Shown: positions 1-64,000 of the stretch, in pieces
Layout of the letters: every line of letters starts with the position of its first letter
Numbering within the stretch: position 1 is the first letter of the stretch
Assembly (NCBI GenBank): GCA_003554965.1
Contig: PWHR01000037.1
Span: forward strand, 1 to 64,000
Direction of reading: 5' to 3'
Length of the DNA stretch: 64,000 bases
Source of the DNA: Thermoplasmata archaeon
GTDB lineage: Archaea > Thermoplasmatota > Thermoplasmata > Halarchaeoplasmatales > Halarchaeoplasmataceae
The notes under the pieces: model-generated
What the model saw: the letters and a program-made list of their open reading frames with translations, nothing else
Told to the model about the DNA's origin: nothing
Database searches by the model: none
Position numbers and translations under genes: made by a program

Positions 1-425
1 AGTACTTTAGGCTTGTCTACACTTTCCACTACTTTTACGGCGTTAGAGGAAGTACAGCAGACATCTGATTCTGCCTTAGTTTTTACGTTGGTATTCACGT
101 AAGAGACTACGGCTACATCTTCGTTTTTCCTTTTGTACTCCCGCAATTCGTCTAGATCGACCATCTTCGCCATTGGGCAGGTAGCATTCGGCTCTGGATG
201 GATGATATCCTTTTCAGGGTTCAAAACAGCGGCGGATTCTACCATGAAATCAACACCGCAGAATACAACGTTAGAAACGTCGAGTTCCGCAACTTTTCTA
301 GCCAGGCCGAAAGAATCTCCTACAAAGTCCGCTATATTCTGGATCTCTCCGACCTGGTAATTGTGAGCTACTATCACCGCATCGTTCTTTTCCTTCAATT
401 CTTCGATCTTACCGTTCAAAGACAT
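1..425 (-). CDS. nadA: Quinolinate synthase NadA, N-terminal part (cut by window edge)
   Basis: NadA condenses iminoaspartate with dihydroxyacetone phosphate to give quinolinate, the first pyridine of de novo NAD synthesis. It needs one [4Fe-4S] cluster. About 141 codons are visible and the gene runs off the left edge. Reading the minus strand from ATG at 425 gives AHNYQ (residues 20-24), IADFVGDSFGLA, FCGVDFMVES and TCPMAKM. Cys83 in the last motif matches the first cluster ligand of the family. The start follows GGAAAGG by 3 nt. An in-frame ATG 12 nt upstream (437) is the alternative. A TATA box sits just upstream, so the message is probably short-leadered or leaderless. NadE, the last NAD enzyme, is encoded elsewhere in this window (49148-49957). 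Identification is secure; the C-terminal cluster ligands cannot be seen. Confidence 0.92.
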   Translation of the reverse strand, partial: MSLNGKIEELKEKNDAVIVAHNYQVGEIQNIADFVGDSFGLARKVAELDVSNVVFCGVDFMVESAAVLNPEKDIIHPEPNATCPMAKMVDLDELREYKRKNEDVAVVSYVNTNVKTKAESDVCCTSSNAVKVVESVDKPKV

Positions 426-443
426 CGACCTTTCCATATATAA

Positions 444-455
444 CTGTATAATAAG
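444..455 (-). promoter_or_regulatory. TATA box for nadA
   Basis: On the minus strand the region reads CTTATTATACAG, ending about 20 bases before the proposed nadA ATG at 425. This spacing fits archaeal transcription starting at or next to the start codon. Position is inferred from sequence only. Confidence 0.5.
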
Positions 456-497
456 TCTTACCGTATTCACTTCGAGAAAAAGACGCCTTTTAGATGT

Positions 498-514
498 ATC
501 GATTCAGAATCGAT
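498..514. promoter_or_regulatory. Perfect 8+1+8 palindrome between nadA and tRNA-Glu
   Basis: ATCGATTC-A-GAATCGAT is a perfect inverted repeat with a single central base. It lies about 75 bases upstream of the nadA start and about 90 bases downstream of the tRNA-Glu 3' end, both on the minus strand. It could be an operator for nadA or a structure in the tRNA trailer. The spacing does not decide between the two. Confidence 0.35.
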
Positions 515-603
515 CAATCTTAAAGCTTACGGAATAAGTTTTCTCTGGACTATTTAAGACTATTGAAGGAGTATAGGTCCTAGTGAATCCATTGAGAAAA
601 GAG

Positions 604-699
604 TGCTCCCGGGGGGATTCGAACCCCCGTAATCGGCTTTCCCTGGCCGTAATCGGCCTCGAAAGGCCGATATGATTGGCCGGACTACACCACAGGAGC
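604..699 (-). tRNA. tRNA-Glu (UUC) with a 21-nt intron
   Basis: The minus strand folds into tRNA-Glu with acceptor GCTCCTG/CGGGAGC, discriminator A, the archaeal Glu D-arm GTGTAGTCCGGCCAATCAT, T-arm GGGGG-TTCGAAT-CCCCC and anticodon TTC in loop CTTTCGA. The gene is 96 nt; removing 21 nt leaves a regular 75-nt tRNA without encoded CCA. At first sight the gene looks like a long-variable-arm tRNA, but that extra arm is the intron: with it included the anticodon stem TCGGC/GCCGA cannot form around a 7-nt loop. It is transcribed on its own from an upstream TATA element. Confidence 0.95.
639..659 (-). other. tRNA-Glu intron at position 37/38 with bulge-helix-bulge
   Basis: The intron is AGGCCGATTACGGCCAGGGAA plus a final junction that can be read directly from the fold. 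Exon bases CTTT (32-35) pair with intron AGGG as the 4-bp central helix. The 5' bulge is CG|A and the 3' bulge AA|A. The remaining intron forms a GGCC/GGCC stem with a 6-nt loop. This is a canonical substrate for the archaeal splicing endonuclease and places the intron at the usual site, one base 3' of the anticodon. Confidence 0.92.
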
Positions 700-738
700 A
701 AATTACGAGGTCTGCTGACTTTTTGCTACAAGTCGGCC

Positions 739-752
739 ATAATATATATTTT
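739..752 (-). promoter_or_regulatory. TATA element for tRNA-Glu
   Basis: The minus strand reads AAAATATATATTATGG about 40-50 bases upstream of the mature tRNA-Glu 5' end. This is consistent with transcription starting some 15-20 bases before the tRNA and removal of a short leader by RNase P. Confidence 0.55.
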
Positions 753-798
753 TCTCCTGTTTAGTTCCAACTGTAGTATCCCGCTCTAAGGCCGAAAA

Positions 799-806
799 AC
801 TTATAC
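799..806 (+). promoter_or_regulatory. TATA box for the aminotransferase-flpA operon
   Basis: ACTTATAC follows a purine-rich BRE-like stretch (CCGAAAA) and ends 30 bases before the TTG start at 836. The predicted transcription start is near 830, leaving a very short leader that still includes GGTGG. Confidence 0.45.
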
Positions 807-835
807 TGAGTTTGTAATACCCTCATGGTGGTAAG

Positions 836-1933
836 TTGGAAAAAAAAGATCCGTTCGTTTACGCCCACGAGAGGGAAAAAGATATCGTTTGGATGAGCCA
901 GAACACCAATCAGCTCGAAACATCATCTAAAATCCAGGAGGCTATGCTCAAGGCTTTGAAAGAAGGGAAGCATAATCTTTATCCCCACCGCGACGGGGTA
1001 CTAGGGTTCAAAGATGTGCTTTTAGATGATCTTGGTCTAAAAGACAATTACGATGCTCTGATCACGAATGGAGCGATAGAAGCGACCTATACCCTTACGA
1101 GAGCGATGTTATCTGAAGGTGATAACGTTGTAGCGTCGGATCCAAGTTTCATGCCTATACATCACCAGGTTGATCTATGTGATGCAGAAACGAAGGAGAT
1201 AGACGTCTACAAAGATCCCTACAAGTTGACCGTAGAAGAAGTCAACGAAGCGGTGGATAGGAACACCGAGATGATCTTGTTGATAGATCCTTTGAACCCA
1301 CTAGGTACTTCTTACACAGAAAAAGAAGTCAAGGGCATCTCGGAAATAGCAGAGGACAACGATATCTTGCTGGTCCACGACATCACCTATCGAGATTTCG
1401 CCTATGAACATACTTTAGCTTCTGAATTCGTTCCGGAAAGGACTATTTTCGTATACTCATTTTCCAAAAACGTAGGTTTCGCTGGTATGAGGTTAGGTGC
1501 TTTAATCATGCCTGAAGAGTACTCAGAACTTTTACACAAATACCGTACCAATGTACTTTCCGCTAATGTGATAGCGCAGGTCGGCGGCAAGAAGGCTTTG
1601 GAGACCAAAGAAGAGTGGCTGCCGAATATGCTCGATCAATCGAGAAAAAATCAAAAGATCATCAAAGAGGCTGTAGATCAGATACCAGATATACACCTCC
1701 CGGTTTATCCATCCAATACAAACATGTTCGTCATCGATATAGAGAAGACCGGATTAGATCCCCAGAAGGTACAGAAAAAGCTTCTTTACGAACACGGCGT
1801 GTTCGTTAGGGGCGGAAATTATCTCTCAAATACCGCTGGAAACAAATTCATCAGGGTTTCATTTACAGTTCCCCAGGAAGGCGCAGAGAAGTTCGCAGAA
1901 AAATTGCCAGTTGTTTTGGAAGATCTGAGATGA
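836..1933 (+). CDS. PLP-dependent class I/II aminotransferase
   Basis: A fold-type I pyridoxal-phosphate aminotransferase of 365 residues. It contains the substrate-loop motif DPLNPLGT, the HDITYRDFAYE segment carrying the Asp and Tyr that bind PLP, and SFSKNVGFAGMRLG with the likely Schiff-base lysine at about residue 211. The C-terminal domain ends with an Arg-containing segment (NKFIRVSF) where the substrate carboxylate normally binds. The amino-acid substrate cannot be read from sequence; Asp, aromatic or histidinol-phosphate type enzymes all share these motifs. The start is TTG at 836 preceded by GGTGG; the nearby ATG at 825 is out of frame. The stop codon overlaps the start of flpA by 4 bases (ATGA), so the two are translated from one transcript, although no functional link is obvious. 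Confidence 0.85.
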   Translation: MEKKDPFVYAHEREKDIVWMSQNTNQLETSSKIQEAMLKALKEGKHNLYPHRDGVLGFKDVLLDDLGLKDNYDALITNGAIEATYTLTRAMLSEGDNVVASDPSFMPIHHQVDLCDAETKEIDVYKDPYKLTVEEVNEAVDRNTEMILLIDPLNPLGTSYTEKEVKGISEIAEDNDILLVHDITYRDFAYEHTLASEFVPERTIFVYSFSKNVGFAGMRLGALIMPEEYSELLHKYRTNVLSANVIAQVGGKKALETKEEWLPNMLDQSRKNQKIIKEAVDQIPDIHLPVYPSNTNMFVIDIEKTGLDPQKVQKKLLYEHGVFVRGGNYLSNTAGNKFIRVSFTVPQEGAEKFAEKLPVVLEDLR

Positions 1934-2589
1934 GCGAAGAACCAATCGCGATATCGGATGGAGTTTTCGAAATAGATGGAGAGCTGTACACGTTGAGTTT
2001 GGACCCCGGTACCTCTGTATATGGAGAAGAAATGTTGAACATTGAAGATGTAGAATATAGAAGATGGGACCCTGATAGGAGTAAACTTGGGGCATTTCTT
2101 GAAGAAGAAGGTGGTTTACCTTTCCGCCATGATACTGAAGTACTGTATTTGGGAGCTGGAGACGGAACCACGGTCTCCCATCTCTCCGATATCATCACTG
2201 ATGGTAAAATATATGCTGTAGAAGTTGCGAAGAATCCATACAGAAATCTCTTAGACCTCTCAAAAAAGAGAAAAAACATATTTCCGATCATGGCGGATGC
2301 TAGAAAACCTGAGGATTATCGTGATATAGTTGGAAAAGTGGACCTGGTTTATCAAGACATCGCCCAGAGAGATCAAGTAAAAATCTTTCTAAGGAATCTC
2401 TTTTTTCTTGAAGAAGAGGGCATAGGGATGATCTCCGTAAAGGCTCGAAGTATAGACGTATCTAGCAGTCCTAAGAAAATTTTCGAGGAAGTTGAGAGTG
2501 AGCTAGAAAAAGAGGAGATATCAGTGCTTAGTAGAGTAGACATCTCTTCACGGCAAAAAGATCATACGGTCCTGGTTATAGAAAAGTGA
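1930..2589 (+). CDS. flpA: Fibrillarin-like 2'-O-methyltransferase FlpA
   Basis: The catalytic subunit of the archaeal C/D box sRNP, which methylates ribose 2'-OH groups in rRNA and tRNA guided by sRNAs. The 219-residue protein has the family's N-terminal beta domain (YRRWDPDRSKLGAFL), SAM-binding YLGAGDGTTVSHL, the acidic EVAKNPYRNLL motif, DARKPE, and VYQDIAQRDQ followed by the catalytic-lysine strand MISVKARSID. Its usual partner Nop5/Nop56 is not adjacent, unlike in many euryarchaea where the two are neighbours. The gene overlaps the upstream aminotransferase by 4 bases and is followed by a small GC hairpin with a T-run. Confidence 0.95.
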   Translation: MSEEPIAISDGVFEIDGELYTLSLDPGTSVYGEEMLNIEDVEYRRWDPDRSKLGAFLEEEGGLPFRHDTEVLYLGAGDGTTVSHLSDIITDGKIYAVEVAKNPYRNLLDLSKKRKNIFPIMADARKPEDYRDIVGKVDLVYQDIAQRDQVKIFLRNLFFLEEEGIGMISVKARSIDVSSSPKKIFEEVESELEKEEISVLSRVDISSRQKDHTVLVIEK

Positions 2590-2611
2590 ACTCTAAAAGT
2601 CGACTCAAAAT

Positions 2612-2629
2612 GGGCAAAATCGCCCTTTT
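2612..2629 (+). terminator. Possible terminator hairpin after flpA
   Basis: GGGC-AAAATC-GCCC is followed directly by TTTT, 22 bases after the flpA stop. The stem is short and archaeal termination relies mainly on the T-run, so this is a modest call. Confidence 0.35.
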
Positions 2630-2798
2630 CAATCTTGTTGACGCTGTATATGAACCTATGAGTTGGTTTTCCTTACGATGGACGGAACATTTTAGAAAAA
2701 TCCCTAATTTCTAAGAATCGATGAAATTCCAAAAAGATTCTTTAACATAATGATCTAAAATAAAAAAAAGAAGGGGTTTATCTTTTCATTACTGTTTT

Positions 2799-3488
2799 TC
2801 ACTTGTATTCTTGACAATTATCACAATACCATCTATTGTACTCGTTTATGTACCGCATCTCGTTACCGCAATTTGGACAAGCATTCTCGTTCTGGGGTCC
2901 GCTGGGTGGCGGTGATTGTGGTGGCTGTGGTTGTTGTTGTGGTTGTTGTTGTGGTTGTTGTTGTGGTTGTTGTTGTGGTTGTTGTTGCTGTGGTTGTTGT
3001 TGCTGTGGCTGCGGCTGCGGCTGTGGCTGTGGCTGTGGTTCTTGCCATCCTGGTTGGGCCTGCACGACTTCATGTCCTGCTACCGTTCTCGCGAGTTGCA
3101 GTAGAAAATATAGGTTGACTATAGGTATCAAAGCGAATACTATCCATTTTGCGGTAGATTCCTTACTATCTTTGTGGTTCATAGCTTCGTACTGTTGAGA
3201 GATGATCTTTTCGTGCCCAGAAACCATCTCTGCCGCTTTGTAGAGCACATACAGATTTACGATTGGGATCAAACCGAGCACAAACCATTTTACGGTGGAT
3301 TCCTTTTTGTTTGTGTGGCCCATAGCTTCGTATTGCCCAGAAACGATTTTTTCATGTCCGGAAATTGCTTCTGCTACCTTCCAAAGAAAGTAGAAGTTCA
3401 CTATAGGTATTAAAGCGATTATGATCCATTTTGCGGTAGATTCCTTTTTAGCTTTGTGCACTATTCTTTCTTCAGGCAATATATACAC
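2799..3488 (-). CDS. Membrane protein with three tandem TM repeats, Pro/Gln linker and zinc ribbon
   Basis: I do not recognise this 229-residue protein. Residues about 13-150 are three near-identical units of about 47 residues. Each runs KESTAKW, a hydrophobic span with LIPIVN, a short amphipathic stretch, then SGHEKI and YEAM. A Pro/Gln linker of about 50 residues made of PQ, PQQQ and PQQQQ units follows. The protein ends in a zinc ribbon with CPNCG and CDNC, 15 residues apart. The likely topology is three short membrane passes with a cytoplasmic zinc-binding tail. The GTG at 3488 lies about 25 bases from a TATA box (leaderless). A TTG at 3479, preceded by AAGGTG, is the alternative start. 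The gene stands alone, convergent with flpA. Function unknown. Confidence 0.8.
   Translation of the reverse strand: MYILPEERIVHKAKKESTAKWIIIALIPIVNFYFLWKVAEAISGHEKIVSGQYEAMGHTNKKESTVKWFVLGLIPIVNLYVLYKAAEMVSGHEKIISQQYEAMNHKDSKESTAKWIVFALIPIVNLYFLLQLARTVAGHEVVQAQPGWQEPQPQPQPQPQPQQQQPQQQQPQQQPQQQPQQQPQQQPQPPQSPPPSGPQNENACPNCGNEMRYINEYNRWYCDNCQEYK
2921..3045 (-). repeat. Coding minisatellite of 6-, 12- and 15-nt units
   Basis: Within the gene at 2799-3488 the minus-strand sequence is an almost pure array of CCA/CAA/CAG codons. It breaks into PQ (6 nt), PQQQ (12 nt) and PQQQQ (15 nt) units. The near identity of adjacent units suggests recent slippage or unequal exchange, so the linker length may vary between strains. 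Confidence 0.8.
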
Positions 3489-3782
3489 CTTGGGTTTAGT
3501 ATTACATAAAGGTATATATATTTTTCCAAAAATCGTTCTATATTTGATATATATGGAAATTTAAATTATGAATTGATGGGCAGAGAGATGTATAATTAAG
3601 GGACTTGATTTCACTAATTCCATCAACATAATGAATTTAATATGATCACGGGAACTTGTTTCGAGTGATTGTCGGGAAAAATTTTAAATCAGAACCAAAA
3701 TGAGGCTGAATTTTTTTTAATAATTAGATCAAGTCTTGACAGTCCAAAGATATTTTACACACTTATAACAATCTAGAATTCG
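3489..3782. promoter_or_regulatory. Divergent intergenic region (294 bp)
   Basis: This gap holds promoters for the genes on either side. On the minus strand an AAATATATATACC element (3511-3525) serves the repeat membrane protein. On the plus strand CACTTATAAC near 3760-3772 lies just before the gene at 3783. The centre is AT-rich with several near-TATA stretches. No ORF with a ribosome site and no tRNA-like fold was seen. Confidence 0.5.
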
Positions 3783-4508
3783 ATGTTTGAGAGGTTAATG
3801 GTAGAGGAAGAGGTGTTTTATGAGCACTGGTGGGGGCCCGTATTCCTTTTCTTTTTTCCTTTTTTCATCGGATTTTCTTACATTGGTTTGCTGTATTTGA
3901 TATTCAATGATGTGAACAATGTATTTTGGATCATGGGCGGAGGCATAGTCCTCTATTTCTTCCCGCCCATGGGAAAAGAATCCGTCATTCCAGGTACCGT
4001 AGTGGCGCTTCAAGGCACGCTAGAACCTGCAACAACGGTGATTTTGGTCTCGGGATCCATAGCATTTATCGATATAATAAATTCATACTTTTTGATGTGG
4101 AATTTTTACATAGTGAAAAAGATTCCGTATCTGGGCGAGTGGATAGATGATTTCCAGGATTACGGAGCTCGAAAGATAGAAGAAAACGATTGGATAAAGA
4201 GACTTTCTTTTCTAGGCGTTGCTAGTTTTGTTGTATTTCCTTTCCAGGGTAGCGGTGGTGTCGGTGCTTCCATTGTAGGTAGGATTATAGGGTTGAAAAA
4301 ATTCTATGCCTGGGTGGCTATAATAATTGGAGCCTCCTTGGGAAGTTTTATTCTTGGAGTCCTCTCGATTTATATGGGAGAAGCGGTTTCTGAGGCTTTT
4401 GAAAGAAACATATGGGCTGGAATAGGTGCGATAGCTGTCCTGATCGTAGTCTTTATATTCTTTTACTACATTGCTAAAACGCGATTACTCAAAGATCCTG
4501 AATCATAA
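3783..4508 (+). CDS. COG2426-family membrane protein (putative small multidrug export)
   Basis: A 241-residue integral membrane protein with about six hydrophobic segments. It matches the family annotated as putative small multidrug exporters (Pfam Sm_multidrug_ex). The diagnostic pair is present: an N-terminal PPMGKESVIPGTVVALQG segment and a C-terminal VVFPFQGSGGVGASIVG re-entrant-like segment, each with Pro and small residues inside the membrane. Transport activity of this family is poorly documented, so the name is only a family label. A TATA-like element about 20 bases upstream favours the ATG at 3783; the ATG at 3798 is the alternative. The downstream epimerase follows after 14 bases with its own GAGGT site, suggesting co-transcription. 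Confidence 0.75.
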   Translation: MFERLMVEEEVFYEHWWGPVFLFFFPFFIGFSYIGLLYLIFNDVNNVFWIMGGGIVLYFFPPMGKESVIPGTVVALQGTLEPATTVILVSGSIAFIDIINSYFLMWNFYIVKKIPYLGEWIDDFQDYGARKIEENDWIKRLSFLGVASFVVFPFQGSGGVGASIVGRIIGLKKFYAWVAIIIGASLGSFILGVLSIYMGEAVSEAFERNIWAGIGAIAVLIVVFIFFYYIAKTRLLKDPES

Positions 4509-4522
4509 GAGAGGTATGGAAT

Positions 4523-5488
4523 ATGGAACTAAAAGATAGAGAGATTTTGGTAACAGGGGCCGCGGGCTTCATAGGAAGTCACCTAGTCGATAGATTGGTC
4601 GAAGGAAATCGGGTTATCGGATACGATAACCTCTCTTCGGGAAAGAAGGAACTAGTAGAGCATCTTGAAGGAGAAGAAAACTTTGAACTTGTTGTAGGTG
4701 ATATTCTAGATGAAGAAAATCTGAAAAAACAGATGGAAAGATGCGATATGGTCTTTCATCTAGCTGCCAACCCAGACGTAAAAGTTGGTGCAGAAGATAC
4801 TTTCGTGCATATCGAGCACAACGTTATCGGGACACATAATGTGTTAGAAGCCATGAGAAAAAAGGATGTCGATGAGATTGTGTTCACTTCCTCTTCTACC
4901 GTATATGGGGAAACTGATATTATTCCGACCCCTGAGGATTTAGGGCCCCTAGAGCCGATTTCGTTATACGGCTCATCTAAATTGAGCTCCGAATCCTTGA
5001 TATCTGCTTACTGCCATACTTTTGACATGAGATCTGTTTCTTTCAGATTCGCAAACGTTGTGGGCCCTAGAAGTACACATGGAGTGACCTATGATTTTGT
5101 ACAGAAGTTGGAAAAGAAATCATCGGAATTGGAGATCTTGGGATCGCCTCCCGGAACGAGCAAATCTTATTTCTATATCTCTGACTGCATCGACGGGATG
5201 CTGTTCGGAACGAGAAATGCAAAAAAAAGAGTTGAGTATTTCAATCTAGGGTCCGAGGATTACGTAGATGTCAAGCAGATAGCTGATATTGTCTGTAAAG
5301 AAATGGGACTTGATGATGTCGAATATCATTGGACAGGGGGAGAGGATGGAAGCAAAGGTGGATGGAAGGGAGACGTTGAAGTGATGCTTCTTTCACTGGA
5401 AAAGATCAAAGAGTTGGGATGGTCTCCAAAGTTTAACAGCGCAGAAGCTATTGCCAAAACCGTAAAAGCTCTGATAGAAGAAAATTAA
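4523..5488 (+). CDS. NAD-dependent sugar epimerase/dehydratase (GalE-like extended SDR)
   Basis: A 321-residue extended short-chain dehydrogenase acting on nucleotide sugars, probably a UDP-hexose 4-epimerase used for glycan synthesis. The N-terminal TGAAGFIGSHLVDRL motif binds NAD, with the acidic ribose-binding residue in YDNLSSG. Catalytic residues appear in FTSSSTVYG and in the YxxxK motif (LYGSSK). FANVVGPRSTHGVTYDF matches the substrate loop of archaeal GalE homologues. The C-terminal half (ISDCIDG, FNLGSEDYVDVKQIAD) is typical. Whether it epimerises Glc/Gal, GlcNAc/GalNAc or a uronic acid cannot be told. GAGGT lies upstream of the ATG. No glycosyltransferase cluster surrounds it. Confidence 0.88.
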   Translation: MELKDREILVTGAAGFIGSHLVDRLVEGNRVIGYDNLSSGKKELVEHLEGEENFELVVGDILDEENLKKQMERCDMVFHLAANPDVKVGAEDTFVHIEHNVIGTHNVLEAMRKKDVDEIVFTSSSTVYGETDIIPTPEDLGPLEPISLYGSSKLSSESLISAYCHTFDMRSVSFRFANVVGPRSTHGVTYDFVQKLEKKSSELEILGSPPGTSKSYFYISDCIDGMLFGTRNAKKRVEYFNLGSEDYVDVKQIADIVCKEMGLDDVEYHWTGGEDGSKGGWKGDVEVMLLSLEKIKELGWSPKFNSAEAIAKTVKALIEEN

Positions 5489-5523
5489 AAAATTAAAAGA
5501 GCTATCTCAAAACGTTTTCCTTC

Positions 5524-5655
5524 TCACATCAGTGAGCTCAAGACATTGACTGGATCGGCAACCCATAGTGCGATAGAAATACAGCTGATGAAATAAATAT
5601 AGTATATTATGTTGTACTTTTTTTCGTTTAATGTTTCTTTGAATTCTTCCGTCAT
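5524..5655 (-). CDS. Small single-pass membrane protein, 43 aa
   Basis: Not recognised. The minus strand encodes 43 residues. A charged N-terminus (MTEEFKETLNEKKYN) is followed by one hydrophobic span (IIYYIYFISCISIALWVA) and a short tail (DPVNVLSSLM). Support for a real gene: AGGTGAT 5-6 bases before the ATG, a TATATATAGG element about 30 bases further up (5711-5722), and a sensible charged-TM-polar layout. The 3' end is 35 bases from the epimerase stop, convergent. Small proteins of this form often bind larger membrane complexes, but no partner is suggested by position. Confidence 0.5.
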   Translation of the reverse strand: MTEEFKETLNEKKYNIIYYIYFISCISIALWVADPVNVLSSLM

Positions 5656-5763
5656 ACGAAATCACCTATCCGTCATACAACTTTATGACAGGTATATGAA
5701 TCAAGTCACACCTATATATAGTTTATCCATAAAATCAAGCTAAAAAACAGTAGAAATCATCAA

Positions 5764-5774
5764 AAAAATATAAG
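5764..5774 (+). promoter_or_regulatory. TATA box for the isoprenoid operon
   Basis: AAAAATATAAG lies 40 bases before the ATG at 5814 and is the only good TATA match before the 53-aa ORF and ipk. Transcription would start near 5800. Confidence 0.45.
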
Positions 5775-5813
5775 TAGTTAAATCGCTATCTTTAACATAC
5801 TTGAGGAATCTGA

Positions 5814-5975
5814 ATGGATAAAAAAGTCCACAAAAAAATAGACAAACACGATGAATCCATATCTATCTCTGACATCCAGGGGATGATCAAAGAGATCCAG
5901 GAAGAGAATCCCGATAGAGAGGTCTTCTTCGATGGAGACAAATATGCTATCTGTAGCAGAAAAAAGGAAGGATGA
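5814..5975 (+). CDS. Small acidic/basic protein, 53 aa, first gene of isoprenoid operon
   Basis: Not recognised. It is a soluble 53-residue protein. A Lys/His-rich start (MDKKVHKKIDKHDE) is followed by a predicted helix (SISDIQGMIKEIQEENP) and a short beta-like tail (REVFFDGDKYAICSRKKEG). It begins about 15 bases after the inferred transcription start and ends 3 bases before the TTG start of ipk. The AAGGAAGG at its 3' end is the ribosome site for ipk, so the two are likely translationally coupled. It could be a small regulator or just a conserved passenger. Confidence 0.5.
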   Translation: MDKKVHKKIDKHDESISISDIQGMIKEIQEENPDREVFFDGDKYAICSRKKEG

Positions 5976-5978
5976 AAT

Positions 5979-6731
5979 TTGATTTTGATAAAATTAGGCG
6001 GCAGTGTTTTGACCCACAAAGATAAAGAATATTCTTTTAGAACTAATATCGCGAAAAGGTTAGTCAAGGAGATAAAGGAAAGCCCTTTAGAAGAATATGT
6101 GATTGTACATGGAGGGGGTAGTTTTGGTCATCCAGGAGCGGAAAAGTACAAACTGAATTCTTCTGAACCTTTAAATCCGAAGGAGGGTTTAGCCCGGGTC
6201 CAAAGGGATATGCGGAGGATGAATAATCGACTTTTAGACGTCCTTTTGGATGAGGAGATTTGGAGTGTCTCGATACCGGGAGGTTTGATAACGATTTTTG
6301 ATGAGGGCGAACTTGAAAGTATAGATGATGGATTGATAGAACGTTACATCTCCCGAGGAAATATTCCTGTGACTTTTGGTGACGTTACGATCGATAAAAA
6401 AAGGGGTGTCACCATATGTTCGGGTGATGACATAATGAAGGGCTTATCTAAAAATGCGAAAAAAGCTGTTTTCGTGAGTGATGTTGACGGCGTATATAAA
6501 GATGGTGAACTCCAAAAAACTTTTACGCAAGAGATGTATCCCTTGGAAAGCAGTGATCATCCAGGCTCATCAGGAAAGATCGATGTAACGGGAGGGATGA
6601 ATAAAAAGGTGAGGAAGATGTTGGATATATCTACTGAAGCTGAAACTTATCTGGTCAACGGCGAAGTGAAAAACAGATTGAAGAAGATATTAAAAGAAGA
6701 AGAAGTAGTCTGCACGGAGGTAAAAAGATGA
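5979..6731 (+). CDS. ipk: Isopentenyl phosphate kinase
   Basis: An amino-acid-kinase-fold enzyme of 250 residues that phosphorylates isopentenyl phosphate to isopentenyl diphosphate with ATP. It is the final kinase of the archaeal alternative mevalonate pathway. The N-terminal KLGGSVLTHK carries the phosphate-binding lysine. HGGGSFGHPGA carries the glycine loop and the His that is specific to IPKs within the fold. VTFGDVTID, CSGDDIM and VFVSDVDGVYKDG line the nucleotide site, and IDVTGGMNKK is the C-terminal conserved loop. The start is TTG at 5979 with GGAAGGA upstream. It overlaps fni by 4 bases. Confidence 0.95.
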   Translation: MILIKLGGSVLTHKDKEYSFRTNIAKRLVKEIKESPLEEYVIVHGGGSFGHPGAEKYKLNSSEPLNPKEGLARVQRDMRRMNNRLLDVLLDEEIWSVSIPGGLITIFDEGELESIDDGLIERYISRGNIPVTFGDVTIDKKRGVTICSGDDIMKGLSKNAKKAVFVSDVDGVYKDGELQKTFTQEMYPLESSDHPGSSGKIDVTGGMNKKVRKMLDISTEAETYLVNGEVKNRLKKILKEEEVVCTEVKR

Positions 6732-7771
6732 TAGAATCTAGGAAGAAAGATCATATAGATATCTGCTTGTATGAAGATGTAGAGATCGAAAAAGATTACT
6801 GGTCGGATATAAAAATACCTCACGATCCAATCCCTGAGATCGATTTTGACGATATTCTTCTTAGTACTGATTTTCTAGAGGCGAGACTGCAGGCGCCTAT
6901 AATGGTCACGGGTATAACAGGAGGATATGAGGGCGCGAAAAGAATCAACAGGAGATTAGCTAGCGTGGCTGAAAAAACAGGCATAGGTTTGGGGGTCGGA
7001 AGTCAAAGAGCGGCTCTTGAGGATGAAGATTTGAGGGACAGTTACGAATTATTGTCAGATTACTCTATACCGTTGCTGATGGGTAACATAGGGGCTCCCC
7101 AGTTGATACGTCAGAATTGCGAAGAGCCGTACGGTGTTGCAGAAGCTGAAGAAGCCCTAAAGATGATTGGTGGAGATTATCTTGCTGTACATTTTAACTA
7201 CCTACAAGAAGCGGTCCAGCCGGAAGGTGATCTTAAATCCAAAGGTGTTCTGGATTCTCTTAGTAAGATCTCCGAAAAAGTGCCTACAGTGGCTAAAGAG
7301 ACCGGTGGCGGTGTTTCTATAGATGCAGCAATGGCTTTCAGAGACGCAGGTGTTGAAGCGATCGACGTTGGTGGTATGGGCGGGACTTCCTTTTCCGCTG
7401 TGGAATATCACAGGATCAAAAAAGATCGGATGATGAAAAGGATAGCTAAAAATCTGAGAGATTGGGGTATCCCTACACCGGCTTCTGTTGTCAAATGTAG
7501 AGGATCTGTTTCATTACCTCTGATAGCAACCGGAGGGATAAGAAACGGTGTTCAGATAGCCAAGGCTTTAGCATTGGGGGCTGATATAGTCGGTATTGCA
7601 GGAGGGATATTGCATGCAGTTAATAAAAGTGAACAGGTCGCTATGAGATATGTAGAAAGGTTGAAGCGTGAACTCAAGATAACGATGTTCCTTTTAGGTT
7701 GTAAAAAGCCCAACGATCTTTACGACATAAATAAAGTTATCACCGGTGAGCTAAAGGAATGGATCGAGTGA
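6728..7771 (+). CDS. fni: Isopentenyl-diphosphate isomerase, type 2
   Basis: An FMN- and NADPH-dependent TIM-barrel enzyme that interconverts IPP and DMAPP. The 347-residue protein has the family signatures: RKKDHIDIC at the N-terminus, APIMVTGITGG, GVGSQRAALED, the substrate motif HFNYLQEAVQPEGD with its catalytic Gln, VKETGGGVSI, and the FMN-phosphate loops GGMGGTSF, ATGGIRNGVQIAKALALGAD and GIAGG. It overlaps ipk by 4 bases and is followed after 17 bases by the prenyl synthase, giving a compact unit that makes IPP, isomerises it and condenses the products. Confidence 0.96.
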   Translation: MIESRKKDHIDICLYEDVEIEKDYWSDIKIPHDPIPEIDFDDILLSTDFLEARLQAPIMVTGITGGYEGAKRINRRLASVAEKTGIGLGVGSQRAALEDEDLRDSYELLSDYSIPLLMGNIGAPQLIRQNCEEPYGVAEAEEALKMIGGDYLAVHFNYLQEAVQPEGDLKSKGVLDSLSKISEKVPTVAKETGGGVSIDAAMAFRDAGVEAIDVGGMGGTSFSAVEYHRIKKDRMMKRIAKNLRDWGIPTPASVVKCRGSVSLPLIATGGIRNGVQIAKALALGADIVGIAGGILHAVNKSEQVAMRYVERLKRELKITMFLLGCKKPNDLYDINKVITGELKEWIE

Positions 7772-7788
7772 TTTAGGAGGATGAAAAG

Positions 7789-8772
7789 ATGCCACTGATG
7801 GAAGAATTAAACGAAAGAAAGAAAAAGATCGACAGAGAGATCTCTAAAATTTTTAAAAATGAAGAACATCCACTTTGGGATCATATGGCATATTATCCTA
7901 GAGCAGGAGGTAAAAAGCTTCGACCTTTCTTGGTGATGATCACCACAGGAGCATTTAGTGGTGAAGAAGATAAAGCCCTTCCCTATGGGGTGGCCCTTGA
8001 ACTCGTACACAATTTTACTTTGATCCATGATGACATAATGGATAAGGATGAAAAGCGAAGGGGAAAAGAAACTTTATATCAAAAGATCGGTGAAGCCCAG
8101 GCTATCAATGCAGGAGACGGTCTTTTCGCTCTGGCTTTTAATGAACTATCTAGAAGTAGTGATATATGTGGGGAGAAGCTGAGGGAACTTCTAAATGAGC
8201 TTTCAACATCTGTAATAAAGGTGGCAGAAGGTCAACATGAGGATATCAGTTTTGAAAGTACTTTCGATATCTCGGAAGAGGAATTTATTGGGATGATAGA
8301 GAAGAAGACCAGTTATCTTTTTAGGGCGGCTACTAGAGGAGGGGCTATAATCGGCGGAGCGAACGAGAAACAGATCGATGAGATGGGTGAATATGCCAGG
8401 AAGATGGGCATAGCATTTCAAATCCAAGATGATTATCTCGACCTTATCGGTGATGAAGAAAAGATAGGTAAAGATAGTGGTAGTGACATAAGAGAGGGTA
8501 AACGCACTCTTTTGGTGATCAAGGCTTTATCAGAACTATCATCTGAAAAAGAGGAACGATTGAAGAAGATCTTGAGGAAGGAAGAAAATACTCCTGAAGA
8601 GATAGATGAAGCAATAGACTTATTCCAGGAAGCAGGGTCGATCGATTACTCTAAGGACTTAGCCGAAAAATATGCTGAGGAAGCGAAATCTCATCTGCAT
8701 TCTCTCCCAAACAGCGAATACAAGAACCTCCTTGAAGAGGTCGTTGAGTTTATGATATCTCGATCTAGATAG
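7789..8772 (+). CDS. idsA: Geranylgeranyl/farnesyl diphosphate synthase
   Basis: A trans-isoprenyl diphosphate synthase (327 residues) building the C20 chains of archaeal lipids. The first Asp-rich motif is DDIMD in LVHNFTLIHDDIMDKDEKRRG and the second is DDYLD in FQIQDDYLDLIGD. The Phe five residues before the first motif matches the position that limits products to C20 in archaeal GGPP synthases, so GGPP is the favoured product. GGKKLRPFL near the N-terminus binds the homoallylic substrate. AGGAGG precedes the ATG. The stop is 1 base from the stop of the convergent Nudix gene. Confidence 0.93.
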   Translation: MPLMEELNERKKKIDREISKIFKNEEHPLWDHMAYYPRAGGKKLRPFLVMITTGAFSGEEDKALPYGVALELVHNFTLIHDDIMDKDEKRRGKETLYQKIGEAQAINAGDGLFALAFNELSRSSDICGEKLRELLNELSTSVIKVAEGQHEDISFESTFDISEEEFIGMIEKKTSYLFRAATRGGAIIGGANEKQIDEMGEYARKMGIAFQIQDDYLDLIGDEEKIGKDSGSDIREGKRTLLVIKALSELSSEKEERLKKILRKEENTPEEIDEAIDLFQEAGSIDYSKDLAEKYAEEAKSHLHSLPNSEYKNLLEEVVEFMISRSR

Positions 8773-8773
8773 A

Positions 8774-9298
8774 TCAGAGAAAATCTTTAGCCCGATATAG
8801 AGCTATCTGAGTATGTGGGTGAGTGATTTCCCTTTTTTCCAGCTTCTCGTATATATCATCTATAGGCATGGATATAATCTTTAGATCTTCGCCTTTTTCG
8901 TGGGTTGGTTCACCTTTTAGCTCAGCCCGACCGAAAAAGAGATGACCTTTTTGATCACTCAAACCTCCAATAGTATTATATTCACACAATTTTTCACATG
9001 ATTCGATTTTATACCCTGTTTCTTCCTCAAGTTCCCTTTTTGCAGTTTCTTCTGGAGATTCATCCTCCTCAATAAAACCTGCAGGAATCTCTAGCACTCT
9101 TTTGTCCAATGGATATCTGTAGTTACTTACCAATATGAAATCTCCATCGTGAACAGAAAGGCATCCTGCAAAATCAGGTAAATCTAATAAAGTGTATGTC
9201 ATCTCAGACCCGTCCGGTAAAACGATATCTTCTTCTTTGAAGGTGAAAAGGGTAGATCTAGCCAACTCACGGGAGTTTTTCTTTTTCCATCTCGACAT
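8774..9298 (-). CDS. Nudix hydrolase (ADP-ribose pyrophosphatase-like)
   Basis: It hydrolyses a nucleoside diphosphate linked to another moiety, most likely ADP-ribose. A complete Nudix box is present (G-x5-E-x7-REL-EEE-TGY), starting at the Gly of the segment EIPAGFIEED. The N-terminal half (FILVSNYRYPLDKRVLEIPAG) matches the ADP-ribose pyrophosphatase subgroup, which has a conserved RYP before the box. The reading frame is open to 9340, but those extra 14 codons are a Phe/Lys-rich run; ATG at 9298 gives MSRWKKKNSRELARST, a usual start for this group, and 174 residues. It lies downstream of the UPF0016 gene on the same strand. Substrate not proven by sequence. Confidence 0.85.
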   Translation of the reverse strand: MSRWKKKNSRELARSTLFTFKEEDIVLPDGSEMTYTLLDLPDFAGCLSVHDGDFILVSNYRYPLDKRVLEIPAGFIEEDESPEETAKRELEEETGYKIESCEKLCEYNTIGGLSDQKGHLFFGRAELKGEPTHEKGEDLKIISMPIDDIYEKLEKREITHPHTQIALYRAKDFL

Positions 9299-9353
9299 GA
9301 TCAGGAAAAAAAAGAAGAGGTATTTTTTAGTTGCTATCAAATCCTAGTTTCAA

Positions 9354-9929
9354 TTAAAAGAACACAGCCTCCACCATAAAGAGGACTCCAATCGTTATGA
9401 AGATGATACCAGTTAGAATATCTATTTTTTCGTTTTCGAAAAATTTTCCAACAACAGATCCTAACAATACTCCCATAGCAGTGATAACTCCCAATCCAGC
9501 CACTGCCCCAAAAAAAACCGGGAGGGGTGAGCTGTATCTTGCTGTTAGAGCGATTATAGCTAGTTGAGTCTTATCACCGAATTCTGCCAAGATCGAAAGA
9601 ACAAAAGGGCTCATAAAAGCTCCTTCAGTTTTTTTATCGAAAGAGGACTCTTTCTTTTTTGATTTGAAAAGAGTGAATATACCAAAGAATACGAAGATAA
9701 ATGATGCGATAATTTTGACGATGAACACATCTACAAATCCAAAAACTAAAGAACCGAGTGCAACGGAAAGTATAGTGACCGTACTGGTTCCCAAAAGAAG
9801 TCCTAAGAAAACTATTTTTTTTCTGTCATATTTTGATGCTAAAGAGATAGTTATCAATTGACTCTTGTCACCTAATTCCGCGATGAATACGGTTGAAAAA
9901 GTTACTGCAAATACTATAATCCATTGCAT
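9354..9929 (-). CDS. UPF0016/GDT1-family cation exporter
   Basis: A 191-residue membrane protein of the TMEM165/GDT1 family, whose studied members export Mn2+ or Ca2+. Two copies of the signature are present in inverted halves: AELGDKSQLITISLASKY near residue 17 and AEFGDKTQLAIIALTARY near residue 115. Each sits at the start of a helix, with six predicted membrane spans in total. A TATA-like ATTATTATACAG followed by AGGAACAGG precedes the ATG. It probably forms a two-gene transcript with the Nudix hydrolase. The ion is inferred from the family only. Confidence 0.88.
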   Translation of the reverse strand: MQWIIVFAVTFSTVFIAELGDKSQLITISLASKYDRKKIVFLGLLLGTSTVTILSVALGSLVFGFVDVFIVKIIASFIFVFFGIFTLFKSKKKESSFDKKTEGAFMSPFVLSILAEFGDKTQLAIIALTARYSSPLPVFFGAVAGLGVITAMGVLLGSVVGKFFENEKIDILTGIIFITIGVLFMVEAVFF

Positions 9930-10078
9930 CGTCTAAATCAATCCTGTTCCTGTATAATAATTTTTTTAGGATAAGTACATCCAACTAACGTCTTGAATGC
10001 CTAAAAACAATTTATCTATAAAAAGGAGATGGATTAGATTTATATTTTAGAGTGCAAATCCCCTTAGCAGGTGTTTCC

Positions 10079-11119
10079 TTGAAAATATCACCGGTAGTAT
10101 CAAGACCGCATCACGTTCACTTCTTTCAAAACTTTCTAGAGCAGATGGAGAGTAGAGGTCATGATGTTTTATTATTTCATACTGGCAATGAACTGACTAA
10201 AAAGCTTCTAGAACCTTTGAGCATAGACGATAAAATCTACGGACGTAGTTTTGAACTACACACCCCTCATTTGATATCTTCTTTTTACAACAAAACCACT
10301 CTTCTAAAGGATTTGAAAGGATTTGATTCTGATCTGATCCTTTCAGTTAATGGACTCCCATCATGCCCTTTCAATTCTCTTTTAGGAGTACCTAGCGTAG
10401 TATTTTTAGATACAGAACCCAATAGACATGAAAAATATTTTATTTATAATTATGCAGATAAAATAATCTCTCCCGAGTGTTATCATGCAGACTTACCTAA
10501 ACAAAAACTTTTGAGTCATTCAAGTTACCATCCTTTGGCTTATTTACACCCTAATTATTTTTCTTCAGACCGAGGGATATTGGATGAATTGGACATCGGA
10601 CCTAAAAATTACGTTATAGCCAGTTTTGGAAGTCATATAGAAAGAAAGATCGATCTTAAGAGACATCCTCTAAGAAGAAGACAGATGATAGATTTAGTAA
10701 GAGAATTAGAGGATCACTGCGAGGTCTTTGTAGATGAAAGAAGCTATGTTCCCAAACCTCTGAAGGACTACTGTCCGTCTATCCATCCCTCTAAATACCT
10801 AGACCTTCTTGCCGAAGCGGCTCTCGTCATAGGGGATAATCCAGTTGTATCTGCAGAAGCTGGTGTTTTAGGAACCCCTTGGATATACATATCAAATTAT
10901 ACCACCTGCACATTGGAAGATCAGGAGATACAGTACGATATAGGAAGTCAGATTACGAATCTTGAGGAAGCTAAAGATTTAGCGGATATGATACTTACTG
11001 ATGAGCTGAAATTGGACACGGAGAGAGCAAGGAAGAAAATATTGAAGGATAAAACGGACCTTACAAAATGGATGGTGACTTTGGTCAGGGCGATGAGAAA
11101 GTTCGGTTACCTCTCCTAA
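10079..11119 (+). CDS. DUF354 (COG1817) glycosyltransferase-like protein
   Basis: A protein of about 346 residues in the archaeal DUF354 family, which has a two-Rossmann GT-B-like fold and is assumed to transfer sugars. The N-terminus (SRPHHVHFFQNFLEQMESRGHDVLL) matches the family's PxHVxFF start. The C-terminal part has YLDLLAEAALVIGDNPVVSAEAGVLGTP, the donor-site region of GT-B enzymes. The frame is open from a GTG at 10052, but TTG at 10079 is preceded by AGGTG at 7 bases and lies just after the expected transcription start from TTTATATTTT (10038-10048), so it is preferred. No glycan cluster adjoins it. Function unproven. Confidence 0.72.
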   Translation: MKISPVVSRPHHVHFFQNFLEQMESRGHDVLLFHTGNELTKKLLEPLSIDDKIYGRSFELHTPHLISSFYNKTTLLKDLKGFDSDLILSVNGLPSCPFNSLLGVPSVVFLDTEPNRHEKYFIYNYADKIISPECYHADLPKQKLLSHSSYHPLAYLHPNYFSSDRGILDELDIGPKNYVIASFGSHIERKIDLKRHPLRRRQMIDLVRELEDHCEVFVDERSYVPKPLKDYCPSIHPSKYLDLLAEAALVIGDNPVVSAEAGVLGTPWIYISNYTTCTLEDQEIQYDIGSQITNLEEAKDLADMILTDELKLDTERARKKILKDKTDLTKWMVTLVRAMRKFGYLS

Positions 11120-11133
11120 GTTAGAAGGGCAAA

Positions 11134-11142
11134 GATTATATC
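11134..11142 (+). promoter_or_regulatory. TATA box for the molybdopterin operon
   Basis: GATTATATC ends 26 bases before the moaA ATG, so the operon message is expected to be leaderless or to have only a few untranslated bases. Confidence 0.5.
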
Positions 11143-11167
11143 CGATATGCTCAGTTAAACATCTTGC

Positions 11168-12097
11168 ATGAAAGATCCCTTCGGCAGAGAGATAACGAAC
11201 TTGCGTGTCGCATTGACCCAGGAATGCAATCTTAAATGTTTTTACTGTCATAATGAGGGAGAGGAGGAAAATAATGGGAGTAAATTGGGATATGAAGAGA
11301 TCAAAGAGATAATAAAGACCGCAAGTGGACTGGGGATGTATAAGGTTAAATACTCTGGAGGCGAGCCGCTTCTTCATCCAGAGATAGAGAAGATAATAGA
11401 ATTTTCTGCGAAGTACATGGATGATGTTTCGATCACGACCAATGGAGTTCTATTGAAAAATAAGGCTGAGAAGTTAAAAGAGCGAGGTCTTGACAGAGTG
11501 AACGTCAGCTTGGATACGATGGACCCCGGGACTTATGAGGATATAACAGGTAAAGAAAAGCTGCAAGAAGTTAAAGAGGGTATCGAAAAAGCGGTAGAGG
11601 TCGGACTTTTTCCTGTTAAGGTGAACATGCTTTTGATGGATGATTTGAATCATCAGGACGTATGGAAAATGATCGAATGGGCAAGTGAGATCGGTGCGAT
11701 ACTCCAGATCATCGAACTCACTAGTAATGAGGAAGAGGTTGACAAGACCTTTTACAGGAAATATCATCGTTCGTTGAATGATATAGCAGAAGAATTGAAA
11801 AGAAGAGCTGTGTATATAGAAGAAAGAAAAATGCATGCGAGAAAGAAGTATTTTTTAGAATCTCCAGAGGCAGAGGTAGAATTGGTCAGGACGATGCACA
11901 ATTCTACCTTCTGTGACAATTGTACTAGATTGAGGATCACCTCCGATGGAGAATTGAAGCCTTGTTTGTTGAGGACTGACAACCACCTACCTTTAAGAGA
12001 GGAGAATGAAATATGTGTAGGCATAAAAGATAAGTTCATCAAAGCTATTGATCGTAGAGAACCGTATTGGAGTGATGATGATGGAAGAAAAAGATAA
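11168..12097 (+). CDS. moaA: GTP 3',8-cyclase MoaA
   Basis: A radical SAM enzyme starting molybdopterin synthesis by converting GTP to 3',8-cyclo-GTP. The 309-residue protein has the N-terminal cluster motif CNLKCFYCH (CxxxCxxC) after NLRVALTQE, SGGEPLLHP, TTNG and NVSLDT. The second, GTP-binding cluster is FCDNCTRLRITSDGELKPC (C-x2-C-x13-C). The C-terminus ends in basic and acidic residues rather than the bacterial Gly-Gly pair. Its 3' end overlaps the next gene by about 17-25 bases. Confidence 0.95.
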   Translation: MKDPFGREITNLRVALTQECNLKCFYCHNEGEEENNGSKLGYEEIKEIIKTASGLGMYKVKYSGGEPLLHPEIEKIIEFSAKYMDDVSITTNGVLLKNKAEKLKERGLDRVNVSLDTMDPGTYEDITGKEKLQEVKEGIEKAVEVGLFPVKVNMLLMDDLNHQDVWKMIEWASEIGAILQIIELTSNEEEVDKTFYRKYHRSLNDIAEELKRRAVYIEERKMHARKKYFLESPEAEVELVRTMHNSTFCDNCTRLRITSDGELKPCLLRTDNHLPLREENEICVGIKDKFIKAIDRREPYWSDDDGRKR

Positions 12098-12965
12098 GAA
12101 GTTATTGCTTACGGAAGAAGATTTCGATTTGGCCGAATTGAAAAAGAGGGTATGGTCTCCCGAAGACGGCGCAGTCGTATTTTTCAACGGGGTAGTAAGG
12201 AATAAAAATAAGGGTAAAAGAGTGAAAAGATTGGAGCTTCAGCGTTATGAAGGCATGACAGAATCGGAACTTGAGAAGGTTAAGGAAGAGGCTATAAATA
12301 ATTTCAAAATCAATGATATACTAATAGTTCACAGATATGGAGAACTTGAGGTAGGAGATAATATCGTCGGTATCGTGGCTAGTTCGCCCCACAGAGAGGA
12401 TGCTTTCGAGGCCTGTAAATACTGCATAGACAGGCTGAAAGAAAAGGTTCCGCTGTGGAAAAAAGAGACTGCTGAAGATGGAGAATCTCAGTGGTTGAAA
12501 GAAGGGGGATCATCGATGGGTATGGTTGATATAAGCGGAAAAAACAATGTCCCACGTTCGGCTAAAGCAGAAGGCAAGATCGAGTTATCCACTAAGAGTA
12601 TAGAAACTATCGAAGAAAGGAAAGTGAAAAAAGGGGATGTTTTTCAGGTCGCTGAAATATCGGCTATTCAGGCCGTCAAAGATACCCCTAATATGCTCCC
12701 TCACTGTCATCCGATCCCTATTGAAGGGATCGACGTCAATTTTGATATACTCGGAGTTGATACGATCAAAGTAGTGTGTGAAGTCAAAGCTGTCTATAAA
12801 ACCGGAGTTGAGATGGAAGCTTTAGCGGGGGTCAACGCAGCACTTCTAACGATCTGGGATATGGTGAAGTACATCGAGAAGGACGAGGATGGGCAATATC
12901 CTACCACCAGGATCAATGATATAATGGTCAAAGAAAAGATAAAAGGGGAAAAAGATGGGTCATAA
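12081..12965 (+). CDS. Fused MoaE-MoaC: molybdopterin synthase large subunit plus cyclic pyranopterin monophosphate synthase
   Basis: One polypeptide carries two steps of the pathway. Residues about 1-140 are MoaE, which with MoaD adds the dithiolene sulfurs: GAVVFFNGVVR, VHRYGELEVGD, SSPHREDAF and VPLWKKE with the catalytic lysines. Residues about 145-290 are MoaC, which with MoaA makes cyclic pyranopterin monophosphate: MVDISGKN, LPHCHPIPIEG and GVEMEALAGVNAALLTIWDM. MoaC acts before MoaE, so the order in the protein is reversed relative to the pathway. Three successive ATGs (12075, 12078, 12081) follow GGAG at 12069; 12081 has the best spacing, while an ATG at 12048 lies too far inside moaA. 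No moaD is in the window. The reading is continuous, so this is not a sequencing frameshift between two ORFs. Confidence 0.9.
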   Translation: MEEKDKKLLLTEEDFDLAELKKRVWSPEDGAVVFFNGVVRNKNKGKRVKRLELQRYEGMTESELEKVKEEAINNFKINDILIVHRYGELEVGDNIVGIVASSPHREDAFEACKYCIDRLKEKVPLWKKETAEDGESQWLKEGGSSMGMVDISGKNNVPRSAKAEGKIELSTKSIETIEERKVKKGDVFQVAEISAIQAVKDTPNMLPHCHPIPIEGIDVNFDILGVDTIKVVCEVKAVYKTGVEMEALAGVNAALLTIWDMVKYIEKDEDGQYPTTRINDIMVKEKIKGEKDGS

Positions 12966-13446
12966 AGAACACAAACATGAAGCACCTGAAAGCGTTAGAT
13001 GTGCCGTGATAACAGTTAGTGATACGAGAGATAGAGAGAGAGACGAATCCGGTGGAAAGATCAAAGATATGCTCCTGGAAGATAATCACAAAGTGGTCAG
13101 TTACGAGATCGTTAGAGATGAAGTCGAAGAGATAAAAAAGGCATTAGATTCTATCGAAGCGGAAGTTTATATCCTCAATGGAGGCACCGGGATAAGCGAA
13201 AGGGACGTGACACCTGAAGCCCTGGATAATATAATCGAGAATGATTTACCTGGCTTCGGAGAGCTTTTCAGATATCTGAGTTACAAGGATATAGGTTCAG
13301 CAGCTATTTTGAGCCGAGCTAAAGCAGGTTATTCCGATGAAAGAATATATTTTGCTCTACCAGGCTCAACTGCCGCTGTAGAACTGGCCATGGAAGAACT
13401 TATACTTCCCGAGATCGGCCATCTAGTGTATGAGGTGAACAAGTGA
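12955..13446 (+). CDS. moaB: Molybdopterin adenylyltransferase MoaB/MogA
   Basis: It activates molybdopterin by adenylylation before metal insertion. The 163-residue protein has the MoCF-biosynthesis fold motifs TVSDTRDRERDESG, NGGTGISERDVTPEAL with the catalytic Asp, and PGFGELFRYLSY followed by SRAKAG. It overlaps the moaE-moaC gene by 11 bases and moeA by 4 bases. Confidence 0.93.
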   Translation: MGHKEHKHEAPESVRCAVITVSDTRDRERDESGGKIKDMLLEDNHKVVSYEIVRDEVEEIKKALDSIEAEVYILNGGTGISERDVTPEALDNIIENDLPGFGELFRYLSYKDIGSAAILSRAKAGYSDERIYFALPGSTAAVELAMEELILPEIGHLVYEVNK

Positions 13447-14675
13447 TGGTAAAAGAAGAGCAGAGGCCATTCGGTGAATTGATCCCTTATGAAGAGGCTC
13501 TAGATTTGATAATGGAGAACGTTCAAACTATAAAAAGGAAGGAGAAAGTGAAAGTGGGTGACTCTTTTAAAAGGGTACTAGCCGAGGATGTGACGAGTGA
13601 GATCTTTGTTCCGCCTTTTGAAAGAGCTGCCATGGACGGCTACGCTGTAAAAGCCGAAGACACCTTCGGCGCGGAAAAATTCGATCCGATAAAATTGGAA
13701 TGTATCGATGAACTGCATGCAGGGGATGTGCCTCGGAATAAGATCGATGACGGAAAGTGCATACAGATAGCGACAGGTGCTCCGCTTCCTGAAGGTGCTG
13801 ACGCAGTCGTAAAAGTCGAGAGGACGGAAAGAGATGAAAAGTCAGGTCCTGTTAATATCTACAAACCGGTGCATCCTGGAGAGAACGTATCTCCCCAGGG
13901 CGAAGATATAGAGGAGGGCGAACTCGTTCTAAAAAAGGATAAAGTTCTCACCTCTTCCAAAGTAGGGGCGTTGGCCGCTATGGGTAAAGAAGAAGTTGAA
14001 GTTTACGAGAAGCCCATTGTAGGGATAATACCTACTGGAGATGAAGTTGTCCCATTGGACCAAGAATTAGAACCCGGGAAGATATACGACGTCAATTCTT
14101 ATACCCTTTCCTGTGTTGTAGATGACAACGGTTGTGAACCTGTTTCTAAGAGAGTGGTGCAGGACACGATCGAAGGTTTGAAAGAAGAGATAAAAGAGGA
14201 AGTAAAGAAAAGGGACATGGTGCTTTTTTCAGGTGGCAGTTCTGTAGGAGATAAGGACATCCTAATCGATGCACTCGCATCTTTGGGGGAAGTTATATTT
14301 CATGGAGTCAAGATAAAACCAGGCAAACCCACCTTGTTCGGTATAGTGGAAGACACACCGGTCATAGGGATGCCCGGATACCCGACCTCCTGTTTGAACA
14401 CAGCTCAACAACTGATCAAACCAGCCTTAAGAAAGATGGCTAGACAACCAGAGCCTCCGGAAAAGAGGACTGAAGCTGTTCTGCAGAAAAGGATCACTTC
14501 CTCACTAGGCCGAAGACAGTACATGACTGTACGACTTGAGGGAAAAAAAGCTTATCCGGTTTACAAGCAATCAGGTGCTATAACGAGTATGGCTAGAGCG
14601 GATGGTTATTTTATGATAGCGGAAAATAAAGAACTAGTCGAGAAGGGAGAGAAAGTATCTGTAGTTCTTTACTGA
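13443..14675 (+). CDS. moeA: Molybdopterin molybdenumtransferase MoeA
   Basis: It inserts molybdate or tungstate into adenylylated molybdopterin. The 410-residue protein shows domain III motifs PPFERAAMDGYAVKA, TGAPLPEGADAVV, IPTGDEVV, SGGSSVGDKD, GVKIKPGKPTLFG and GMPGYPTSCL, and the C-terminal beta domain (RQYMTVRLEGKKAYPV). It is the last gene of the operon; the convergent PIN-ATPase gene ends 18 bases beyond. With the wtpABC transporter 2 kb away, the neighbourhood handles both metal uptake and cofactor assembly. Confidence 0.95.
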   Translation: MMVKEEQRPFGELIPYEEALDLIMENVQTIKRKEKVKVGDSFKRVLAEDVTSEIFVPPFERAAMDGYAVKAEDTFGAEKFDPIKLECIDELHAGDVPRNKIDDGKCIQIATGAPLPEGADAVVKVERTERDEKSGPVNIYKPVHPGENVSPQGEDIEEGELVLKKDKVLTSSKVGALAAMGKEEVEVYEKPIVGIIPTGDEVVPLDQELEPGKIYDVNSYTLSCVVDDNGCEPVSKRVVQDTIEGLKEEIKEEVKKRDMVLFSGGSSVGDKDILIDALASLGEVIFHGVKIKPGKPTLFGIVEDTPVIGMPGYPTSCLNTAQQLIKPALRKMARQPEPPEKRTEAVLQKRITSSLGRRQYMTVRLEGKKAYPVYKQSGAITSMARADGYFMIAENKELVEKGEKVSVVLY

Positions 14676-14693
14676 AAAGATAGGAACAAATCC

Positions 14694-16523
14694 TTACTTA
14701 ACAAGAGTGATCTTTTTTCCTCTATTCACATCCTCGATCAATCTATTCCCCACTCTTGTGCCTTTTCTTATCTTGATGGAGCCATCCTGACCGATCGTAA
14801 GGGTCGATAGATATTCCTCTTCTGAAAAGATATCAACGCTCTCTCCAGAATATTGAACGCCAACATCGATTACAATTTTTTCTTTCTCAAAATGTATATT
14901 TATATCCTTTATCTCTTCGGCAAAAGTATTTTTACTAGATTTTTTTCCTTCCTTTAGAGGCTGAACGTCTATGCTCATGCCGAGTTCTTCCTCTATCCTA
15001 GAGATGTTCTTCCCGTTCTTACCTAGTAAAGAAGGTATCTCACTGTCGGGCACATAGACTGTTATACTATTTGAGGAATCTACTTTTACCTCTACTCTTC
15101 CTCTAACATACCTGCTTATTTCCCTTTCTATTTCTTTTTGAGCCATCTGGAACACTGGTTTTTCAGTACCGCTCTCTTCGACAGGCATAACCACCACTTG
15201 CTCACCGTAAGAGTAGACTTCGTATTCCGTCTTCTTAGTTTCAAAGTCTTTAACTTCGATCACTGGTCTAGCTAGGTCCTCTTCAGTCATGCCTTCAGGT
15301 ACTTTTACCGTATAAGTTATATCGTAGACTTTTGCTATCTCACCCTCTTCAACATAGACTATGGTATCGACGATTTGGGGGACCATACCTAGTTCAACTC
15401 TACCTATCAACCTCTGAAGAGCGTCGATCGCTCTGTTAGCGTGGGTCACACCGATCATGCCTACTCCTGCCAATCTCATGTCGGCAAAAACCTCGAAATC
15501 AGGTGTCTTTCTCACCTCGTCGTATATTGTGTAATCCGGTCTAACTAGGAGTAAGATGTCACCTGTATCCGTCATGTCCTCACCTAATTTCGTGTATTGG
15601 GTTATATCATCTCCTACTTGGAGATCTCTCGGGTCTTCCATTGTCTTTATGGTATATTCACCTTTTTTGAGGAATTTTGCGATAGCCTGAGCCAAGGTAC
15701 TCTTTCCGGCTCCAGGAGAGCCCGCCAAGAGAACACCTCTCTGCCTTTCAGATAGTCTTTTCTTCAGATCTTCTGCCAGCCTGTAATCTTCTAGTTCAGT
15801 TTCGGCAACAGGTTTTACTGCTGTGATCTCGAATCCATCAGAAAAGGGAGGTCTAGCTATCACGATCCTGATATCTTCCAACTGTACCACCGTAGCTCCA
15901 CCGTGATCGATCTCGATGAACCCATCAGAAGAACGCTGCGTACTCTCGATGATTTCATGAGACAAATCTTTTAATTGTTCTTCCGTAGAGATCTTATCTT
16001 CCAATTTTTCTGTTCTTATCTGGCCGGGTTTTCCAACTTTAGCCTTAGGATAATCGCCTTTACGTAAGTGGACCGACATCACATCTTCTTTAAAATAATC
16101 CCTGATACCTTTGCTCAATTGCTTTTCTTCTTTCTCCGGTTTCAAGTAAATGACTTTTAATCCTTTAGCCCTTCCTACTTCTGCTTGAACACTGTCACTG
16201 GTGAGTAAAGTCGCTTCTTCTTCGAGAGCGACTGATCGGATCATCGAATCGATCTCCCCACTTGAAGCCATCTCTTGTTCTTCCACGGAAGGCCTTTCGC
16301 CCTTAAAAGTCAGATCGATCTTATCTTGTTCCTCATATTTTCTCAGATTTTTGATCTCTTGTAAACCGCTGAATCCGGTTTCTTTCCCCTGATTCGCCTG
16401 CCTCTCGAGCTCAAATAGGACAGCTTCAGGGATTATGATCCTTCTCCCTTCGTAAACACCCTCTCTGACCTTCTCAGTCACTCTTCCATCGATTATCACG
16501 CTCGTGTCAGGTACTATCTTCAT
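14694..16523 (-). CDS. PIN-domain/PilT-type ATPase with KH domain (COG1855)
   Basis: A 609-residue archaeal protein joining three parts. Residues 1-135 form a PIN-like nuclease domain ([38 protein letters not shown] with the acidic residues of the active site). A VirB11/PilT secretion-type ATPase follows, with Walker A GSPGAGKS near residue 265, the acidic segment [16 protein letters not shown] and [16 protein letters not shown]-terminal KH-like RNA-binding region has [19 protein letters not shown] near residues 490-510. The family is widespread in archaea and its role is unsettled; RNA cleavage or remodelling is suggested by the domains. A GGAGGT site lies 13 bases before the ATG, rather far. 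It lies downstream of wtpC on the same strand but has its own TATA-like AAAATATATAAC. Confidence 0.88.
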
Positions 16524-16575
16524 ATATATCGATCAAACCTCCTCAAGTTATATATTTTTGCACGCAGGGTGTATC

Positions 16576-17625
16576 TTACTCATTTATCACGTGGACCGCT
16601 GACGCTTTGAACATGACATTGACTTTTTTTCCCCTTTTAAGTGAAAGATCTTCTACCGATTGTTTAGTCACGTAGATTATCAGCGGAAGACCAACATCAA
16701 TGAGGACTTCGTGAAAATTCCCTCTGTCGGTTATCTTTTTTATGGTTCCCTTGAAGACGTTCCGAGCACTAGATTCAAATTTCTCTTCCGCCAAAATTAT
16801 GTCCTCTGGCCTTATAGTGACTGTTACTTTTCCTCTCACTCTCTCTGTGGTATGTATGGTTATATCTCCTTCTTTCAGTTTGATCAGTGCCCCATCTTCT
16901 TCTTTGCATTTCCTTCCATGGAATATATTTTCAGTACCGACGAAGTCAGCTACGAATCTAGAAACGGGCTTGCGCATGATCTCTTCAGGTGGACCGATCT
17001 GTTCGATTTCTCCATTTCTCATGACCGCTATCCTGTCGCCCAAGATCATCGCTTCTTCTTGGTCGTGGGTTACGTGGATCGTGGTACAGTCGAATTTTCT
17101 GTGAAGTTTTTTCATGATAGACCTGAGTTTTTTAGCTGTTCGATAATCGACAGAACCGAACGGTTCATCTAGAAGTAGAACGTCGGGTGCCATGACTAGT
17201 GCTCTAGCGATCGATACACGCTGTCTTTCACCACCGCTCAAATTCATCGGTCTTCTTTTCAAAAGATGAGAGATGCCGATTTTTATAGCTATTTTCCGTA
17301 CTTTTCTATCGATGTCTTTTTCCCCATTTACTTTTAATCCATAGGCTATGTTCTCTTTTACTTTCATATGAGGGAAAAGCATGTAGTCCTGATAGACAAA
17401 AGAGAAATCTCTTTCCTGCGGAGGAAGGCTGGTTATTTTTTCCCCATGTCTATAGATATCTCCGGTATCTCGATCATAAAAACCAGCTAAAAGTTCTAAA
17501 AGAAGAGTCTTACCAGCCCCAGTAGGACCTAAAATCACAAAGTACTCCCCTTCATTTATATTCAGATCGATATCCTTCAACGAAAAATCTCCCCATCTCC
17601 TCGAGATGTTTTCAATCTTTATCAT
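16576..17625 (-). CDS. wtpC: Tungstate/molybdate ABC transporter, ATPase subunit
   Basis: The 349-residue ATPase energises oxyanion uptake. Motifs: Walker A GPTGAGKT, Q-loop VYQDYMLFPHMKV, signature LSGGERQR, Walker B VLLLDEPFG, and the switch His in HVTHDQEEA. The C-terminal part from about residue 240 (GTIKKITDRGNFHEV and VMFKASAVHVI) is a TOBE-type domain, which in ModC/WtpC proteins binds oxyanion and can inhibit transport. It overlaps the permease gene by 14 bases. Confidence 0.9.
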   Translation of the reverse strand: MIKIENISRRWGDFSLKDIDLNINEGEYFVILGPTGAGKTLLLELLAGFYDRDTGDIYRHGEKITSLPPQERDFSFVYQDYMLFPHMKVKENIAYGLKVNGEKDIDRKVRKIAIKIGISHLLKRRPMNLSGGERQRVSIARALVMAPDVLLLDEPFGSVDYRTAKKLRSIMKKLHRKFDCTTIHVTHDQEEAMILGDRIAVMRNGEIEQIGPPEEIMRKPVSRFVADFVGTENIFHGRKCKEEDGALIKLKEGDITIHTTERVRGKVTVTIRPEDIILAEEKFESSARNVFKGTIKKITDRGNFHEVLIDVGLPLIIYVTKQSVEDLSLKRGKKVNVMFKASAVHVINE

Positions 17626-18535
17626 ATATACCGAACCTCCTAGAGAGTATCCTCATAATGATGAATATGGTGAGAGTGATCAGTAAAAGCAATACTGCTA
17701 TGGGACGAGCAGCTGCCAGACCTATCTCCATGAAGACTTTGTAGATGTAAACCGGTGCTGTATGGGGATAAAATGCTATTATAGCCACGGCTCCGAACTC
17801 GCTTATAGCTCTAGCCCACCCCATCAAAGCTCCCGAGATGAGGTTCCTTTTTACCAGAGGTAGGGAGACGGTGAAAAAGGCCGTCTTTCGGTCTGCACCC
17901 AAACTCATCGCTACCTGTTCAAGCCTGGGATCGACATCTTCGAACCCCTCTCGCAGCTGATTGACTATAAAAGGAATACTGACAAAGAGCATAGCTACGA
18001 TGATTCCAGGAAAAGCATCTACGAAATTGAGTCCCGCCTCTCCTAAAGGCTCGCCTAAAGATCCCCTTCTTCCGAAGACCACTAAAAGAGCTATGCCGGC
18101 AACGGTATGGGGAACCACCATCGGAAGATCTATAAGCCCTTCGACTATATTTTTACCGTGAAAATTTTTTCTAGCGAGTGTATAAGCAAGAGGAACTCCG
18201 AGCAGCAGGCCGATCAGAGTAGCTATAAATGCCCCGGTAAGACTCACTAATATCGCTCTCAACGCCCGAGGGTCTTCTATGGCCTGGTTCAGATCAGGAA
18301 GAGCCTCGTAAAACAACTCCGCTATGGGTAGAAGGATGAAAAAGACCAAAAGCATACCAAAAATGGAGAAAATAACGAAAGTCATGTCTCCTTTTCGCTC
18401 ACCGTATATATAAATCAACACAACTGAAAAAATAAAGAAAGGGATCAAAACCCACCACAATTCCAAAAAATAAAGCATGCCGATGATGGGTGCGAGAAGG
18501 AGTACCACCGTGATAGGACTTATCTTTTCTCTCAA
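17612..18535 (-). CDS. wtpB: Tungstate/molybdate ABC transporter, permease subunit
   Basis: A 307-residue permease with about eight hydrophobic segments. The ModB/WtpB core begins near residue 80 (LRAILVSLTGAFIATLIGLL) and includes PMVVPHTVAGIALL and the ATPase-coupling loop around SLGADRKTAFFTVSLP followed by ISEFGAVAIIAFYP. Two extra hydrophobic segments at residues 5-70 precede the core. Nine bases separate it from wtpA upstream. Confidence 0.88.
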   Translation of the reverse strand: MREKISPITVVLLLAPIIGMLYFLELWWVLIPFFIFSVVLIYIYGERKGDMTFVIFSIFGMLLVFFILLPIAELFYEALPDLNQAIEDPRALRAILVSLTGAFIATLIGLLLGVPLAYTLARKNFHGKNIVEGLIDLPMVVPHTVAGIALLVVFGRRGSLGEPLGEAGLNFVDAFPGIIVAMLFVSIPFIVNQLREGFEDVDPRLEQVAMSLGADRKTAFFTVSLPLVKRNLISGALMGWARAISEFGAVAIIAFYPHTAPVYIYKVFMEIGLAAARPIAVLLLLITLTIFIIMRILSRRFGIYDKD

Positions 18536-18544
18536 GTTTATCCC

Positions 18545-19561
18545 TCACCTTTCTATTTCTTCTACTAGATGTTTAAGTTCTTCTGGAATTTCCTCTGATC
18601 TATCTACTTCTGGAGGATCTATAGGGTCCTGCCCCATATCTTCTATCATCTCTTTACCTTCTGTCAACAAGAAAGTCATAAAATCCAATGCCCTTTCTTC
18701 GTTTCTAACGGACTTAGGTATCGTAACTCCATATACGATCGGTTCTCCCGTGACGCTTTCTCCGCAGCCTTTAGTGAGTGAGACTCTTTGATAGAATTCT
18801 GAGTGTTCAGGACTACCTAGATCTATCTCTTCAGAAAAAGAGACCATTTCAAGTGCTTCCTGCTGTTCCACTACACTCTGATAAAGGAAAAGATAATCTA
18901 TCTCTCCACTCTCTAGGTGATGGATCAGATCCATCTCCGCCGGCCTTATCATCACTTTATCAGTGTCCATATCGATATTCTCCGGAACTATGATCTCATC
19001 TCCCTCCAATTCTATGTTCGTATATCCCTCTATCAGGTCCTCAAAAAGCCCTTCTTCGCCATAATATTCTTCGGCCAAGTTGATCACCATCTGAGATCGG
19101 TAACCACAAGGATCTAGATTCGGATTACTGAATCCGAATTTTACACCATCTCTTTTCAATACGTTGAACCAGTTATCTGTATCGATCTCTTCAACGTATG
19201 CGCTCTCTTCCGTATGAGCCAGAACCATCCGATTCGTAGCGATTCTAACTGTCCAAGATGCATCATCAGGATACATCAGGTCAGGTATGAGTGAATGATC
19301 CGCAACTCCAAGTATATCGGCTTCCTGGCCCTGGTCTGTTATCTTCCTGACCGTTTCAACGCTGCCTGCAGGTTCTCGTCTGACATCCACTTCAGTATAT
19401 TCATCCTCAAACCCCCTGCTGATCTCTCTGAAAGGCCCAGAGAGAGATCCGGCGTGGTAAACTTTAAGGGTTTCTCTTTCGTTAAAACCGATACAGCCGA
19501 TCAGGGAAGAAATTAGAAGTATAAATATGACCAACCCAACAACTTTTCTTTTCTCAGGCAT
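18545..19561 (-). CDS. wtpA: Tungstate/molybdate-binding lipoprotein
   Basis: The extracytoplasmic receptor of the transporter, 338 residues. The N-terminus has a basic start (MPEKRK), a hydrophobic stretch and a lipobox SSLIGC, so it is probably lipid-anchored at Cys22-23. The mature part begins with LKVYHAGSLSGPF, the hallmark of ModA/WtpA oxyanion receptors, followed by AGSVETVRKI and the DPCGYRSQ segment. WtpA proteins typically prefer tungstate, but the metal cannot be fixed here because no tungsten or molybdenum enzyme lies in the window. Confidence 0.9.
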   Translation of the reverse strand: MPEKRKVVGLVIFILLISSLIGCIGFNERETLKVYHAGSLSGPFREISRGFEDEYTEVDVRREPAGSVETVRKITDQGQEADILGVADHSLIPDLMYPDDASWTVRIATNRMVLAHTEESAYVEEIDTDNWFNVLKRDGVKFGFSNPNLDPCGYRSQMVINLAEEYYGEEGLFEDLIEGYTNIELEGDEIIVPENIDMDTDKVMIRPAEMDLIHHLESGEIDYLFLYQSVVEQQEALEMVSFSEEIDLGSPEHSEFYQRVSLTKGCGESVTGEPIVYGVTIPKSVRNEERALDFMTFLLTEGKEMIEDMGQDPIDPPEVDRSEEIPEELKHLVEEIER

Positions 19562-19584
19562 TATGCTTGATTAGACACATGGAG

Positions 19585-19596
19585 ATTTATAAATAA
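19585..19596 (-). promoter_or_regulatory. TATA box for wtpABC
   Basis: On the minus strand TTATTTATAAAT ends 24 bases before the wtpA ATG, implying a leaderless transcript. No clear ModE-like palindrome was found around it. Confidence 0.5.
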
Positions 19597-19690
19597 TTTA
19601 CCTTGATTCGATATGTCAGACAATGATAATTTTCAGGGTCTAAAATAATCGAAAATTCCTCCAAAATCACAAAATAATGCTGGATATTAG

Positions 19691-19709
19691 CGAAAGATAT
19701 TTATATTAA
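19691..19709 (+). promoter_or_regulatory. Strong BRE/TATA promoter for the 73-aa gene
   Basis: CGAAA followed by GATATTTATATTA is a near-ideal archaeal BRE-TATA pair, about 62-75 bases before the ATG at 19772. It gives a leader of about 40 bases that carries a full Shine-Dalgarno sequence. Confidence 0.6.
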
Positions 19710-19756
19710 TAGTCTATGCTCTATCTGGAGATCGGTTATGACACCGGTTTCTATAT

Positions 19757-19764
19757 AAAGGAGG
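19757..19764 (+). promoter_or_regulatory. Full-length Shine-Dalgarno site
   Basis: AAAGGAGG ends 7 bases before the ATG at 19772 and is among the strongest ribosome sites seen in this window. It fixes the start codon of the 73-aa gene. Confidence 0.7.
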
Positions 19765-19771
19765 AATAAAA

Positions 19772-19993
19772 ATGAGTATGGAAAAAATAACCGTAGAAGA
19801 AGCAAAAGAGATTGCCGATGAAAAAGGCCTAGAACCGGGTCTAGTTAAGGGAACAGATGGTATTCAATTCACGAAGGGGAAGAACAAAAGAATAAAGACC
19901 GTCACGTGGGATGAGTTCGAAGAGAAACTTGATGAGAGAGGTCTCGCTGTCTACGAATCCGGCGGCTGGATGAAGATAATGAGCGAGGACTAA
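19772..19993 (+). CDS. Small uncharacterised protein, 73 aa, with strong expression signals
   Basis: Not recognised. The soluble 73-residue protein has an N-terminal helix (TVEEAKEIADEKG), a middle segment with beta character (GTDGIQFTKGKNKRIKTVTWDEF) and a helix-strand tail (EEKLDERGLAVYESGGWMKIM). It has balanced Glu and Lys and no Cys or membrane segment. It is a single-gene unit with a near-consensus promoter, a complete Shine-Dalgarno and a perfect hairpin-plus-T-run overlapping its stop codon. That arrangement suggests a short, abundant transcript. It may be a small nucleic-acid-binding or stress protein, but nothing in the sequence proves it. Confidence 0.75.
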   Translation: MSMEKITVEEAKEIADEKGLEPGLVKGTDGIQFTKGKNKRIKTVTWDEFEEKLDERGLAVYESGGWMKIMSED

Positions 19994-20038
19994 GAAAAAC
20001 TTAGTCCTCCTCCTTTTTTATTTTTTTATTAATTCTTT
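19985..20038 (+). terminator. Perfect 10-bp hairpin with T-runs
   Basis: GAGGACTAAG-AAAAA-CTTAGTCCTC (19985-20009) is followed by TCCTCC and two T-runs. The left arm includes the last codons and stop of the 73-aa gene. It resembles an intrinsic terminator and could also protect the RNA 3' end. Confidence 0.75.
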
Positions 20039-20095
20039 TTCAAAAGCTATTTTGAACTAAATCTTTTTTTAGTGCCGTCATTATGCACACATCAG

Positions 20096-21772
20096 ATGAT
20101 CGAAATAACTGAGAGATGGGGTCTAGCAAAAAAGGGTTCTTGGGAATTTTCAAATCAAGAGATCAAGATCCCGAATATATTCTTTCTCGAAGGCGAATAT
20201 TTCGATGTTCCCGACCGGGCTGAGATAACAATCTCAGATGAACCCTCTTCTAGATTCAGTGTCATGAGATCTTTTTTTGAGGATCAAAGCGCTGCGTTTC
20301 CAAAAACATTTGCTTATCCTGAGTCAATAGGTAACGGTTTGGTGGAGATCAAAGGTGGTGAAGAGAAGATCCAGGTATTATTTGATCAGGAACCCGATCC
20401 AGATGCCGAACTGTTTGTCATAGGGAACGCCCCTGAACTGTTCCAAAGGAGTAGAACACTTTATGAGAGAATAATCGAGCTGCGGAAAAAGATCGATCAT
20501 CATAAATTGATATATTTGCCCGGGATTGCTCGGGTGAATAATTTAGCTCTATTAACTTATCTTGGGGTTGATCTTTTCGATTCCTCACTAGTTGAATTGA
20601 TGAGCTCGGACGGGATAGAATCCTCAAATTGGCTGACTTTTGAAGGGAGTCCTGAGTCAAACACAAGAAGATTGATGGAGGAATTGAATCTTGTAAGAAA
20701 AGCTATCGGAAGTGGACGGATAAGGGATTTGATCGAAAGTCGAGTCAGAACGGAGCCTTGGATGGTAGAAGTTTTGAGATCTGCTGACGAAGATTACGAG
20801 CTTTTTTCGAGAGGTGTTCCAGTAACTGGAAATACTCTGTACGCCACGACCAGGGAAAGTCAAACTAGACCTGACATAAAGAGATTTGCTCGAAGGATAA
20901 AAGATAGATATGAACCCCCTGAAAATAGAGAGATACTACTTCTTCTTCCGTGCTCAGCCAAAAAACCTTATTTCTACTCTAGGAGTCATTCCCGGATAAG
21001 AGAGGCGACTCAACAAACAGATTGGACCAGCTTACAGGAGTTGATGTTGACTTCACCTCTCGGCGCCGTCCCGAGAGAATTAGAGTTGTTTTACCCCGCA
21101 CAGCAGTACGATATCCCTGTGACTGGCAGATGGATTAAAGAAGAAATAGAGATGATCATAAATCAACTTCGAGTGGTTATAGAAAAGAAAGATTACAAAC
21201 AGGTCATCTCTCATCTTCCAGAAGAGATGGATTTTGTTCAGAAGGAGATAGACTGTATAGATACGACCAAGGGTGACCATCCTACATCTCCCGATGCTTT
21301 GGATAGACTGAGAGAGGTGCTAAAAGATGAAGCCGGTGAAGAAAGAGGGAACGTCAAAAGATATCTGAAAGAAAATTTGGGATCATTCGCCAGGTTCCAG
21401 TTCGGTCCTGAAGGTGCAGAGCTACTGGAAGGTGCTGAAGTGAGAGGGAGGTATCCGCGATACAGGATAATAGAGGAGGAAAAACAAAGAGGTATGCTTG
21501 TACCGGAAAGAGGTTTGATTTCACTGACACTAGAGGGCGCCAAGATTTTGAAAGAAAAAGGCATTTATCAAGCCCAGATAGACGATTTTTATCCGGAGGG
21601 TAGTGTTTTCGCCGTGGGAGTCAAAGAAGCGTCGGATGAGATCAGGCCAGAAGATGAAGTCATAGTCCTCCATGAAGAAGAATTGAGAGGAGTCGGTCCA
21701 GCAGTGATGTCGGGAGAGGAGATGAAACAAGCTGAGAAAGGTGAAGCGATAAGATTGAGACACTATCCTTAA
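20096..21772 (+). CDS. arcS: Archaeosine synthase ArcS (TgtA2)
   Basis: ArcS converts preQ0 at position 15 of tRNA towards archaeosine. It is a TGT paralogue that has lost transglycosylase activity and carries a core domain with the PCSAKKPY signature, here LLPCSAKKPYFYSRSHSRIR at the middle of the protein. The N-terminal half (ERWGLAKKGSWEF, YLPGIARVNNLALLTYLGVDLFDSS) is TGT-like. The C-terminal part (GMLVPERGLISLTLEGAKIL, GSVFAVGVKEASDEIRPEDEV) is a PUA domain that binds tRNA. The frame is open from a GTG at 20072, but ATG at 20096 gives MIEITERWGLAKKG, the usual N-terminus of the family, with 558 residues. Confidence 0.9.
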   Translation: MIEITERWGLAKKGSWEFSNQEIKIPNIFFLEGEYFDVPDRAEITISDEPSSRFSVMRSFFEDQSAAFPKTFAYPESIGNGLVEIKGGEEKIQVLFDQEPDPDAELFVIGNAPELFQRSRTLYERIIELRKKIDHHKLIYLPGIARVNNLALLTYLGVDLFDSSLVELMSSDGIESSNWLTFEGSPESNTRRLMEELNLVRKAIGSGRIRDLIESRVRTEPWMVEVLRSADEDYELFSRGVPVTGNTLYATTRESQTRPDIKRFARRIKDRYEPPENREILLLLPCSAKKPYFYSRSHSRIREATQQTDWTSLQELMLTSPLGAVPRELELFYPAQQYDIPVTGRWIKEEIEMIINQLRVVIEKKDYKQVISHLPEEMDFVQKEIDCIDTTKGDHPTSPDALDRLREVLKDEAGEERGNVKRYLKENLGSFARFQFGPEGAELLEGAEVRGRYPRYRIIEEEKQRGMLVPERGLISLTLEGAKILKEKGIYQAQIDDFYPEGSVFAVGVKEASDEIRPEDEVIVLHEEELRGVGPAVMSGEEMKQAEKGEAIRLRHYP

Positions 21773-21779
21773 TTTTAGC

Positions 21780-23297
21780 TCAGCAGACTTTTTGAAGATC
21801 AGGATGCTCTTCCAGGATCATACCCTCGACCTTCAGAGGCTTGAGATGTTTGGCGATCTTTACCGCTTTCTCAAGATCGCTTTCTTTTTCCGAATAGACG
21901 GTGTAAAGGACTTCATCTTTTTCCACCTTGTCTCCTTTCTTCTTCTCTAGATATAGACCAGCACCTTTTCGATGTGGTCCTCCGGCGGTCCTTACTATTT
22001 TTATTATCTGTTCATTATTGATACTGTCCACATAACCTTCTTCGACTGCACATATCCTTTGGGAATGATCACCTAGCTCAACCCCTGTTGAATCGATCTC
22101 AGGATCACCGTTCTGCCGTTCGATTATCTCCTTCATCTTATCAAGAGCTTTGCCGCTCTCTAATAGGTGCTTTGCCTCCTTTTTCCCCTCTCTGATCCCG
22201 CTCTGTTCTAATATCATACCAGCTAAAGTCGTGGATTTTTCGATCAGGCTAGAAGGAACTTCTTTGCCCTCTAAAGCCATCAAAGCCTCTTTCGCCTCTA
22301 TAGCTGGTCCTACAGCTCTTCCAACTGGCTGACCACCATAACTCAACGCACACCTCGTTTCTATACCGATCTCTTCGCTTAAGGAAACGAAATCTCTTGC
22401 ATATCTTCTACCCAATTCTCTAGTCTCAACTTTTGTGTGCTCTCCTACAGGGATATCCATGACTAGATATTCAGCCCCCGCAGCTTTCTTTTTCGATAGG
22501 ACGGATGCTAGTACCTGTGGATATGGATCAATCCTCAGAGGATACTCCGCTCTGATGATCAGATCGTCACTTGGAGCTAGATTTACGGCTCCTCCCCAAG
22601 CTATAGTACCCCCAACATCCTCGGCTATATCTTTGATCTCTTCAGCTGTCAAGTTCACGTCTGCCAAGGTCTCGAAGATATCAGCGGTGCCACCTGCACT
22701 CGAGATCGCTCTAGAACTGGTCTTCGGGATGATAAGACCAGCAGCTGCGACGATTGGAACTATAAGCAGGGTTATCTTATTCCCAGGGACACCGCCTATA
22801 CTGTGGTGATCAAAGATTGGATGCTTATCGAATTCTATCCTATCCCCCGTCTCTATCATCGATTGGATAAGATCTTTTATCTCTCGGTTGTTCATCCCAT
22901 TTGCATATATTCCGGATACATACGCGGAGAGTTCTATATCCGAAAGCCTCCTATTAACTATGTCTTGAACTATCTCGTTTATGGCGTGGGTAGATAAATC
23001 CTCACCTTCCAATTTCTCTCTGATATGCTCTACTGATTCTGGTCTTCCAGCCTCACTGATATCAAACAGATCGCCTTCTTCTGCCTCCATCTCGTCAATG
23101 ACTTTTTCTACTAAACCGATCTCACCTTCAGCAACTAAACTTTCTGATAACTCTATAACAGCGGTAGTGGTTCTACCTTCCTTCTTCAGATTGATCCTAC
23201 TCTGACTCCGGAGTCCCATCTTCCCTGCATCCTTTCTATTAATTATCGCTACATAATCGCCGGATTCAAGATCGATCTCTTTTGCTTTCAACTTCAT
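21780..23297 (-). CDS. deoA: AMP phosphorylase
   Basis: It phosphorolyses AMP (and other NMPs) to ribose 1,5-bisphosphate and the free base, the first step of the archaeal NMP-RuBisCO pathway. The 505-residue protein has an N-terminal extension of about 85 residues typical of archaeal AMP phosphorylases. The thymidine-phosphorylase core follows: DHHSIGGVPGNK, SSRAISSAGGTADIFE, LVMDIPVGEHTK and CALSYGGQPVGRAVG. The C-terminal domain has AGGPHRKGAGLYLEKKKGD. It is the promoter-distal gene of a three-gene operon and starts 6 bases after the RuBisCO stop. Confidence 0.94.
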   Translation of the reverse strand: MKLKAKEIDLESGDYVAIINRKDAGKMGLRSQSRINLKKEGRTTTAVIELSESLVAEGEIGLVEKVIDEMEAEEGDLFDISEAGRPESVEHIREKLEGEDLSTHAINEIVQDIVNRRLSDIELSAYVSGIYANGMNNREIKDLIQSMIETGDRIEFDKHPIFDHHSIGGVPGNKITLLIVPIVAAAGLIIPKTSSRAISSAGGTADIFETLADVNLTAEEIKDIAEDVGGTIAWGGAVNLAPSDDLIIRAEYPLRIDPYPQVLASVLSKKKAAGAEYLVMDIPVGEHTKVETRELGRRYARDFVSLSEEIGIETRCALSYGGQPVGRAVGPAIEAKEALMALEGKEVPSSLIEKSTTLAGMILEQSGIREGKKEAKHLLESGKALDKMKEIIERQNGDPEIDSTGVELGDHSQRICAVEEGYVDSINNEQIIKIVRTAGGPHRKGAGLYLEKKKGDKVEKDEVLYTVYSEKESDLEKAVKIAKHLKPLKVEGMILEEHPDLQKVC

Positions 23298-23303
23298 AAA
23301 CGA

Positions 23304-24536
23304 TCACATCCATTTTTCAAGGGCTTTCTTCAATTCTTCATGATCTTCGGCATATTCTGTAATATCTATTCCTTCAAAAGCGGCATCGACAGCCTGTACA
23401 AGAGCCTTCGCTCCAGCTTTTACTCCATCGGGATGGCCCGATACACCTCCCCCTGCCTGTATTTGGACGTCTGTTCCGCTCATTTCGATCAGATCGGGAA
23501 CCAGTCCTGGATGTAGACCTCCGCTGGACACCGGCATAATTTTCTTCAGACCGTGCATCTTTTCTGTCAATACTTCTTTAGACTCAATCTCCTCTGTAAT
23601 CTCGGCATGCATCTTTCCTACGCCATAAGTTCCGGTGTGAAGAGCATCTCCTCCGGCCAATCTAACAAGTGTACCGATCACAGGCATCGATATACCGTGG
23701 TCAGGATTTTTCGTTATCGCGGCATGCATCGCTCTGTGTACGTGAATGGGTACATCAATAGATTCGTCTTCAGCTAAGGCTTGGAGGCCTGAGAATCCTA
23801 CTGTTAATACGTCCACCATCAATTGTCTAGCTCCATTATCAAGTGCTAGATCGGCAGCCTCTAAAATCTCGTGACCATTCGTGCTGATATTATGGGCATG
23901 GATCATAATATGACCTTCTTCTTCGAGAAGGTCTAACCTTTCACTGACCTCATTGACCCTATCCTCTAGAGGGCAAAAGTCCTGATCTACCAAAGTTTCG
24001 TCATCTTTTGAATTGGTTAGACCTCCTTTCCCCGATTCATAAACGTAGTCAGCGAATTCCTTCGGTGGAAGCCCGATCTTAGGTTTTACGATGGTACCGA
24101 CCAAAGGTTTTTCCGGTCGATCCAATACCTTTCTTAGACCTTTCAGGCCTAACTGCGGTCCCGGATATCCATCTACGATCGTTTTAGGGAGTTCGAGTTT
24201 TACTAGACGCACTCCTTCTAGGGTATCTAGACCGAAGAGGTTACCTGCGATGATGCTCAATATCTGTGGTATGCCTCCTATCTCTCCAGAGAAGTCGATC
24301 ACAGGATAACCGATCCTTACTCTGTTCCCTTCTGCTTCAGTGACCTTGGCCCCATAGTTTTTGAAGATGTCATCTGAAAGGGTTGTAGGATGTGTCCAAG
24401 TACCTGTCGATTCTTCTTCTGCTATCCTTTTTCCGGCGGTCTCGATATCAAGGTCACTTTTAACTGTGTATTCGCAGATAACGTACTCCTCTGGATCCAA
24501 TTTCTCATCTAAAGCTAGATAATCTATACTCATCAT
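23304..24536 (-). CDS. rbcL: Ribulose 1,5-bisphosphate carboxylase, type III
   Basis: RuBisCO fixes CO2 onto ribulose 1,5-bisphosphate, giving two 3-phosphoglycerates. Every catalytic position I could align is kept: STGTW (45-49), Asn99, Lys151 in TIVKPKIGL, the carbamylated Lys177 with Asp179 and Glu180 in SKDDE, His267-Arg268, His300, Lys308 of loop 6, Ser338 and AGGG (361-364). It is therefore a true carboxylase and not a form IV homologue. Two segments differ from the usual sequence: GGLTNSKDDE has Thr where most RuBisCOs have Asp (GGxD), and loop 6 reads TGTYGVGKMHAE. At 410 residues it is slightly short. It overlaps the R15P isomerase gene by 4 bases. No phosphoribulokinase is nearby, so the substrate comes from nucleotides. 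Confidence 0.95.
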   Translation of the reverse strand: MMSIDYLALDEKLDPEEYVICEYTVKSDLDIETAGKRIAEEESTGTWTHPTTLSDDIFKNYGAKVTEAEGNRVRIGYPVIDFSGEIGGIPQILSIIAGNLFGLDTLEGVRLVKLELPKTIVDGYPGPQLGLKGLRKVLDRPEKPLVGTIVKPKIGLPPKEFADYVYESGKGGLTNSKDDETLVDQDFCPLEDRVNEVSERLDLLEEEGHIMIHAHNISTNGHEILEAADLALDNGARQLMVDVLTVGFSGLQALAEDESIDVPIHVHRAMHAAITKNPDHGISMPVIGTLVRLAGGDALHTGTYGVGKMHAEITEEIESKEVLTEKMHGLKKIMPVSSGGLHPGLVPDLIEMSGTDVQIQAGGGVSGHPDGVKAGAKALVQAVDAAFEGIDITEYAEDHEELKKALEKWM

Positions 24537-25453
24537 ATCCTCTCCTCTATGATCCTATAAGCTCCTTCTGGGGATATAATACCTTTCTCGGTAATTATAC
24601 AATCGACATAATCGGCAGGAGTTGCATCGAAAGCGGGATTACTTATCTTCACATCACAAAAATCTTTTGGATCTACGATCTCCGAAGGATCTCTTTCCTC
24701 GATCTGGACAAGATCGCCAAAAGCTGTCTCTCGGGAAAATTTGTAGCTCTCGGCACAGACGGTAAACGGTACACGACACTCGTGAGCGCACAGTGCCACC
24801 TGAGACGTTCCGATCTTATTGATCACCGCTCCATTAGAAGCTATTGTATCAGCACCTACGTATACCTGATCTACCTGTTTCATCTTGTGTCTAACTGCAG
24901 AGTCAACAATCAAAGTTACTGGTATATCTTCCTGGGATAGTTCTTTTGCCGTTATATAGCCCTGTTTTTTTGGTCTCGACTCAGTAGCGATTACTTCTAT
25001 GTTCTTACCCTCCTCCCATGCATACTTTATCGCACCTAGAGCTATGGAACTGTTGCAGTGAGTCAACACTACATCACCTTCGTTTATCCTTTTTCCTCCG
25101 TACTCGGCGATATCTTCTTTAGCCTTCAATGAGAGTTCAATGAATTGTGAGTAGTTATTCTTCACTCTCTTTTTCATCTCTTCTGTGTTTTCGGCATCAT
25201 CTATCCCTTTCATCATATACTTCAATCCATTTTCTAAAGATACGGCGGTAGGTCTTGTATTTATCAATCTGTCTCTGCACTTTTTTAATTCTACTAGCAG
25301 TGCCTCTTCGTCATCATCTTCGAACTCTTCGACGACCTTCAGCACCGCTTTTACACCAGCTCTAGCAATTTTCGCAGCTCCTCTTATCTCCATGGTCTCT
25401 ATCTTCTCAGCGATATCCTCTATATCCAATCCCTTCAACTCCTCAACATCCAT
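24533..25453 (-). CDS. Ribose 1,5-bisphosphate isomerase
   Basis: An eIF2B-like enzyme converting ribose 1,5-bisphosphate to ribulose 1,5-bisphosphate, linking AMP phosphorylase to RuBisCO. The 306-residue protein has EIRGAAKIARAG, THCNSSIALGAIKYAWEEGK with the catalytic Cys, ATESRPKKQGY, VDSAVRHKMKQVDQVYVGAD with the catalytic Asp, and NGAVINKIGTSQVALCAHE. It is first in the operon with a TATA box about 26 bases before the ATG. All three enzymes of the pathway are thus under one promoter. Confidence 0.94.
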   Translation of the reverse strand: MDVEELKGLDIEDIAEKIETMEIRGAAKIARAGVKAVLKVVEEFEDDDEEALLVELKKCRDRLINTRPTAVSLENGLKYMMKGIDDAENTEEMKKRVKNNYSQFIELSLKAKEDIAEYGGKRINEGDVVLTHCNSSIALGAIKYAWEEGKNIEVIATESRPKKQGYITAKELSQEDIPVTLIVDSAVRHKMKQVDQVYVGADTIASNGAVINKIGTSQVALCAHECRVPFTVCAESYKFSRETAFGDLVQIEERDPSEIVDPKDFCDVKISNPAFDATPADYVDCIITEKGIISPEGAYRIIEERI

Positions 25454-25478
25454 ATCAAAAAATAATGATCCGAACGTA

Positions 25479-25490
25479 AATAAATTTTTG
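25479..25490 (-). promoter_or_regulatory. TATA box for the NMP-RuBisCO operon
   Basis: The minus strand reads CAAAAATTTATTTA ending 26 bases before the R15P isomerase ATG, consistent with a leaderless operon message. Confidence 0.5.
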
Positions 25491-25528
25491 CATTACGCAT
25501 AAAAAATTAAATATTTCCTAGAAGACAG

Positions 25529-26170
25529 TTAAAGATCCAATCGATCTATCAGGAGAGAAAGGTCTTTTTCCTCTATCACGAGATCCGCAGCATCTACAAT
25601 CTCTTGATCATCTGGATTAAAAGCTATTCCTAAACCTGCCTTTTTTATCATCGGTACATCGAAATGACTGTTTCCTAAAGCGATACATCTTTCCTTTTCT
25701 ATACCTAATCTAGAGATCAGTTTTTCGAAAACTACGCCTTTACCATCCAGTTTCACTTCAACTATACCCTCTCCCGTTAGTTCGCCATTTTTTTCCTCTA
25801 AATCGTTAGCTAAGATGAAGTCAAAATGATCAACTCCAATAAATTCTGCCAACGGTTTCAACCCTCCACTTATTATCCCCAGGGTGTATCTATCATGTAG
25901 ATACGGTATTGTGTCGGAAAAACCTTTCATCTTAGGAACCTTTTTCAAGATATTTTTGATGTCCTCTCTCGAGATTTGAGGGCATTCAGTTTTCCAAAGA
26001 GCGATGTCTCTTCTTATAAATTCTTCATCATTTATGATCCCATCTTTGTAAGCATTCAAAGAATCTTCATTATCGACACAGAAACTTTCATGCACTTTCG
26101 CCCAAGAGCTTTTCACATCGACTAGAACTCCGTCCATATCAAAGATGATGGCCTTATAATTAGAGATCAT
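25529..26170 (-). CDS. HAD-family phosphatase (phosphoserine phosphatase-like)
   Basis: A 213-residue haloacid-dehalogenase hydrolase. Motif I is FDMDGVLVD with the Asp nucleophile. Motif II is in GIISGG. The lysine of motif III precedes the loop, and motif IV is ALGNSHFDVPMIKKAG. The cap is helical and of the SerB type. The substrate could be phosphoserine or another small phosphomonoester. Its start overlaps the 3' end of the coiled-coil gene upstream by 11 bases, so the pair is co-transcribed. Confidence 0.85.
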   Translation of the reverse strand: MISNYKAIIFDMDGVLVDVKSSWAKVHESFCVDNEDSLNAYKDGIINDEEFIRRDIALWKTECPQISREDIKNILKKVPKMKGFSDTIPYLHDRYTLGIISGGLKPLAEFIGVDHFDFILANDLEEKNGELTGEGIVEVKLDGKGVVFEKLISRLGIEKERCIALGNSHFDVPMIKKAGLGIAFNPDDQEIVDAADLVIEEKDLSLLIDRLDL

Positions 26171-28292
26171 ATTTGCTTTTTATATCGTCCATCTTTTTCT
26201 TGTACTCTTTCAATTTTTCAAAGCTTTTTCGTAGATTATCTCTTTTCATGGATTCGTTAATCTCCTTGAGAAGCTGGACTGGTTCAGATATCTCCGCTCC
26301 TTTAATTTTAGCATTTTTCAGATCTTCTTTTGCTTCTTTGATCTCCTTTCTGAGGAGATGTGGAAGTCTTTCAGAGATCTTTTTCTCTGCTTCTTCTAGG
26401 TGCTCTTCCGATTCATCAAAATTCCCTTTATCGTGTAACTCCTTCGCTTCATCTATCAACTCAGATGCCTCTGGAAATCCAAAATCGTACTCTTGAGCTT
26501 GCTCGATCATACTTTCAACAAAAGAGAAATCGATCTTTGGTTCTTCTATCTCTTCCTTCTCTTCAGGTTCTTTTTCACTCTCGATCTTATGCTTCGCTTC
26601 TTCGATCAGTTCATATACCTTTTCATAGTCTTCTTCTTTTTTTGTAGTTTTGATTTCTTGCAATATGGACTCTACTTTATCTGAAGAACTCTCGCTTTCT
26701 ATGTTTTCGATCTCTTCTCCGATTTCGTTATCCAATCTTTTTTGGAAGAAAATTTTACATTCATTTAGAGAATTTATAGCTTCGACGTAACTATTATCCT
26801 TTGTGCTATCCATAGCTTCATCGATAAGTTTTTTCCCCTCCTCTATATCTATTCCGAACTCCTCTGCGGTTTGTAAAAGTTCTTTGATCCTGGGTATCAT
26901 CTGTTGGATCTTTTTAAAGCGATCTTTTCTTTTTCTTTCTTTCTCTGCCTTTTTTTCTTTTAGACGTTTTTTGACCTGATTTTTTATCTCTTCACTCATT
27001 TCCTTGGCTTTCTCGTGGTGTCCTTCCTCCACCTTATCTTTGATAGTGCCCATCTTCTCTTGATACTCACCAATTTTTACGTCCATCTCTTCCAATCTTT
27101 CTATATAGTTTTCTGTTTTATTTAGATCCAAGGATATCTCACTCAATCTATCAATTCTTTTTAACAGGTCCATAATACGGTGAAAACTGTCTAAAAAGTC
27201 CTCCTCCTTGAGAGAAGGAATCTTATCAAATTCTTTCTCAAATTCCTCGTGTTCCCTTGATATCTCCAAATCTTCTATCTCTGAAAGCTTTTTTTGTATC
27301 TCTTCTTTTTTCCTCTCCATGAAATCTTTAAAATTTTTTTCCTTGGTAAGATCGTGGTCGATAGAAGCATCTTTCAATTTTTGTTCGACCTCAGCAGCTT
27401 TCTTAGTCGCCACTCTGTATTCTCCTATCCTGCAACCTTTTTTTACCTTCTTTATCTGCTTTTCTCCTTTTGTTATATCTATGTGTGAGGAAAGCCATTC
27501 CAGATAGTTTCGGGATCGATCTACTTTTTCGGCTATTTGGTTTGCAAAATCGACCTGATTTTCTAGTTCATCTATCTGCTCTTCCACGTTTTTGTCTTCT
27601 TCCAATGATGACTCTACTTTTTCTACTTGTCTTTTGATCTCCCTTACCTCCACATCCGGATGATCGATATCCTCAATTCTTTCTTTTACAGAATCTAATC
27701 TTTTTTGAACTTCGAGAACTTCCTCATCCGCCATCATTTTTTCAGTTGTTTCTTCTACTGGACTTTCGTCCTCAAGTTCCGAAATCTCAGTATCTATTTC
27801 GACCTCTTCATCTAAAATATCTTCTTCCCTGATATCCAATCCTTCAGAATCTGCTTCATCCTCCGATAAGTCCTCTTCTTCATCTTCTTCGAAAATGACT
27901 CCGCAATTAGGACATTCTGATGCGTCTTCTGAAACTTCACTCTCACATACTGGGCACTCGAAAGTGATGATCTCTGCAACATCTTCCTCCTCTGAAATAT
28001 CTTCTTCTGACAATCCCAGTTCTTTGATGTCCTCAATCAATTCATCTGCAACTTCGTCTCTCTCCTCGGATCCTTCACTGCTTCCACCTAAATCGGAAAA
28101 ATTTTCAACCAACTCATCGTCTTCTCCGACCATCTTCATTACTTTTTCTATAGACTCTTCAGCCTCTTCTTCATCTATCTCTATCTCTTCATCGAAAAGA
28201 CTAAGATCGACCCCACATTCGGGGCAGGTATCTTGGTTCTGGGCGATTTCAGAATCACAGACCGGACAAATTCTCTTAGAATCCTCTACCAA
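26160..28292 (-). CDS. Large acidic coiled-coil protein with two N-terminal zinc ribbons
   Basis: Not assigned to a known function. About 710 residues. A first zinc ribbon (CPVCDSEIAQNQDTCPECG, residues 10-28) leads into an acidic region. A second zinc ribbon (CPVCESEVSEDASECPNCG) lies near residue 115, and another long acidic stretch follows. The remaining 500 residues are almost wholly Glu/Lys-rich coiled coil in several blocks with HxxxExxxxA repeats. No ATPase or membrane segment is visible. The frame is open from 28307, but TTG at 28292 follows GAGGTG at 7 bases and is the likely start. It overlaps a HAD phosphatase gene. It may be a structural or scaffold protein. Similar zinc-ribbon coiled-coil proteins occur in archaea without known roles. 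Confidence 0.8.
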   Translation of the reverse strand: MVEDSKRICPVCDSEIAQNQDTCPECGVDLSLFDEEIEIDEEEAEESIEKVMKMVGEDDELVENFSDLGGSSEGSEERDEVADELIEDIKELGLSEEDISEEEDVAEIITFECPVCESEVSEDASECPNCGVIFEEDEEEDLSEDEADSEGLDIREEDILDEEVEIDTEISELEDESPVEETTEKMMADEEVLEVQKRLDSVKERIEDIDHPDVEVREIKRQVEKVESSLEEDKNVEEQIDELENQVDFANQIAEKVDRSRNYLEWLSSHIDITKGEKQIKKVKKGCRIGEYRVATKKAAEVEQKLKDASIDHDLTKEKNFKDFMERKKEEIQKKLSEIEDLEISREHEEFEKEFDKIPSLKEEDFLDSFHRIMDLLKRIDRLSEISLDLNKTENYIERLEEMDVKIGEYQEKMGTIKDKVEEGHHEKAKEMSEEIKNQVKKRLKEKKAEKERKRKDRFKKIQQMIPRIKELLQTAEEFGIDIEEGKKLIDEAMDSTKDNSYVEAINSLNECKIFFQKRLDNEIGEEIENIESESSSDKVESILQEIKTTKKEEDYEKVYELIEEAKHKIESEKEPEEKEEIEEPKIDFSFVESMIEQAQEYDFGFPEASELIDEAKELHDKGNFDESEEHLEEAEKKISERLPHLLRKEIKEAKEDLKNAKIKGAEISEPVQLLKEINESMKRDNLRKSFEKLKEYKKKMDDIKSKYDL

Positions 28293-28412
28293 GGAGAAAC
28301 ACCTCAAATCACTGCTACTTCTCTAGTCATCATTAGATAGATGTTAGAAAGATATAAAGATTTTATGTGATTTTGTTAGAACCGAGGTACTTTTTAATGG
28401 AGAATACCGAAA

Positions 28413-28422
28413 GTTTTTAAAC
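28413..28422 (+). promoter_or_regulatory. TATA box for thiC
   Basis: CCGAAAGTTTTTAAAC (BRE plus TATA) ends 24 bases before the thiC ATG. The transcript would be leaderless, leaving no room for a TPP riboswitch. Confidence 0.5.
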
Positions 28423-28445
28423 ATACTCTGATAAATCCTTCTCAG

Positions 28446-29723
28446 ATGACTCTCATAGAAAGATGTGAAAAAGACGTGCCAGACCTCATCAAAAAAGCTG
28501 CTGAAAAAGAGCCGATCGCACCGGAGCAACTCAGCAAAATGATAGAAAAAGGACGAGTGGTGATCCCTAATAATCCTATCCATGATCCTGACCCTAAACC
28601 TATCGGAAAAGGACTCAAGGTCAAGGTTAACGCAAACATCGGCACTTCTAAAGATCATTCTGATATAGATGTAGAGATGGAAAAGTTAAGGATGGCAGAA
28701 AAATACGGTGCAGATGCAGTCATGGATCTTAGTACTGGAGGCGATATAGACGAGGTCAGACAAAGGGTGATAGAAAATACCGATCTGCCCGTGGGTACTG
28801 TTCCCATATATCAGTGTGGGCTTTTGAAGGCTAGAAAAAGTTCTCTGGTAGATATGACCTCTGATGAGATGTTCAACAGTATAAGAAAGCACGCTTCAGA
28901 AGGTGTCGATTTTGTCACAGTCCACTGCGGAGTGACGAAAGCTACGGTAGAAAGCCTCAAAGAGAGCGGCAGACTCACAGATGTGGTCAGCAGAGGGGGC
29001 TCTTTTTTGGCGGGATGGATCCTGCACAATCAGGAAGAAAATCCGTTGTATGAGGAATTCGATTACTTGTTGGAGATCGCTAGAGAATACGATCTAACTT
29101 TGAGCTTGGGTGACGGATTAAGGCCTGGGTCTATAGAAGATGCCACTGATAGGCCTCAGATACAGGAATTGATAAAATTAGGGGAACTGGTAAAACGATC
29201 TAGAGATTCGGGTGTTCAGGCCATGGTAGAGGGCCCGGGTCACGTTCCATTGGATCAGGTGAGCACCAATGTGAAGATACAGAAAGAACTTTGTGATGAC
29301 GCACCTTTTTACGTTTTGGGTCCGCTGGTGACGGATTTTGCACCAGGATATGATCATATAGCCGGGGCGATTGGTGGTGCTTTAGCTGCCTACAAAGGAG
29401 CTGATTTTCTCTGTTATGTCACTCCAGCGGAACATTTAGGTTTACCCGATGTCGAAGACGTAAAAAAAGGCGTCATCGGTTCAAAGATAGCTGCTCACGC
29501 GGCAGATATCGCTAGAGGCATAGATAGAGACGTGGATAAAGAGATCTCCAGGGCCAGGAGAGAATTGGATTGGGATAATATGTTCGATAATGTGGTGGAT
29601 CCTGAAAAGGCTAAAAGGGTGAGAGATGAGAAAAACGTGGCCGATGAAGAGGACGGGGAAGACGTCTGCTCCATGTGTGGAGATGTTTGTGCCATAAAGA
29701 TGGTGGAGGAATACTTTCGATAA
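28446..29723 (+). CDS. thiC: Phosphomethylpyrimidine synthase ThiC
   Basis: A radical SAM enzyme that rearranges aminoimidazole ribotide to the thiamine pyrimidine. The 425-residue protein shows VNANIGTSKDHSD, MDLSTGGDIDEVR, GTVPIYQ, FVTVHCGV, SRGGSF, SLGDGLRPGS, MVEGPGHVPLDQ, YVLGPLVTDFAPGYDHI and the C-terminal cluster motif CSMCGDVC. The last has three rather than four residues before the final Cys, a form I believe is common in archaeal ThiC. It stands alone. Confidence 0.95.
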   Translation: MTLIERCEKDVPDLIKKAAEKEPIAPEQLSKMIEKGRVVIPNNPIHDPDPKPIGKGLKVKVNANIGTSKDHSDIDVEMEKLRMAEKYGADAVMDLSTGGDIDEVRQRVIENTDLPVGTVPIYQCGLLKARKSSLVDMTSDEMFNSIRKHASEGVDFVTVHCGVTKATVESLKESGRLTDVVSRGGSFLAGWILHNQEENPLYEEFDYLLEIAREYDLTLSLGDGLRPGSIEDATDRPQIQELIKLGELVKRSRDSGVQAMVEGPGHVPLDQVSTNVKIQKELCDDAPFYVLGPLVTDFAPGYDHIAGAIGGALAAYKGADFLCYVTPAEHLGLPDVEDVKKGVIGSKIAAHAADIARGIDRDVDKEISRARRELDWDNMFDNVVDPEKAKRVRDEKNVADEEDGEDVCSMCGDVCAIKMVEEYFR

Positions 29724-29799
29724 TTTTAAAAGTGAGTAAATCTGTGTTCAAATCCTGAATAACTGTATTTGCCACAACACACTTTAGAAAAGTCATCAT

Positions 29800-29958
29800 G
29801 CCGAGGTAGCTAAGTCCGGACCAAGGCGCCGGCCTTGAGAGCCGCCAAAACAGGGATCGTCCTTGCGGGCAGTCCCTATACATCGTGGAGAGATCCGCGG
29901 TGGTTCAAGCAAGCCGGTGGCGCATCGCGCCTCAGGAGTTCGAATCTCCTCCTCGGCG
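29800..29958 (+). tRNA. tRNA-Ser (UGA) with a 72-nt intron
   Basis: Acceptor GCCGAGG/CCTCGGC, discriminator G, anticodon TGA in loop CTTGAGA, long variable arm GGCGC-ATC-GCGCC and T-arm AGGAG-TTCGAAT-CTCCT identify a class II tRNA-Ser. The gene is 159 nt and the mature tRNA 87 nt without encoded CCA. The anticodon stem CCGGC/GCCGG closes only after removing 72 nt. The tRNA is followed by a T-run and a group of palindromes. Confidence 0.95.
29840..29911 (+). other. tRNA-Ser intron at 37/38 with bulge-helix-bulge
   Basis: Exon CTTG (32-35) pairs with CAAG near the intron 3' end as the central helix. The 3' bulge is CA|A and the 5' side AG|A. The intron continues with a helix of GCCGCC against GGTGGT, including two G-U pairs. 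The boundary could shift by one base because A occurs on both sides. The other 50 nt could fold internally (CAGGGA and TCCCTA arms); no reading frame for a homing nuclease is possible. Confidence 0.85.
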
Positions 29959-30002
29959 CTTTTTACATTTTCTAAGCGACAGCGAAGAAAATTAAAAAGT
30001 AA

Positions 30003-30110
30003 GTGGAATCTTTGATTCCACGAAATCATCATTATTTTTCGAACGTAGTGAGAAAAATTGATAGGAGTAGGAATCTTTGATTCCTACGAACTTCGAGAGC
30101 TTTGCTCGAG
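30003..30110. repeat. Cluster of three palindromes with CTTTG loops
   Basis: Three hairpins share a TTT loop closed by C-G: GTGGAATC-TTT-GATTCCAC (30003-30021), GTAGGAATC-TTT-GATTCCTAC (30067-30087) and GAGC-TTT-GCTC (30097-30107). Similar spacers ending in GAAAATTGAT or GAAAATTAAA separate them. Stems differ in sequence but co-vary, so structure rather than sequence is conserved. The array lies just after tRNA-Ser. Confidence 0.7.
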
Positions 30111-30311
30111 AAAATTGATAACAAGAGGCTCGAGAAAACACTTGAGGAAGAAAAAGAGGACACATGGGGAAGGTGGATATGGTTTCTCGTTGGATTGGCC
30201 ATTATAGCCATTGTGATAATGATATTTTATCTGGTGGAGATCAGGGCAAAGGAGACCAGTTCAGAAGAAAGTGATGAGATGATCCAAGAAACGGAAGCTA
30301 AGGAAAAATAG
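30102..30311 (+). CDS. Possible small single-pass membrane protein, about 69 aa
   Basis: Not recognised. A charged N-terminal stretch rich in Lys and Glu is followed by DTWGRW, a clear transmembrane helix (IWFLVGLAIIAIVIMIFYLV) and an acidic tail. The layout is protein-like, with aromatic residues at the membrane edge. The start is doubtful: the only in-frame candidate is a TTG at 30102 inside the third CTTTG palindrome, without a ribosome site. The gene may have been altered by the repeat or may use an unusual start. Confidence 0.4.
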   Translation: MLEKIDNKRLEKTLEEEKEDTWGRWIWFLVGLAIIAIVIMIFYLVEIRAKETSSEESDEMIQETEAKEK

Positions 30312-30419
30312 TATCTCTAGCAAAACAACTCAAAGTTTGACTTTTGACCTATAGCCCATGAAATAGCATTTAACGACCACAACTTTTATCATATAAGCGC
30401 GTTATCTTGATATGATATC

Positions 30420-30863
30420 ATGGGAGATGAAGGAAGCTTTCTAAACACGTATAAAGCTAGATTGGAGAAAAAGAGTGGATTTGAATCTGAGGTAAAGATA
30501 AGAGATCATACTATCACGATAGATGAACCAGAAAGGCTAGGTGGGACCGATAAGGGACCGAATCCAGTGGAGGTTTTATTATGCTCAATAGTCAGCTGTC
30601 TTGATTTCACCGGTACCATCGTGGCGAAAGATATGGGGCATGAACTGAAAAATTTTAAATTAGAAGTTGAGGGAAAAATGGATCCCCGAGGAGTGATGGC
30701 GAAAGCGGACGTACCGATAGGCTTTCAGACTGTCAAGGTGCAAGTGAAAGAAATAAAAGGTATACCAGAGGACGAAATACCTGAATTTTTGGAGTCGATA
30801 CAGGACAGATGTCCTGTCCATAACACCCTCAGAGAAGGAATGGAAGTCGAGGTAGAAAGGTGA
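30420..30863 (+). CDS. OsmC-family protein
   Basis: A 147-residue OsmC/Ohr-fold protein. The family includes thiol peroxidases that reduce organic hydroperoxides. The two expected Cys regions are present: PNPVEVLLCSIVSCLDF at the start of the central helix and DRCPVHNTL near the C-terminus. A TATA-like TTTTATCATATAAG about 25-37 bases upstream favours a leaderless start at the ATG. Followed after 6 bases by a DUF302 gene with which it is probably co-transcribed. Confidence 0.85.
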   Translation: MGDEGSFLNTYKARLEKKSGFESEVKIRDHTITIDEPERLGGTDKGPNPVEVLLCSIVSCLDFTGTIVAKDMGHELKNFKLEVEGKMDPRGVMAKADVPIGFQTVKVQVKEIKGIPEDEIPEFLESIQDRCPVHNTLREGMEVEVER

Positions 30864-30869
30864 AGAGCG

Positions 30870-31319
30870 ATGTCTCTAAAAATCGAACCCGCCCGATTTG
30901 ACTCAGAAGATATCGGAGAAAAGAGAGTAGAGTTAGATATGTCCCATTCTGAGGCTATAGAATTGGTGAAGAAAGTATGTGAAAAAAACGGTTTCGGTAT
31001 ACTCGTCGAGTTTTCACCCTCCGAAGTCTTGAACAAAAAGGTAGATGCTGATCGGGCTCCTTACCACGTTGTTGGGGCCTGCAATCCCGAGATCGCTGAC
31101 CGGGCATTGAAACAAAGCATGAAATTAGGGGTACTTTTTCCCTGCAACATGGTTGTTTGGGAAGAAGAACCAGGGCATCAGATAGTCTACCATCTTTCGA
31201 TAATGAAGATCGCAAGATTATTAGGTATAGCTCCTGATAACTATGAGTGGAAAGACATCATCGAAGAGACCGGGGAAAACGTCGATAACGTTTTCGAGGA
31301 ATTAGAATCTAAAAACTAG
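30870..31319 (+). CDS. DUF302-family protein
   Basis: A 149-residue protein with the DUF302 core (HSEAIELVKKVCEKNGFGILVEF, YHVVGACNPEIADRAL, GVLFPCNMVVWEE). Crystal structures of the family show a dimeric beta-alpha fold; no activity is established. Conserved Cys residues in GACNP and FPCN could be redox-active, which would fit the OsmC neighbour upstream, but that is inference. Confidence 0.8.
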   Translation: MSLKIEPARFDSEDIGEKRVELDMSHSEAIELVKKVCEKNGFGILVEFSPSEVLNKKVDADRAPYHVVGACNPEIADRALKQSMKLGVLFPCNMVVWEEEPGHQIVYHLSIMKIARLLGIAPDNYEWKDIIEETGENVDNVFEELESKN

Positions 31320-31332
31320 ACCTGATTCGAAA

Positions 31333-31343
31333 TTTTTATATAG
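31333..31343 (+). promoter_or_regulatory. TATA box for tfb with a roughly 95-nt leader
   Basis: TTTTTATATAG lies about 117 bases before the tfb ATG, so the message should carry an untranslated leader of about 90 bases. This is unusual among the mostly leaderless genes here. The leader contains a G-rich stretch (CTGTGGGGGG near 31413-31422) and GGTGGT just before the ATG. Confidence 0.4.
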
Positions 31344-31459
31344 TACCGACTCACACTTAAATAATCGCAAGGTTGCAATCTTGATATACCGAGCAGATTA
31401 GAGAGGTGGGAAACTGTGGGGGGTTTAGAGTTGGAGAAAAATATCAGATGGTGGTATGA

Positions 31460-32413
31460 ATGAGTGCGGAAGCGAAAACTAAATCGAATGACAAACAAAC
31501 GATAGAGGATATCAACGAGTGTCCTGAGTGTGGGAGTACCCATATTTCTCAGGATCATGGTAGGGGCGAACTCGTATGTGAAGAGTGTGGATTGGTTATA
31601 GATGATCAATACATAGATCAGGGTCCAGAGTGGCGAGCTTTTGACATGAAACAGGAACAGAGTAGAGCTCGCGCTGGCCCGGCTATGTCCCAGATGATGC
31701 ATGATAAAGGTCTCTCCACAGAAATAGATAGTAGCGGTCGTGACTCTCAGGGTAGAACACTATCCAGCAGTAAGAAAGCCCAGATGTATCGTCTCAGAAA
31801 GTGGCAGAGAAGAAGTAGGGTCGCTGGAGCTAGAGAGAGTTCGCTGATATCTGCATTGAGTGAGATCAGAAGACTTGCTTCTAAGATGGGTCTTCCTGAG
31901 CATGTCAAAGAGAGAGCGGCATCGATATATAGAGATGTGGTCGAGAAGAATCTTGTTAGAGGCAGGAGTATAAAGATCGTTTCGTGTGCTGTGGTCTATA
32001 TTGCCTGCAGAAAACTAGGTATACCAAGAACTCTGGATGAATTTGCGAAAGAAACCGATTATGATAGAAAGGAGATCGGTAGAACTTACAGATTTTTGAA
32101 GTGGGAATTGAACTTAAAACTGAAACCGACTAAACCACAGAAATATATACAAAAGTTTTGTAACGATCTTGGCCTAGGCGGAGATGTTAAAAAACTAGCT
32201 GAAAAAATAATTAATAGGGCTGAAGAAGAAGAACTTTTATCTGGTAAAGGACCTACCGGACTCGCTGCAGCAGCGATCTACATAGCCTCCATAAAAGCTG
32301 GCGATAGAAGGACCCAGATCGAGATAGCTGAAGTAGCAGATGTCACTGAGGTAACAGTAAGAAACAGGTACAAAGATCTAGTGGATAAGCTGGATATAGA
32401 AGTGGAAGTTTAG
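31460..32413 (+). CDS. tfb: Transcription initiation factor TFB
   Basis: The archaeal TFIIB homologue that bridges TBP-bound promoters to RNA polymerase. The 317-residue protein has an N-terminal zinc ribbon (CPECG and CEECG), the B-reader/B-finger region around residues 85-115 (SSGRDSQGRTLSSSKK, YRLRKWQRRSR), and two cyclin-fold repeats (LPEHVKERAASIYR..VSCAVVYIACRKLGIPRT and LAEKIINRAEEE..AAAIYIASIKAGDRRTQ). It ends with the BRE-reading helix-turn-helix (EIAEVADVTEVTVRNRYKDL). An in-frame TGA directly before the ATG rules out an upstream start. Confidence 0.96.
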   Translation: MSAEAKTKSNDKQTIEDINECPECGSTHISQDHGRGELVCEECGLVIDDQYIDQGPEWRAFDMKQEQSRARAGPAMSQMMHDKGLSTEIDSSGRDSQGRTLSSSKKAQMYRLRKWQRRSRVAGARESSLISALSEIRRLASKMGLPEHVKERAASIYRDVVEKNLVRGRSIKIVSCAVVYIACRKLGIPRTLDEFAKETDYDRKEIGRTYRFLKWELNLKLKPTKPQKYIQKFCNDLGLGGDVKKLAEKIINRAEEEELLSGKGPTGLAAAAIYIASIKAGDRRTQIEIAEVADVTEVTVRNRYKDLVDKLDIEVEV

Positions 32414-32441
32414 ACGGTCACATCCGCGATTAAGTAAAATC

Positions 32442-33848
32442 CTACAAAAGTTCGATAAGATACTTGTCGAATTCTAGGAAGAACAACATTATGGGGAATA
32501 TTATGCATCCCATCAAGTGAACTCTTCTCAATCCATATAGAGGAGGGATCAACCCTATCGAAGTAGATATAACACCTACGATAAGACCAAGAGGGCCTGA
32601 TAAAAGGAACATGAGTATCAAAAGAAATATGATGATGCCTTTAGAGATCTTCTCGTACTCTATTCTTTTATGTATCCCCGCAAATGTTTTTCCTAATGAC
32701 AAAGTTAAGAAATGAGCAACAGTTCCAGAGATGATCACTGAAAATAGTAGTAATAAAAATAAGCTGGGGATCTCAAATACAGATGTCCATCCTTGGATAT
32801 TAGCTTCATTCAATTCTAAAACCGCCTGCATCGCACCGCTTCTAGCTCTAAGTATTATGAAAAGAGCTACAAGGGTAAATATCGCACAGGCCGTATCTAC
32901 TGCTGATACCGCTATTATAAATTCTCTAGATTTTTCTTCTTGGCTTAAGTCATCGGGTGTGAAAAGGCTTGTTACAGTAGTGGCCGCTGCAGCCGTGATC
33001 CCCGGTAACCACCCTACCAGGCCACCAGATAGTGATCCGTTGATGATCCCTCTCAATTGGCCCTTTTTATCTAGACCTATCTCTACATCCTCTGTCTTTT
33101 GATCCGGGATATCGGGTTCATCCATCAAACTCACCAGCAAGTTTGAAATCCCGAACAGGCCCGTGAACATAGGAAAAAGCATCATAGATGAGATGGGTAA
33201 ACCTTCCTGCTCTATAGGGGTCCAAGCATAAGCATGTAATCCGGTTGGACTTAAAATGATAAAACCCAACAAACCGCTCAGAAAGAAAAGACCCGCTGCG
33301 ATGAGCTTTGGTTTATAGTCTAATAAACTTCTCCCCTCTTGAAGCACTAACAAGAAAACCACCGAAAAGAGGATCAAAGGTATCAAGGGAACCAATCTAT
33401 CATAAAGGTTGATCGGATCACCCATGATCATCCTTGCTGGAAGGATAAGCAGTAATGAAAAAAATAAAGCGGCAAAACTCCCCAATGAGCTCGCTTTAAC
33501 TGCCTCATATCCTCTCCCTTCTAAAAGCATACGATGGGCCGGAAGAACCGATAAAGCAGTTTCTCCTTCTGGAGCTCCAAAATAAGTAGCGGGTATGAAG
33601 TTCAAGAAAGTGTGAGTTATCAGGCATCCGATGACAAGCATAGATAAAAATATGAGCAGTTCTGAGGTCGTTAGACCAAATCTAGAAAGTAATCGAGATG
33701 CGAATATCAGCAACCCACTTAAGGAACTGATGATCATGAAGGAAATAGTATTTACATGGATACCGGGGATCAAACCTGTCACTATACCGAGGCAGATCCC
33801 CATGAATGTGAAAAGAATAGCCAAAAATAAAATGGTTAGAGGAGACAT
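32442..33848 (-). CDS. TctA/COG1784-family membrane protein
   Basis: A 468-residue integral membrane protein with about eleven hydrophobic segments. It resembles the archaeal branch of the tripartite tricarboxylate transporter large subunit. Family marks: GIVTGLIPGIHVNT at the N-terminus, NFIPATYFGAPEGETALSVL, and a second-half counterpart GLVGWLPGITAAAATT, consistent with an inverted repeat. No TctB or TctC partner is adjacent, so the archaeal form may act alone. Substrate unknown. Confidence 0.8.
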   Translation of the reverse strand: MSPLTILFLAILFTFMGICLGIVTGLIPGIHVNTISFMIISSLSGLLIFASRLLSRFGLTTSELLIFLSMLVIGCLITHTFLNFIPATYFGAPEGETALSVLPAHRMLLEGRGYEAVKASSLGSFAALFFSLLLILPARMIMGDPINLYDRLVPLIPLILFSVVFLLVLQEGRSLLDYKPKLIAAGLFFLSGLLGFIILSPTGLHAYAWTPIEQEGLPISSMMLFPMFTGLFGISNLLVSLMDEPDIPDQKTEDVEIGLDKKGQLRGIINGSLSGGLVGWLPGITAAAATTVTSLFTPDDLSQEEKSREFIIAVSAVDTACAIFTLVALFIILRARSGAMQAVLELNEANIQGWTSVFEIPSLFLLLLFSVIISGTVAHFLTLSLGKTFAGIHKRIEYEKISKGIIIFLLILMFLLSGPLGLIVGVISTSIGLIPPLYGLRRVHLMGCIIFPIMLFFLEFDKYLIELL

Positions 33849-33893
33849 CTGCTAAAGCGCCTCATCCAATCAACGCTAGTAAAGTGTATTAAT

Positions 33894-34835
33894 TCACTCC
33901 CACTCTATTGTGCCAGGAGGTTTATTCGTCACGTCGTAGATTACTCTGTTCACTTCGTTTTTCATTTCATTGGTGATCCTGGTTGAAATTCTATCTAGTA
34001 TCTCAAAAGGGATCCTGGTGAAGGTTGCTGTCATTGCATCTATCGAATCTACCGCCCTTATAGCTACAGTATGGCCGTAGGCTCTTTTATCTCCTTGTAC
34101 TCCGACAGTCTTCACGGGCAATAGGACAGCAAAATACTGCCAAGGTCTTTCCATCTCCCCATTCTTTACTGCCTTATCGATCTCATCCTCCACGATAAAA
34201 CAGGCTTCTCTAACGATCTCAGTTTTCTCCGGTGTAGCCTCGCCTATCACCCTTATAGATAGACCTGGTCCCGGAAAAGGTTGTTCTTCTGCAGTCTCAA
34301 GTCCGAGTTCTCTAGCGACCTCCCTCACCTCATCTTTATAAAGATCATATAAGGGTTCTATCAAATCCAACCCCATCTCTTCAGGGAGTCCTCCAACATT
34401 ATGATGCGATTTGATCGTATCTCTATTTTCGTCACCACTTTCTATCCAATCTGGTGCTATCGTTCCCTGGACCAAATAGTCAGCATCAAATTTTTCTGCT
34501 TCTTTTTCAAAGACGTCGATGAATTTGTTCCCTATAATCTTCCGTTTTTTCTCTGGATTTTTCACACCTTTCATCGCTTGGTAAAAATCATCGCTTGCAT
34601 CTATTATCGTATGATTGATATCCATCTTATCAAAAACCGTTTTCATATTTTCTGTTTCATTTTTTCTCATGTATCCTGTATCTACATATATCGCTAAGAG
34701 ATCATCCTCTAGAGCCTTACTAGCTAACACTGTCGCAACCGTACTGTCCACTCCACCACTGCATCCAACCACTGCTTTACCATCGACCTTTCTTATCTTG
34801 TTCACTTTCTCTTCTATGAAATTTTTTGGATCCAT
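33894..34835 (-). CDS. guaAB: GMP synthase, ATP-pyrophosphatase subunit
   Basis: The PP-loop subunit of archaeal two-subunit GMP synthase, which adenylates XMP and aminates it with ammonia from a separate glutaminase subunit. Motifs: GCSGGVDSTV, DTGYMRKNE, the lid VQGTIAPDWIES, PFPGPGLSIR and the C-terminal dimerisation segment ending YDVTNKPPGTIEWE. ATG at 34835 with AGGAGAT upstream is the start (313 residues); an open frame extends 8 codons further up. The glutaminase gene is not in the window. Confidence 0.94.
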   Translation of the reverse strand: MDPKNFIEEKVNKIRKVDGKAVVGCSGGVDSTVATVLASKALEDDLLAIYVDTGYMRKNETENMKTVFDKMDINHTIIDASDDFYQAMKGVKNPEKKRKIIGNKFIDVFEKEAEKFDADYLVQGTIAPDWIESGDENRDTIKSHHNVGGLPEEMGLDLIEPLYDLYKDEVREVARELGLETAEEQPFPGPGLSIRVIGEATPEKTEIVREACFIVEDEIDKAVKNGEMERPWQYFAVLLPVKTVGVQGDKRAYGHTVAIRAVDSIDAMTATFTRIPFEILDRISTRITNEMKNEVNRVIYDVTNKPPGTIEWE

Positions 34836-34954
34836 CCGATCTCCTCTTTTTTCTATCATCTAGTTCTGCATGTTTATATCTCTTTACCCTCTTAGCTTAG
34901 GATAATTATGATAATAAATTCAAAAAAGATGTAGAAAATAGTTTTTTGAGTTGG

Positions 34955-35248
34955 TTATGTTTTCATTATCGCTACCAAAAATATGGCTATAGCGATTATG
35001 GCTCCTACAACAAAGCCTCCTACAAAGGTGAGAGCCTCCATGAAGACGGTTGTGAATTCCCCTTCTTCAAAAAATACTCCTTCGGAATACAAGAATATCG
35101 TCAATGCCCAAAACAATATACCTATCACTGAGAGCGCTATACCCATATTCCTGCTTTTTCCTCTACCAAAGTAGGCGGTAAAACCACCTGCGATGATCAT
35201 TCCCAAACCCAACGTCAACAAGACGACTGTTAAAAATTCATATGCCAT
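34955..35248 (-). CDS. Small membrane protein with three TM helices
   Basis: Not recognised. The 97-residue protein has three hydrophobic spans: LTVVLLTLGLGMIIAGGFTAYF, a second around IALSVIGILFWALTIFLY and a third around FVGGFVVGAIIAIAIFLVAI. A basic loop GRGKSR follows span one, and an acidic loop precedes span three. It lies 13 bases after the stand-alone Lrp-type effector-domain gene. AGGAGGTT, which is also in that short gap, is its ribosome site. The two are probably co-transcribed. Confidence 0.7.
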   Translation of the reverse strand: MAYEFLTVVLLTLGLGMIIAGGFTAYFGRGKSRNMGIALSVIGILFWALTIFLYSEGVFFEEGEFTTVFMEALTFVGGFVVGAIIAIAIFLVAIMKT

Positions 35249-35261
35249 TTTTTTTAACCTC

Positions 35262-35495
35262 CTAAAATTCTATCCCTGTTAGGGTTTTAGTATCTTCTAC
35301 TCCTTCTATCGATCTTATTTTGTCCACCACGGCTTGCCCAAGGTTGTTGAAGTTCTCTGCTTGAAGTTTCACTATTAGGTCATATTCACCGAACAATGAA
35401 TGGACCTCAGTGACCTCATCGATCTCCTTCACGATATTGTAAACGTCCCTTTCGGCAGCCGGTGCCGTTTTTATCAATACGAAACCTATCGCCAA
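35262..35495 (-). CDS. Stand-alone Lrp/AsnC effector-binding (RAM) domain
   Basis: A 77-residue protein corresponding to the C-terminal ligand-binding domain of Lrp/AsnC regulators (AIGFVLIKTAPAAERDVYNIV, EVHSLFGEYDLIVKL, VVDKIRSIEGVEDTKTL). The DNA-binding helix-turn-helix is absent. Such isolated domains bind amino acids and may assemble with full-length Lrp proteins or act as sensors. Its role here is not known. Confidence 0.85.
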   Translation of the reverse strand: MAIGFVLIKTAPAAERDVYNIVKEIDEVTEVHSLFGEYDLIVKLQAENFNNLGQAVVDKIRSIEGVEDTKTLTGIEF

Positions 35496-35565
35496 GATTA
35501 CACCTATGACGGCTAATCATTAGAGAAATATAAATATTTTGATGTTTTGCACTATTTCAATTAAT

Positions 35566-36654
35566 TCAGAGTACTTTCAATTCTCTTTCTGCATCAGTCA
35601 ACATCTCATAGCCGTCTTCAGTCACAACGATATCGTCTTCTATCCTGACACCACCGTAACCAGATATGTAAATACCCGGTTCCACAGTGAACACCATGCC
35701 AGGTTCTAGAGTCACGTCAACATTTGGCGATAGACCGGATCCGTCGTGTGTAGATAATCCTATGCTGTGTCCTAATCCATGGATGAACTTCCCCTCGAAT
35801 TCAGTGCTGTCGATTACTTCTTTCGCTGCATTATGGATTTCTTCACCTTTGATCCCTGATTCTATTTTCTTCAATGCAGCTTGTTGCGCTTCCAGAACAG
35901 TTTCGTAGATCCTTTTTTGTTTATCGGAAGCTTCTCCGATGATAAACGTTCTAGTGATGTCAGAACGATATCTTTTATAAAGAGCGCCAAAATCCAAAAC
36001 CAAAAAATCTCCTTTTTGTAATTTTCTTTCTCCTGCTGTGTAGTGAGGTTCTGCAGAATTCGGTCCGCTTCCTGCTATAACCTCAAAAGCGTCCCCTGTT
36101 GCTCCTTTCTTCTTCATGAGATATGATATTTCAGCTGCCACTTCGTACTCTTTCATCCCTTTTTCGATGTGATCGGGGATCTCCTCGGCGACTTCTGAAG
36201 CGATCTCTCCAGCTTTATCCAAGATCTCGATCTCATTTTCATCTTTTCTATTCCTTGCTTCCACGATGGAATCTGACATATCAATAATTTCGGCATCGGT
36301 AGAATCTTTTATCTTATCAAAACCCTTATATGTCAACTCTGAACCGTTGATGCCTATTTTATCTAAACCCTCAAGCTTTTCTTTCAACCACTCTTTAAGG
36401 TCCTCTTTATCCTCCATCACTTTAGTCGGTATATTTTCAGCCTTTTTTGCACTATCGGCTTCTAGTTTACTCACTATCATCTCCGATGAGAGATCAGGAT
36501 AAAAAATCAGTCCACAGTTCTCAAATACGCCTTCAGTTAGACCTGTAACGTAAAAGAAAGTTTTGTCTAGATGTGGTTTGACTGAATTATAGATCACTAT
36601 CGCGTCAACTTTTTCCTCTGCGAACTCGAATATCTTTTTGATTCGTGATTTCAT
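35566..36654 (-). CDS. M24-family Xaa-Pro aminopeptidase/prolidase
   Basis: A 362-residue pita-bread metallopeptidase releasing residues next to proline. The N-terminal creatinase-like domain (residues 1-130) precedes the catalytic domain. The dinuclear metal ligands are visible in order: Asp in VLDFGALYKRYRSDITRTF (two Asp), His in GLGHSIGLSTHDG, Glu in PGMVFTVEPGIYI and Glu in GGVRIEDDIVV. It acts in the cytoplasm on short peptides. Monocistronic by spacing. Confidence 0.9.
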   Translation of the reverse strand: MKSRIKKIFEFAEEKVDAIVIYNSVKPHLDKTFFYVTGLTEGVFENCGLIFYPDLSSEMIVSKLEADSAKKAENIPTKVMEDKEDLKEWLKEKLEGLDKIGINGSELTYKGFDKIKDSTDAEIIDMSDSIVEARNRKDENEIEILDKAGEIASEVAEEIPDHIEKGMKEYEVAAEISYLMKKKGATGDAFEVIAGSGPNSAEPHYTAGERKLQKGDFLVLDFGALYKRYRSDITRTFIIGEASDKQKRIYETVLEAQQAALKKIESGIKGEEIHNAAKEVIDSTEFEGKFIHGLGHSIGLSTHDGSGLSPNVDVTLEPGMVFTVEPGIYISGYGGVRIEDDIVVTEDGYEMLTDAERELKVL

Positions 36655-36702
36655 GATCGGCCATTAAAAGAAAGCTATTTAACTTTGACCATCAAAACAA
36701 AA

Positions 36703-38814
36703 TTATCGGATAGTATCTAAAGAGAATGAACCCATGTTTATTCCGCTCTTGCTGAAGGAGTATTCTATCCAATCTCTCGTCTGCACATCTCCCAATCCCT
36801 CGACCCTTAGATGATTTTTCAATTGCTCTACTTTGAATTCTATCTCTCCGTTCATGATATGGCCCAGCATGGAGATATCTTGTTCGCTGTGCATACCTTT
36901 TTCTAAAGTGTAAAGGGTAACCGCCTTATCTCTTTTCCTTCTTCCAGCAAAAGGTTGAAGTATTCTAAAAGTCGTTTCAGTATCCAAATACGCTATTATT
37001 GTAGAAACAGATTCAAATGCCATCCTGTAATAGCGGTGTTCCTCATTGAGTTTATCGGCAAATTCATCTACAGCTTCCGTTACTGATTTGAAATCGGACT
37101 GATCTTCTATATACTTAACAAAATTTTTATCTTTTTCTTCTTCCTTAACTTCTCCCATACTCACTGAATAAGCATCGACATAATACACCAAACCTCTCAA
37201 CTCATACTCTTCGTACGTAGGCAAAACAAATTTCATCTCTTCTCTTACTTCATCTATCGTCTTATCAGTGACTACCCAAATTGCTGGTACGCCTTTTTCC
37301 AATCCTTCAGCTATGAATGAATTAATCAAAACTTCTTTTCCAACGTGAGGTGGACCATAAACTGATACGTTCGAACCCAAGGGTATACCACCCAATAAAA
37401 GGTCATCTAACCTCCCAGTTCCCGTCTTACATTTCTCCTGTTCTATCTCTCTCAAGATCTCTTCCTGTCTTTCCTCTAATTCCTCATCAAGTAGATCTTC
37501 TTGCCTCGCCTTGATTTCTTTCTCTTTTTGCTCTATATATTTTTCTTTTGCCTTTATCTCTTGCTCTTTTTTGGATATCTCTTTTTCTAATTCTTCTAGT
37601 TGTCTTTTCCTCTCTTGTTCGCTTTTTCCGCCTATCTCTTTTTTCATAGCTTCTAACTTCTGCCGCTCTTTTCTTATCAGTTGTTCCCTATGATGGAGGT
37701 CCTCTTCTCTTTCGTTCAATTCCTGCTCTTTGTGCCTGATTTTTTCTTCTAAGTGTTCGATCTTTTCCTCTTTTTGTTTGATTTCACTTTTTAGGTCCCG
37801 TATGATCTCATTTTTTTCTCCCTCTATTTCTCCGCCTTGTTCCGTCTTCTTATTTTTTAACATCTGGATTTTCTTTTTCAGCTTATCGTTTTGATTTTTC
37901 AGGAGTTTTAATTTTTTATTGCTGACTTCCCCCTCGGTATCTTTACTTATTTGTTGGGACTTAAGATATTTAACCATCGCCACGCTGCCTTGTTTTATCT
38001 CCTCTATTTCTTCTTCCAGATCCTCTTTTCTATCCTCAAGTTTTTCTATTTTTTCCTTTTTACTTTCCAATTCAGACTTCAATTCGTTGTTCTTTTCCAG
38101 CATTTCATGGGGGTCGAAATCTTCAGATTCTATTTCTGAGAGACGATTTTTGAATCGTTCTTTGAGATCTTCCAATTCTTTAGCCTTCTTTTCTAGCTCA
38201 TTTTCTTTTTGTTCCAATCTCATCTCTTTTTCTTTTAATTCCTCTTCCAATTCTTCTTTCTCTTCTTCGAAACTCTCTTCACCCAACCAGTCAGAGAACG
38301 ATTCCTCCTCTCCAGCTAGCCAAGCTTTCAGGGAGTCAAAATCCCTTTCCTTCTCTCCAGCTGTTTTTGGCTTTGGACCCTTTTCTTTTGCTTCCTCGAT
38401 CTCCTCGCCTAATATACCTGTTATGTCTCTATCACTTTCACCTGTTAACCATTGTGCGAGTTCATCTTCTTCGTTCATGTTCTTTTTATCACTCTTTATT
38501 GGATTAGGATTCCCTAGTTTTGAGCCATCTTCACCTGTTTTAGCTTTCAATTCTTCAACTTTCTCTTTTATTTCTTCAGCTTTCTCCTCGGTCAATCCAT
38601 TAACAGCTACCATCTCATCGATCTCGGATTTTGAGATGGCTTCGGCATCGTTTAAACCCTTCTCAAAAAGATCTTCAACTATTCTTTCATCGACACCAGG
38701 TATTTCGACTAATGTATCACTTAAATCTCTTTTAGATCGAGATATAGATTCCTCCATCCCTTCTTCGGAGGATTTTGTATTATCCGAGGGGGTTCCACCA
38801 ATATTACTACTCAT
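36703..38814 (-). CDS. Coiled-coil protein with HhH domain and KaiC/GvpD-like ATPase domain
   Basis: About 703 residues in three parts. The N-terminal segment has a helix-hairpin-helix pair (LVEIPGVDERIVEDLFEKGL, VNGLTEEKAEEIKEKV). A central region of about 330 residues is continuous charged coiled coil. The C-terminal 230 residues are RecA-like (TGTGRLDDLLLGGIPLGSNV, GPPHVGKE, VPAIWVVTDKTIDEVREEM, GLVYYVDAYS). The Walker A motif ends in GKE instead of GKS/GKT, so nucleotide hydrolysis is doubtful. The family belongs to the KaiC/RadA group. A GTG at 38823 is possible, but ATG at 38814 follows AGGTAAGTG. Function unknown; DNA or signalling roles are guesses from the domains. Confidence 0.78.
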   Translation of the reverse strand: MSSNIGGTPSDNTKSSEEGMEESISRSKRDLSDTLVEIPGVDERIVEDLFEKGLNDAEAISKSEIDEMVAVNGLTEEKAEEIKEKVEELKAKTGEDGSKLGNPNPIKSDKKNMNEEDELAQWLTGESDRDITGILGEEIEEAKEKGPKPKTAGEKERDFDSLKAWLAGEEESFSDWLGEESFEEEKEELEEELKEKEMRLEQKENELEKKAKELEDLKERFKNRLSEIESEDFDPHEMLEKNNELKSELESKKEKIEKLEDRKEDLEEEIEEIKQGSVAMVKYLKSQQISKDTEGEVSNKKLKLLKNQNDKLKKKIQMLKNKKTEQGGEIEGEKNEIIRDLKSEIKQKEEKIEHLEEKIRHKEQELNEREEDLHHREQLIRKERQKLEAMKKEIGGKSEQERKRQLEELEKEISKKEQEIKAKEKYIEQKEKEIKARQEDLLDEELEERQEEILREIEQEKCKTGTGRLDDLLLGGIPLGSNVSVYGPPHVGKEVLINSFIAEGLEKGVPAIWVVTDKTIDEVREEMKFVLPTYEEYELRGLVYYVDAYSVSMGEVKEEEKDKNFVKYIEDQSDFKSVTEAVDEFADKLNEEHRYYRMAFESVSTIIAYLDTETTFRILQPFAGRRKRDKAVTLYTLEKGMHSEQDISMLGHIMNGEIEFKVEQLKNHLRVEGLGDVQTRDWIEYSFSKSGINMGSFSLDTIR

Positions 38815-39011
38815 TTTCTTCACTTACCTGGCTTCCAAAGACCTCTGATTAGCTGAGAAGGCCATTTTAATTCGATTATAAAGTTTTTATTATCCCTTTT
38901 CTCATGGTCCATCTTGTCTATCTTTTCATATGAACCTTATCAATCGGGTTAATACCACCCCTTCTCATATTATTTAAACTCTTTCCTCTAAAAATACCAA
39001 ACTATTTTTAA

Positions 39012-39239
39012 TTATAACTTCTCGAATACATCAGTAGTTTTTCTTCCCTGCATGCGTTTTTTCATGTCAGAGACGAGTGATCTATAATACGTTAGATGGT
39101 CTCGAACTATTTCTAATTCTTTTTTAAGTTCTTCTTCATGTTGGTTGAGTTCCTTTATCCTCCCTTCTACTTTCCAATATTTCCTTTTACAAGTCATTAT
39201 CTCATCTCTTAGATTTTTGATTTCATTATCTTCTGCCAT
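39012..39239 (-). CDS. Small coiled-coil protein, 75 aa
   Basis: Not recognised. An all-helical, charged protein (MAEDNEIKNLRDEIMTCK and a following heptad-rich stretch EEELKKELEIVRDHL). ATG at 39239 is preceded by GAGGAGG, so it is preferred over the GTG at 39263 that overlaps the upstream gene. It lies immediately downstream of a second small coiled-coil gene; the two may form a hetero-oligomer. Confidence 0.6.
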   Translation of the reverse strand: MAEDNEIKNLRDEIMTCKRKYWKVEGRIKELNQHEEELKKELEIVRDHLTYYRSLVSDMKKRMQGRKTTDVFEKL

Positions 39240-39259
39240 CCAATCCTCCTCTTTTGAAA

Positions 39260-39502
39260 TCACATCCTTCTGATTTCCTCTATCAAGTCAATAGAGGTAT
39301 TAGAGACATCTCTACTCTGTTTTCGTTTAGCTCTCATCCCGTCTTCCGCTCTTCTAATCCTTTTCTTCAATTCTTTTGCCTTCTTTTTCAACTTTTTCTT
39401 TTTTGATCTGACCTCTTCTAATCTCTCCAAGATCTCCTTCTCTCTTTTCTCCCACCTTTTTTTCTCGTTTATCGCCATCAAGGTCTTTTCAAAATCTACC
39501 AA
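39260..39502 (-). CDS. Small highly basic coiled-coil protein, 80 aa
   Basis: Not recognised. The protein is dominated by Lys and Arg in a continuous helix (LEEVRSKKKKLKKKAKELKK, RIRRAEDGMRAKRKQSRD), suggesting nucleic-acid contact or pairing with an acidic coil. The start is TTG at 39502, 8 bases after AGGAGGT. It follows csl4 by 21 bases in the same direction, so it is probably part of an operon with the exosome subunit and the methyltransferase. Confidence 0.6.
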   Translation of the reverse strand: MVDFEKTLMAINEKKRWEKREKEILERLEEVRSKKKKLKKKAKELKKRIRRAEDGMRAKRKQSRDVSNTSIDLIEEIRRM

Positions 39503-39523
39503 TTTTTTAAACCTCCTAGCTTA

Positions 39524-40102
39524 CTATCTTTTGAGTTTTATATTCCCGTAAACACTTGATATATTCCTATCAGATCGGATCTCGCAGTTCTCACAATATA
39601 ATTTATTTTTCTTTCTTTCAAATTTCATGGATTTTCTGCATTCAGGACAGTATCCTCTGACCACACCGAAAGTTTTTCCAGTCGTTGACAGTTTGATCGT
39701 TGGTTCTACTTGTATGACTTTAGCTCTTACAATATCACCGACTAAAAACTCATCTTTCATCTTCTCCGTGTAGTCATCAGAGACCTCGGAGATATGGAGA
39801 GTGCCCTCTACATCTTCTTTTACTTCTCTAGATACGTTTTCAACTTTCTCTATCATAATGACGGCCATAGACCCCTTTCTCATGAAAACGCTACCATAGA
39901 TAACGTCGCCTTTCTCCACTTTTACGATAGGGTTTACAGCTTTTACCTTTGCCTCTAGAGAGTCCTCGTCGAACTTTAAGAGTCCGAATTGAGAAGCATA
40001 GATATCACCATTATCCTCAAATGTACCTTCACCTGACAACCATTCCTCAGAGGTTCCTACTTTATCTCCTGGAACTACCAATTTTTCTTCATTTTTTGAC
40101 AT
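39524..40102 (-). CDS. csl4: Exosome subunit Csl4
   Basis: An RNA-binding cap subunit of the archaeal exosome. The 192-residue protein has the N-terminal domain (VVPGDKVGTSEEWLSGEGTF), a central S1 domain (GDVIYGSVFMRKGSMAVIMI, TLHISEVSDDY, FLVGDIVRAKVIQVEPTIKLS) and a C-terminal zinc ribbon (CPECRKSM and CENCEIRS). The Csl4-methyltransferase order is a recurrent archaeal neighbourhood. The stop of the methyltransferase gene and this start are separated by 1 base. Confidence 0.93.
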   Translation of the reverse strand: MSKNEEKLVVPGDKVGTSEEWLSGEGTFEDNGDIYASQFGLLKFDEDSLEAKVKAVNPIVKVEKGDVIYGSVFMRKGSMAVIMIEKVENVSREVKEDVEGTLHISEVSDDYTEKMKDEFLVGDIVRAKVIQVEPTIKLSTTGKTFGVVRGYCPECRKSMKFERKKNKLYCENCEIRSDRNISSVYGNIKLKR

Positions 40103-40103
40103 T

Positions 40104-40724
40104 TTATTCCCTCTTGATTTTTATCCCAAGAACTATCACTTCAAAATCTTTTTTTTCTTTCGTATGGAATTTGAACTGATTATAGATTTCAAACATATAT
40201 CTTTTTTCCCAAAACAAGTCATGTCCCCGGTCGTTGATAAATTTTTCCAAGAAATCCACAGTTTTTTCATTGTGGAGTGAATAAGTGGTTTTGCTGAACT
40301 CGAAAGCTTTTTTCAAAAAAGGTATATCTGCGCCTTTTTTTTGAGAACCAAATGGAGGGTTCATCAGAACGGTGTCAACATCAGATCTAAAATCACTTAC
40401 ATCTTTTCTCTCGAAGTCTATTGACTGTGAAACAGACCATTCTTTTGCCTTTTTTTTGGCGATATCTAATGCCTCTTCATCGATATCTACGGCTTTTACT
40501 TTTTTAGCTCCAAGATAGGCTGCTCCCAATGCAAAGATACCGGTACCACATCCAAGATCAGCTACTACTTTGCCAATGATATCACCTTTTACGTAGGCTG
40601 AAAATAATATGTCAGATGCGATGTAGGCCGGAGTTGAGTACTGTTCCTTTTCGGGTGAAGGATTAGGATGATCTGGTATCTCTTCCAATTTGATTTCAAG
40701 ATCCTTCTTCTTTATGCCCGCCAT
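40104..40724 (-). CDS. METTL5-like RNA adenine methyltransferase (COG2263)
   Basis: A SAM-dependent methyltransferase of about 206 residues. The SAM motif is VADLGCGTGIFALGA, the acidic motif AVDIDEEAL, and the catalytic NPPF motif lies in DTVLMNPPFGSQKKGADIPF, diagnostic of N6-adenine RNA methylation. The substrate in related enzymes is small-subunit rRNA. ATG at 40724 follows GGTGAG; an open frame starts 3 codons earlier at a GTG. Confidence 0.88.
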   Translation of the reverse strand: MAGIKKKDLEIKLEEIPDHPNPSPEKEQYSTPAYIASDILFSAYVKGDIIGKVVADLGCGTGIFALGAAYLGAKKVKAVDIDEEALDIAKKKAKEWSVSQSIDFERKDVSDFRSDVDTVLMNPPFGSQKKGADIPFLKKAFEFSKTTYSLHNEKTVDFLEKFINDRGHDLFWEKRYMFEIYNQFKFHTKEKKDFEVIVLGIKIKRE

Positions 40725-40762
40725 CCTTCTCACCCATACTCCTGATAATTAAAAAAAGATTC

Positions 40763-41143
40763 CTAGGATCCTCGTTCCCAAACTTTATCCGAGATATCAT
40801 TATAGATGGATTCTTCCTCGGCTTCATTGACCTCCTCTTCCTCCTCTAGAACTTCCCTGATCTTTCTCTCATTCAACACCCAGTAATGTATCCTCCATTT
40901 CTTACCACTTGGTAGATTAGTGCTCTCTTCTTCTGTTATCAATAGATCGTAGTCCTCTAGCTTGTAAAAGATATCTCTTTCTTCGGAAGAGATTAGATTA
41001 TCTGTTATGACTTTATCGTATCCAAAAAGATTCATAACTTTTTCGGCCATATCTGCGGCTAAATGAGAATCCATCTCATCTTCATCGAACACAGTTTCGA
41101 TAGCTTTTTTCAATTCTTTTAGGGTTATTCTGCTCACGATCAA
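40763..41143 (-). CDS. Conserved archaeal protein, possibly DUF6015
   Basis: A 126-residue acidic protein with two helices (ELKKAIETVFDEDEM, LAADMAEKVMNLFGYDKVI), a winged-helix-like segment (DIFYKLEDYDLLITEEE) and a beta hairpin (GKKWRIHYWVLN), ending in a Glu-rich tail. The layout recalls a winged-helix module used in DNA or protein binding, and resembles the archaeal family listed as DUF6015; I am not certain of the name. Start codons are weak: TTG at 41143 or GTG at 41137. A TATA-like TTTATTTATA lies about 95-105 bases upstream (41239-41252). Confidence 0.65.
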   Translation of the reverse strand: MIVSRITLKELKKAIETVFDEDEMDSHLAADMAEKVMNLFGYDKVITDNLISSEERDIFYKLEDYDLLITEEESTNLPSGKKWRIHYWVLNERKIREVLEEEEEVNEAEEESIYNDISDKVWERGS

Positions 41144-41280
41144 TCACTCATGATAGTTTATCATCACTTCACCCATTTTCTATAACACTCATAATCAAGT
41201 ATCTCTTTTAAGGGTGATTTCACGGACTAATAGGAACTAATATAAATAAATCTTCCCCAATTTCATCGGAAAAAATTAAC

Positions 41281-41904
41281 TTACTCTTCATTTTTTACTG
41301 GTATCTCAATATGATCAAGAAGTCTCCTAGCCCATTTTAGTTTTTTCTTTTTAATCTCGCTTTCGGGGAGCGGATTCTCAAAATCCCATCCATTCAATAT
41401 TATCTTCTCTCCACCGAAATGATCAGCTATAAAAGCAGCTCTGTCTCCATCTGTGAATCCACCAAAATTGTATATGTTCTCATTTGGAGGCTTACATTGA
41501 CATGTTGAGATCACATGCCCCTTGAATTTTGCTGCCCATTCTTTGATCAGTTGTATGTTGTCTCCGTGAGCATGGATCACTACCGGTACACCACCCAGGT
41601 TCATCTCTCTTTGTAGATCGGTATCTCCGTCCAGATCTGTAACGATCAAGTCGGGTTCAACACCATCGTCTATCATATGGGCCAAAGCCGATCCTGCAGC
41701 GATACTAAATCTATCACCATCTTCATAAAGGTAATAGGGACCACCGATCTCAATTTTTCTGCTCTTTAACCTAGACAACATAGAAAGATCATCACTCCCT
41801 CTTGTTTCGGCCAACAAGTCTGCAGCTCTGCGATCCTTTTCTATAGAGTAACCAAAATCCGATAATATCTCATGGTACAGAGGTCTCCATTTATCGAATT
41901 GCAA
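41281..41904 (-). CDS. mptE: 6-hydroxymethyl-7,8-dihydropterin pyrophosphokinase MptE
   Basis: A DUF115-family enzyme that activates the pterin for methanopterin (or folate) synthesis; unrelated to bacterial FolK. The 207-residue protein has the family marks IAAGSALAHMIDDG, PDLIVTDLDGDTD, VVIHAHGDN, FGGFTDGDRAAFIADHFG and ILNGWDFENP. Presence of MptE points to methanopterin-based C1 chemistry. It is the last gene of a run hjc-DUF373-mptE. Confidence 0.88.
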   Translation of the reverse strand: MQFDKWRPLYHEILSDFGYSIEKDRRAADLLAETRGSDDLSMLSRLKSRKIEIGGPYYLYEDGDRFSIAAGSALAHMIDDGVEPDLIVTDLDGDTDLQREMNLGGVPVVIHAHGDNIQLIKEWAAKFKGHVISTCQCKPPNENIYNFGGFTDGDRAAFIADHFGGEKIILNGWDFENPLPESEIKKKKLKWARRLLDHIEIPVKNEE

Positions 41905-41946
41905 GATTGTTTCCTCCAGATTTATCCTTCCAAACTCACCAATAGA

Positions 41947-43101
41947 TCAACCATCGGCTGTTGATTCGGTCATATCCTTTTCTCCATCCTGTCGATCTTT
42001 GAAACTCCTTTGTGTCACGCCAGCTAATATGCCAATAAGTAAGCCCAATATTATATTTATATAAAATGGTACATTTACATCTAAAGGTCTTACAAAACCA
42101 TCCTCCAATTCCATGATCTCCCCGATGTAGTCTATTGCTCCCCAAAAAATGAATGTTAGTGCGAAGAGGGTCAAGAAGATAGCCCAAAAGGACCATTTCA
42201 CTCTTCCTTTTTTTATGAAGGTATCGAGTAATCTTCCAAATTCATAAAGGAAGACCGCACCTATCCACCACAGTAAAACATACGATACAAAAATTATGAC
42301 CCTCTCAAGAGGCGATGTAGCGGTAGTGGCTTCCTGCCACCCTTGGAGAGAGCTCACTAATATGACAATCAAGGATACTATCGCAAAAGGTAACCAGATA
42401 GCTCCTTCTCTTACAGCATCCTCCAACCTATGATAAAGTTGTAAGCCCTTCCTGTCTAGCTCGTAAATCTTAACGATCAGATAAAGGCCTATCACGAAAA
42501 AGATCGCCCCTAAACCAAAACCAGGCAGTCCTTCCAAAGCTGAAACACCTTCTATTATAAGATTGCTCAAAAGGGCTAAGATTCTAAAGAAACCGTAAAC
42601 TAATAATGCTAAAGAAATAGGTAAAAATATTTTTCTCTGGGTTCCCTTTTCTCTAAACATTTTAACGAAAAGATAGTAGATATTCTCAACACTTTCGCTC
42701 TGTTTTACATAAACCGTTCTTATATGAGAAAGGTCGATTTTTGATGATACAATAGGGCTGATATACTCGTCTTCTGCGCCATCAGTTACTAAGATCGCAG
42801 AATCAGGCTCAGTCTCTTCCAAAACACTATCTAATTCTTTACTAAGTATTTCATCTGAAGTATAACCGATCGAAGGTGCACCGCATACAGTGGCTATCTC
42901 TACATCTTCACCTTTTTCTTTCAGATCATCATACAGGGATATAGCAGAAAAGATAGAATTGGTATCTGAATCTTCTGGATCTTTAAGTCCCAATTTTACC
43001 GCAGCCTGTAGATTATCTTCACGACCTACTATGGGTGTCTCTATCCCGGTTTTCTCCCCTATATCGTCATCCCGGTCCGCGCAGAGTATGAGTTTTTTCA
43101 T
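41947..43101 (-). CDS. DUF373 membrane protein
   Basis: A 384-residue archaeal protein of unknown function. Residues 1-150 form a cytoplasmic alpha-beta domain (LILCADRDDDIGEKTG, TPIVGREDNLQAAVKLGLKDPEDSD, ILVTDGAEDEYISPIV). The rest contains about six transmembrane helices starting at residue 157. The N-terminal domain with its conserved Asp cluster suggests a metal- or phosphate-binding sensor, but no activity is known. Confidence 0.85.
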   Translation of the reverse strand: MKKLILCADRDDDIGEKTGIETPIVGREDNLQAAVKLGLKDPEDSDTNSIFSAISLYDDLKEKGEDVEIATVCGAPSIGYTSDEILSKELDSVLEETEPDSAILVTDGAEDEYISPIVSSKIDLSHIRTVYVKQSESVENIYYLFVKMFREKGTQRKIFLPISLALLVYGFFRILALLSNLIIEGVSALEGLPGFGLGAIFFVIGLYLIVKIYELDRKGLQLYHRLEDAVREGAIWLPFAIVSLIVILVSSLQGWQEATTATSPLERVIIFVSYVLLWWIGAVFLYEFGRLLDTFIKKGRVKWSFWAIFLTLFALTFIFWGAIDYIGEIMELEDGFVRPLDVNVPFYINIILGLLIGILAGVTQRSFKDRQDGEKDMTESTADG

Positions 43102-43192
43102 CTATTTTTCTCCTCATATCAGGGATTAATAATTCTTTTACGATTATTTAGTATTTATCACTCGCCTCTCGTTAGTCAAATCAACTTTTACT

Positions 43193-43711
43193 TTACCTCA
43201 AAAGCCTGCCAAGATAGGAAAGGAACTCATGTAGAGGTAGGCCGTCATGCCAGGGTATTTTATAATTCCCGTGGACTGTTTTTTTCACTGCAGGGATCTT
43301 CTTGTTAAGGATTCTATACTTTTTTGAAAGACCTTCTATTTCAAAAGTGAAAAGCCTCCATTTATCACCTCTCTGGCCTTTCAATCTGAATGCATAAACC
43401 GGAAGCAATTTAGTTTTAGTGCATATATCGATCATCTCCTCAGCCTGTTCCGTCAGTCTTTTCTGGTCGCTGAGGTACAAAACTTCCTCATTGGATGATT
43501 TAACTTCGATCAAGAAAGAAACGTCACCTCTGACGGCCACTAGATCCATGCCTAAACTACCAGCCCCTCTCACTACCATAAAGGGAATGTCTTTCGCAGT
43601 CTTATATCCCTCTTTCTCGTCTTCAGAGCAGGTCTTTGTAGCCTTTTTGATCCTTTCCTCTTCTCCGGTAAGGATACCCTTGAGTTCTCTTTCATATTTT
43701 CCATGAGCCAT
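43193..43711 (-). CDS. hjc: Archaeal Holliday junction resolvase (Hjc-like) with insertion
   Basis: It cleaves four-way junctions in recombination. The nuclease core residues are Glu7 (YEREL), Asp56 (GAGSLGMDLVAV), Glu69 and Lys71 (FLIEVKSS), followed by the helix DQKRLTEQAEEMIDI. About 25 extra residues, including a Cys and many charges, separate Glu7 from the conserved Gly-rich turn compared with ordinary Hjc. The C-terminal tail of about 45 residues is also longer than usual. It is probably active, but could be a divergent nuclease of the same fold. Confidence 0.8.
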   Translation of the reverse strand: MAHGKYERELKGILTGEEERIKKATKTCSEDEKEGYKTAKDIPFMVVRGAGSLGMDLVAVRGDVSFLIEVKSSNEEVLYLSDQKRLTEQAEEMIDICTKTKLLPVYAFRLKGQRGDKWRLFTFEIEGLSKKYRILNKKIPAVKKTVHGNYKIPWHDGLPLHEFLSYLGRLLR

Positions 43712-43800
43712 ATCTAATCGATCCTGAGAGCTTTTTCAATCTTTCAACTCTTTGGTAGTTAATAAGTTTGAGGTGAAGATCTCCTGCTTGAAACCCATCC

Positions 43801-45120
43801 TCACGGCTCCAACCTTTCGGTATCCCTCGGGAACAGTATCGCTTCTCTTATGTTCGAAAGACCTAGCATTTGCTGAAGGAATCTATCGAAGCCGAGTCCT
43901 ATACCTCCATGAGGAGGCATCCCATATTTGAACGCCTCAAGATAGTTTTGGAATGCCTCTTTTTCTAAACCTATCTCTTCCATTTGATGGATAAGTACAT
44001 CATAACGATGCTCCCTCTGCCCTCCAGAAACCAGTTCTTGTCCTTTATACTCCAAATCAAAATATGTGGTCAATGATGGATCGTATTCTTTTCTTTTAGC
44101 ATAGAAAGTACCTTCTTTAACTTCAGTCGGGAACTCAGTGATGAAGAAAAACTCCGTATCGAATTCTTCCTCGACGTACTCACCTAGGATCTTTTCCTCT
44201 TCTGTACCGATCTGAGGATCTTCCTCCCATTCATGACCCAAATCTTTGAGGATATTTATGCATTCTCTATACGGTATCTTTTTGAAAGGGAAATCAGGGA
44301 TATTTATCTCTACACCTAGTTCTTCAAGTTCTTCTTCACAATTGTTTTTCACGTACGAAAGAGCATGTTTAACCATGTAGCTCGTCATATCGATTATGTC
44401 CTTTGAGCTCTCTACAAATGACATCTCGAAATCTAGTGAAAGGAATTCTGAGGTGTGTCTTATGGTATCGAAATCTTCAGCTCTATATGCTGGTGCGATC
44501 TCGAACACTCTTTCGAATCCAGCCGCCATCAACATCTGTTTGTAGAGTTGAGGACTCTGAGCTAGATAAGCCTCTTGACCGTAGTACTCTACATTGAAAA
44601 GGGTTGCTCCACCTTCAGCTCCGGCGGCTACTATCTTTGGAGTGTAAACTTCTATAAAACCTTCCTGATCAAAAAAATCTCTCACCCCATCTAATAAATT
44701 TTTTCTGATTTCAAATATCAAAAGCTTTTCCTTTTTCCTCAAGTCCAAAAATCTATTATCGAATCTAGTCCCCATCTCAGCATCGACTTTATCGACGACT
44801 CCAAGGGGCAGGGGTTTTTCTGCCTCGGTTTCTACTTTTATAGATATAGGATGTAGCTCATACCCTAAATCAGTTTGATCTGTACTTTTTTTCTCTCCTT
44901 CCACTATGAGGACGCTCTCTCTAGGGACATTCACTGCCTTTTCAAAACGGTCCTCTTCCATCTCTTCTTTGGAAAGGACAACCTGAAAGACCCCTGTCCT
45001 ATCTCTTATCTTTAGAAAAGCGATTCCTCCTAGATTCTTCGTTTCCTGCAACCAACCGCCCAGTTTGCATCTGCAGCCCTCTTCGAGCTCAACGGCCTCG
45101 GTGGCGAGTATCCTTTGCAT
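43801..45120 (-). CDS. aspS: Aspartyl-tRNA synthetase (archaeal type)
   Basis: A class IIb synthetase of 439 residues without the bacterial GAD insertion. The N-terminal OB fold (GGWLQETKNLGGIAFLKIRD) binds the anticodon. The catalytic domain has motif 2 (FEIAPAYRAEDFDTIRHTSE) and motif 3 (GIGLGFDRFLQQMLG). Archaeal AspRS may also charge tRNA-Asn; whether it does here depends on a GatCAB system not visible in the window. hjc and the genes downstream follow on the same strand. Confidence 0.95.
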   Translation of the reverse strand: MQRILATEAVELEEGCRCKLGGWLQETKNLGGIAFLKIRDRTGVFQVVLSKEEMEEDRFEKAVNVPRESVLIVEGEKKSTDQTDLGYELHPISIKVETEAEKPLPLGVVDKVDAEMGTRFDNRFLDLRKKEKLLIFEIRKNLLDGVRDFFDQEGFIEVYTPKIVAAGAEGGATLFNVEYYGQEAYLAQSPQLYKQMLMAAGFERVFEIAPAYRAEDFDTIRHTSEFLSLDFEMSFVESSKDIIDMTSYMVKHALSYVKNNCEEELEELGVEINIPDFPFKKIPYRECINILKDLGHEWEEDPQIGTEEEKILGEYVEEEFDTEFFFITEFPTEVKEGTFYAKRKEYDPSLTTYFDLEYKGQELVSGGQREHRYDVLIHQMEEIGLEKEAFQNYLEAFKYGMPPHGGIGLGFDRFLQQMLGLSNIREAILFPRDTERLEP

Positions 45121-45222
45121 ATTAAGGGGTAAGAAAGAGAGATATAAAAGAGTTCAGGATGGAAAGATCTTCAACCATCCCCAAACCTAAAATAAGTAGA
45201 CTAGTTTTCTTCTGATGATAAT

Positions 45223-45549
45223 ATGGGTAAAAATCGATATGATGTCAAAAGAGGCCATTTTGAGAACATAGAAGGTGATAAATTGAAGAAGCTTTTACAG
45301 GAAACTTTCGGTGATGTCAGTGAAGAAGGGGACAAACTCATCGTCGAAGATGAGGGAGCTATATCCTCACTGACGATATGGACAGAAGGACGAACGGGCC
45401 TTTGGGTGGATATAAAGATGAACCCTGATGTGGACAACGATACCGCTTCAGAAACGATCTCGATGTGGAACAACTTCTTGGAGCAGGCCACCGGGTTTAC
45501 AGCAAAGGAAAGGAAGAAAAGAGCAAAGAAAAAAGCCAAGGAAAAATAA
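45223..45549 (+). CDS. Conserved archaeal protein (DUF5611-like)
   Basis: A 108-residue protein beginning YDVKRGHFENIEGDKLKKLL, with a beta-rich middle and the C-terminal FLEQATGFTAKERKKRAKKK. The closing ATGFTAKER motif and the basic tail match my recollection of the archaeal DUF5611 family. Function unknown; the basic tail might bind nucleic acid. Confidence 0.68.
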   Translation: MGKNRYDVKRGHFENIEGDKLKKLLQETFGDVSEEGDKLIVEDEGAISSLTIWTEGRTGLWVDIKMNPDVDNDTASETISMWNNFLEQATGFTAKERKKRAKKKAKEK

Positions 45550-45587
45550 AATCCTTAAACGCCTCTATAATTTATTTGTCTTTTCAA

Positions 45588-45600
45588 AAAATATATATAG
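45588..45600 (+). promoter_or_regulatory. TATA box for satP
   Basis: AAAATATATATAG lies 31-43 bases before the ATG at 45631, placing the transcription start near 45624. This supports the internal ATG rather than the GTG at 45622. Confidence 0.55.
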
Positions 45601-45630
45601 ACTTCTCCAATACTCAACGTAGTGATCATC

Positions 45631-46218
45631 ATGGCAGAAGAAAATAAACTTGCAAACCCCGCTCCATTAGGCCTCATGGGTTTCGGCATGACTACTGTAC
45701 TATTGAATATTTACAATGCAGCGAACTGGGATATCAGCAGCATGATACTAGCGATGGGAATATTTTACGGTGGTTTCGCACAATTGATAGCAGGCTGGTG
45801 GGAAATTAAACAGAAAAACACTTTTGCGGGAGTGGCTTTCAGTTCCTATGGTCTGTTCTGGTTGAGCTTCGTTGGATTGCACACTATGCCAGAGTTGATA
45901 GACGGTTTTTCGGGTCCTGATTATCCTGCGATGGCCGCATATTTAGCCATGTGGGGTCTTTTCACAGGATGGATGTTCCTATCTACTCTGAAGTTGAACA
46001 GAGCTCTACAAGTGGTCTTTTCTACCCTGACGATACTGTTCTTCTTGCTGGCTTTTGCCTATGCAGTAGGTCCAAATACCGATCTAGGTCAGATCATTTA
46101 CACCATCGCCGGTATCGAAGGGATAATCTGTGGATTTAGTGCTGTGTATACCGCATTGGCTGAGGTCACGAACGAGTATTACGGAAAAACGATATTCCCG
46201 ATCGGTCCGGTGGAATGA
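45631..46218 (+). CDS. satP: Acetate/succinate transporter (SatP/GPR1/FUN34 family)
   Basis: A 195-residue six-helix membrane protein that takes up or releases small monocarboxylates such as acetate, and in some members succinate. The family signature NPAPLGL begins at residue 8. It is followed by FGMTTVLLNIYNA, MGIFYGGFAQLIAGWWE and FSSYGLFWLSF. In an organism with fumarate reductase nearby, export of acetate or succinate is plausible, but direction and substrate cannot be read. A structured region with a T-run follows the stop. Confidence 0.9.
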   Translation: MAEENKLANPAPLGLMGFGMTTVLLNIYNAANWDISSMILAMGIFYGGFAQLIAGWWEIKQKNTFAGVAFSSYGLFWLSFVGLHTMPELIDGFSGPDYPAMAAYLAMWGLFTGWMFLSTLKLNRALQVVFSTLTILFFLLAFAYAVGPNTDLGQIIYTIAGIEGIICGFSAVYTALAEVTNEYYGKTIFPIGPVE

Positions 46219-46270
46219 AAACATAAAAGTCCGTTAAACAGACTTGAGATGAAGCAACAAAAGAGTTGGG

Positions 46271-46349
46271 ACGCTAGTTTCCAGCGGAAACCAATGAGGC
46301 TATAAAACCCTCGTTTAGATTCCGCCTACAAAAACCTTTTCTTTTTTTT
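46271..46349 (+). terminator. Alternative hairpins and T-run after satP
   Basis: Two mutually exclusive folds share GGAA at 46286-46289. One is GTTTCC-AGC-GGAAAC (46277-46291). The other is GCGGAA (46284-46289) with TTCCGC (46320-46325), enclosing a second stem AATGAGG/CCTCGTT. T-runs follow at 46337-46349. It lies between convergent satP and the signal peptidase gene, so a bidirectional terminator is the simplest reading. Confidence 0.4.
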
Positions 46350-46366
46350 ATGATCATGACTTCAAA

Positions 46367-47296
46367 CTAATTGTTTTCATATGTCTGGTTACTATCAATT
46401 TGGTTTCCCTGAACATTACTATACTTTTCTCCTTTCTCGACTTCTCTAGAACCACCATCACCTTCTTTTGGCCCATTTTTGTTCTTTCCATAAAGTCTGC
46501 TCACCAATTCAAGTATTATGGGTATCAGCAAGATAGCGGTGATAGATATGATCAGATTTGTCCAGGTGTTCGATGGTATGTATTCCGTTCTTCCCAGATA
46601 AGCCAGTTTCAATGAACCAAACCAGGGAAGTTGGCCCCTTGCTCTTCCTAATATCCAATCTTCTTCTACCGGTTTGTTTATTCCACCGTGACTCTCATCT
46701 TGATCGATATAATCGTTGTTATCTCCTTTAGTGATAAATCCTGATGATTCTATATTTTCAAGATCCAATTCAACTGTATCGTCTCTATGACCGTATTCGT
46801 AAAGTAACAGAGTACCTGATAATCCAATTCCGTCTTCGACCTCTTCAGGTTCTAAATCAGGATGTTCGATCTCCCAGTCATTTTCATAATCTAGATCAGA
46901 CAGTGCTGGTATATTTACATACCCTTGTTCTTCATCATATTCTAAGTAAAACACGGCTCTATGGATCACAGGTGTGCTTGCTCTATCTCCATCTGGTCTG
47001 AAAACGATGACATCCCCATATTGCCCATAATTTCTATAGTCCCTGTACCTACCTTCAACATAAGTAGTTATATCATCTCTATCCACTTCTTGGACCAAAA
47101 CTATATCTCCAGCATCTATTATCCCTACTTCGCTTTGTTGATGGTTGTGAGACATGCTGGAAGATTCTACCACAACCAACGGAGGCCATCTTCCGCTGAA
47201 GGCATATAAAGCACTCAATATCAAACCTATTATTATGAGGGAAATAAGAATATCCTTTGCTATGGTTTTTATTTCATTTTTAGTTTCTTTATCCAT
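46367..47296 (-). CDS. Signal peptidase I, archaeal/ER type (S26B)
   Basis: It removes signal peptides from secreted proteins. Of 309 residues, an N-terminal membrane anchor (ILISLIIIGLILSALYAF) is followed by the catalytic Ser in VESSSMSH, box GDIVLV, and the catalytic His in TPVIHRAV. This gives the Ser-His pair of archaeal and ER enzymes rather than Ser-Lys. GFITKGDNND is the next conserved box. The protein has a second transmembrane segment near residues 250-275 and an Asn/Gln-rich tail. An insertion of about 60 acidic residues separates the His box from GDNND. Confidence 0.9.
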   Translation of the reverse strand: MDKETKNEIKTIAKDILISLIIIGLILSALYAFSGRWPPLVVVESSSMSHNHQQSEVGIIDAGDIVLVQEVDRDDITTYVEGRYRDYRNYGQYGDVIVFRPDGDRASTPVIHRAVFYLEYDEEQGYVNIPALSDLDYENDWEIEHPDLEPEEVEDGIGLSGTLLLYEYGHRDDTVELDLENIESSGFITKGDNNDYIDQDESHGGINKPVEEDWILGRARGQLPWFGSLKLAYLGRTEYIPSNTWTNLIISITAILLIPIILELVSRLYGKNKNGPKEGDGGSREVEKGEKYSNVQGNQIDSNQTYENN

Positions 47297-47460
47297 TTTT
47301 ATCTATTCCTTGTTTGATCCGTTTGAGTATGAATCGTTGAAGTTTCTCAAATAGCAACAGGATTGCTTGCTACTAATAAATATTTCTAATGCCTATTTCT
47401 GTTTACTAGAAGACTTTTCAAACACGAAAATAAAATAAAGCAGTTCCCTCTTGTTGGGAT

Positions 47461-48075
47461 ATGAACCGCCCTTCAGTTGACGAATATTTCATGTCCATGG
47501 CCTATTTGGTCTCTGAGAGATCAACTTGTCTTAGTAGAAAAGTGGGAGCCGTTATGGTGAAAAACAAGCAAGTAGTTAGTACTGGGTATAACGGAGCGCC
47601 GAAAAAACTGCCTCACTGTGAAGAATTAGGTGGATGTATGAGGAAAGGTGATATTCATCCGCCTTACATGGATATATTTTTTGACCAATATAAAAAGAAT
47701 AAAGAATTGAATAAAAAAGACAAAGAAGAGATGTTGGAAGATATAGATTTTTATCCAGAGAAAGGGAAAGGCGTCAAATCAGGAAGAAGGCATGAACTCT
47801 GTAGGGCAGTCCACGCTGAGCAGAATGCGGTGATCCAGGCAGCTGTATCTGGCGTCAGTATCAAAGGAAGCACGCTTTACTGTACTACCTATCCCTGTGT
47901 AGTATGCGCGAAGATGTTGATAAATTCTGAGATCAAAAAAATAATCTATGACGGGGAATACAAAGATCCCCTTTCTGAGAACATGCTCCAGCAGAGTAAA
48001 ATAGAAGTTGAACGTTTTGAAGGGGATAAGAGAGAGATACAGGAGACTATTTCGAAATACATGCAGAATAAATAA
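47461..48075 (+). CDS. Deoxycytidylate deaminase family protein
   Basis: A zinc enzyme that deaminates dCMP to dUMP for dTMP synthesis. The catalytic motif HAEQNAVIQA has the Zn-binding His and the catalytic Glu. TTYPCVVCAKML provides the two Zn-binding Cys. The N-terminal MSMAYLVSERSTCLSRKVGAV and TGYNGAP are typical of dCMP deaminases. An insertion at residues 60-110 carries HCEELGGCMRKGD and a Lys/Glu-rich helix. At 204 residues it is longer than the usual 150-180. Confidence 0.88.
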   Translation: MNRPSVDEYFMSMAYLVSERSTCLSRKVGAVMVKNKQVVSTGYNGAPKKLPHCEELGGCMRKGDIHPPYMDIFFDQYKKNKELNKKDKEEMLEDIDFYPEKGKGVKSGRRHELCRAVHAEQNAVIQAAVSGVSIKGSTLYCTTYPCVVCAKMLINSEIKKIIYDGEYKDPLSENMLQQSKIEVERFEGDKREIQETISKYMQNK

Positions 48076-48114
48076 AGAAAAGGAATTTTTGGAGAAAAAA
48101 AGTTTCTATCCTTT

Positions 48115-48282
48115 TTACAGAGTGATCACATCGACTGGACATGAGTCTACGCAATTACCACAGTCGATACATGCGTCTTCGTCCACCACTGCAACGTCTT
48201 CGACAGTTATCGCATCTACTGGACAGACTTCTTCACATTGACCGCATGCTATGCAACCATCTTCCTCAATCTCTACTACCAT
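48115..48282 (-). CDS. Ferredoxin 2[4Fe-4S], 55 aa
   Basis: A small clostridial-type ferredoxin. Both cluster motifs are complete: [12 protein letters not shown] and [12 protein letters not shown]. The acidic 55-residue protein (MVVEIEEDG start, [11 protein letters not shown] linker) would serve as a low-potential electron carrier, for example between Hdr, hydrogenase and 2-oxoacid oxidoreductases such as those encoded from 52.9 kb. It is one of two tandem paralogues. Confidence 0.92.
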
Positions 48283-48337
48283 AGTACCACGAAATGAGGA
48301 AGTAAGGTCCCTATAAAAAATTTACTGCTATATTCTT

Positions 48338-48505
48338 TTAGAGAGAAAGTGCATCTACTGGACAGATCTCTACGCATTTCCCGATATCCTCACATTTTTC
48401 TTCATCCGCTATAGCCACGTCCTCGACAATTATCGCGTCGATAGGGCATTCCTCTTCACACATCCCGCAAGCAATACAGGCATCTTCATCTACTTCTACG
48501 ACCAT
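48338..48505 (-). CDS. Ferredoxin paralogue with one altered cluster motif, 55 aa
   Basis: A tandem copy of the neighbouring ferredoxin. The first motif is complete (CIACGMCEEECP). In the second the central Cys is Ile: CEDIGKCVEICP. That site has only three of four ligands and may hold a [3Fe-4S] cluster or a cluster with an outside ligand. The reading frame is otherwise clean, with AGGTGAT before the ATG. The two copies differ at about a third of positions, so the duplication is not recent. Confidence 0.9.
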   Translation of the reverse strand: MVVEVDEDACIACGMCEEECPIDAIIVEDVAIADEEKCEDIGKCVEICPVDALSL

Positions 48506-48586
48506 ATTTATCACCTAGATCGATAGGTATAACAACCTAAATAAATGTTTGGGCAATCCTATAAAACTAGAAGATGAAAAACATTT

Positions 48587-49129
48587 TTAGTCTCTCACGA
48601 TCTTCTTTAAGATCTGAAGCACATCTTTCCGATAATCGCTCAAAGAACTCTCGTTGATTATCATGTAGTCGGCCCTTGCTATAACTTTCCCAAGACCCCA
48701 ATCAAGTTCTCTATGATCCCTCTCTTGGAATTCTTTCTTAGAGTCAGGAGCGTCTTCTCGCCCTCTTTCTTTCAATCTCTTGTATCTTGTTTGTGGGGAG
48801 GCATGGACCGCTACCGTTTTAGGAGAAGTTTTCAATTCAGAGATGAAGATCTTCTTTTCGGCCAAGCTCCTCATACCGTCTATAACGGTTTTTTTTGACT
48901 CGATCTGCTCTAACGTTTTCTCGGCCCAGACGCCTTCATGGTATTCTTTTCTTAGCCTGTTAGCGAATTCACCTATGCTCTCCCCTTCTTTCCTTTCACT
49001 GTCTCTTTTTTGGAATTCCTCTCTCACCACATCCCCCATCCGAACTACTTCATAACCTTCATCCACAGCAACCTTTAAAAACTCCTCCTTTCCAGCCCCA
49101 GGCATTCCAGCAAGTAATATAATCGTCAT
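48587..49129 (-). CDS. UPF0200 P-loop kinase-like protein
   Basis: A 180-residue P-loop protein related to dephospho-CoA and nucleoside-monophosphate kinases. Walker A reads LLAGMPGAGKEEF, with Glu after the Lys where Ser/Thr is usual. The middle has RMGDVVREEF, and the lid-like segment RYKRLKERGREDAPDSKKEF matches the archaeal UPF0200 family. Substrate unknown. It starts 18 bases after nadE on the same strand. Confidence 0.82.
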   Translation of the reverse strand: MTIILLAGMPGAGKEEFLKVAVDEGYEVVRMGDVVREEFQKRDSERKEGESIGEFANRLRKEYHEGVWAEKTLEQIESKKTVIDGMRSLAEKKIFISELKTSPKTVAVHASPQTRYKRLKERGREDAPDSKKEFQERDHRELDWGLGKVIARADYMIINESSLSDYRKDVLQILKKIVRD

Positions 49130-49147
49130 TTTTCTCCCTTCTTCATT

Positions 49148-49957
49148 TCAGAGTGTGAACTCTCTCCAATCATCTCCGATGGTTCTGCTGCGCAGTTTTA
49201 AAACTGTAGGGAATCTTCTTTTATGTGTACTCCTATCGATCATAGATTTGACATCTTCGACAGCACTGTTAGAAACACCGTTATTATCAGCGATTTTGTC
49301 AATGGGTCGTTGTGCTTCGATACCTCTCAACACTTTATCGATGACCTCATAGCAATGACCTAGTTCATCTTCGTCCGTCTGCCCTTCCCAAAGACCGGCT
49401 CTTGGAACTTTGGTTAAAAATCTATCCGGAACGCCTATCTTTTCAGCGATCTTTTTCACTTCAGATTTGTATACGTCCCCCATAGGCAAAAAATCGGCAG
49501 CTCCGTCACCGAATTTGGTCGTGTACCCCAGCAGAAGTTCGCTCTTGTTACTGGTACCTATGACCAATCTCTTCTCCTCATTTGCAAAATAATATTCTAT
49601 ACAGTTCCTCACCCTAGCTTTCAGATTGGCGTAAGGCAATTTTTTTTCTGGATCTGCTGGAAACTGTTCTAAAATCGGATCGATATCGATTTCTTCGTAT
49701 TCTACTCCCCACTTATCCGCTAACCATCGTGCATCTCTCATGTCCTCTTCAGGACTCGCGCTTTCCGGCATTATGATAGGATGAACCCTCTCTTCCCCGA
49801 GGGCATCGATAGATAATTTAAAGACTGTAGCGGAATCTAATCCTCCACTCAAACCCATCACTACACCCTCGGTACCTGTGGTTTCTACTTTGTCGCGGAT
49901 AAACTCTTTCATCAAATGGATACTTTCATCGAGATCTAAACCGCTGTTCTTGGGCAT
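49148..49957 (-). CDS. nadE: NAD+ synthetase (ammonia-dependent)
   Basis: It amidates nicotinic acid adenine dinucleotide to NAD+, the last step of NAD synthesis. The 269-residue protein has the PP-loop GLSGGLDSATVFKL, MPESASPEEDMRDARWLAD, GTSNKSELLLGYTTKFGDGAADFLP and PRAGLWEGQTDEDELG. There is no N-terminal glutaminase domain, so it uses free ammonia. Confidence 0.95.
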   Translation of the reverse strand: MPKNSGLDLDESIHLMKEFIRDKVETTGTEGVVMGLSGGLDSATVFKLSIDALGEERVHPIIMPESASPEEDMRDARWLADKWGVEYEEIDIDPILEQFPADPEKKLPYANLKARVRNCIEYYFANEEKRLVIGTSNKSELLLGYTTKFGDGAADFLPMGDVYKSEVKKIAEKIGVPDRFLTKVPRAGLWEGQTDEDELGHCYEVIDKVLRGIEAQRPIDKIADNNGVSNSAVEDVKSMIDRSTHKRRFPTVLKLRSRTIGDDWREFTL

Positions 49958-50014
49958 GGGGATGGATTAAAAGGGGTTCTTATTATTTTTATGGGTTTTG
50001 TTTAGAGTCGTGAG

Positions 50015-52186
50015 TTAAGCTAACACGCTTTCTACTGCGGAGTCTCTGCAGTATATGCAGGTAGATTCGGATTTCTTTATCCTCTCCCTTATCAGGTCGA
50101 AATCAGGCTTGGGAGGAAGACTGAAAATATTTAGATCGGCTTGCGGAGCCTGTCCGATCCATTCTTCCACCGAAAGAGGTTTGACTTCGACATTGTCAAC
50201 TGGTATCCTTGCAGCTTCTATCAATCTTTCGATGTTCTTTTTTTCACTCTCAACGACATCTTCATCCTCAGTAGGGACTAGGATATTCAACTCAGCATGC
50301 CAGTTCACTTTCAATTTGTAGGCTATGAGCAGCGCTAAGTTGCAATTCGGAGGCTTTTCAGGAGGTGACCATCCCTGACATCTTTTTGGCAGCCAAATAT
50401 TGATCCTTTTCTCTTGACCTAATCCGGCAGTTGGATGATCGGCGAAGAGTATTATCCCTAATCGGTTTTCGGTGGCGCTTTTCATCACTACTTCTATATT
50501 TTTTTCCCTATTGATGATGTCGGGCATCCTGAGGAATGCTATATTGGGGCTGAATAGAGATCTCTTCAATGTCTGCATACTGCTTTCCGCACCTGTTTTG
50601 AAGTCTTTACCTTCGATTATGGTCCAATCGGAATATATTCCATTTTTTTTGAAGGTCTTAGAGAGATCTTTGAATTGGTTTTCTATCCTTACATTTCTTT
50701 TATCCATACCTACTCCGACCATGCTCACAGATCCTCTTGGATATGCGATATCTCTTAAAAAGCTCGAGACACCTCTTATCTCAGATGGATTTTTGGTAGG
50801 AACTAGAATATTCGGCACCCATGCTCTTTGTTGGGCCTTTGGTAAGTTATTGGATTTTTTTGCGGCCCATTCAGCCAAAGCAACGAAAAGGCTGCTTCTT
50901 ACATCACCATAGGATGATTTAGACTCTAGATGTCTGTGTATAAGGGCATAGTAGAAAAGACCAACTACCACTACCGCGACGAAGCTAAAAGCTGGATTTA
51001 TGATGAACATCGCTAAAAAACAGCCGAAAGTTCCCACAAGAGGAACGATGATGGGTATTTTCAAAAGTGGTCTGAAGCTGACCAACTCCAATTGGTGCTC
51101 GAGCAGGATTATCACATTGATGATTGCGTAAGTTAGAAGGAAAAACATGGTGATCACTGGAGCAACCGTGTCCAGATCTCTAAGGAATAACCCCAACACT
51201 ACTATGACTCCTGTCATCAGTATCGCGTTCCTAGGTTCCCCTGTTGCTGCCTTCTTCGAGAACCAATTTCCTCCTGGTAAGATGTTGTGTTCGCCCATGG
51301 CTTGAAGTATCCTAGTGGCTCCGACGATGGAGTTGAGAGCTTGAGAGAAGGTGGCGGCGAGAAGACCGGCTAGGACAAGAGGTCCGTAGTAAGATCGTTC
51401 GATCATCACCATAAAATTGGTCATCAATTCATCTGGAGATGCCGAGCCAGCGAGCCAATAGGCGAGGGCCATGTAGATGATCATACTGACTCCGATAGCA
51501 GCTAAAGTCCCGATAGGGATCGCCTTTTTTGGTTCTTTTAACTCTCCTGACATGTTCGCTCCTGCCATGATCCCCGTTGCGGCGGGAAAGAACACCGCGA
51601 AAACAACCCAAAAGGAGCCGTTACGTCCTGCTGTAGTAAATTCGTAGGACACTTCTTGTGTTCGTCCCCCTAAAAAAACAGCTATTATAGAAGCTACGAC
51701 GATAGCCAAGATCACGTACTGTATCTTGAAAGCCATCTTAGTGCTGAGTAGAACTACGATGAAAAGTATGCCGAAGACAAGGAAGTCGATCAGCAGGGCG
51801 GAGTATTTAGGAAATATGAAGCGAAGTCCCTCTCTAAAACCGAATATGTACATCACCATCGAGAGAGCTAAAGATATGTAAAGTGGAACCCCTATACTCC
51901 CTCCGGCTTCAAGCCCAAGAGATCGTGAAATAATAGAATAAACTCCTCCGGGTCCTATCTTCATATTGGTGATGATTGATGACATCGAAAGAGCAGTAGC
52001 GCCCGTTATCAAAAAAGCGAGTCCTATGATCGCCCACGAACCCACCAAACCGACACTTCCGACCACCCATCCTAAACGAAGGAACATGATGACTCCAAGG
52101 ATGGTCAACAATGTGGGTATGAAGACCCCACTCATCATGCCGAATTTTTTACCCTTTACTCCATCTTCTGAACTGCCATCAGACAT
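50015..52186 (-). CDS. Cation-chloride cotransporter-like protein (SLC12/APC superfamily)
   Basis: A 723-residue transporter with twelve membrane helices in the first 440 residues and a cytoplasmic C-terminal domain of about 280 residues. The opening GVFIPTLLTILGVIMFLRLGWVVG and the GPGGVYSIISRSLG segment match eukaryotic Na-K-Cl cotransporters and archaeal homologues more than amino-acid permeases. FFPAATGIMAGANMSGELKEPKKAIPIG is the APC family signature. The C-terminal domain has the USP-like pattern of cation-chloride transporters. Likely role: ion or osmolyte balance. Ions transported are not determined by sequence. Confidence 0.85.
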   Translation of the reverse strand: MSDGSSEDGVKGKKFGMMSGVFIPTLLTILGVIMFLRLGWVVGSVGLVGSWAIIGLAFLITGATALSMSSIITNMKIGPGGVYSIISRSLGLEAGGSIGVPLYISLALSMVMYIFGFREGLRFIFPKYSALLIDFLVFGILFIVVLLSTKMAFKIQYVILAIVVASIIAVFLGGRTQEVSYEFTTAGRNGSFWVVFAVFFPAATGIMAGANMSGELKEPKKAIPIGTLAAIGVSMIIYMALAYWLAGSASPDELMTNFMVMIERSYYGPLVLAGLLAATFSQALNSIVGATRILQAMGEHNILPGGNWFSKKAATGEPRNAILMTGVIVVLGLFLRDLDTVAPVITMFFLLTYAIINVIILLEHQLELVSFRPLLKIPIIVPLVGTFGCFLAMFIINPAFSFVAVVVVGLFYYALIHRHLESKSSYGDVRSSLFVALAEWAAKKSNNLPKAQQRAWVPNILVPTKNPSEIRGVSSFLRDIAYPRGSVSMVGVGMDKRNVRIENQFKDLSKTFKKNGIYSDWTIIEGKDFKTGAESSMQTLKRSLFSPNIAFLRMPDIINREKNIEVVMKSATENRLGIILFADHPTAGLGQEKRINIWLPKRCQGWSPPEKPPNCNLALLIAYKLKVNWHAELNILVPTEDEDVVESEKKNIERLIEAARIPVDNVEVKPLSVEEWIGQAPQADLNIFSLPPKPDFDLIRERIKKSESTCIYCRDSAVESVLA

Positions 52187-52253
52187 ATTTTAAGGATGAT
52201 AAAGGATAATCTAGATTAAAAATTTTTTTATCAGGATCGAGTTGTTCAGCCAA

Positions 52254-52625
52254 TTATCTCTTCTCAATCTTTATCCTATCAGCTTCCTTCGCTTCTTTCA
52301 ATCTCTCTGGATCATCGAAATGACCCACGACATTGACGTCGCTTGCAGCAACGGGCTTCTCACCGGTGGAAGCAGGGGTTGGTCCAAAAAACAGGGCTAG
52401 AGCCGTGCCGGAGGGCCAGTAACCTATAGTTCCGACAGCCACCTCTTTACGGGCTGTATCATCCAATCCCATCTCGAGTCCTATGGAGAAATAGAATTCA
52501 TCTCCCCAATCCTGGAAGTCCGATTCAACTGGTAATATCTTTTGTATCTGTTGAGCGCATTCAGTATCTTTCAATTCTCCTTCAACTTCGACAGGACCTA
52601 TAGAGATTTTTATCTTCTGTGACAT
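52254..52625 (-). CDS. Cyclophilin-like domain protein (COG2164)
   Basis: A protein of about 123 residues with a beta-barrel of the cyclophilin-like TM1367 group: IKISIGPVEVEGEL, FYFSIGLEMGLDD, VAVGTIGYWPSGTALALFFGPTP and VNVVGHFDDPERL. Prolyl isomerase activity is not expected from these homologues. ATG at 52625 is the likely start; another ATG lies 3 codons upstream. Confidence 0.72.
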   Translation of the reverse strand: MSQKIKISIGPVEVEGELKDTECAQQIQKILPVESDFQDWGDEFYFSIGLEMGLDDTARKEVAVGTIGYWPSGTALALFFGPTPASTGEKPVAASDVNVVGHFDDPERLKEAKEADRIKIEKR

Positions 52626-52634
52626 ATGGAACAT

Positions 52635-52906
52635 TATACACGCATAATTTATCAGTTTTTCTATTCACTCTGTTTTGAGATCTTGACACAAAATATTTGT
52701 ATAGGGTCTTTTATAGGATAACCCCAATCAGCAGGAGCTCAATCCCTTAGGATCGATAAGTTATGCGCGAGAAAGGTGTATAATATGGTAGATTTGGGCA
52801 AAAATTTAACCCAATCCCTCCCAAAGAGTTTATTAGTCTCCTGTAGAGATGTATAAGATTACATCTCCAATACTAAAACGTTTCAAAAAATAAAAAGGTA
52901 GTTAAA
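52635..52906. promoter_or_regulatory. Upstream region of the hdr-mvh-tfr-kor locus (272 bp)
   Basis: Several TATA-like stretches occur on the + strand (GTGTATAATATG at 52778-52788, GTTTATTAG near 52829-52837), so the start site is not fixed. Nearer to hdrA is the inverted repeat at 52846-52867. AAGGTAG precedes the hdrA ATG. A 23-codon ORF here (52785-52856) is not convincing. Confidence 0.4.
52846..52867. promoter_or_regulatory. Inverted repeat upstream of hdrA
   Basis: GAGATGTA-TAAGAT-TACATCTC is a perfect 8-bp inverted repeat with a 6-bp spacer, 40 bases before the hdrA start codon. Its position just downstream of the likely TATA box suits an operator for a dimeric regulator. It could alternatively form an RNA hairpin in the leader. 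Confidence 0.45.
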
Positions 52907-55900
52907 ATGAATAAGATGAAAAAAGACGTCTTAGTTGTCGGCGGGGGCATTTCAGGAGTTCAATCGGCCTTAGATCTGGCGGATAAAGGCTACGAAGTGG
53001 TGATAGTGGATAAGAAACCTAGTATCGGAGGGAATATGGTAAAGCTGGATAAGACCTTCCCTACAGATGACTGTTCTATCTGTATGTCCGCTCCGAAGAT
53101 GGTAGAGGTCAGCAGGCATGATAATATCGAATTACTGACCTATTCTGAAGTGAAGGATCTGCACGGTAGTGCGGGCTCTTTTGACGTAGATATCTGGCGA
53201 CGGACAAAATATATAGATCCCAACGAATGTACCGCCTGCGGAGATTGTGCCGACGTTTGCCCTGTTAGTATACCCCATGAATTTGAAGAGGGCTTATCTG
53301 AGAGATCCGCGATCTATGTTGAATATCCTCAGGCAGTCCCTTTGAGTTATACTATAGACTATGAACACTGTGTTGGATGTGGAGCCTGTGATGCAGTATG
53401 TGATGCGGACGCGATCCATTTTCTAGAGAAATCTGAAAAGATAGAGGTAGAAGTTGGGAGTATAATTTTAGCGACCGGCTTTGAGATGATGAAACCTAAA
53501 GAGATGAGGGATGAGTACGGTTATGATAAATACGACGATGTAGTCACCGCTTTGGAATATGAGAGACTGCTTTCATCTTCAGGTCCAACAGAAGGTGAAG
53601 TTTTGAAGCCCTCGGATGGAGAGAAACCAGAAGAGATAGCTTGGATACAGTGTGTTGGTTCGAGATGTAAACAGAAAGGCATGCCGTACTGTTCTAGGGT
53701 ATGCTGTATGTACGCCACCAAAGAAGCTTCTATAACTTTGAAAGAAGATCCAGATATCGACCCTTACATCCACTACATGGATATGAGGACATTTGGGAAG
53801 GATTTCCAGCAATATTATGATAGAGCTGAAGAGATGGGGGTGACTTACAAAAGAGGTAGACCTTCTAGAGTATATAAAATGGAGAAAGGTAAATTAGCTA
53901 TAGAGTACGAAGACACGGAAGAAGGTGTGGTAGAAACTAACGAGGTCGATATGGTGGTCCTGTCCTCGGCTATTATCCCATCTGAAGGTAATGAGGAATT
54001 GGCCGATATGATGGGTATAGAAGTGGATGAAAACGGGTTCTTCGAGTCAAAGGATATATTGACCGCACCGATGGAATCTACCCGGGAAGGTATATATCTG
54101 GCGGGATGTGCTCAGTCTCCTAAGGATATACCTGATAGTGTTGCTCAAGGTAGTGGGGCAGCCGGCAAAGCCATCGAGACTTTGAAGGGTAGAGTTAGAA
54201 AAGAGGAAGAGGAAAAAGCAGAAGAGAGAGATATCACTGAAGAAGAACCTAATATAGGTGTGTTCGTCTGCCACTGCGGAAAAAATATTGCAAATTATCT
54301 CGATGTTGAAGAAGTCATGGAAAGTGTTAATGATATCCCTGAAGTAAAATATGTTGCCGATCCGATGTTTGCCTGTTCTGAAGACGCGCAGAAGGAATTG
54401 AAGGAAGCGGTCGAAGAACATGGTTTGAATCGTTTCGTTATAGCGGCTTGTTCGCCAAGGACTCACGCGGAGCTCTTCGAAGATACTTTCGAAGAGATAG
54501 GTTTGAACAGATACCTTATCGAGATGGCTAATATAAGAAATCAATGCAGTTGGGTCCACAGTGACGAACCTGAAAAAGCTACTGAGAAAGCCAAGCTGTT
54601 GACCAAGATGGCCGTATCCAAGGCCAAACGTTTGGCGGCTCTCCACGAACATAAAATAGAGGTAGGGGATAGATCGGTAGTTGTAGGAGGCGGCCCAGCA
54701 GGGATGAAAACAGCATTGAGCCTAGCTGATGCAGGTCATGATGTTACGTTGATAGAAAAAGAAGAAGAGCTTGGAGGCAAATTGAACAGGCTTGACAAAC
54801 TTTTCCCATCCGATATAGATGCTGAAGAGTTGAGGAAAGATCTGGTACGGCAGATCGAAGACAACAATAACATAACTGTTATGACCTCCACAAAATTAGA
54901 GGATGTGGAGGGCTATGTCGGTAATTACGAGATCGAACTTAGTTCAGGAGAAACCATAGAGAGCGACACAATAATATTATCTACAGGGTTCCAGGAGATC
55001 GATCCCCCGGGTTTCTATCACTACGGGGAAGAAGACGGCGTGATGACTCAATTGGAACTGGACGAAGCTTTAGCCGAGGACTCATTGGAAGAACCAGAAA
55101 ATGTTGTTTTCATCAACTGTGTAGGAGCATTAGAGGAAGAAAGACCGTGGTGCTGTAGAGTCGGTTGTGGTAATTCATTGAAGAACGCTAAAGCGATAAA
55201 AAGAAAGTATCCGGATTCCAATGTTTACGTACTCTACAAGGAGATGAGAGTTTTCGGTAAAGGAGAAGAGGAATATTATGCGGACGTCCAGGAAGAGGAC
55301 GGCGTGATCTTTTTGAGGTATTCCAGCGATGACAAACCAGTGGTGGAAAGAAAAGATGATAGATATCATGTAAAAGTCCACGATAACCTTTTGGACGATG
55401 ACGTGGAGATAGAATCCGATTACGTGGTACTTGCGATGCAGTTGAAAGGTGACCCCAGTACAGAAAAACTTCAGAAGATGCTTAAATTATCTGCTGATCC
55501 TTCGGGTTTCTTCATGGAGGCCCATGCCAAACTACGTCCTCTCGAATTCCCGTCAGAGGGCGTCTATCTAGCTGGAGGGGCTCAGTATCCCAAGAATATA
55601 TCTGACACTCTTTCGCAAGCTGAAGGTGCAGCTTCCAAAGCGGAGATACCGATGATGAAGGGTTATACCAAAAGCGAAGCGTATATCGCAGAGATAGACG
55701 AAGATATCTGCAGCGGTTGCAAGATGTGTATATCCGTTTGTCCATACGGTGCTATCGACTTCGATGAGGAAGAGGAAGTGGCGGAGATGACCGATGTACT
55801 CTGTAAGGGATGTGGATCCTGCGCGAGTGTTTGTCCCTCTAATGCTATAAAGCAAAAAGGATTCGATGATGATCAATTGTCTGCGATGATAAAAGCCGCG

Positions 55901-55921
55901 CTATATGATGAGGTGGTATGA
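52907..55921 (+). CDS. hdrA: Double HdrA: two fused flavin-iron-sulfur units
   Basis: HdrA is the electron-bifurcating FAD subunit of heterodisulfide reductase, passing electrons to HdrBC and to ferredoxin. This 1004-residue protein contains two HdrA-type halves. Half 1 (1-435): FAD site VVGGGISGVQSALDLADKG, CSIC at 56-59, an inserted ferredoxin with clusters at Cys108-118 and Cys155-165, then the CVGSR..CSRVCC segment; it lacks the N-terminal cluster domain. Half 2 (445-1004): N-terminal domain (FVCHCGKN, FACSED, ACSPRTH), FAD site VVVGGGPAGMKTALSLADAG near 588, the CVGAL..CCRVGC segment, no inserted ferredoxin, and a C-terminal ferredoxin near 934-975. Together the halves hold one full set of HdrA modules plus a second flavin. 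The stop overlaps mvhD by 4 bases. Confidence 0.93.
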   Translation: MNKMKKDVLVVGGGISGVQSALDLADKGYEVVIVDKKPSIGGNMVKLDKTFPTDDCSICMSAPKMVEVSRHDNIELLTYSEVKDLHGSAGSFDVDIWRRTKYIDPNECTACGDCADVCPVSIPHEFEEGLSERSAIYVEYPQAVPLSYTIDYEHCVGCGACDAVCDADAIHFLEKSEKIEVEVGSIILATGFEMMKPKEMRDEYGYDKYDDVVTALEYERLLSSSGPTEGEVLKPSDGEKPEEIAWIQCVGSRCKQKGMPYCSRVCCMYATKEASITLKEDPDIDPYIHYMDMRTFGKDFQQYYDRAEEMGVTYKRGRPSRVYKMEKGKLAIEYEDTEEGVVETNEVDMVVLSSAIIPSEGNEELADMMGIEVDENGFFESKDILTAPMESTREGIYLAGCAQSPKDIPDSVAQGSGAAGKAIETLKGRVRKEEEEKAEERDITEEEPNIGVFVCHCGKNIANYLDVEEVMESVNDIPEVKYVADPMFACSEDAQKELKEAVEEHGLNRFVIAACSPRTHAELFEDTFEEIGLNRYLIEMANIRNQCSWVHSDEPEKATEKAKLLTKMAVSKAKRLAALHEHKIEVGDRSVVVGGGPAGMKTALSLADAGHDVTLIEKEEELGGKLNRLDKLFPSDIDAEELRKDLVRQIEDNNNITVMTSTKLEDVEGYVGNYEIELSSGETIESDTIILSTGFQEIDPPGFYHYGEEDGVMTQLELDEALAEDSLEEPENVVFINCVGALEEERPWCCRVGCGNSLKNAKAIKRKYPDSNVYVLYKEMRVFGKGEEEYYADVQEEDGVIFLRYSSDDKPVVERKDDRYHVKVHDNLLDDDVEIESDYVVLAMQLKGDPSTEKLQKMLKLSADPSGFFMEAHAKLRPLEFPSEGVYLAGGAQYPKNISDTLSQAEGAASKAEIPMMKGYTKSEAYIAEIDEDICSGCKMCISVCPYGAIDFDEEEEVAEMTDVLCKGCGSCASVCPSNAIKQKGFDDDQLSAMIKAALYDEVV

Positions 55922-56364
55922 TGGATTCCGATGAATTTGAACCAGAGATAATCGCTTTTTTATGTAATTGGTGCAGTTACGCTGGAGCCGATCTGGCAGG
56001 GGTAAGCAGAGAGCAGTACCCTTCAAATATATTGAATATCCGGGTTATGTGCTCCTCTAGAGTTTCCCCGGAACACGTGTTTGAATCATTCCAGGAGGGC
56101 GCCGACGGCGTCCTCATAGCCGGATGTCATCCCGGTGACTGCCACTACATAGACGGCAACTACAAAACCATAAGAAAGACCTGGCTTTTGAAGAAGATGA
56201 TGGATGATATGGGTATCGATCCAGACCGGTTGAGGTTAGAATGGGTTTCTTCCGCTGAGGGTGGTAAATTTGCGAAAGTCATGGAAGAGATGACGGATGA
56301 GATCAAAAAGATGGGTCCACTTGAACTCGATGGCAATGATTTGAGTGGTGAATATGATGAGTGA
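55918..56364 (+). CDS. mvhD: Hydrogenase/heterodisulfide reductase linker subunit MvhD
   Basis: A [2Fe-2S] protein that carries electrons from the hydrogenase MvhAG to HdrA. The 148-residue protein has AFLCNWCSYAGADLAGV, VMCSSRV and LIAGCHPGDCHYIDGN, supplying the cluster cysteines and family marks. Starts with overlapping ATGATG at the end of hdrA and overlaps mvhG by about 10 bases, so the subunits are translated together. Confidence 0.94.
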   Translation: MMDSDEFEPEIIAFLCNWCSYAGADLAGVSREQYPSNILNIRVMCSSRVSPEHVFESFQEGADGVLIAGCHPGDCHYIDGNYKTIRKTWLLKKMMDDMGIDPDRLRLEWVSSAEGGKFAKVMEEMTDEIKKMGPLELDGNDLSGEYDE

Positions 56365-57331
56365 TAAAAAGAAAATTGGCTTTTACTGGTGTGGAGCCTG
56401 CGGAGGTTGTCAGGTCAGCATTTTGGATATAGATGAGATGATTTTAGACGTCGTAGAACAGGCTGATATAGTCTTTTGGCCATGTGCGATGGATCCAAAA
56501 TATGAAGATGTTTATGAAATGGACGAAGATGAGATCGATCTAATGTTTATAAATGGTTCAATAAGGCTTGAAGAAAACAAAGAGATGGCTGAGCTATTGA
56601 GAGAAAAGGCGAAGGAAATTGTTGCCTATGGGTCATGTTCTGTCAATGGAGGATTGTTCGGCTTAGGTAATCTGAGCGATAAAAAAGAATTATTGGAGAG
56701 AGGTTACAGCACGAAAACCACTGATGAGGGTTCGCTGCCCCAAAAAGTAACAGAAGTCGAAGAGGGCGACCTAAAACTTCCCGAGATGCTCCATCATATC
56801 GTACCCTTGGAAGAGATAATAGATGTAGATTATCTGTTACCGGGCTGCCCTCCTTTACCGAACCAACTCGAGGAAGCTCTCCCAGCTTTGTTGGACGATG
56901 ATACAGAAGTCGGAAAACATGATCTCATATCCAGCAAGAGCGTTTGCGATGTTTGTCCTATGGAGAGAGAGGAAAAAAAGATAGAAGGATTGAAACCGAT
57001 CCAGGAAGTTGAATTTGATCCCGAGGAGTGTATCTTGGATCAGGGAGTACTTTGCATGGGTCCAGCAACAGCCGGTATGTGTGATGCACCCTGTACTGAA
57101 GTGGCACATCCGTGCGTGGGCTGCAACGGCCCGGTAAAAGATGTGAAAGATCAGGGCAGCAGGATGGCTTCAGCTCTAGCATCAGTCATAGGTGTCGAAG
57201 GGGAAGAAAAGATGAGTGAAGAGGAGGTTCAGGAGACGATGGAAAGTATAAGAGATCCAACTGGATCCATGTACATGTTCAGTTTACCGAGCAGTATAAT
57301 GCAATACAGGAGAGGGGATATCGATGAGTGA
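56354..57331 (+). CDS. mvhG: [NiFe] hydrogenase small subunit MvhG
   Basis: It carries the iron-sulfur relay of a cytoplasmic, F420-nonreducing (group 3c type) hydrogenase. The protein has about 325 residues. The proximal cluster motif is FYWCGACGGCQVSILD, with further ligands in AYGSCSVNGG and the LLPGCPPLPNQLEEAL segment. Medial and distal ligands lie in CDVCPM, CILDQGVLCMGPATAGMC and HPCVGCNGP. No twin-arginine signal, so it stays in the cytoplasm. ATG at 56354 after GAGTGGTG is preferred to the GTG at 56345. Confidence 0.94.
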   Translation: MMSDKKKIGFYWCGACGGCQVSILDIDEMILDVVEQADIVFWPCAMDPKYEDVYEMDEDEIDLMFINGSIRLEENKEMAELLREKAKEIVAYGSCSVNGGLFGLGNLSDKKELLERGYSTKTTDEGSLPQKVTEVEEGDLKLPEMLHHIVPLEEIIDVDYLLPGCPPLPNQLEEALPALLDDDTEVGKHDLISSKSVCDVCPMEREEKKIEGLKPIQEVEFDPEECILDQGVLCMGPATAGMCDAPCTEVAHPCVGCNGPVKDVKDQGSRMASALASVIGVEGEEKMSEEEVQETMESIRDPTGSMYMFSLPSSIMQYRRGDIDE

Positions 57332-58787
57332 GGATGGAAAAAAGATATCTATCGATCCCATAACAAGGCTGGAAGGCCATGGTAAGATCGAGATATTTCT
57401 AGATGATGAAGAGAACGTCAAAAATGCCTATCTTCAAGTACCGGAGTATAAGGGTTTTGAGAAGTTCTGTGAAGGTAGAAGAGCGGAAGACATGCCCAAT
57501 ATAACGAACAGGATTTGCGGTGTATGTCCGGAAGCTCATCACTTAGCTTCTACTAAGGCCCTTGACGACGCTTACGATGTTGAGCCTCCGGAACCCGCGA
57601 AAAAATTGAGAGAGGTATTTTACAACGCTTATATATTTGCAGACCACATACTCCATTTCTACTATCTAGCGAGTCCCGACTTTCTAGTCAGTGTGGATGC
57701 CCCTAGGGAAGAGAGGAATATACTTGGGGTTATAGGTGAAGTCGGCGAAGAGATAGGTAAAAAGGTTATAAAACAGAGAGGAAAAGGTCAAAAGATAGTC
57801 AGGATGTTGGCCGGTAAATCCGTTCATCCTGCCTTTGGAGTGCCTGGTGGCGTGACTAAATCATTTACCAGTGAAGAAAGAGAGGAACTGGTAGAGATGA
57901 CTAGTGATATGGTGGATTTTGCTGAATTCACTCTTGATCTTTTCAAGGATGAAGTTCTTTCTGAGTATAAAGATACGATTGTCGAAGACAGACTTGAAAC
58001 TTACAGTATGGGTCTTATAGAAGACGGTAAGTTGAGTCATACTGAAGGTGAGGTGAAAGTTGTGGATCCAAAGGGGGATGACTTTACTTCGTTTAATGGC
58101 GTTGATTATACCGACGTGATCAGGGAGCATACTGAACCCTACAGTTATATGAAGTTCCCCTACCTAAAAGAGATAGGATGGAAAGGTTTTGAGGAGGGTA
58201 AAGAATCCGGTGTTTACCGTGTCGGTACGCTGGGAAGGATAAACGCATGCGATGGTATGAAGACCGAAAAGGCGCAGAAAGAATATGAAGAGATGTTCGA
58301 TACTTTGGGTTATCCGGTACATTCAACATTAGCTTATCATTGGGCTCGTTTGATCGAAGTCTTACAAGCGGCGGAGATCTTGCAAGAGTTGGCTAAAGAT
58401 GAAGACCTTGAGAGCGATAACATCAGGAACGAAGTTGGTGAACCGGGAAGTGGAGTGGGGATAGTGGAAGCCGCTAGAGGCACTCTGATACACGATTACG
58501 AGCTTGATGAGGACGGACTGGTTAAAAACGCTAATCTGATAGTCGCTACCAATCACAACGCCTCGGTGATCTCCATGAGTGTAAAAGATGCAGCGAAGAA
58601 ATACATCGATGGAGGGAATGTTCAGGAGGGCATGTTGAACAGTGTTGAAAGAGCTTTCAGAGCATACGATCCCTGCTTAGCTTGTGCAACTCATTCCGCG
58701 ATGGGTGAAACCCCTTTGAAAGTTAACATATACGGCCCCGATGGCGAAAAATATGGAGAAGTGACCCAAGGGTTGGGTGATAAATGA
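57324..58787 (+). CDS. mvhA: [NiFe] hydrogenase large subunit MvhA
   Basis: It holds the Ni-Fe site that splits H2. The four Ni-binding Cys are in RICGVCPEAHH near the N-terminus and DPCLACATH near the C-terminus. About 30 residues follow the last His (ending with GEVTQGLGDK), which normally are removed by a maturation protease. That protease and hyp genes are not in the window. 487 residues, normal length. Overlaps mvhG by 8 bases and hdrC by 4. Confidence 0.95.
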   Translation: MSEDGKKISIDPITRLEGHGKIEIFLDDEENVKNAYLQVPEYKGFEKFCEGRRAEDMPNITNRICGVCPEAHHLASTKALDDAYDVEPPEPAKKLREVFYNAYIFADHILHFYYLASPDFLVSVDAPREERNILGVIGEVGEEIGKKVIKQRGKGQKIVRMLAGKSVHPAFGVPGGVTKSFTSEEREELVEMTSDMVDFAEFTLDLFKDEVLSEYKDTIVEDRLETYSMGLIEDGKLSHTEGEVKVVDPKGDDFTSFNGVDYTDVIREHTEPYSYMKFPYLKEIGWKGFEEGKESGVYRVGTLGRINACDGMKTEKAQKEYEEMFDTLGYPVHSTLAYHWARLIEVLQAAEILQELAKDEDLESDNIRNEVGEPGSGVGIVEAARGTLIHDYELDEDGLVKNANLIVATNHNASVISMSVKDAAKKYIDGGNVQEGMLNSVERAFRAYDPCLACATHSAMGETPLKVNIYGPDGEKYGEVTQGLGDK

Positions 58788-59182
58788 TGAAGATCAAAAA
58801 ATTGATGAGGGATATAGAACTGCTCGAAAAAGTGGAAGAATTATCTGAGCAATCCCCTAATGCCTGCATACAGTGCGGAACTTGTTCAGCAGGCTGTCCC
58901 TTCGTTGACGAGATGGATGTACTCCCTGAGAGGATATTCAAGTACATAGTTTTAGATGAAGTAGAAAAAGTGCTGGAGAACAACACCATGTGGATCTGCG
59001 CAGCGTGTTATACCTGCAGCGTGAGGTGTCCTCGTGATATAGATATAGCGAGGATCATGGAAGGAGTTAGACAGATAATACTCCGTGCGGATATAGATAA
59101 CGTGGATGTGGATGAAGTGGATAATATCGAGGAACTGCCCCAGTTAGCCGTAGTGGGCTGTTTCAGAAAGGAGACGGGGTGA
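58784..59182 (+). CDS. hdrC: Heterodisulfide reductase subunit C
   Basis: A 132-residue protein with two [4Fe-4S] motifs (CIQCGTCSAGCP and CAACYTCSVRCP) that relay electrons from HdrA to the HdrB active site. The C-terminus AVVGCFRKETG resembles the usual HdrC ending, so the protein is complete though short. It is placed between mvhA and hdrB with 4-bp and 1-bp junctions. Confidence 0.92.
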   Translation: MMKIKKLMRDIELLEKVEELSEQSPNACIQCGTCSAGCPFVDEMDVLPERIFKYIVLDEVEKVLENNTMWICAACYTCSVRCPRDIDIARIMEGVRQIILRADIDNVDVDEVDNIEELPQLAVVGCFRKETG

Positions 59183-59183
59183 T

Positions 59184-60038
59184 ATGATGGTAGAAGGACA
59201 TTATTATTATCCTGGTTGCACCATGAAGGAAAAGGGAAGTGACTATGAGAAAAGTGCGATGAAAGTGATGGAACAGTTGGGAGAACCTCTGGTGGAGATG
59301 GAAGATTGGTACTGCTGCGGCGCGGTACAGTCTCTTTCCGAAGACGATATCATGCACCAGATCGCTCCCATACGAACACTTTTGATGGCTCAGGAGGCTG
59401 GAGAGGACGAAGTGGTCACATTATGCGATATGTGTTATAACGTTTTGAAGCAGGCCAGCGAGAGGATGAAGGAGAAAGAGGACGATCTGGAGACGATGAA
59501 CGAATTTTTAGATGAGGATCCAGATTACGAAGGAGGAGTCGAGATATACCACCTATTCCATATCTTGAAAGAGAAAAAAGGTGAGATAGAAGAGAATGTA
59601 GAAGAACCACTTGAAGATCTTGTTGTCGCTCCTTACTACGGATGTATGCTGTTAAGACCGGATCATGTTGCGATAGACAACACCGAAGATCCGGAGATAA
59701 TGGAGTCCTTCTTGAAACTTTTAGGCGTCGAATTGATCGAGAATGAGAAAAGGACTGAATGTTGCGGTTCATATCATACAGTAAACAGGTCTGATATAGT
59801 GGAAAAGCGGGTGGAAGATATAGTGGGTTATGCTGCTAGAGAGGGCGCAGATATGATAGTTTTGTCCTGTCCGCTCTGTCATTTCAATTTGGATTATCAT
59901 CAAAGAGCTACGGAATTTGAAATACCCGTGCTCTATATAACGGAATTGATGGCTCTGGCATTTGGATTGGATATTGAGATGGAGCATCATAGTATAGATC
60001 CTACTTCTTTGCTTGAAGAGAAAGGGATCAAGGAGTGA
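59184..60038 (+). CDS. hdrB: Heterodisulfide reductase subunit B
   Basis: The catalytic subunit with two noncubane [4Fe-4S] clusters that reduce a thiol disulfide. Both CCG-domain motifs are complete. The first is Cys12, Cys44-Cys45, Cys81 and Cys84 (C-x31-CC-x35-CxxC). The second begins at YYGCML and continues with TECCGSYH and CPLCHF (C-x38-CC-x34-CxxC). Conservation of every ligand argues for real disulfide reduction, as with CoM-S-S-CoB in methanogens, although the native substrate is unknown. It precedes the fumarate-reductase-like pair by 6 bases. Confidence 0.94.
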   Translation: MMVEGHYYYPGCTMKEKGSDYEKSAMKVMEQLGEPLVEMEDWYCCGAVQSLSEDDIMHQIAPIRTLLMAQEAGEDEVVTLCDMCYNVLKQASERMKEKEDDLETMNEFLDEDPDYEGGVEIYHLFHILKEKKGEIEENVEEPLEDLVVAPYYGCMLLRPDHVAIDNTEDPEIMESFLKLLGVELIENEKRTECCGSYHTVNRSDIVEKRVEDIVGYAAREGADMIVLSCPLCHFNLDYHQRATEFEIPVLYITELMALAFGLDIEMEHHSIDPTSLLEEKGIKE

Positions 60039-60044
60039 GATAAA

Positions 60045-60764
60045 ATGGATAAAGAAGAGACGGATGAGGAAGAAACGGAAGAAGAGATGGTTGAGATCTT
60101 CGTCATGGGAAGCCGATACCGGGTTCCAGAGGGTCTTACCATCCTGACGGCTTTAGAATACGCTGGTTATAAGTTCACCCGTGGCTGCGGCTGTCGTGGT
60201 GGGTTCTGCGGAGCCTGCGCTACGGTTTACAGAACTGAAGATGAGTATAAGTTGAAGATGGACTTGGCATGTCAGACAGCCGTCGAAGACGGGATGTTTT
60301 TGGTACAGTTGCCCTTCATGCCGGCCGTGAGGGAAGATTACGATATCGAGGAAGTCGATCCAGAGGAACACGAAAACATCCTGCTAGATTACTATACCGA
60401 AGTTGCAAGATGTGTTTCCTGCAATACCTGTACCAAAGCCTGTCCTCAAGATATAGAGGTCATGGATTACGTTCAGTCGGCCTTAAGAGGAGACATAGAA
60501 AGGACTGCAGAACTTTCTTTCGATTGTATACATTGTGGTCTCTGTTCGATGAGGTGTCCCGCAGATATCAAACATTACCACATGGCACAGATGGCCCGCA
60601 GGATCTATGCTAAGTACGAACAGCCGGACAGCGAAGAACTAGCGCTACGTGTTGAAGAGCTCGAAGAAGGAAAATATGATGAAAAGATGGAAGAGTTGGT
60701 AAAGATGGAGAAAGAGAAGTTAAAGAAGATGTACGATGAGAGAGATATCAAGGAGGAGGGTTGA
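60045..60764 (+). CDS. Fumarate reductase/succinate dehydrogenase iron-sulfur subunit (TfrB N-terminal type)
   Basis: A 239-residue protein with an N-terminal plant-type [2Fe-2S] domain (RGCGCRGGFCGAC and LACQTAV) and two complete CxxCxxCxxxCP motifs (CVSCNTCTKACP, CIHCGLCSMRCP). Usual SdhB has [4Fe-4S], [3Fe-4S] and [2Fe-2S]; here the second site also looks like [4Fe-4S]. Methanogen thiol:fumarate reductase TfrB is a fusion of this type of domain with an HdrB-like CCG domain; in this locus HdrB is a separate upstream gene. An acidic C-terminal helix follows. Overlaps the flavoprotein gene's upstream region, sharing GGAGGAGG. Confidence 0.85.
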   Translation: MDKEETDEEETEEEMVEIFVMGSRYRVPEGLTILTALEYAGYKFTRGCGCRGGFCGACATVYRTEDEYKLKMDLACQTAVEDGMFLVQLPFMPAVREDYDIEEVDPEEHENILLDYYTEVARCVSCNTCTKACPQDIEVMDYVQSALRGDIERTAELSFDCIHCGLCSMRCPADIKHYHMAQMARRIYAKYEQPDSEELALRVEELEEGKYDEKMEELVKMEKEKLKKMYDERDIKEEG

Positions 60765-60766
60765 AC

Positions 60767-62419
60767 ATGTCTGAAGGCTATCCTGATTACATGAGAGAGA
60801 GCATAAAAAAGGTTGAAAAGACCAGGCCGGAAAGGATAGATAAAACGCCTGAAAGGATGGATCCAGACGAAGCCGACGAAGTCCTTAATAATTTTCATCC
60901 AGACTACAGACCAGAGGGCAAAAAGGAGATACAGATAGGACCGAGTGAAGGAAGAAAAGCACCTAATGAAGTCAATGAATTGTTGGAGGCTCACAGTCTT
61001 ATCGATCCCTCAGATATCGATTTAAGTCAGATAGACCATGATGTTGACATATTGATTATCGGAGGCGGAGGTGCCGGGACCGTCGCTGCACTTTCAGCCG
61101 TTGAGGAAGGAATAAAACCGGAAGACATTCTGATAGCGACCAAGTTGAGGCACGGAGATTCTAACAGCATGATGGCTCAAGGTGGAATGCAGGTAGCGGA
61201 TAGGGAGGACGATTCACCTGTAAAGCATTATCTCGACGCCATAGGCGGCGGACATTTTACCAACGCACCTGAACTCGTCAAAGCTCTGACTAAAGACGCC
61301 CCTAAAATATTGAAGTGGCATGAAGAACTCGGTATGATGTACGATCGAGAAGAGGACGGTAACTTCGTTGAACTTCCTGGAGGCGGGACTTCAAGATACA
61401 GGCTCCACTCTGCAGGAGATTATACAGGTATGGAACTGATGAGAGTTCTAAGAGACGAAGCAAGGAATCTAGACATACCGGTTTTGGAATTCACACCCGC
61501 GGTCGAACTGCTCAAAGACAGTAAAGGGCAGATTGCAGGCGCTGTGTTGATGAATTTAGAAACTAATGAGTATTATGTGGTTAGAGCGAAATCTACTATA
61601 ATGGCTACCGGCGGATTCGGCCGACTGCATATACAGTCGTATCCCACTACGAACCATTATGGTGCTACAGCCGACGGGTTGGTCATGGGATACCGAGCAG
61701 GAGTACCGATAAGGGACCTTGACAGCGTTCAGTATCATCCTACAGGTGCGGCTCACCCTGATCAGATAGTCGGTCTTCTGGTTACCGAAAAGGTTAGAAG
61801 TCTTGGAGCTCAGCCCGTTAATGCCGATGGTGAGCTCTTCGTAAATCCTTTAGAGCCGAGAGATATCGAGGCTGCCGCTTTAATACGTGAATGTTATGGT
61901 AATGGCAACGGAGTCAAGACGCCAACAGGTATGAAAGGGGTCTGGTTAGATTCGCCTCTTATAGAGGAGAAAAAGGGAGAAGGTACAATAGAGGAAAGTC
62001 TACCTGCGATGGTCCGACTTTATGAGAGGTTCGGTATCGACATGACGGAAGAACCCATACTCGTGTTTCCGACCCTTCACTACCAGAACGGCGGTTTGGT
62101 GATAAATCCAGATGGGTCGACACCTGTCAAAGGATTGTTTGCAGGAGGAGAAGTCGAAGGAGGAGTCCATGGAAAGAATAGACTTATGGGCAACTCACTG
62201 CTTGACTACAACGTCTTTGGCAGGAGAGCAGGTATTAACGCCGCTAGCCACGCTAAGAAAGCTTCACTCGGCGATTTGACGCTCGATCATGTCAGCAAGT
62301 ACGAGCAGCAGTTGGACGAAGCTGGAATCGAGACGGATCGAAAAGCTCCTATGCTTTTGCCTGAATATAGAGGAGAGAAGGTGCTTGAAAGGCATTTGGA
62401 TGTAAAAGTGACATTGTAA
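60767..62419 (+). CDS. Fumarate reductase/succinate dehydrogenase flavoprotein subunit
   Basis: It interconverts fumarate and succinate at an FAD site. The 550-residue protein has a lead-in of about 80 residues, then ILIIGGGGAGTVAALSAVEEG for FAD, SNSMMAQGGMQVA, ATGGFGRLH, QYHPTG with the substrate His, TEKVRSLGAQPV with the Thr-Glu-Arg proton-relay residues, FPTLHYQNGG and HGKNRLMGNSLLDYNVFGRRAG. RSLG replaces the more usual RGEG. The C-terminal helical domain is shortened (ends at LDVKVTL) compared with SdhA. ATG at 60767 follows GGAGGAGGG. No membrane anchor subunit is nearby, so a soluble complex with the preceding subunit is expected, as in thiol:fumarate reductase. A different 2-enoate substrate remains possible. 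Confidence 0.86.
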   Translation: MSEGYPDYMRESIKKVEKTRPERIDKTPERMDPDEADEVLNNFHPDYRPEGKKEIQIGPSEGRKAPNEVNELLEAHSLIDPSDIDLSQIDHDVDILIIGGGGAGTVAALSAVEEGIKPEDILIATKLRHGDSNSMMAQGGMQVADREDDSPVKHYLDAIGGGHFTNAPELVKALTKDAPKILKWHEELGMMYDREEDGNFVELPGGGTSRYRLHSAGDYTGMELMRVLRDEARNLDIPVLEFTPAVELLKDSKGQIAGAVLMNLETNEYYVVRAKSTIMATGGFGRLHIQSYPTTNHYGATADGLVMGYRAGVPIRDLDSVQYHPTGAAHPDQIVGLLVTEKVRSLGAQPVNADGELFVNPLEPRDIEAAALIRECYGNGNGVKTPTGMKGVWLDSPLIEEKKGEGTIEESLPAMVRLYERFGIDMTEEPILVFPTLHYQNGGLVINPDGSTPVKGLFAGGEVEGGVHGKNRLMGNSLLDYNVFGRRAGINAASHAKKASLGDLTLDHVSKYEQQLDEAGIETDRKAPMLLPEYRGEKVLERHLDVKVTL

Positions 62420-62439
62420 AAGATCAGGTGTAGATAAGG

Positions 62440-62646
62440 ATGATAGAAGTTAATGAAAAGTACTGTAAAGGATGCAACCTGTGCATAGAGTTCTGCCCTA
62501 GGGACGCGCTAGAACCCGCCGAAGAGTTGAACGAAAAGGGAGTCCACCCTCCAGTAGAAGTGGAGGATCGGTGCGTGAATTGCCACCTTTGTGAATTGAT
62601 ATGTCCGGATTTTGCTATAATTGTAGAGGAAGAAGAGGAGGTATAA
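62440..62646 (+). CDS. korD: 2-Oxoacid:ferredoxin oxidoreductase delta (ferredoxin) subunit
   Basis: A 68-residue two-cluster subunit (CKGCNLCIEFCP and CVNCHLCELICP) with the ELNEKGVHPPVEV linker typical of KorD/VorD. It carries electrons between the thiamine-diphosphate active site and ferredoxin. It ends 2 bases before korA. Confidence 0.92.
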   Translation: MIEVNEKYCKGCNLCIEFCPRDALEPAEELNEKGVHPPVEVEDRCVNCHLCELICPDFAIIVEEEEEV

Positions 62647-62648
62647 AT

Positions 62649-63809
62649 ATGATCGGAGAAATCGATTTGGATAAGGCCAAGAAGGCCATAGGCGACAGAT
62701 CTCAGTTCATACATGGAGATACCGCCGTTGCATACGGTGCTCTATTGGCGGGCTGTAGATTTTTTGGTGGTTATCCCATCACGCCTGCTTCTGAGATAGC
62801 TGAGAAGATGGCGGAACTACTCCCAAAGATAGGGGGCAAATATATACAGATGGAGGACGAACTCGGCAGCATAGCCTCAGTGATAGGCTCATCATGGGCG
62901 GGAGCTAAGGCTATGACCGCTACTTCAGGACCTGGGTTTTCATTGATGCAGGAAAACATCGGCTTCGCTCACATGAGTGAAACACCTTTGGTGTTAGCTA
63001 ACGTTCAGCGCTCTGGTCCTTCCACTGGTCAACCAACTTTGGGAGCTCAGGGTGACGTGATGCAGGTCCAGTATGGAAGCCACGGTGATTTTGCGGCGAT
63101 AGCACTCTCCCCCAACAATATCCAGGAGACTTTGGATCTAACAATTAAATCGTTCAATCTTGCTGAGAAATACAGAACACCGGTCATGCTTATGATCAGC
63201 GCAGATCTAGGGCATATGAGAGAGATGGTCGAAATACCCGATGAGGTAGAAACTTTTGAAAGGAAAGAGCCTAAAGTATCTCCTGAAGAATATATCCCTT
63301 TTGGCAAAGGCGAGTATGGTAAGGAGAAGGTGCCAGAATTCGGTATATTTGGTAAGGGATTTAGGACTTATGTGACTGGTTTAACCCACGATGAGAAAGG
63401 TTTCCCCGCCACCGACGATCAAGAAGACCACGATAACCTGATCAGGAGGCAGGTCGAAAAGATAACCGATGACAGAGAGGAACTGACCGATATAGAGAGA
63501 AGGCGGTTAGATGACGCGGAGAAGGTGATAATCTCTTACGGGATAACGAGCAGGAGCGCAATGGGGGCTTTAAAAGAGGGCAGGAACAGAGGTGAAAAAT
63601 TGGGTTACCTGCGCTTGAAAACTCTGTGGCCTTTCCCAAAACACGTGATAAAGGAGATATCGGAACAGGTAGACAAGATTATCGTGGCTGAATTGAATTT
63701 AGGGCAGATATATCATAAGGTCGCAGAACATGCTGAATGTGAAGTAGCGCTTGCGGATAAGATCGGTGGCGAAGTCCATTCGCCTGAAGAGATACTAGCG
63801 GAGGTGTAA
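62649..63809 (+). CDS. korA: 2-Oxoglutarate:ferredoxin oxidoreductase alpha subunit
   Basis: The KorA subunit of the enzyme that carboxylates succinyl-CoA to 2-oxoglutarate with reduced ferredoxin, or runs in reverse. Of 386 residues: GDTAVAYGALLAGCRFFGGYPITPASEI (domain I start with the YPITPSxE-type motif), QMEDELGSIASVIGSSWAGAKAMTATSGPG, and the C-terminal transketolase-like part (VIISYGITSRSAMGAL, LRLKTLWPFP, EVDKII-like QVDKIIVAELNLGQI). The ATG at 62649 is preferred; the frame is open from 62601 inside korD. 2-Oxoglutarate rather than another 2-oxoacid is inferred from the KorDAB order and the fumarate reductase neighbour. Confidence 0.9.
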   Translation: MIGEIDLDKAKKAIGDRSQFIHGDTAVAYGALLAGCRFFGGYPITPASEIAEKMAELLPKIGGKYIQMEDELGSIASVIGSSWAGAKAMTATSGPGFSLMQENIGFAHMSETPLVLANVQRSGPSTGQPTLGAQGDVMQVQYGSHGDFAAIALSPNNIQETLDLTIKSFNLAEKYRTPVMLMISADLGHMREMVEIPDEVETFERKEPKVSPEEYIPFGKGEYGKEKVPEFGIFGKGFRTYVTGLTHDEKGFPATDDQEDHDNLIRRQVEKITDDREELTDIERRRLDDAEKVIISYGITSRSAMGALKEGRNRGEKLGYLRLKTLWPFPKHVIKEISEQVDKIIVAELNLGQIYHKVAEHAECEVALADKIGGEVHSPEEILAEV

Positions 63810-63811
63810 TG

Positions 63812-64000
63812 ATGGCTGAAGAGCAGAAATTTGAGACTGAAGAGAAAGTAGAAAGGAAACAAAAAACAGGCATGATCAATGCCAAAGAGTTGGAAGAGAA
63901 GTACCTTCGAAAAGGTATGATGCCGCATATATTCTGTACTGGATGTGGGATCGGAACTGTTCTTGGACTGACACTTCGTGCTATGGAAGAAATCGATATG
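63812..64000 (+). CDS. korB: 2-Oxoglutarate:ferredoxin oxidoreductase beta subunit, N-terminal part
   Basis: The start of the thiamine-diphosphate-binding subunit, cut by the right edge after 63 codons. The segment MPHIFCTGCGIGTVLGLTLRAMEE matches the KorB cluster/TPP region (FCxGCGxG). An N-terminal Glu/Lys-rich extension of about 35 residues precedes it. GAGGTG lies 5 bases before this ATG; an adjacent ATG at 63809 overlaps the korA stop. Confidence 0.92.
   Translation, partial: MAEEQKFETEEKVERKQKTGMINAKELEEKYLRKGMMPHIFCTGCGIGTVLGLTLRAMEEIDM

Follow-up and report, generated by a model that had tools for sequence, protein, structure and literature searches.

The locus at positions 2,799–3,488 of the window (the whole 64,000-nt stretch of DNA analysed here) raises the question of what a zinc ribbon does at the end of a small, repetitive membrane protein. 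The original prediction described a three-fold repeated membrane protein with a Pro/Gln linker and a terminal ribbon, and suggested that the ribbon might bring a partner from the cytoplasm to the membrane. The reading frame is real: its coordinates were exact, it lies on the minus strand, and each repeat was matched by the unit profile, which was built from unit 1 of the window and five other units (Table 1).

Anatomy of the three-unit protein

Table 1. Features of the three-unit gene and its upstream region in the window.
Feature	Position	Strand	Remarks
Whole gene	2799..3488	-	229 aa, GTG start, stop at 2799-2801
Membrane unit 1 (KESTxKW - TM - SGHE)	3321..3458	-	profile match E 1.7e-29; AF2 helix 17-41, low confidence
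Membrane unit 2	3177..3317	-	profile match E 1.0e-30; AF2 helix 64-88, low confidence
Membrane unit 3	3039..3176	-	profile match E 8.4e-27; AF2 helix 109-136, low confidence
Pro/Gln linker, simple-sequence array, ~51 residues	2886..3038	-	TRF rows within 2911-3040; orthologue alignment
C-terminal zinc ribbon, 28 aa, Tyr-Lys at stop	2802..2885	-	self match; AF2 block pLDDT 81-84
TATA-like stretch	3511..3524	-	~29 nt upstream of GTG, read from sequence

The three 47-residue units are spaced by exactly 141 nt, and a 74-nt core recurs at this distance as three in-register copies in the DNA. They had been called almost identical, which is too strong, since units 2 and 3 share only 66% and 51% of their residues and 68% and 58% of their nucleotides with unit 1. 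The linker had been termed slippery on account of its repetitive DNA only; what was observed beyond this is that its length and sequence vary among the three copies with the full architecture (see below). Further reading frames overlap the linker on either strand and are translations of the simple repeat in other frames. The ribbon has the layout C203-P-x-C206, 14 residues, C221-x-x-C224 (the numbering omits the first residue), and after this CxxC-x14-CxxC pattern it ends in Tyr-Lys at the stop.

The distance between the GTG and unit 1 is the same in the orthologue at locus L135, and the TATA-like stretch upstream would be compatible with a leaderless transcript. The gene is flanked, as judged by eye, by a fibrillarin-like ORF (1930-2589, plus strand) and a membrane protein (3783-4508, plus strand). 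The orthologues in genome G002 and at L135 have other gene neighbours than the window gene, thus no operon is evident. Elsewhere in the window, a tRNA gene lies at 603-699 on the minus strand (Rfam tRNA 49.7 bits), whose anticodon was not named by ARAGORN and which perhaps contains an intron.

AlphaFold2 (AF2) modelled one helix of about 25 residues per unit, the membrane part being at low confidence, and a ribbon with strands at 211-213 and 218-221, so that in the model the CxxC...CxxC pattern sits on a two-strand beta ribbon, as in the zinc ribbon fold; the four Cys, which would bind zinc, are invariant in 12 aligned ribbons. When the confident part of the model was compared with the PDB by Foldseek, ribbons of NudC, RPA, TFIIB and eS31 were returned with E values of 0.95 and above, besides helical matches at low probability. 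Three single TM segments, as modelled, would put the protein ends on opposite sides of the membrane, and with the ribbon inside, the short N-terminus would lie outside, but the three units may also have an alternating or re-entrant topology.

Relatives and a wider membrane core

The window protein was compared with five relatives, three of them from small-genome archaea (two of which bear the labels DPANN group and Aenigmatarchaeota). Among the 400 class genomes searched, strong matches of the unit profile were found only in the genome of the window and one congener, and weak partial ones (E ≤ 0.01) in seven further genomes. Scanning of genome contigs added L135, which is 57% identical and has the complete architecture, and two small-genome archaea (DPANN group and Aenigmatarchaeota labels) with 39% and 38% identity in the unit region only. 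In the search around the DPANN-labelled relative the protein occurred in 4 of 195 genomes, one of which, G726, has only a lone 43-aa unit-like ORF. The label of L135, 'Sumerlaeota bacterium', is doubtful, as this 2.6-Mb bin holds a single ribbon match, which is in the three-unit gene itself; the contig is probably misbinned. A viral origin was also considered, and none of the 54 viral-contig stretches that matched a pattern of alignment A4 was confirmed.

Three KEST-like and three GH[E/K/T] motifs occur in the window protein and all five relatives. The comparison of unit number that the original prediction had proposed thus gave three units in all six motif-bearing sequences, and a variable repeat number was rejected, the ORF in G726 being the sole oddity. 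In the two aligned small-genome relatives, unit 2 carries an insert of hydrophobic character. The linker and the ribbon are present in all three of the other copies (window, G002 and L135), between which the ribbon is under constraint and the units have dN values of 0.19–0.24, with dS 2.8 or saturated. The two orthologues and these values rule out a chance or spurious ORF, and the low dN relative to dS, together with the presence of three units in all relatives, makes the repeat look like an old, fixed design rather than a running one. The small-genome ORFs (3/3) stop directly after unit 3, without linker or ribbon, and no ribbon match was found in the two of these genomes with the three-unit gene that were searched. 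The units therefore have a role independent of the ribbon, which counts against the docking explanation given below, as does the presence of the protein in only two of the five genus genomes, although these assemblies are incomplete. By eye, the three-unit gene of the small-genome archaeon L138 (~3780-3940) directly follows a tRNA-like stretch, and the same translated tRNA-like end is seen upstream in L185.

A well-studied family of the same architecture, which would have refuted the original prediction, did not turn up. The only Pfam family above its cut-off was DUF5684 (PF18936), a family of unknown function with a similar TM stretch of the IPxxNxYxLxK type, which scored 30.4 bits with the whole protein (cut-off 27.4) and 33.6 with the unit region; four of the five members of alignment A4 also matched it at E ≤ 0.1. 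This match is partial: instead of covering most of the 81-position model it sums three stretches, the best being 21-39, and a single unit gave no match. No paper naming DUF5684 was found in the open-licence PMC literature searched.

A weak match of the unit profile led to a second membrane core (alignments A5 and A6) with a zinc ribbon and a P/Q linker. Comparison of A6 with the units by hhalign gave a probability of 91.6 and an E value of 8.4e-7 over 41 columns, these being small alignments, and most A6 rows were chosen for having matched the unit profile, which favours this result; with two control families, likewise membrane proteins that bear ribbons, the E values were 0.0066 and 0.058. 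The A6 profile did not detect the three-unit protein, giving no match in G000 or G002 at E ≤ 1e-5. The repeated unit may be a minor variant of this more widespread membrane core of Thermoplasmata, to which it is remotely similar. Like the window protein, the A5/A6 proteins (e.g. L159 and L160) combine repeated membrane units, a P/Q linker and a zinc ribbon, but most of them have the ribbon at the N-terminus, frequently in a generic form, the first membrane segment is longer and no KEST/SGHE motifs were seen by eye. The architecture, held to be unusual in the original prediction, is so only in detail, since a remotely similar core with P/Q linker and ribbon occurs in 14 of the 61 genomes searched. 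The ribbon was N-terminal in nine of 14 loci inspected (five of generic type, four by eye of a W-Y-C type like the tail) and C-terminal in two, both from the family of the window; it was not seen in three, one of which, from its coordinates, runs off its contig inside the linker. Within this family (16 genomes), the A6 core was present in three genomes without the KEST protein, an exclusion that may be due to chance. L055 and L004 share a core that is 36% identical over 271 columns and carry their ribbons at opposite ends. L004 and L035-L040 (G050, G333, G258, G078, G219 and G369) form a family whose members combine a ribbon at the N-terminus with a P/Q linker and a repeated membrane core, and no Pfam family exceeded its cut-off for the core in the three members scanned.

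The ribbon as a C-terminal tail

The recurring element is the ribbon and not the repeat, a point that the original prediction missed. In the genome of the window, the ribbon query gave 21 matches at E ≤ 10 and 16 at E ≤ 0.02. The ribbon profile A1 had matches at E ≤ 0.001 in 26 of 31 genomes, that of the window included; the five genus genomes gave 17, 12, 37, 11 and 5 of them. With the threshold set to E ≤ 1e-7, matches were confined to 13 of 292 genomes of the phylum, which counts against generality. For the carrier set, the matches of G001 and G003 were sampled in part, and carriers that share their final 40 residues entered the count as one; the remaining ones are not independent of each other. 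Among the matches listed, 61 carriers from the five genus genomes were examined whose C-terminus is closed; the ribbon stood at the exact end in 49 of them and at most four residues from it in 56. The limit of four residues was also kept by 11 of 12 carriers from the remaining genera of the family and by 2 of 11 from the remaining families of the class (4 of 11 within six residues), again among the matches listed. Since class carriers rarely end at the ribbon, the tail arrangement is not general outside the family of the window.

The tail goes together with membrane proteins. A TM segment was predicted by Kyte-Doolittle scanning in 48 of the 49 listed genus carriers that are complete at both ends and at least 60 aa long, and, as background, in 14 of 58 mechanically chosen ORFs of the 64-kb window alone (the three-unit gene among these). 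The scan misses segments, finding two of three in the G002 orthologue and in L137. The sole TM-less full-length carrier is L018, by eye exosome Csl4-like with a partial ribbon, which was kept in the set. In other families of the class, five of nine full-length carriers among the matches listed had a predicted TM segment. Lys and Arg residues were more numerous after the last TM segment than before it in 40 of the listed carriers, fewer in six and equal in eight. The large carriers include an S8 subtilase domain in 7 of 14 scanned, and CARDB, InlB-B-repeat, Ig-like or NosD/beta-helix domains; the others include an RDD protein, a DUF6159 protein and an MMPL/RND-type protein with six ribbons, and in a PspC protein from another family a comparable ribbon lies six residues before the end. 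When the carrier bodies were clustered with the ribbons masked (BLAST, E 1e-4), 57 of the 61 listed, four being too short, fell into 27 clusters. As 17 of these are single, of which four are N-terminally cut (L050, L074, L081 and L109) and one is L018, the stricter count of about 22 is safer.

Several further carriers were seen. A family of 2-TM proteins, each with a P/Q linker and a ribbon at the C-terminus (L047, L048, L049, L052-L054 and L059, from G001, G003 and others) recurs across the family of the window, and by eye a ribbonless relative of it adjoins the three-unit gene in L135. L026 (G000:C88:198-1204), a membrane protein ending in a ribbon, gave a weak bPH_3 match (18.8 bits, cut-off 23) and is followed, beyond an in-frame stop, by a second P/Q linker and ribbon in the same frame; a ribbon remnant lies at G000 C88:1561-1608. 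From other families of the class, L062, L065 and L067 have five or six ribbons each, with predicted TM segments after the ribbons in L062 only.

The ribbon itself is conserved across carriers that BLAST does not join. In the 25 cluster ribbons, one per cluster among the matches listed (L018 and L109 were left out as incomplete), all four Cys are kept, and so are Tyr26 in 24, Tyr19 in 23, Lys27 in 22, Trp18 in 21 and Glu14 in 20; Trp18-Tyr19 precede the third Cys and Tyr26-Lys27 are the last residues. The 276 pairs of 24 of these listed ribbons (also without L050) gave a median pS of 0.90 and pN of 0.30, which indicates that the copies are old and constrained. Recent spread at the DNA level was considered because ribbons were seen near contig ends in G002, and was rejected as the main cause by this pS and by a median DNA identity of 61% (25 G002 ribbons). 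One recent duplicate pair, flanks included, is formed by the L088 ribbon and the one at G002:C7:7940. By the pS and pN values, recent copying is unlikely to be the whole cause of the likeness. The simplest reading of the conserved non-ligand residues would be a common binding surface.

Among known families, the eS31/S27ae ribosomal ribbon (PF01599) is the closest by profile over most of the ribbon length, but it is not membrane linked, and the cut-off of Ribosomal_S27 (22.3) was not reached by the 28-aa ribbon (20.6), a 33-aa version (20.9) or the whole protein (15.9). DUF7575 (PF24460) gave only partial matches of 9.6-15.9 bits (cut-off 28.5), and the three-unit gene is absent from the DUF7575 matches of its genome at E ≤ 0.01. 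DUF7575-like ribbons of this genome are nevertheless on TM proteins in two of the three ORFs examined, so membrane association is not specific to the tail ribbon; in G000, contigs C7, C40 and C41 (L178, L179 and L182), they stand in arrays, and the TM-less third ORF is long and charged. As a short C-terminal module on many different proteins, the tail resembles SHOCT (PF09851), which has been suggested to oligomerise or localise its carriers (PMC3581485). SHOCT, widespread in bacteria, is a bi-helical domain, for which the consulted part of PMC11237479 mentions no zinc ligands. The same part describes zinc ribbons on membrane-linked proteins of PSP-type systems, namely YdjL (band-7 with a C-terminal zinc ribbon) and YdjG (two zinc ribbons and a TM), likened to the tail by description, but it describes no common tail across many membrane proteins. 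A search of titles and abstracts in the open-licence PMC literature found no description of the ribbon tail.

A proposed docking tail and rival explanations

The explanation that we prefer, with about even chances of being right as a whole, is that the ribbon is a cytosolic docking tail of membrane and surface proteins. The three tandem single-TM units would form the membrane base of a small integral membrane protein, from which a presumably flexible P/Q tether would hold the zinc ribbon in the cytoplasm. This ribbon would be one copy of a tail that stands at the end of small polytopic membrane proteins as well as of large surface proteins of type I across a family of Thermoplasmata, that of the window, whose source is halophilic to judge by its relatives, and a common cytosolic partner, or ribbon-ribbon association, might gather the tailed proteins under the membrane. 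The recruitment of a cytoplasmic partner, as originally proposed, gains indirect support from the ribbon at the end of many other membrane proteins, from the Lys/Arg excess after the last TM segment and from the conserved non-ligand residues, while the partner itself stays putative. Besides the points named above, the low AF2 confidence of the membrane part and the opposite sides on which three TM segments would leave the two ends speak against the docking explanation. In a bolder and rather doubtful form, the exact C-terminal folded ribbon would be a general docking code of the halophilic Thermoplasmata, read by one sub-membrane partner that binds dozens of proteins, with the three-unit protein as the minimal, membrane-only member.

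Many-to-one C-terminal tags are already known, and the tail could likewise serve sorting or processing, in the manner of LPXTG or GlyGly-/MYXO-CTERM; its reader would then be a membrane protease or a sorting machine and not a scaffold. The placement of the tail at the C-terminus would agree with this, as would large carriers in which a hydrophobic stretch at the N-terminus goes with a single TM at the C-terminus; however, the tail is also found on small polytopic RDD, 2-TM, 3-to-4-TM and RND-type proteins, for which surface sorting is unneeded, it is a four-cysteine ribbon on a linker instead of a short motif with TM and basic residues, and it can occur in tandem, which makes a sorting tag improbable. 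Tandem ribbons, up to the six of the RND-type protein, and the four cysteines invariant in the cluster ribbons would equally suit membrane-tethered zinc or redox sensors or buffers, each acting alone and without a common partner. We regard this, too, as unlikely, because the terminal Tyr-Lys and the aromatic and charged positions outside the ligands are almost as well conserved as the ligands themselves, and buffering needs none of them.

Binding of RNA or the ribosome, by which translation would be tied to the membrane, is suggested by the nearest ribbons (eS31/S27ae, RPA and TFIIB). Of the PDB profile matches spanning the greater part of the ribbon, those to eS31/S27ae rank first, and the three matches above them cover only 7-10 residues; Ribosomal_S27 is just below its cut-off, and RPA, TFIIB and eS31 are among the Foldseek rows. 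Against this, the similarity is that of ribbons in general, with Foldseek E values no lower than about 1, and Glu and Asp are abundant in the ribbon, so we give this explanation little credence. The three-unit part could instead be the functional one, for example in membrane sensing or shaping via its KEST and SGHE faces, with the ribbon a secondary add-on, as the motifs and the three units are kept in the ribbonless small-genome archaea and a unit-like ORF stands alone in G726. The window, G002 and L135 copies, however, all have the linker and the ribbon, the latter constrained between them, and a purely secondary ribbon seems quite unlikely to us.

If the docking-tail explanation is true, these archaea would use many-to-one cytoplasmic anchoring, which would do the job done elsewhere by sorting tags or a submembrane skeleton. 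Should one partner read the tail, this would reveal how a group of archaea arranges its surface proteases, repeat-rich surface proteins and membrane proteins from the inside, and the tail would mark the members of the system in every genome. Even without a partner, the ribbon switches ends on the same core and stands last in at least some 20 different kinds of membrane protein within a single genus, and is thus a testable case of a portable adaptor module.

Follow-up and report, generated by a model that had tools for sequence, protein, structure and literature searches.

Twelve consecutive genes on the + strand of contig PWHR01000037.1 (positions 52907-65238) form an operon that, by our assessment, slightly more probably than not encodes one soluble electron-bifurcating H2:fumarate,ferredoxin oxidoreductase together with its ferredoxin consumer. 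The host is a salt-lake archaeon and not a methanogen. The window analysed covers the first 64,000 nucleotides of the contig, which runs on to 126540 bp, and the window end interrupts KorB at 64000. The gene order is HdrA-MvhD-MvhG-MvhA-HdrC-HdrB-TfrB-TfrA-KorD-KorA-KorB-KorC, with successive intergenic spacings of -4, -20, -8, -4, +1, +6, -4, +20, -1, -1 and -4 bp. The largest gap inside the array is 20 bp, a 250-bp gap follows KorC, and the neighbour upstream of HdrA lies on the opposite strand. A sequence-only reading of the window had named the genes as far as KorB and their order on a single strand, all of which we confirmed across the window; the array that it described was real, but its count of eleven genes was too low, as the array comprises 12 and extends beyond the window. 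Cofactor and active-site motifs were intact in all cases examined. The gene arrangement exceeds chance. The 2.33-Mb genome encodes 8 KorB homologues, so that by a rough estimate only a few percent of genes would have a KorB within 5 kb; among the matches listed, TfrA and a close KorB orthologue (63-74% identity) were on one contig in 9 of 10 relatives from the window's family.

HdrA (52907..55921, +; NCBIfam HdrA2, 1043.7 bits) is a type II protein with a C-terminal 2x[4Fe-4S] domain, and the "double HdrA" noted earlier corresponds to this single protein of 1004 aa, which contains two FAD domains of the thioredoxin-reductase type. It matched the HdrA structures 8rvu and 5odc in the PDB. E219 and K272 in the first FAD domain align with E356 and K409 of M. 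thermolithotrophicus HdrA, whereas the second domain has an aspartate at the glutamate position, with K759 present. One HdrA domain retains the Glu and Lys that tune the FAD, which makes the bifurcation claimed by the sequence-only reading plausible, and we propose HdrA as the bifurcating flavin centre. The electron link from hydrogenase to HdrA is MvhD/FlpD (55918..56364, +; PF02662, 180.5 bits). The hydrogenase consists of the small subunit MvhG/VhuG (56345..57331, +; PF01058; NCBIfam VhuG, 203.9 bits, below the cut-off of 450) and the [NiFe] group 3c large subunit MvhA/VhuA (57324..58787, +; VhuA, 404.6 bits), in which the Ni ligand motifs RICGVCPEAH and DPCLACATH are both kept. Most matches to the Mvh, Hdr and Tfr models did not reach the curated cut-offs.

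HdrC (58784..59182, +; TIGR03290, 69.8 bits, cut-off 160) shows two CxxCxxCxxxC motifs for two [4Fe-4S] clusters, and the HdrB-like protein (59184..60038, +; TIGR03288, 149.3 bits, cut-off 345) has two cysteine-rich (CCG) domains. Both CCG motifs of HdrB are intact, with their cysteines conserved in 77-78/78; in methanogens, these non-cubane cluster motifs of HdrB are the disulfide site. HdrB scored 141.2 bits with the SdhE model of MFR, below the curated cut-off, and aligned to positions 266-486 of a fused TfrB model. The adjacent short TfrB of 239 aa (60045..60764, +; PF00111/PF13510, Fer4), with one [2Fe-2S] and two [4Fe-4S] clusters, aligned to positions 19-86, and the two window proteins thus match opposite halves of that model. 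While 12 of the 13 TfrB cysteines are invariant (95 sequences), the C-terminal thiol-oxidising CCG half was absent in 94 of 94 homologues. The earlier TfrB-like assignment therefore stands for the iron-sulfur half, but the remainder of a thiol:fumarate reductase B subunit is missing. HdrB would fill the slot of this missing half, and we propose it as a relay from HdrC to TfrB. A single full-length HdrB was found in the source genome, and the Tfr-linked HdrB forms a branch separate from the canonical HdrB of relatives, the canonical copies adjoining beta-oxidation genes. Natural HdrB-TfrB or TfrB-TfrA fusions were not found in the loci compared; HdrA-MvhD fusions alone were found, and fusions were dropped as a proof of contact.

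The TfrA/FrdA-type fumarate reductase flavoprotein (60761..62419, +; TfrA model, 330.1 bits, below the cut-off of 718) has a 93-aa N-terminal extension and a shortened C-terminus. H326, T342, E343, R346, R367, H440 and R474 are invariant in 99 sequences, and we take these seven residues to be the fumarate active site, their correspondence to FrdA coming from alignment and the known features of that enzyme. The closest structure to the AlphaFold model of TfrA, which has low-quality stretches near the active-site loops, was E. coli FrdA (1kf6). Asn135 occupies the position of the covalent-FAD histidine in 99/99 sequences, and the FAD of TfrA is expected to be non-covalent, whereas the genome's own SdhA carries SHSVAAQGG at this site. 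A canonical quinone Sdh/Frd was rejected, given the lack of the covalent-FAD histidine, the lack of an anchor in the operon and the presence of SdhAB elsewhere. L-aspartate oxidase (NadB) was also rejected as the identity of TfrA, a separate NadB-NadC pair being encoded on contig C19. The canonical SdhAB adjoins aspartase in the same genome, and thus fumarate chemistry does not depend on the array alone.

At the end of the array, the KorDA(B) genes of the sequence-only reading proved to be a full four-subunit KorDABC set, with KorB completed and KorC (64711-65238, +) found on the contig past 64000. KorD (62440..62646, +) has 2x[4Fe-4S] and best matches the NCBIfam model OGOR_delta (80.4 bits, below the cut-off of 125). 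KorA (62646..63809, +) contains POR_N and PFOR_II domains and exceeds the cut-off of 411 for NF006412 (537 bits). KorB (63809..64714, +; 5' part 63809..64000 in the window) matches the beta subunit of 2-oxoglutarate ferredoxin oxidoreductase (273.8 bits); the best matches of both KorD and KorB were 2-oxoglutarate models, below cut-off in each case, and the specificity for 2-oxoglutarate is therefore putative. Farther to the right, SucC lies 11 kb past the operon on the opposite strand, and SucD and FumAB are together on another contig of the genome, in which the reductive branch enzymes FumAB, SucC and SucD are complete. Neither citrate synthase nor ATP-citrate lyase was found in 16/16 genomes of the window's family, and mcrA was found neither in the source genome nor in 9 family members, in a search whose positive control worked.

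In the mechanism that we propose, MvhGA would oxidise H2 and pass the electrons through MvhD to the HdrA flavin, which would split each pair. One electron would go down to ferredoxin via the ferredoxin domain of HdrA, and the other would go up via HdrC, HdrB and TfrB to the FAD in TfrA, the proposed site of fumarate reduction to succinate. In this scheme HdrB, equivalent to a TfrB second half that has become detached, would serve as a relay rather than as a disulfide reductase, and transfer from HdrCB to TfrBA would be direct, not via a disulfide. The array thus probably uses H2 both for converting fumarate to succinate and for charging ferredoxin, and Kor, its last enzyme, can use the charged ferredoxin for 2-oxoglutarate. 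Two H2 would yield one succinate and two reduced ferredoxins; SucCD would make succinyl-CoA, which KorDABC would carboxylate to 2-oxoglutarate with the two ferredoxins. The two ferredoxins released equal the need of Kor (1:1), so the operon would be stoichiometrically balanced, with fumarate + CO2 + 2 H2 + ATP -> 2-oxoglutarate as the net reaction. The computed energetics are favourable once H2 exceeds about 0.1-1 Pa (ferredoxin at -500 mV), and we infer a reductive direction at ordinary H2, with reversal only below about 1 Pa. To our knowledge, no member of this protein family has been purified.

The TfrA subfamily is spread over about 20 phyla in both domains, and we compared the 48 TfrA loci having adequate flanks. 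TfrB accompanied TfrA in 47 of them, and HdrB and HdrA were each linked in 42. KorA was near TfrA in 20/48; fumarase, succinyl-CoA synthetase or malic enzyme in 22/48; and Kor or a C4-acid gene in 38/48, in several rearranged orders. In a complete genome, TfrBA adjoins malic enzyme, SucCD and FumAB. The near-universal Tfr-Hdr pairing in several gene orders bears out the functional grouping of the parts. The electron-input module, however, varies between MvhGA (H2), Flx (NADH) and an FrhB-like module, and none of the three was within reach in 17/48 loci; on the TfrA tree the input (Mvh, Flx, FrhB-like) changed 12 times or more against a constant TfrBA-Hdr core. The core is also present in Lachnospiraceae, with the Flx layout. 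Asking whether the Hdr-Mvh part is separated from Tfr and Kor in other genomes thus gave a divided answer: Hdr stays with Tfr in 42/48 loci, but MvhGA is unlinked in most and Kor in over half. The H2-fed module with Kor as its ferredoxin consumer would apply to the window array, but MvhGA is one of three interchangeable inputs, so H2 is no fixed component of the module, and most loci have no linked Kor.

The same genes could be read in other ways. It is unlikely, though a serious prospect, that the operon runs in reverse, Kor oxidising 2-oxoglutarate derived from amino acids, SucCD yielding ATP, TfrBA converting succinate to fumarate, pulled by confurcation with Kor ferredoxin, and H2 being evolved. 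The 1:1 stoichiometry fits this direction equally, relatives of the family have been described as fermentative heterotrophs (PMC11287216), an oxidative route from 2-oxoglutarate to malate with TfrA has been drawn for Culexarchaeia (PMC9723716), malic enzyme and fumarase are linked to TfrA in several loci, and CdhC was not found, a result that we also count for the main reading. Thermodynamically, however, the reversal would require H2 to fall under about 0.1-1 Pa with ferredoxin at -500 mV, and with citrate synthase not found in any of the 16 family genomes the reductive branch would be the evident source of 2-oxoglutarate. Since citrate synthase is mixed in other Tfr-bearing families, this argument on direction is only suggestive. 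The reductive branch from fumarate to 2-oxoglutarate in the earlier reading is thus matched by the enzyme complement of the genome, although the oxidative direction also fits.

We consider it improbable that the acceptors of Hdr-Mvh are ferredoxin and a disulfide, either small or in a protein, and that TfrBA is a separate thiol:fumarate reductase drawing on the resulting thiols. The intact CCG motifs of HdrB agree with such a scheme, and relatives are labelled thiol:fumarate reductase in Asgard papers (PMC9723677, PMC8163825). The thiols suggested earlier as a source for fumarate reduction find no support, however, in view of the missing thiol-oxidising half of TfrB (94/94) and the failure to find mcrA. 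The core is present in Lachnospiraceae, for which we know of no use of CoM/CoB. A linear H2:fumarate oxidoreductase, with HdrA as a mere wire and Kor ferredoxin from other sources, would accord with the many loci lacking Kor and with the aspartate in the second HdrA domain, but it has little probability in view of the conserved E219 and K272 in the first domain, the retained C-terminal ferredoxin domain and a loss of more than 80 kJ/mol at standard H2. Mvh-Hdr, Frd and Kor as independent enzymes sharing only regulation would account for Kor lying apart in a good share of loci; with TfrBA and Hdr linked in 42/48 loci across many phyla and several orders, and no other evident electron donor for TfrB, we regard this as very improbable.

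Returning to the bifurcating H2:fumarate,ferredoxin oxidoreductase, we compared it with known systems. The "succinate operon" of Pseudoclostridium thermosuccinogenes encodes fumarase and a two-subunit fumarate reductase along with a bifurcation complex of the Hdr/NADH-dehydrogenase type, and coupling of ferredoxin reduction to fumarate reduction by bifurcation was proposed for it (PMC7282089, citing 10.20944/preprints201912.0288.v1). By description rather than sequence, both systems encode a Tfr-type flavoprotein and an iron-sulfur subunit with HdrABC, and the Lachnospiraceae loci of the window's TfrA subfamily have a layout like that described. That bacterial operon takes NADH via Flx and includes no Kor, whereas the archaeal array takes H2 via MvhGA (no FlxAB), has a two-FAD-domain HdrA and has Kor attached. 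As an NADH-driven bifurcating relative had already been proposed, the novelty of the window array is its H2-driven form. In the rTCA cluster of tubeworm symbionts and Thioflavicoccus (korABCD-tfrAB-flxABCD-hdrABC), Kor, Tfr and Hdr genes are likewise interspersed, and electrons were proposed to be shuttled directly to both Kor and Tfr (PMC6315080, PMC11636981); that cluster is driven by NADH through Flx and includes ATP-citrate lyase, whereas the window array would be H2-driven and neither citrate synthase nor ACL was found in its genome.

Methanogen HdrABC-MvhADG shares with the window the six-subunit set, the flavin residues, the Ni ligands, the 2x[4Fe-4S] HdrC and the two CCG motifs of HdrB. 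The window differs in its divergent HdrB beside TfrBA, HdrB and HdrC scores under the equivalog cut-offs, the lack of mcrA and the proposed use of fumarate in place of CoM-S-S-CoB. Methanogen TfrAB has the same TfrA active-site residues and TfrB iron-sulfur half, but the window has a separate HdrB instead of the CoM/CoB thiol half. The 8-methylmenaquinol:fumarate reductase (SdhABE) provides a precedent, as there a CCG protein serves the iron-sulfur subunit of an Sdh/Frd enzyme, and the window HdrB scores almost alike with SdhE (141 bits) and HdrB (149 bits) models; SdhABE, however, is a membrane/quinone enzyme with no HdrA or hydrogenase.

More broadly, with a chance that we put slightly short of even, these systems may constitute modular, cross-domain flavin-bifurcating fumarate reductases in which HdrCB has fumarate in place of a disulfide as its high-potential acceptor. 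The donor would be H2 here and NADH or possibly F420H2 elsewhere, and Kor-linked members would be self-balanced, making or oxidising 2-oxoglutarate with exactly the ferredoxin released. The findings suggest that the label "thiol:fumarate reductase (CoM/CoB)" has been wrongly given to many proteins. The same core is found in many unrelated microbes, with different electron sources plugged into it. The role of Mvh-Hdr in archaea without CoM/CoB chemistry has been left open by several genome papers. That of the group 3c hydrogenase of Ca. Natronoplasma, which appears to come from the window's own lineage, was termed "not clear" (PMC11287216), and papers on Asgard archaea and Culexarchaeia seek an unknown disulfide; the array offers fumarate as a testable acceptor. 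If the proposal is true, an H2-driven member would join the bifurcating enzymes, and the 2-oxoglutarate synthase reaction, which is among the hard steps in reductive carbon metabolism, would be cheaply powered.

The gene array described by the sequence-only reading was borne out. HdrA, MvhD, MvhG, MvhA, HdrC, HdrB, TfrB, TfrA, KorD, KorA and the 5' start of KorB lie on the plus strand from position 52907, and the source contig (126,540 bp, of which the window covers bases 1-64000) completes KorB and adds KorC beyond the window. Intergenic distances were -20 to +20 bp across the array, followed by a 250-bp gap. Close relatives of the archaeal MAG (2.33 Mb, 93% complete) that bear names include the Thermoplasmata MAGs PWKY01 (CSSed10 sample) and Ca. 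Haladaptatiplasma halalkaliphilum; family PWKY01 has been assigned to Ca. Haloplasmatales (PMC11287216). On the minus strand at window positions 603-699, ARAGORN found a 97-nt tRNA with its anticodon undetermined, which may be intron-bearing or unusual.

Both Ni ligand motifs of MvhA, the 4Fe-4S motifs of HdrC, both cysteine-rich CCG motifs of HdrB, and the 4Fe-4S and 2Fe-2S motifs of TfrB were intact. HdrA is of type II, the double-FAD form. The Glu and Lys that mark bifurcating HdrA (PMC12054007) were present in the first FAD domain as E219 and K272, and the second has Asp instead of Glu, with Lys as K759. The AlphaFold model of TfrA (pLDDT 73, pTM 0.77) had E. coli FrdA as its best match, and Asn occupies the covalent-FAD position of FrdA/SdhA. 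The fumarate reductase residues H326, T342, E343, R346, R367, H440 and R474 were invariant in 99 TfrA sequences; from the alignment and the known active site of FrdA, we take them to be the FrdA counterparts.

In methanogens, TfrB joins two halves, the first carrying iron-sulfur clusters and the second rich in cysteines; the second oxidises CoM-SH and CoB-SH, an architecture reportedly described by Heim et al. in 1998 (cited in PMC6315080). The window's TfrB comprises the first half only, and the second was absent in all 94 homologues; the short-TfrB enzyme has no evident thiol site of its own. In a profile search, the window's HdrB matched the second half of the same TfrB model. It scored 141 bits with the SdhE profile versus 149 bits with that of HdrB, and is the sole full-length HdrB of the genome. 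By analogy with methylmenaquinol:fumarate reductase, where SdhE serves SdhB, the adjoining HdrB would be the natural electron donor to TfrB.

The TfrA subfamily is spread across the class (search of 61 relatives), and scanning 84,980 species genomes gave at least 586 confirmed relatives. The best-scoring 80 were taken for loci; by their MAG labels, they came from archaea (Thermoplasmatota, Bathyarchaeota, Heimdallarchaeota, Culexarchaeota and others) and bacteria (Chloroflexota, Bipolaricaulota, WOR-3, Bacillota and others), and because some of the species are related to one another, the counts do not stand for independent events. Among the 48 loci whose flanks reached 7 kb or more upstream and 4 kb or more downstream, TfrA had TfrB nearby in 47, HdrB in 42 and HdrA in 42. 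The input modules were MvhA (13 loci), Flx (10) and an FrhB-like protein without Flx (8). KorA occurred in 20/48, fumarase, SucCD or malic enzyme in 22/48, and either these or Kor in 38/48. Gene order varied: HdrA-MvhDGA-HdrCB-TfrBA with or without a following Kor, HdrCB-TfrBA-Kor-HdrA, Kor-TfrBA-HdrA-HdrCB, and Kor-HdrA-HdrCB-TfrBA. One complete genome (L043) carries HdrCB, HdrA, MvhD, an FrhB-like protein, TfrBA, malic enzyme, SucCD and FumAB in a single stretch. The TfrA tree implies no fewer than 12 changes of input module, and 10 of Kor linkage. These linkage counts, varied orders and switches argue for a core of TfrBA with Hdr, an exchangeable electron source, and Kor as a frequent partner. 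Regular separation of Hdr from Tfr, which would have counted against the sequence-only reading, was not seen; separation of Kor was seen in part.

In two Dehalococcoidia loci (L114, L119), where no HdrCB was seen near TfrBA, an iron-sulfur protein and a weakly similar partner adjoin TfrBA, SucCD and fumarase, upstream of TfrB. The iron-sulfur protein is 57-59% identical to one adjoining TfrBA in L043, and the pair is possibly another electron-input module. Contig PWGF01000061.1, which is assigned to a Spirochaetaceae MAG, bears a version of the window's cassette with 83% identity; it is probably a Haloplasmatales contig that was misbinned.

The proposed enzyme would convert fumarate and 2 H2 to one succinate and two reduced ferredoxins. 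Kor would demand two ferredoxins per succinyl-CoA, so that the set would be balanced whichever way it runs. Assuming a ferredoxin potential of -500 mV, the computed energy release in the reductive direction was ~70 kJ at 1 bar H2 and 24 kJ at 10 Pa, with reversal at about 0.1 Pa, or at 0.8 Pa when succinate is in 100-fold excess over fumarate. A serious rival is the oxidation of glutamate carbon in syntrophy, with H2 evolved. We favour the reductive direction as a route to 2-oxoglutarate, the one used by methanogens, since no oxidative supply of this compound is apparent. A citrate synthase domain was absent in 16/16 family genomes; this would rule out ATP-citrate lyase as well, while a Re-citrate synthase may be present. 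Neither mcrA nor CdhC was found in the window's genome. FumAB and SucD adjoin each other on another contig (C82), and SucC is found 11 kb beyond the operon.

The genome also has a NadB-NadC pair and a canonical SdhAB. The latter lies on contig C18 (L143:3833-7681), where SdhA-SdhB are directly followed by an aspartase/class II fumarase gene, with no membrane anchor seen; this is perhaps a second, aspartate-fed fumarate reductase. On contig C17 (L150:5018-18713), two more clusters for multi-subunit NiFe hydrogenases, which include NuoE/F/G-like subunits, face each other within 14 kb. Two relatives' genomes, G001 (L152:5899-13817; MvhA 87% identical) and G002 (L151:1330-19329), carry another HdrABC with MvhGA, of the canonical type, close to genes of beta-oxidation (enoyl-CoA hydratase, 3-hydroxyacyl-CoA dehydrogenase, acyl-CoA synthetase-like), which suggests H2-linked fatty acid oxidation. 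Its HdrB forms a branch separate from the Tfr-linked HdrBs. The window's genome, with its single HdrB, lacks this cluster.

For P. thermosuccinogenes, a fumarate reductase of the bifurcating Flx-Hdr type has been proposed (PMC7282089 and the preprint cited there). A kor-tfr-flx-hdr cluster in which electrons would be shuttled directly was put forward for tubeworm symbionts (PMC6315080), and its genes were co-expressed, tfrAB itself deviating (PMC11636981). Our search, which reached few subscription papers or preprints, found no published description of an H2-driven archaeal form or of the family's breadth. The H2-driven archaeal form would therefore be a new addition to a kind already proposed, the bifurcating Hdr-linked fumarate reductases, which is still unproven. 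The operon argues against the thiol:fumarate reductase labels applied in non-methanogens (PMC8163825, PMC9723677), and it gives the group 3c hydrogenase, whose function was left open (PMC11287216), a role that can be tested.
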